Assembly (NCBI GenBank): GCA_002405525.1
Contig: DHLY01000155.1
Location: 4,682 to 18,286 of the forward strand
Length of the DNA stretch: 13,605 nt
Source of the DNA: Proteobacteria bacterium UBA4656
GTDB lineage: Bacteria; Pseudomonadota; Gammaproteobacteria; Xanthomonadales; Ahniellaceae
Direction: 5' to 3'
In this document: piece after piece, positions 1-13,605 of the stretch
Layout: each line of letters starts with the position of its first letter
How positions within the stretch are numbered: the first letter of the stretch is position 1
Notes under the pieces: model-generated
What the model saw: only the letters and a program-made list of their open reading frames with translations
Databases searched by the model: none
What the model was told of the DNA's origin: nothing
Made by a program: the position numbers and the translations under genes

Positions 1-457
1 CCACCACGCCGCCGGGGAAGTTGATCAGCCGTGCCCAGACCGGGCCCGCCATCTGCCCGTAGTTGCTCACCAGCAGGGAGCGCCAGCGGTTGCCGAGGCT
101 CGGATCCGGGGACACCTGGCCGCTGATGCTGCCGCGGTTCTCGACGATGACCTGGGTGGTGTCGATCCCGGCGGGCGCATGGGTGTAGATCTCGGCCACG
201 GTGGCCGCGCCGCCAGTCGTGCCGACGTCAACGCGGCCGCTGATCAGCTGGATCACGCCAGCGTTCGCGCCCGGCAACAGGGACACGCCGACGTTGGTGC
301 TGGGCCGGGTGTCGATGTTGCCGACGTTGCCACTGCACTGGGTGGTGCCGTCGGACGGCACCGGGAAGGGCACGCACTGGGCCGCCGCAGGCGCGGTGGG
401 CAGCATGGCCAGCGCAAGGCTTGCAAAGCACGGAAACCAGGGGGCGGATGGGCGCAT
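1..457 (-). CDS. Secreted protein of unknown function, N-terminal part only
   Basis: An open frame of 152 codons starts with ATG at 457 and runs off the left edge without a stop. Residues 1-27 form a typical signal peptide (positive start, hydrophobic core rich in Leu and Ala, AAAQ cleavage region), so the product should be exported. The mature part seen is Gly-, Val-, Thr- and Asn-rich with alternating hydrophobic residues, including VENRGSISGQ near residue 105. That texture recalls beta-helical passengers of autotransporters or adhesins, but the C-terminus is missing and I cannot assign a family. It lies 153 bases downstream of the OmpA-like gene on the same strand, so the two might be co-expressed surface proteins. 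No strong ribosome binding site precedes the ATG; the start rests on the signal peptide. Confidence 0.7.
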   Translation of the reverse strand, partial: MRPSAPWFPCFASLALAMLPTAPAAAQCVPFPVPSDGTTQCSGNVGNIDTRPSTNVGVSLLPGANAGVIQLISGRVDVGTTGGAATVAEIYTHAPAGIDTTQVIVENRGSISGQVSPDPSLGNRWRSLLVSNYGQMAGPVWARLINFPGGVV

Positions 458-565
458 CGGGGGCTCGGGGATCGAGACGGCGGCGTCTGCCCAAAGCAAG
501 CGTGAAAACGGGCCGAAGACCCTCACGCCTGCGGCGCCGACGCGACCGCAGCCGCCCGCCGGAGG

Positions 566-583
566 GCGCCTGCGAGCAGGCGC
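566..583 (-). terminator. Candidate hairpin after the OmpA-like gene
   Basis: A perfect 8-bp inverted repeat (GCGCCTGC / GCAGGCGC, 2-base spacer; effectively a 7-bp stem with a CGAG-type tetraloop) sits 27 bases downstream of the stop of the OmpA-like gene. There is no T-run after it on either strand, so an intrinsic terminator function is only a guess. Confidence 0.25.
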
Positions 584-610
584 TGCCGCGGAAGCGCGGT
601 CAAACCCCGC

Positions 611-2653
611 TCAGATCGGGCAGGCCTTGGCGTCCGCGCCGCTGGTGCCGGCCACGCGGCGCACGAAGGCGCGCGCGGTGGCGGTCAGCCCGCCTGGATC
701 GCGGATCGTGTAGACGAAGAAGTCCGTGCCGCACCAGTCCACGTTCGGCGTGTAGGTCACCGTTCCGTCCGGGTTCACGCGGGTCTGGCCGCGGATGCCG
801 GGCGTGGCCGAGACCACGGTCAGCGGATCGCCGTCCGGGTCGAAGTCGTTGAGCAGCACGCGCACCGTGGTGGGGTTGGCCAGGGTGGTGGTGGCCTCGT
901 CCTCGTTGGCGACCGGCGCGCGGTTGGGCCGCGGCGGCGCGGTGACGGTGACCGTGACGCGCGCGGTGGTCGTCAGACCGGCGGGATCGCGCACCGTGTA
1001 GGTGAACGAGTCCGTGCCGGAGAAGCCCGCGCGAGGGGCGTAGGTGATCGAGGTGCCGGCGATGGTGGCGGTGCCATTGGACGGCGTGCCGACTGCGGCG
1101 ATCGCCAGCGTGTCGCCGTCAGGGTCGCTGTCGTTGCCGAGCACCGCGATGCTCACGGTCGCGTCGTTGCGCACCGTGGCCGTGTCGTCGGCGGCCACCG
1201 GGCCACGGTTGATGAACTGCACCGGGCCCAGCGTGGTGTCGGTCTGCACGGTCTCGAAGCGGTAGACGTCGACCGTGCGCTTGTGCTCGGCCGGATTGCG
1301 CAGCGCGCGCTCGATCCAGGGGGCCGGCGCCTTGACCGGCTCGCGCACCCACTCGATGCGCTGCTCGGTGACCGTGGTCGGGGGCGGGGTCTCCTCGCGC
1401 TCCTCGACGCTCAGGAACGAGATCTCGACGCGCCGGTTGCGCGCGCGATCGGCGCCCGCGTTCGAGTACCTCGGCGCGCGCTCGCCCCGACCGGCGGCGT
1501 CGATCTCACCCGCGTCGACGCCCATTCCGGCCAGGAAATCCCTCACGACCGACGCGCGGCGCTCGGACAAGGCCTGGTTGTAGGCGACGGGTCCGAGGTC
1601 GCAGGTATGGCCGACGATGCTGATGCGCGAAACGCGCCTGCCGGTCCGCAGCGACTCGCCCAGCGACGCGAGCGCCGCGCGCGCCTCGGCGGTGAGCTCG
1701 GCGCTGTCGATGCGGAACAACTGCTCGCTGTCGACCTTGATTTCGTTGCGTATCGCCACCGGCTCGGAAGGCTTCTCGACCTGCACCTCGCGCGCGACCT
1801 CGACGTCGCGGTACGGCTCGGTAGCCCGGAACGCGCCGCCGATGTCCCAGCGCAGGAAGACCCAGCCGCGGGTGTCAGCGTCGTCGAGCACGAAGTCGCC
1901 GTCGCGCTCGTAGTGCTCGACCTCGAGCGACAGGCTCAGCGGCGAGCCTTCGAAGAACTTGTCCACGCCGGCCGAGAAGGTCAACTGGTCGGAGTCGAAG
2001 TCGCCCCATTCGTAGTCGACGCCGCCGCGCAGGCGCGCGAGCCCGCCGTCGAAGAAGCGGCCGGTCCGCGCGCCGACGCCGTGGTCGTAGGCCTGCGCGA
2101 AGCCGCGCAAGGTGGTGGCGACGGTGCGCGACTGGGTGAACGGCCGGCCGTTCTGCGTGCCGGTGAGCGTGTCGGTGACCGAGTCGACGAAAGTGTCGGT
2201 CAGGCGCTCGTCGGTCAGTCCTTGCGAGACGTAGGCGTCGAGGAAGAATCGCTCGCGCTCGAGACCGACGCCGAGGCTGGCCTTGCGGTCGCCGTCGGCG
2301 TTGCGGTCGACGGCGACGAAGGCCTTGGCCACGGTCACCTTGTCCGGGCGCTCGATCGTGTCCTCGCGGGTCAGTCCGCCCCACAGCCAGTGGCGATCGA
2401 GTTTCAGGCCGCCGGCGCCGCCGCGTCCGATCCAGCCCTCTCCGATCCACGACGAATCGCCATCGTGGCCGAACACGCGGACGAACTCGCCTTCGACGTG
2501 ACCGTCGTCGTCCACACCGAGCGACAGGCGGGTGTCGCTGCCGACCCAGGACAGGGGGATGCTGCTCTCGGCAGGCATCGGCTGGGTGGACTGGGCGGCG
2601 GCGGGCGCCGTGAAGGCGGCGGCGACCGCGACGGCGAGCAGGCGGGGACGCAT
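611..2653 (-). CDS. OmpA-family outer-membrane protein with C-terminal cadherin-like repeats
   Basis: The 680-residue product has a signal peptide (1-21, ending AAAQ). A region to about residue 275 is rich in aromatic and Gly residues with alternating patterns, as in outer-membrane beta-barrels. An OmpA C-terminal domain covers about 305-415, with YNQALSERRA and NRRVEI, and is expected to bind peptidoglycan in the periplasm. After a Pro/Thr-rich linker there are two tandem domains at about 484-573 and 577-664, each with GNDSDPDGD- or LNDFDPDGD-type Asp motifs followed by a YTxRDPxGLT strand. These resemble calcium-binding cadherin/Big_9-type repeats. In the OmpA domain the usual GHTD reads GHTCD, so Cys351 takes the place of the canonical Asp, while Arg366 of the ERRA segment is kept. 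Cys641 and Cys678 could form a disulfide. GAGGAG lies upstream of the ATG at good spacing, which supports the start. A role in envelope anchoring or adhesion is inferred. Confidence 0.85.
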   Translation of the reverse strand: MRPRLLAVAVAAAFTAPAAAQSTQPMPAESSIPLSWVGSDTRLSLGVDDDGHVEGEFVRVFGHDGDSSWIGEGWIGRGGAGGLKLDRHWLWGGLTREDTIERPDKVTVAKAFVAVDRNADGDRKASLGVGLERERFFLDAYVSQGLTDERLTDTFVDSVTDTLTGTQNGRPFTQSRTVATTLRGFAQAYDHGVGARTGRFFDGGLARLRGGVDYEWGDFDSDQLTFSAGVDKFFEGSPLSLSLEVEHYERDGDFVLDDADTRGWVFLRWDIGGAFRATEPYRDVEVAREVQVEKPSEPVAIRNEIKVDSEQLFRIDSAELTAEARAALASLGESLRTGRRVSRISIVGHTCDLGPVAYNQALSERRASVVRDFLAGMGVDAGEIDAAGRGERAPRYSNAGADRARNRRVEISFLSVEEREETPPPTTVTEQRIEWVREPVKAPAPWIERALRNPAEHKRTVDVYRFETVQTDTTLGPVQFINRGPVAADDTATVRNDATVSIAVLGNDSDPDGDTLAIAAVGTPSNGTATIAGTSITYAPRAGFSGTDSFTYTVRDPAGLTTTARVTVTVTAPPRPNRAPVANEDEATTTLANPTTVRVLLNDFDPDGDPLTVVSATPGIRGQTRVNPDGTVTYTPNVDWCGTDFFVYTIRDPGGLTATARAFVRRVAGTSGADAKACPI

Positions 2654-2700
2654 TGGGGGAGCTCCTCGTGATTCCGATGAACGTGGGTCCGGCGCTGCCG

Positions 2701-2854
2701 GCAGGACGTTGAGAAAGTGCTTTCCTGCACTTTCTCAACGTCGCGAGTTCGGCACGGGTCCGTACTCGCTCCCGACGAATCAATCGCTTTCGCGATCGAT
2801 TCGCGGGTGCGGCATCCCCGCCGCGCACTAGCCGGGTGTTTCTCAACACCCTGC
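2701..2854 (-). repeat. Dispersed structured repeat, copy A
   Basis: Read on the minus strand, this 154-bp element aligns over its whole length with 8623-8774. It has near-perfect 16-base terminal inverted repeats (2701-2716 and 2839-2854, two mismatches). It folds into consecutive stem-loops: 2834-2851 (7 bp), 2776-2803 (12 bp with one G-U, GAAA loop on the minus strand), 2743-2769 (GCGAGT/ACTCGC) and 2705-2742. It ends 47 bases before the OmpA-like start codon, so it would be transcribed in that gene's leader if the promoter at 2910-2937 is real. Confidence 0.75.
2705..2742. repeat. Perfect 16-bp hairpin within repeat A
   Basis: GACGTTGAGAAAGTGC at 2705-2720 is exactly the reverse complement of 2727-2742, with a 6-base loop (TTTCCT). 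It is less GC-rich than its surroundings. No T-run follows, so it is not an obvious terminator. The matching place in copy B (8739-8766) keeps a 9-bp stem with one mismatch. Confidence 0.85.
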
Positions 2855-2855
2855 C

Positions 2856-2909
2856 AGGGAACCTCTGAACAAGGATCCACACCCGCGGATCCTTGTTCAG
2901 AGGCTCCCT
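2856..2909. repeat. Long palindrome, 23-bp arms with one mismatch
   Basis: The arm at 2856-2878 pairs with 2887-2909 over 23 positions with a single mismatch (a G-U wobble in RNA) and an 8-base spacer. The inner 17 bp (CCTCTGAACAAGGATCC) are perfect. It abuts repeat A on one side and the predicted -10 box of the OmpA-like gene on the other. It could be a repetitive-element end, a MITE remnant or a leader structure; none of the other three repeat copies has it. Confidence 0.85.
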
Positions 2910-2937
2910 AGCGTAACCGCCCGGCCACGGGCGTCAA
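2910..2937 (-). promoter_or_regulatory. Candidate sigma-70 promoter for the OmpA-like gene
   Basis: On the minus strand TTGACG (2937-2932) is followed after 16 bases by TACGCT (2915-2910). The -35 matches the consensus at 5 of 6 positions. Transcription starting near 2903 would give a leader of about 250 bases containing the palindrome and repeat A. This is a sequence match only. Confidence 0.45.
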
Positions 2938-3010
2938 GGCGATGTCAATTCGGCGATGCGCGCCGCACCCAGCCCGGCGACCGCCACCGATGGGACGGCG
3001 CAGGGCGGGG

Positions 3011-3016
3011 TATGAT
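3011..3016 (+). promoter_or_regulatory. Candidate -10 box for the glutaredoxin fusion gene
   Basis: TATGAT lies 28 bases before the chosen ATG at 3045, with no convincing -35. It overlaps an in-frame upstream ATG at 3012, which argues that 3012 is not the true start. Confidence 0.4.
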
Positions 3017-3044
3017 CGCAGGCATCGCCCGCCCCGGAGTCCCC

Positions 3045-3968
3045 ATGAGCCTCGACCCCGTCCTGCGCGCCCGCATCGACGACCTGCTGTCGGCGCATCG
3101 CGTGGTGCTGTTCATGAAGGGCACGCGCAATGCGCCGCGCTGCGGCTTCTCCGCGGCAGCCGCGGACGCACTCAACGGTCTGCTGGACGATTATCTGAGC
3201 ATCGACGTTCTGGCCGACGATGCGATCCGCAACGGCATCAAGATCTACGGCAACTGGCCGACCATCCCGCAACTCTACGTCGGCGGCGAGCTGGTCGGGG
3301 GCTCCGACATCATCCTCGGCATGCTGGGGTCCGGAGAGCTGCACCAGGTGCTGGGCGTGCCCGCGCCCGACCTCACGCCGCCGGCGATCACCATCACCGA
3401 ACGCGCCGCCGCGGCGATCCGCGAGGCGATGGCGGACGCCGGCGCGGATCGCCTGCATCTGTCGATCGACCCGCAGTTCCACGCGCGGTTCCAGTTGAAG
3501 CCGGCGTCGGGCCGCGAGATCCGGGCCGAATCCGCCGGCATCGAGGTGCTGTTCGACCCCGCCAGCGCCCAGCGCGCGCGCGGCCTCGAGGTGGACTGGG
3601 CGGAGTCGGTGCAGGGATCGGGCTTGGTGATCCGCAACCCCAATGCACCGCCGGCGGTGAAGCCGATGGACGTCCACGCGCTCAAGGCCGCTCTCGACGC
3701 TGGCCGGGTCACCGTCATCGACGTGCGCCCGCCCGCGGATCGCGCGCGCGCGCCGTTCCCGGCAGCGCGGGTGCTCGACGAAGACGCACTGCCCGCGCTT
3801 TCGGCGTTGCCGAAAGACTCGCCGCTCGCCTTTCTCTGCCACCATGGCAACAGCAGCCGGTCGGCCGCGGAGCACTTCCGCGGCCTCGGTTTCCGCGAGG
3901 TTTTCAATGTGGAAGGCGGCATCGACGCATGGAGCCGGGAGATCGATCCCGACGTACCGCGCTACTGA
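3045..3968 (+). CDS. grxD: Monothiol glutaredoxin fused to IscA-like and rhodanese domains
   Basis: The 307-residue product has three parts. Residues 1-106 are a Grx4-type monothiol glutaredoxin with the active site CGFS (33-36), the TIPQLYVGGELVGGSDI glutathione-binding segment and FMKGT; such domains bind and pass on [2Fe-2S] clusters with glutathione. Residues about 113-206 resemble an A-type Fe-S carrier (ITERAAAAIREAM, GIEVLFDP, GSGLVIRNPN), but the cysteines are absent: the CGCG expected after NPN is replaced by APPAVKPM. Residues about 207-307 are a rhodanese with active-site loop CHHGNSS (Cys265). Cys33 and Cys265 are the only cysteines. The start at 3045 is preferred over 3012 because it has GGAG upstream and begins right at the glutaredoxin fold. 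It acts in the cytoplasm, probably in Fe-S or sulfur transfer. E. coli GrxD is about 115 residues, so this is an extended form. Confidence 0.9.
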   Translation: MSLDPVLRARIDDLLSAHRVVLFMKGTRNAPRCGFSAAAADALNGLLDDYLSIDVLADDAIRNGIKIYGNWPTIPQLYVGGELVGGSDIILGMLGSGELHQVLGVPAPDLTPPAITITERAAAAIREAMADAGADRLHLSIDPQFHARFQLKPASGREIRAESAGIEVLFDPASAQRARGLEVDWAESVQGSGLVIRNPNAPPAVKPMDVHALKAALDAGRVTVIDVRPPADRARAPFPAARVLDEDALPALSALPKDSPLAFLCHHGNSSRSAAEHFRGLGFREVFNVEGGIDAWSREIDPDVPRY

Positions 3969-4067
3969 GGATTCGCCTCGGCGCGGAGCGCCGCGGCCGC
4001 CCGGAGGGCATCCAGCAGGTTTTCGATCCGCTCTTCCGGACGAGAGAGGGCGGGGGAGGAACAGTGG

Positions 4068-4394
4068 ATGAAACGATCCAAGCACTGGCTGCCTGCATCC
4101 GTCGCGGCCGTGATGCTCGCCGGCTGCGGCTCCTCGCAGGAGGAACTCGCGGTCGCTGCCTGCAAGGCGGCGGTATCGGAGCGCCTGCAGGGCAAGGTGT
4201 GGAGCCTGGTGGATTCCGAGTTCCGGTCGGGCTATCGGACGGGCGAGCCGGGCCTCGCCGAGATCGTGGCGCCGGTCTACTTCGACAAGGGCCTGCCGGC
4301 GGAAACCCAGCAGAGGGTCACCTGCCGGGTTCAGTTCGACCCCGCCAATGCGAGTGCGGAGCCGGCGGTGATCGGACTCATTTTCCAGTGGTGA
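4068..4394 (+). CDS. Small putative lipoprotein
   Basis: The 108-residue product has a type II signal peptide: MKRSKHW, a hydrophobic stretch and the lipobox LAGC with Cys20 as the lipidated residue. Gly and Ser follow it, and no Asp stands at +2, which favours outer-membrane sorting. The mature part contains Cys32 and Cys86, possibly a disulfide, and a compact sequence ending in IGLIFQW. I do not recognise a family. GGGGGAGGAA upstream of the ATG is a strong ribosome binding site. It lies 99 bases after the glutaredoxin fusion on the same strand, so read-through is possible but no functional link is evident. It converges with the AMP nucleosidase gene. Confidence 0.75.
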   Translation: MKRSKHWLPASVAAVMLAGCGSSQEELAVAACKAAVSERLQGKVWSLVDSEFRSGYRTGEPGLAEIVAPVYFDKGLPAETQQRVTCRVQFDPANASAEPAVIGLIFQW

Positions 4395-4397
4395 GCG

Positions 4398-4434
4398 ATC
4401 GCCGCGTCGCGGTCCGCGCGGACGCGGTCGCCGC
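4398..4434. terminator. GC-rich dyad between convergent genes
   Basis: The 84-base gap between the converging lipoprotein and AMP nucleosidase genes holds the 12-bp palindrome GTCCGCGCGGAC (4412-4423), flanked by further GC-rich self-complementary sequence. Its position suits a two-way terminator, but no T-run is present, so this is weak. Confidence 0.3.
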
Positions 4435-4478
4435 CTGAGGCGCCGATCGAAGGCTCCGGCCGCGGGCCACGCCTACTC

Positions 4479-5255
4479 CTACTCGTCGAAGCGCAGGTGT
4501 TTGACGCTCTTGCCGTGGCGCCGGATCAGGCGCAGCGCCTCGATGCCGATCTGGATGTGGCTGTCGACGAAATGCTCGGTCACCTTGCGGTCCGACGCCT
4601 CGGTCTTCACGCCCTCCGGGATCATCGGCTGGTCGGACACCAGCAGCAGCGCGCCGGCCGGGATCGAATTGGCGAAGCCGGCGGCGAACACGGTCGCGGT
4701 TTCCATGTCGATCGCCATGCAGCGCAGCTTGCGCAGATACTCCTTGAACGCCTCGTCGTGCTCCCACACGCGGCGGTTGGTGGTGTAGACCGTGCCTGTC
4801 CAGTAGTCGTGGCCCAGGTCGCGAATCATGGTGGACACCGCTCGCTGCAGGGCGAAGGCCGGCAGTGCGGGCACCTCGGGCAGCAGGTAGTCGTTGGACG
4901 TACCCTCACCGCGGATGGCGGCGATGGGCAGCACCAGATCGCCCAACTGGTTTTTCTTCTTCAGCCCCCCGCACTTGCCGAGGAACAGCACTGCCCGGGG
5001 GCCGACCGCGCTCAGCAGGTCCATCACGGTGGCGGCGTTGGCGCTGCCCATGCCGAAATTGATCATTGTGATGCCGTCGGCGGTGGCGCTCGGCATCGGA
5101 CGGTCGCGGCCGACCACCGCGGCGCCGGTCATCTCGGCGAAGCGGTCGACGTAGCCGCCGAAGTTGGTCAGCAGGACGTGCTGGCCGAATTCGGTCAGCG
5201 GCTTGCCGGTGTAGCGGGGCAGCCAGTTGGAGACGATTTCCTGCTTGTCGCGCAT
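4479..5255 (-). CDS. amn: AMP nucleosidase, short form
   Basis: The 258-residue product belongs to the purine/uridine phosphorylase fold. It should hydrolyse the N-glycosidic bond of AMP to adenine and ribose 5-phosphate in the cytoplasm. Visible features are GMGSANAATVMDLL (68-81), the phosphate-loop region FLGKCGGL (91-98), TVYTTNRRVWEHDEAF (155-170), the nucleoside-binding AIDMETATVFA (181-191) and VSDQPM (206-211), with Asp208 in the catalytic position of this fold. E. coli Amn is about 484 residues with an extra N-terminal domain; this shorter version matches the compact AMP nucleosidase group. The start has little ribosome-binding sequence, but a -10-like box lies about 27 bases upstream and the next Met is at 42, inside the fold. 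It follows aceE on the same strand after 112 bases, with its own promoter candidate in the gap. Confidence 0.88.
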   Translation of the reverse strand: MRDKQEIVSNWLPRYTGKPLTEFGQHVLLTNFGGYVDRFAEMTGAAVVGRDRPMPSATADGITMINFGMGSANAATVMDLLSAVGPRAVLFLGKCGGLKKKNQLGDLVLPIAAIRGEGTSNDYLLPEVPALPAFALQRAVSTMIRDLGHDYWTGTVYTTNRRVWEHDEAFKEYLRKLRCMAIDMETATVFAAGFANSIPAGALLLVSDQPMIPEGVKTEASDRKVTEHFVDSHIQIGIEALRLIRRHGKSVKHLRFDE

Positions 5256-5282
5256 GCGCGGGCCGTGCCGGGGCGGGCCCGC

Positions 5283-5288
5283 ATTGTA
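5283..5288 (-). promoter_or_regulatory. Candidate -10 box of amn
   Basis: On the minus strand TACAAT (5288-5283) lies about 27 bases before the amn ATG. It sits within a 19-base sequence (plus strand GCCCGCATTGTAGCCCCGC, 5277-5295) identical to the one upstream of aceE. No -35 match is visible. Confidence 0.55.
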
Positions 5289-5367
5289 GCCCCGCGCGAC
5301 GCATCGCGCCCGCGGCGCCGCGGAGGGCCGGCGAGTGCCGTTGCGGAAGAATGCGGCGGCGGGGTGC

Positions 5368-8064
<2,697 letters not shown>

Positions 8065-8098
8065 GGCATGCTCCCGGTGGCGGCGCGCGGCGGCCCGC

Positions 8099-8104
8099 AT
8101 TGTA
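8099..8104 (-). promoter_or_regulatory. Candidate -10 box of aceE
   Basis: TACAAT on the minus strand lies 34 bases before the aceE ATG, inside a 19-base block (8093-8111) identical to the block upstream of amn. The expected -35 position falls inside the dyad at 8109-8130 and has no match to the consensus. Confidence 0.55.
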
Positions 8105-8108
8105 GCCC

Positions 8109-8130
8109 CGCCGCGCCGCACGGCGCGGCG
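8109..8130. promoter_or_regulatory. Perfect 10-bp dyad in the aceE promoter region
   Basis: CGCCGCGCCG (8109-8118) and CGGCGCGGCG (8121-8130) are exact reverse complements with a 2-base centre. The dyad covers the region where the -35 of aceE should lie, about 90-125 bases before the divergent regulator gene. It could be an operator for a dimeric repressor. The local sequence is nearly all G and C, so chance symmetry is possible. Confidence 0.35.
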
Positions 8131-8200
8131 GCGGCGCGGCGGGCGTAAACGTATGCAAGGCGGCGCGGCGGGGCCACTTCCAGGGCGCGATCGCCGCGGC

Positions 8201-8206
8201 TAGGCT
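8201..8206 (+). promoter_or_regulatory. Weak candidate -10 box for the XRE regulator
   Basis: TAGGCT lies 27 bases before the ATG at 8233, the same spacing as several other -10 candidates here. No -35 is seen. Confidence 0.3.
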
Positions 8207-8232
8207 CGCGCCTGCCGGAGGGAAATCACGCC

Positions 8233-8622
8233 ATGCGCCGCCGCCTGCCGCAGGACCCCGCGCTGCTCACCATCGCCGAACGCGTGCGCATCGCGCGCGA
8301 GCAGTCGGGCCTTTCCTGCGCCGCGCTGGCCCGCCAGGTCGGGGTGCGGCCCAGCGCCGCGGTGCAATGGGAAGCCGAGCACGGCACCACGCCCTCGGTG
8401 GAGAACCTCTCGCGCATCGCCACCGTCACCGGCATCGCCTTCGAATGGCTGGCCACCGGGCGCGGCGGCAAGGCGATCCGGCAAGACGGCGAAACCGAGG
8501 CCGTCGCCCTGTCCGACTTCGCGCAGAACCCCTACGAGGAGCGGTGGCTGCGCATCGGCCGCAAGGTGCCGCCGCGCCTGCGGGAATCGCTGCTGAAGTT
8601 CATCGAGGACGCCTGGCGTTAG
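8233..8622 (+). CDS. XRE-family helix-turn-helix protein
   Basis: The 129-residue product has a Cro/C1-type helix-turn-helix at about residues 12-75: TIAERVRIAREQSGLSCAALARQVGV, then SAAVQWEAEHGTTPSVENLSRIATVTGIAFEWLATG. This is the classic pattern of five helices ending in a WLxTG turn. The tail (about 95-129) is charged and probably helical, with no recognised sensor domain. It is expected to be a small DNA-binding transcriptional regulator. GGAGG upstream supports the ATG. It is divergent from aceE, with 168 bases between the start codons and a perfect dyad in the gap, so control of aceE or of itself is possible but unproven. Its TAG stop directly abuts repeat copy B. Confidence 0.85.
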   Translation: MRRRLPQDPALLTIAERVRIAREQSGLSCAALARQVGVRPSAAVQWEAEHGTTPSVENLSRIATVTGIAFEWLATGRGGKAIRQDGETEAVALSDFAQNPYEERWLRIGRKVPPRLRESLLKFIEDAWR

Positions 8623-8774
8623 CAGGCTGCCGAGAAACACCCTGCTGGCGCGCAGCATGGATGGCGCGCTCGCGAATCGATCGCGCGAGCGGCTGATTCG
8701 GCGGGACCGAGTCCGGACATGCGGCAGACTCGCGACGCCGAGAAAGTTCGGGAAAGCACCTTCTCGACAGCCTG
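8623..8774 (+). repeat. Dispersed structured repeat, copy B
   Basis: This 152-bp element begins at the base after the XRE stop codon. Its ends are near-perfect 14-base inverted repeats (8623-8636 and 8761-8774, one mismatch). It aligns over its whole length with the reverse complement of 2701-2854, sharing CGCGAATCGATCGCG, GCTGATTCG/GATTGATTCG and ACTCGCGACG blocks. Stem-loops match those of copy A: 8673-8700 (GCGA loop), 8708-8732 (CGAGTC/GACTCG) and 8739-8766. Together with GC-rich spacer to about 8880 it fills the 293-base gap before the next gene; I see nothing else there. Confidence 0.75.
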
Positions 8775-8880
8775 TTGCAGCGCGCGCCGGCCGGCGGCGC
8801 GCGGTCGACCGCCATGCAGCGCGCCGACGACGGGTGCGATGGAGCAGACGGGCGTCGCCGCCGCGCGCCGCCGCGCGCCG

Positions 8881-8886
8881 TAAGAT
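8881..8886 (+). promoter_or_regulatory. Candidate -10 box for the secreted-protein/metalloprotease pair
   Basis: TAAGAT lies 29 bases before the GTG start at 8916. No -35 match is visible upstream in the GC-only sequence. It would drive the coupled two-gene unit. Confidence 0.4.
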
Positions 8887-8915
8887 GCGGTCCCCGAACT
8901 CCGGAGCCGCGTCTC

Positions 8916-9272
8916 GTGAAATATCGTCTGGCGGTACTGGCGCTGGTGGCCCTCGCGCTGCCGCCGCACGCAGCGCACGGCGGGCCGTCGGAGACCGCGC
9001 CGCCGGCACCCGGCGCCGGCGTCAAGGCCCACCTCGATCCCCGCTCCGGGCGGATGCTGGAGCGTCCCGCGAAGGCTGAAGCGGGCGCGCTGTCCGGCGG
9101 TCCGCGCGCGCCGGACTTCTCGCGCATGCGCGAGGAACAGCTGCCGGACGGCACCGTGCTGCTGCATCCGGAAGGCCAACTGCGCACCGTCTCGGTGGTA
9201 CGCCGGTCGAGCGACGGGTCGTTCGCCGCGGCCTGCGAAGCGACACCGGTAGCGCCGGAGCCGCCCCGGTGA
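8916..9272 (+). CDS. Small secreted protein, post-PEP-CTERM-1-like pattern
   Basis: The chosen start is GTG at 8916, with GGAG 9 bases upstream and a clean signal peptide right after it (MKYRLAVLALVALALPPHAAHG); earlier in-frame ATGs would add a non-hydrophobic Arg-rich stretch. The 118-residue product then has a Pro-rich segment, LDPRSGRM (40-47), LPDGTVLLHPEG (76-87) and a terminal SVVRRSSDGSFAAACE (93-108). The order DPxTG, DGT, VVRxxDGS, Cys resembles the small exported proteins I know as the post-PEP-CTERM-1 type, whose function is unclear. This match is from memory and of moderate strength. Its TGA overlaps the GTG of the metalloprotease-like gene (GTGA, 9269-9272), so the two are probably translationally coupled and may work together, for example as an export partner or inhibitor. 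Confidence 0.75.
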   Translation: MKYRLAVLALVALALPPHAAHGGPSETAPPAPGAGVKAHLDPRSGRMLERPAKAEAGALSGGPRAPDFSRMREEQLPDGTVLLHPEGQLRTVSVVRRSSDGSFAAACEATPVAPEPPR

Positions 9273-11449
9273 GGTCCCGCGCAGCGGCGTTCGCGATCGC
9301 AGCGACGCTTTGCGCGGCCGCAGCCCCCAGGGCCCACGCGGCGACGATCGCCATCGTCAACCTGGACGGCCCCAACGAGGGCTTCAACGATCCGTCGCCG
9401 GCCACTCCCGAAGGCGGGAACAACGCCACCACCCGCGGCGCACAGCGGCTCGCGGTGTTCCAGCGGGCGGCCGACATCCTCGGCGCGCAGCTGCAGAGCG
9501 GTGTGACGATCAAGGTCGGCGCGCGCTTCGACTCCTTCAACGCCGATCCGGGCTTCCAGCAACCGGCATGCGCCAACGGCAGTGGGATTCTCGGCTTTGC
9601 GGGCCCGCAGACCTTCGCCAGGGACTTCGCCAACGCCCCGGTCGCGGGCACCTGGTATCCCATCGCGCTGGCCGAGGCGCGCGCAGGCGCGAACCTCAAC
9701 GGAACCGCCAACGAGGTCGACACCTCGTTCAACTCGGACGTCGACGCCGCCTGCCTAGCCCCGGGCACGCGCTTCTGGTACGGCACCACGACGACCACCA
9801 CGTCCCAGAACTTCCTGCCCTTGCTGCCCGTGGTGCTGCACGAGCTGACGCACGGGCTCGGTTTCCTGACCCTGGTCTGCACCTCGCCCTCCGGCTGCGG
9901 CGGCAGCCCGCAAGGGTCGTTCGCGAGCGGATTTCCCGACGTCTGGACCCTGTTCCTCGCCAACAGCGGCAATCCCTCGCTGACCTGGCGCAACATGAGC
10001 ATCGCGCAGCGCGCGGCGTCGATCACCGGCGACCCGAACACCGTCTGGACGGGCGCCAACGTCACCGGCGCCATCCCCGGGCAGGGAATCAGCGCCGGGC
10101 TGAGCAACGGCCTGCTGCGCATGCATGCGCCGGCCGCCGTGCAACCGGGGTCGAGCATCTCGCACTTTTCCAGCGCCGCGCTGCCCAATCTATTGATGGA
10201 GCCGGCGATCAACAGCAATCTGTTCGCCCAGCTCGACCTGACCATCCCGTTGCTGCGCGACATCGGCTGGCTGCCGGCGACCGCCAATGCGGCCCCGGTG
10301 ATCACCGCCCCGACGGCGTTCAGCGCCCAGGAAGACACGACGCTCGTGCTGTCCGGCATCGGCTTCGCTGACCCGGACGCCGGCAGCACGGCGCTGACCG
10401 TGACCTTCTCGATCCCGGTCGGCAGCGGCGCGATCAGCGTGGCGCCGTCCGCTGGGGTGACCGTCGGCGGCGGCGCGACCGCACGCACGCTGACCGGCAC
10501 CCTCGGCGCACTCAACAGCGCACTTGCGGGCGGCAGCGTCAGCTACGCGCCCGCCGCTAACGCGAACGGCTCCATGATGCTCACCGTCGGCGCGGTCGAC
10601 GCCGCCAGCCCGCCGGGCAGCGACAGCGAGACGGTCACGATCGACATCGCCGCCGTCAACGATCCACCCGGCCTCACCCTGCCCGGCTCGATCGGCATCA
10701 CGGAGGACCTGGCCGGCACCGTGATCCCGGTGTCGTTCGCCGACGTGGATGCGGGGACGGGCGGCGTGGTGGCGACCTTCTCGGTGCCGGCCGGCACGCT
10801 GTCGGCGACCGGCACAGGTACGGTCACGGTGGGCGGTACGCCGACCGCGCGCACGCTCGCCGGCACGATCGCCGACCTCAACGCCTTCCTGTCGCTGGGC
10901 GCGCTGTCGTACACGGGAGCGCCGAATGCCAATGGCGCGGTGGCGCTCGGCGTCACGCTCAACGACCAGGGCAACAGCGGCAGCGGTGGCGCGCAGTCGG
11001 CCAGCGGCGGCACCACGCTGGAGGTCACGGCTGCGAACGATGCACCCACGGTGTCGGCCCCCGCCGCCCTCGCGGTGCAGGCGGGCGCTGCCGCAGCCGT
11101 CACGCCGGTGTCCTATGCCGACGTCGATGCGCCCTACCCCGGCAACGTGGTGGCGACCTACGCGGCGGCGAGCGGAACCTTCAGCGCGACCGCAGGCAGC
11201 GGTGTCAACGTGTCCGGCAGCGGCAGCGGAACCCTGACGCTCACCGGAACGCTGGCCGCGCTGAACGCCTTCCTCGCCGTCACACCCGTGCAGTACGTCG
11301 CGGCAGCGGACGCCACCGCGCCGGTGGCGCTGACGTTGACGATCAACGACCAGGGCAACGTCGGTGGCGCTCCGCTGTCGGCCACGGCGACCGTGACTGT
11401 CGACGTGACGCCGGCGGGGACGATCTATCGCAACGGCTTCGAGCCCTGA
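9269..11449 (+). CDS. Secreted HExxH metalloprotease-like protein with three C-terminal beta-repeat domains
   Basis: The 726-residue product starts with a GTG coupled to the preceding stop. Residues 1-24 are a signal peptide (AHA cleavage region). The catalytic-type domain spans about 25-335 and contains HELTHGLGF (His191, Glu192, His195: zinc-binding HExxH). Later SISHFSS (His299) and NLLMEP (Met310), then DLTIPLLRDIGW, suit a third zinc ligand and a Met-turn. RNMSIAQRAASITG and VWTGANV are also typical of a group of secreted bacterial metalloproteases that, as I recall, usually carry a PA domain between VTxAVP and the third-ligand region; here only about 30 residues separate them, so PA is absent. 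Three repeats follow (about 341-464, 465-592, 593-713), each with a NDPP/NDAP-like junction and TARTLTGTLxxLN, probably beta-sandwiches. The protein ends TIYRNGFEP. Activity is inferred from motifs only. Confidence 0.85.
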   Translation: MRSRAAAFAIAATLCAAAAPRAHAATIAIVNLDGPNEGFNDPSPATPEGGNNATTRGAQRLAVFQRAADILGAQLQSGVTIKVGARFDSFNADPGFQQPACANGSGILGFAGPQTFARDFANAPVAGTWYPIALAEARAGANLNGTANEVDTSFNSDVDAACLAPGTRFWYGTTTTTTSQNFLPLLPVVLHELTHGLGFLTLVCTSPSGCGGSPQGSFASGFPDVWTLFLANSGNPSLTWRNMSIAQRAASITGDPNTVWTGANVTGAIPGQGISAGLSNGLLRMHAPAAVQPGSSISHFSSAALPNLLMEPAINSNLFAQLDLTIPLLRDIGWLPATANAAPVITAPTAFSAQEDTTLVLSGIGFADPDAGSTALTVTFSIPVGSGAISVAPSAGVTVGGGATARTLTGTLGALNSALAGGSVSYAPAANANGSMMLTVGAVDAASPPGSDSETVTIDIAAVNDPPGLTLPGSIGITEDLAGTVIPVSFADVDAGTGGVVATFSVPAGTLSATGTGTVTVGGTPTARTLAGTIADLNAFLSLGALSYTGAPNANGAVALGVTLNDQGNSGSGGAQSASGGTTLEVTAANDAPTVSAPAALAVQAGAAAAVTPVSYADVDAPYPGNVVATYAAASGTFSATAGSGVNVSGSGSGTLTLTGTLAALNAFLAVTPVQYVAAADATAPVALTLTINDQGNVGGAPLSATATVTVDVTPAGTIYRNGFEP

Positions 11450-11479
11450 GAGGCCGTGTTCGAGCACTGAGAGGCCGAG
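11438..11479 (+). repeat. 21-bp tandem duplication spanning a stop codon
   Basis: Positions 11438-11458 and 11459-11479 match at 19 of 21 bases. The first unit holds the last codons and TGA of the metalloprotease-like gene (Phe-Glu-Pro-stop); the second repeats the pattern as Phe-Glu-His-stop in the same frame. It looks like a tandem duplication of the gene end. Confidence 0.85.
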
Positions 11480-11497
11480 AAGAAAACAGCCTCTCAG
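11467..11497 (+). terminator. Hairpin after the metalloprotease-like gene
   Basis: CTGAGAGGC (11467-11475) pairs perfectly with GCCTCTCAG (11489-11497) around an A-rich 13-base loop, 17 bases after the stop. There is no T-run, so termination is uncertain. It also forms the first stem of repeat copy C1. The first tandem unit carries a second copy of the left arm at 11445-11453 that could pair instead. Confidence 0.4.
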
Positions 11498-11600
11498 GCA
11501 GGCCATGGTTGCCGCGCGCGCGAGTCATTCGCGCCAGTGCATGATTTGCAGGAGCGAGTCCGGGCTTGTGCCGGACTCGCAACCGGAAAAACTCACAGGA
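11467..11600 (+). repeat. Dispersed structured repeat, copy C1
   Basis: It aligns in order with copy B: GGCCGAGAA, CATGG, GCGCGCGAGTC, GCATGATT, GCGAGTCCGG and GGACTCGC blocks. The third stem is a perfect 10 bp here (11554-11563 with 11571-11580), longer than in A or B although the stem sequence has changed. With copy C2 it fills most of the 346-base gap between the metalloprotease-like gene and maeB. More diverged than A and B. Confidence 0.6.
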
Positions 11601-11627
11601 TGCGGGTTCCTTCACTGGCTCCGAACG

Positions 11628-11745
11628 TCCTGGAGGAACAGTCTCCCTGGCGCTGCCATCGAAGGCGCGCGCGGTTCGCGCGCACCGCAGCCTGATCCGT
11701 GGCGACACGTCCGAACCTGCGTCCGGCTCGCGATCGGAGAAACCG
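11628..11745 (+). repeat. Dispersed structured repeat, copy C2 (diverged)
   Basis: It shares ordered blocks with copy B: CCCTGGCGC, GGCGCGC, CTGATCCG, CGTCCGAAC, TGCG and GGCTCGCGA, then GGAGAAA. The GC stem around 11660-11690 (GCGCGCG/CGCGCGC) is kept but the third stem is poor. It directly follows C1 in the same orientation, which suggests tandem arrangement. The alignment was done by eye. Confidence 0.45.
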
Positions 11746-11774
11746 CAAGCGGCGCGTGCCTGCGCAGGACCCGG

Positions 11775-11789
11775 GCCGCGCGCCGCGGC
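11775..11789 (-). terminator. Candidate GC hairpin after maeB
   Basis: GCCGCG (11775-11780) pairs with CGCGGC (11784-11789), 6 bases beyond the maeB stop. The stem is short and no T-run follows, so this is weak. Confidence 0.2.
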
Positions 11790-11795
11790 GTCGGC

Positions 11796-13605
11796 TCAGC
11801 CGGCGCCGAAACGCTCGCCCATCTGCGCGCGGATCTGCGCCTCGACCGCGGCCAGCGCGGTCATGTTGACGATCCGGCGCACCGTCGACGCCGGCGTGAG
11901 CACGTGCGCGGGCTTCGAAACGCCCATCAGGATCGGTCCGATCGCCACGCCGTCGGTCATCACGCGCACCATGTTGTAGGCGATGTTCGCCGCATCGAGG
12001 TTGGGCAGCACGAACAGGTTGGCACGGCCCTTGAGCAGCGAGTTCGGGAAGATCCGCTCGCGGATGCCCTCGTCGAGCGCGGCGTCGGCGTGCATCTCAC
12101 CCTCGACTTCCATCCTGGGCGAGCGATCGCGGATGATGGCCAGCGCCTCGCGCATCTTCTGCGCGCTGCGGCTGTCGTGGCTGCCGAAGTTGGAGTGCGA
12201 CAGCAGCGCGACCTTGGGCGTGATCCCGAACAGCCGCAGCCGGTACCCGGCCTGCAGGGCGGCGTCGGCGATCTGCTGCGCAGTGGGGTCGTTCTGCACG
12301 TGGGTGTCGACGAAGAAGAACACGCCCTTGTCGTTGGCCACCGCGGTCATCGCGGCCGGGCTGCAGGCCCCGGAGTCGGGCGGAATCACGCTCAGCACGT
12401 GCTTGAGCTTGGAGTGGAAGCGACCCACCGTGCCGCAGATCATGGCATCCGCCTCGCCGCGGTCGACCATGATCGAGGCGATCACCGTGGCGCGCGAACG
12501 CACGATCGCCTTGGCCATCGACGGTGTGACGCCGCGGCGTTCGTTGCGCGCCAGGTAGTGTTGCCAGTAGTCGGCAAAGCGCGGGTCGTCGTCGATGTTG
12601 GTCAGGTCGAAGTCGCGGCCGGCCTGCAGCCGGAGACCCGCGCGCTGGATGCGGGTCTCGATCACCGCCGGGCGACCGATCAGGATCGGCCGCGCGAGGC
12701 CCTCGTCGACCACCGACTGCACCGCACGCAGCACGTTCTCCTCCTCGCCCTCGGCGTAGACCACGCGCTGGACGTCGCCACGCGCGCGGTCGAACACCGG
12801 CTTCATGACCAGCCCGGTGCGGAACACGAACTGGCTGAGCTTTTCGCGATAGGCGACGAGGTCGGCGATCGGCCTCGTGGCCACGCCCGACTCCATCGCT
12901 GCCCTGGCGACCGCGGGCGCGAGCTGCACCAGCAGGCGCGGGTCGAAGGGCTGAGGGATCAGGTAGTCGCGGCCGAAGCTCATCGCTTCACCCCCGTAGG
13001 CGGCGGCGGCCACGTCGCTGGCCTCCTTGCGCGCCAGTTCGGCGATCGCATGCACGCAGGCCAGCTTCATCGGCTCGTTGATCGTGGTCGCGCCCACGTC
13101 CAGTGCACCGCGGAAGATGTAGGGGAAGCACAGTGCGTTGTTGACCTGGTTCGGGTAGTCCGAGCGCCCGGTGGCGATCACGCAGTCGGCGCGCGCGGCG
13201 CGCGCGGCTTCAGGGAGGATCTCGGGCGTGGGGTTGGCCAGGGCGAGGATGATCGGGTCCTCGGCCATGGTCGCCACCATCTCCGGCTTGAGCACGCCGG
13301 CGGCCGAAAGGCCGAGGAAGATGTCGGCACCGGCCACGATGTCGGCCAGCGTGCGTGCGGAGGTGTCGCGGGCGTAGCGCGCCTTGTTGTCGTCCATGTC
13401 CTCGGCGCGACCGGCGTACACCACGCCCTTGCGGTCGGCCACCGTGATGTTCCGGGGCTCGAGCCCCAGCGCGACCAGCATGTCGAGGCAGGCGATGCCC
13501 GCCGCGCCCGCGCCGGAGCAGGCGAGCTTCACCGACCCGATGTCCTTGCCGACCACCGACAGCGCGTTCAGCACCGCCGCGCCGACGATGATCGCCGTGC
13601 CGTGC
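11796..13605 (-). CDS. maeB: NADP-dependent malic enzyme, MaeB type with phosphotransacetylase-like domain, 5' end missing
   Basis: The open frame of 602 codons continues past the right edge. It begins mid-protein with [15 protein letters not shown], part of the malic enzyme core, so the start codon is outside the window; a GTG at 13574 lies inside this conserved segment and is not the start. By comparison with E. coli MaeB (759 residues) about 155 residues are missing. Visible features are the nucleotide-binding GAGAAG segment, [36 protein letters not shown], and then from about [24 protein letters not shown] to the end a phosphotransacetylase-like domain, which in this family is regulatory rather than catalytic. 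The enzyme oxidatively decarboxylates malate to pyruvate with NADP, in the cytoplasm, supplying pyruvate and NADPH. Its stop lies in the repeat-filled convergent spacer after the metalloprotease-like gene. Confidence 0.95.

Follow-up and report, generated by a model that had tools for sequence, protein, structure and literature searches.

What are the intergenic repeats of this locus: chance resemblances, mobile DNA or members of a structured RNA family? An initial annotation of the window (the whole 13,605-nucleotide stretch of DNA analysed here) had listed four copies of one repeat, called A, B, C1 and C2 below (Table 1). Copies A and B do match end to end as it had claimed, in a gapless alignment of 153 nt at 78%; 13 of 15 bases pair in the terminal inverted repeats of A and likewise in B, and the boundaries proposed for these two 152-bp elements were correct to 1–2 bases. 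Local alignment scores were 141 for A with B, 64 for B with C1 and 54 for A with C1, against maxima of 33, 29 and 32 in 1000 dinucleotide-preserving shuffles, and of 159 other segments of the window none scored above 31 against B. Against covariance model R1, copy A scored 182.7 bits, A being among the three sequences used to build that model. C1 is worn at its ends, the left one being similar to end type IV. The fourth copy is doubtful: B–C2 scored 44, which 0 of 1000 shuffles reached, C1–C2 scored 29 (1 of 1000 as high) and A–C2 scored 20 (182 of 1000 as high), while C2 matched the core covariance model at 16.3 bits (E 0.031), where five matches beyond A, B and C1 outscore it, two of them outside elements. 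Given these much weaker alignment scores and the weak core-model match, C2 is a decayed remnant at best.

Table 1 Positions in the window of the repeat copies, their hairpins and a neighbouring palindrome.
Feature	Position	Strand	Description
Copy A	2702..2853	-	full 152-bp element, end type I (CAGGGTGTTGA / CAGGACGTTGA)
Copy A, P5 hairpin	2711..2742	-	right-end hairpin, loop AGGAAA
Copy A, P4 hairpin	2743..2769	-	GCGAGT...ACTCGC
Copy A, P3 hairpin	2771..2807	-	GAAA loop
Copy A, P2 hairpin	2809..2824	-	loop GGGGAT
Palindrome	2858..2907		near-perfect, 50 bp, type II ends (GGAACCTCTGAACAAG / GGAGCCTCTGAACAAG)
Copy B	8623..8774	+	full 152-bp element, end type I
CATGGATG in P2 of copy B	8656..8663	+	fits CANGGANG
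GGA in P5 region of copy B	8751..8753	+	92 nt past P2 GGA
Copy C1	11467..11600	+	worn copy; core 11497-11583 found, 63.3 bits
C2	11628..11745	+	possible decayed remnant, insecure

The repeat family is real. Relatives' genomes supplied the copies from outside the window, and 226 distinct copies were gathered in all. Of 395 genomes taken from the family of Rehaibacterium, 59 contain the core, with 21 matches in Rehaibacterium terrae; copy numbers are lower bounds, since the large searches scored only 5–14 candidates per genome. The element occurs in Lysobacterales and in some further genomes of the class. Among the open-access matches listed, titles and abstract openings held no account of this repeat family and described no CsrA/RsmA sites in MITEs.

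Judged by its sequences, the family behaves as a MITE. The modal element length is 152 bp. Both ends could be located by motif in 89 of 133 copies (the left motif was missing in 25, the right in 19), and the flanking 4-mers were identical in 44 of these 89, compared with a mean of 11.0 and a maximum of 20 in 5000 re-pairings; in an enlarged set they were identical in 62 of 127, against 17.6 expected by re-pairing. The 4-bp duplications are mostly YTAR, and 23 of the 44 identical 4-mers are non-palindromic. Three genomes (G042, G085 and G094) hold IS5-family insertion sequences (ISs) with matching ends, an IS of G042 and the element copy L152 of that genome agreeing at 15 of 15 left-end bases; all three transposases tested pass the NF033581 (IS5) cut-off of 140, with 340, 360.5 and 275.5 bits. 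PF05598 was detected in 7 of 16 genomes, and the single PF05598 locus found in the copy-rich R. terrae has different ends. One site, in G323, is occupied by a copy, and 12 congeners align on either side of it with no copy; the exact pre-insertion CTAG was not seen there, the relatives ending in CGCTGA. The MITE-like mobile element proposed at the outset is thus borne out by the duplications, the ends in common with the IS5 family and the occupied and empty site. At the window copies themselves, checks of the flanks of A and B found no intact target-site duplication: A is flanked by CTGG and CCGG (element orientation), and the left flank of B is TTAG whereas the right is TTGC, so its duplication is not intact. 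End-swapping between the types was considered on a tree of 100 cores, with twelve end-type labels assigned by eye and four rows unlabelled: the end types require 13 changes (minimum possible 3, shuffled mean 43.3), and the well-supported branches force just one origin per end type.

Insertion often coincides with the end of a gene. Among 122 gene ends that face a copy, 33 have a stop codon that forms the end of the duplication, and that stop is TAG in 25 of the 33, as against 17 of the other 89; in the window, the TTAG flank of copy B includes the TAG stop of a helix-turn-helix gene (8233-8622). This insertion habit gives a simple reason for elements ending up in 3' untranslated regions. Between genes of the same direction, copies lie sense and antisense in a ratio of 69:37 (p 0.0024), a count that uses a simple composition-based gene caller and for which the 67 new copies alone give p 0.059.

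Each full copy has five hairpins: the end hairpins P1 and P5, which include the recognised ends, and a core of P2, P3 and P4. A GNRA-type loop, in the third hairpin, and a CGAGT...ACTCG hairpin are present as originally described. Covariation was found at 21 of 32 core pairs in 38 MAFFT-aligned copies (alignment A5, from which 7 of 45 copies, L106, L135, L137, L141, L144, L152b and L153, were left out, mostly for a P2 aligned out of register), and at 28 of 32 pairs in alignment A6, comprising 100 of the loci collected to that point and fitted to model R2. The initial suggestion of a structured RNA family spreading between genes therefore finds its counterpart in the covarying core stems. None of the outcomes that it had named as speaking against a family (no further copies, alignments no better than shuffles, no covariation) occurred, with C2 doubtful. 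Stem pairs include 121 G.T and 58 A.C, with at least one in 27 and 24 columns, respectively, a count that is unusable as a strand signal because the search favours G.T.

The P2 loop suggests a function for the core. Across 100 copies it reads A-N-G-G-A-N closed by C-G, with counts of C 98, A 95, N, G 98, G 95, A 96, N and G 98; both N positions vary (1.67 and 1.07 bits), whereas every other position stays at or below 0.28 bits. The available portion of PMC7652899 reports an ANGGAN hexaloop in RsmE-bound RNA and the SELEX consensus RUACARGGAUGU. Overall, CANGGANG is found in 199 of 226 copies, and 59 of 66 copies have a GGA no more than 5 nt from the predicted tip of P5. A census of 80 unselected loci counts against this match: ANGGAN closed 8 of 644 hairpins with stems of at least 7 bp, another hexaloop being commoner. 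Five of the eight were closed by C, 1 of them in Luteimonas and 4 in Dyella. The CsrA family was found in 16 of 16 genomes tested. By their motifs, P2 and P5 would be RsmA/CsrA-type sites able to bind RsmA. Two features depart from the described sites: the P2 stem has seven base pairs, whereas SELEX hairpins mostly had at most 4, and the two GGA tips of copy B are 92 nt apart, outside the 10–63 nt spacing reported for bridging of two sites by a dimer (PMC7652899, same portion). Of the copies in the window, B alone contains CANGGANG; copy A keeps GGA but has another base in place of the initial A of ANGGAN, and in C1 the loop is ATGGTT, so that GGA is gone from it. The IS5 link, the stop-codon sites and the ANGGAN loop had been absent from the initial annotation.

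We favour, with some confidence, a reading in which the repeats are IS5-mobilised MITEs that carry RsmA/CsrA-type sites and are likely hung on messenger RNAs. They would be non-autonomous transposable elements of about 152 bp; IS5-family transposases recognising identical ends would move them in trans and insert them at YTAR-like tetramers, quite often exactly on a gene's stop codon. Each full copy would encode the hairpins P1–P5, with covariation seen in the core. If co-transcribed with the neighbouring gene, P2, with its C-G-closed ANGGAN, and P5, with GGA near its tip, may bind RsmA/CsrA; the element would then probably be an RsmA-binding module attached to messenger RNAs, often just past the stop codon, and many copies jointly could act as scattered RsmA sinks.

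A credible but unlikely competitor has the hairpins acting at the DNA level, where hairpins or cruciforms in single-stranded DNA assist transposase or replication, the conserved loop serves for DNA recognition and RsmA plays no part. It accords with the recognised ends lying in P1 and P5, with the fixed modal length of 152 bp and with the lack of a clean strand signal from G.T and A.C pairs. The P2 loop is moreover intact in 62 of 69 sense and 34 of 37 antisense copies; such integrity, independent of orientation to genes, does not favour a host-level role. However, P2 fits ANGGAN at both its fixed and its free positions, and the sense bias also argues against a purely DNA-level role. The core is absent from all five ISs scanned, and the full-length ISs L161, L162 and L167, which have matching ends, contain no core-type hairpins, implying that the transposase does not need them.

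Rather improbable, in our view, is a host family of structured RNA genes (small RNAs or 3'-end elements) spread by transposition and serving another function, for example in RNA processing or the stability of transcripts. Covariation, the many copies immediately past stop codons, the sense bias and stable hairpins throughout would all suit it, but it leaves unexplained the fixed-and-free pattern of P2, the GGA of P5 and the similar loops of a distinct family in Dyella. Chance likeness among GC-rich spacers has a negligible probability and is rejected for A, B and C1, C2 excepted: the background is GC-rich, and for C2 one comparison gives a score near chance and the core-model match is weak, but A–B and B–C1 exceed all 1000 shuffles, and there are 226 distinct copies and covariation.

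Known systems resemble the favoured IS5-mobilised, RsmA-binding elements in part. Like IS5-family MITEs, the elements are short and dispersed, with 4-bp duplications and inverted ends common to IS5-family ISs of the same genome; unlike them, they have an interior that does not come from the ISs examined and whose core of several hairpins is conserved and covaries. ERIC/IRU, NEMIS/Correia, YPAL and similar repeats are also dispersed and structured, at roughly 100–170 bp, a likeness of size and habit taken from general descriptions; we know of no ANGGAN loop in ERIC/IRU, NEMIS/Correia or YPAL. The GGA hairpin loops of ANGGAN form recall the RsmA-binding RNAs of CsrB/RsmZ type, which share an Rfam clan with RsmW, whereas here they sit in a dispersed mobile element rather than a single gene, with no Rfam match at gathering score in the seven loci tested; the window gives only mir-2432, at E 2.9. 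The P4-P5 regions of L209, L118 and L132 score 32.9, 30.1 and 26.9 bits against gyrA RNA (RF01740; gathering score 45), values that probably owe much to two adjacent GC-rich hairpins. RsmU of Xanthomonas campestris, compared by its description in the available part of PMC7694677, is an RsmA-binding RNA from a 3' untranslated region and likewise has GGA motifs, but is reported there as a single RNA of one mRNA. Since an RsmU variant in which the four predicted GGA motifs had all been replaced kept RsmA binding and function (PMC7694677, same part), such motifs have little predictive value by themselves.

A separate dispersed family in Dyella and Rhodanobacter has similar loops, the Dyella one with a similar two-site design; it scores 34 bits against RsmW of Rfam, under the gathering score of 52. 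At L354, one copy has been amplified into a tandem array of five units, which holds CATGGATG and CCAGGATGG five times each, hence ten GGA hairpins; a three-unit array in G776 has no CANGGANG inside. If transcribed, the element may scatter candidate RsmA/CsrA sites over the genomes of Lysobacter relatives. More tentatively still, Lysobacterales may carry mobile RsmA-binding modules, at least two transposable families of distinct sequence placing dozens of paired GGA hairpins at the ends of messenger RNAs; transposition would then in part determine how strong the Rsm system is and how it is wired. MITEs are commonly regarded as debris; if this proposal is true, a conserved MITE interior with hairpins of the type bound by a global regulator would give a selfish element a direct route to rewire post-transcriptional control, the L354 array would illustrate how a transposon can give rise to a dedicated sponge RNA, and it would become possible to test what counteracts RsmA in Xanthomonads and their relatives.

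The window also contains, beside copy A, the palindrome of Table 1. Its exact pattern has no match in 10 of 10 genomes; it is flanked by CCAG and CTAG, the left flank being common to copy A.

Further copies of the repeat were found in related genomes. In a DNA search copy B gave 21 matches at E 0.01 in Rehaibacterium terrae, which has the aceE locus nearest to that of the window (79%, among the best 80 of at least 593 aceE loci), and it matched 6/20 genomes of a first set and, at E 1e-4, 20/149 genomes drawn from Rehaibacterium's family. With a covariance model built from A, B and C1, R. terrae had 27 matches at E 0.1, and 4/8 genomes gave hits. The core model (hairpins P2–P4, built from 38 sequences) matched 59/395 family genomes at E 1e-4 and, at E 1e-5, 54/299 genomes of the order and 18/369 of the class, draws that overlap, with one genome (G001) in each and others recurring too. 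The initial annotation had counted four copies in the window; A and B stand as end-to-end copies and C1 as a worn one, whereas C2 is a doubtful remnant.

Genes, repeat copies and palindrome in the window
Feature	Position	Strand	Remarks
OmpA/cadherin-domain gene	611-2653	minus	
Copy A	2702-2853	minus	
Palindrome	2858-2907		50 bp, near-perfect
Glutaredoxin-rhodanese gene	3012-3968		
Phosphorylase-superfamily gene	4479-5255	minus	
Pyruvate dehydrogenase E1 gene, aceE		minus	
Helix-turn-helix gene	8233-8622		
Copy B	8623-8774	plus	
726-aa protein gene	9269-11449		No Pfam match at E 0.001; predicted secreted, with repeats and a HELTHG stretch (by eye)
Copy C1	11467-11600	plus	
Possible remnant C2	11628-11745	plus	
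Malic enzyme/phosphotransacetylase gene			

Full copies carry five hairpins in the order P1-P2-P3-P4-P5, with the terminal inverted repeats located in P1 and P5, and have a modal length of 152 bp (55/89 copies; 85/127 in an enlarged, dereplicated set). There are three main end types, I (CAGGCTGTTGA), II (GGAACCTCTGA) and III (GGCAACGCTGA), the left and right types being identical in 81/89 copies and in 114/127 of the enlarged set; we take the remaining copies to have misplaced ends. Two copies from R. terrae (L119, L121) show a fourth type (TGAGAGC... or TGAGCGC...), which C1 resembles. The P5 tip becomes a longer nested hairpin (CAGAGCCTGCCCCC...GGGGG) in two copies (L151 1501-1679 and L208), and an extra GGACCCCGGATCAGGTCCGGGG hairpin sits on the P4 tip in two (L103 1501-1677 and L110).

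Covariation in the core bears out the structured family that the initial annotation had offered as one reading. In a MAFFT alignment of 38 copies (45 less 7 that were dropped), 21/32 core pairs had changes on both sides; the covariation score was 0.335, compared with 0.138 (sd 0.008) for shuffles and no more than 0.082 on sliding. The corresponding values for 100 distinct copies, whose alignment, being fitted to the model, leans towards it, were 28/32 pairs and 0.392 against 0.134 (sd 0.005) and at most 0.063.

That the element is a MITE, as had also been suggested, now seems nearly certain. The flanking 4-mers are identical in 44/89 copies, 23 of these pairs being non-palindromic, compared with a mean of 11.0 and a maximum of 20 in 5000 re-pairings; in the enlarged set they are identical in 62/127 (re-paired mean 17.6, maximum 29), 31 of them non-palindromic. 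The left and the right tetramers each fit YTAR, the preference of IS5 itself, in 50/89 copies. A search for PF05598 transposases returned 12 loci in 7/16 genomes, of which six, in three genomes (G042, G085, G094), have element-like ends with CTAA, CTAG or TTAG/ATAG flanks; the other six, including the only R. terrae locus, have ends that are unlike the element's or unboundable. The G042 insertion sequence and copy L152 share 15/15 bases at the left end, and all three transposases tested exceeded the IS5-family cut-off. The palindrome adjoining copy A has IS5-like type II ends and a CTAG flank and shares one tetramer with that copy; an exact-pattern search of 10 genomes gave no counterpart.

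The single-contig 2.84-Mb genome G323 has at least 11 core matches, and the ten copies fetched from it are near-identical. One lies directly 3' of a TAG stop, at a site where 12 of 24 congeners align on both sides and are copy-free between; in 11 others the left alignment ends short of it and the core model finds nothing in the fetched locus, and in the last (G344) a type III copy separates the aligned parts. Because these relatives end in CGCTGA, the exact pre-insertion target was not seen among them. More generally, at 33/122 gene ends facing an element the flanking tetramer ends with the gene's stop codon (sense side 22/64, antisense side 11/58; p 0.068), as it does at copy B. This stop is TAG in 25/33 compared with 17/89 of the others, which would be consistent with YTAR targeting together with selection against insertion into coding sequence. 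In a further genome (G139) several contigs terminate within element copies (L201, L202, L204-L206), as expected if near-identical copies break assembly.

Across 100 copies the P2 tip reads C98 A95 N G98 G95 A96 N G98, the N positions varying by 1.67 and 1.07 bits and the other six by at most 0.28. CANGGANG occurs in P2 of 199/226 copies, and the positions two and three pairs under the loop vary and re-pair. In P5, GGA lies within 5 nt of the predicted tip in 59/66 distinct sequences with varied stems. According to PMC7652899, RsmE-bound RNA forms a hairpin whose loop, ANGGAN, is contacted at A and GGA but variable at N, and the SELEX consensus is RUACARGGAUGU; the consensus given for RsmA is ACARGGAUG (PMC3937308). 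ANGGAN made up 8/644 hexaloops in unselected loci. CsrA is present in 16/16 relatives of the window's genome tested, and that of G323 aligns with solved CsrA chains over 55–57 residues. Judged from sequence, the hairpins are somewhat likely to be genuine RsmA/CsrA binders. Five CsrA-family matches lie in and beside a single canonical gene of one genome (G079; C30, C1), some of them in longer frames. In another (G412), L354 1620-2290 holds five tandem 130-nt units of P2-P3-P4-P5, yielding five CATGGATG and five CCAGGATGG tips, an array that, by its predicted tips, resembles a preformed multi-site RsmA RNA; L355 1520-1860 (G776) has three tandem core units spaced 126 nt, without CANGGANG.

It appears doubtful that the copies are under host selection as dispersed sites or sinks for RsmA. 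Sense copies outnumber antisense ones 69:37 among 161 (p 0.0024, by a simple composition-based gene caller; 36:19 in the first 92, 31:17 in 67 new copies, p 0.059), related copies being non-independent. The P2 loop is intact irrespective of orientation (sense 62/69, antisense 34/37), and such a fixed motif is explained no less well by a selfish module, or by descent from source copies, than by host regulation. Among the window copies only B has the full P2 motif, and its P2 and P5 GGA tips are 92 nt apart, beyond the bridging range that PMC7652899 reports; the P2 stem has seven pairs, whereas the SELEX hairpins described there mostly have four or fewer. As PMC7694677 reports RsmA binding by RsmU with all predicted GGA motifs replaced, GGA counts are no proof.

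A second family came from an 86-nt stretch near aceE of Dyella silvae (L018 9055-9140, minus), with two hairpins and loops ATGGAT and AGGGAT. It had 52 matches in D. silvae, 29 in D. kyungheensis, 10 each in D. halodurans and Rhodanobacter panaciterrae, and one each in Rhodanobacter sp. T12-5 and Luteimonas granuli, counts in which some places overlap on opposite strands; Rudaea gave no match. Of the 44 rows retrieved, at least five represent a palindromic copy read on its other strand. The Rfam RsmW model matched below threshold (34 bits, gathering 52). All four bases occur at N of the first loop (ANGGAT), whose stems differ yet pair, and AGGAN or AGGGAN predominates in the second. Several loci have weaker opposite-strand matches ~300-340 nt off, as if the pairs were two ends of a larger unit.
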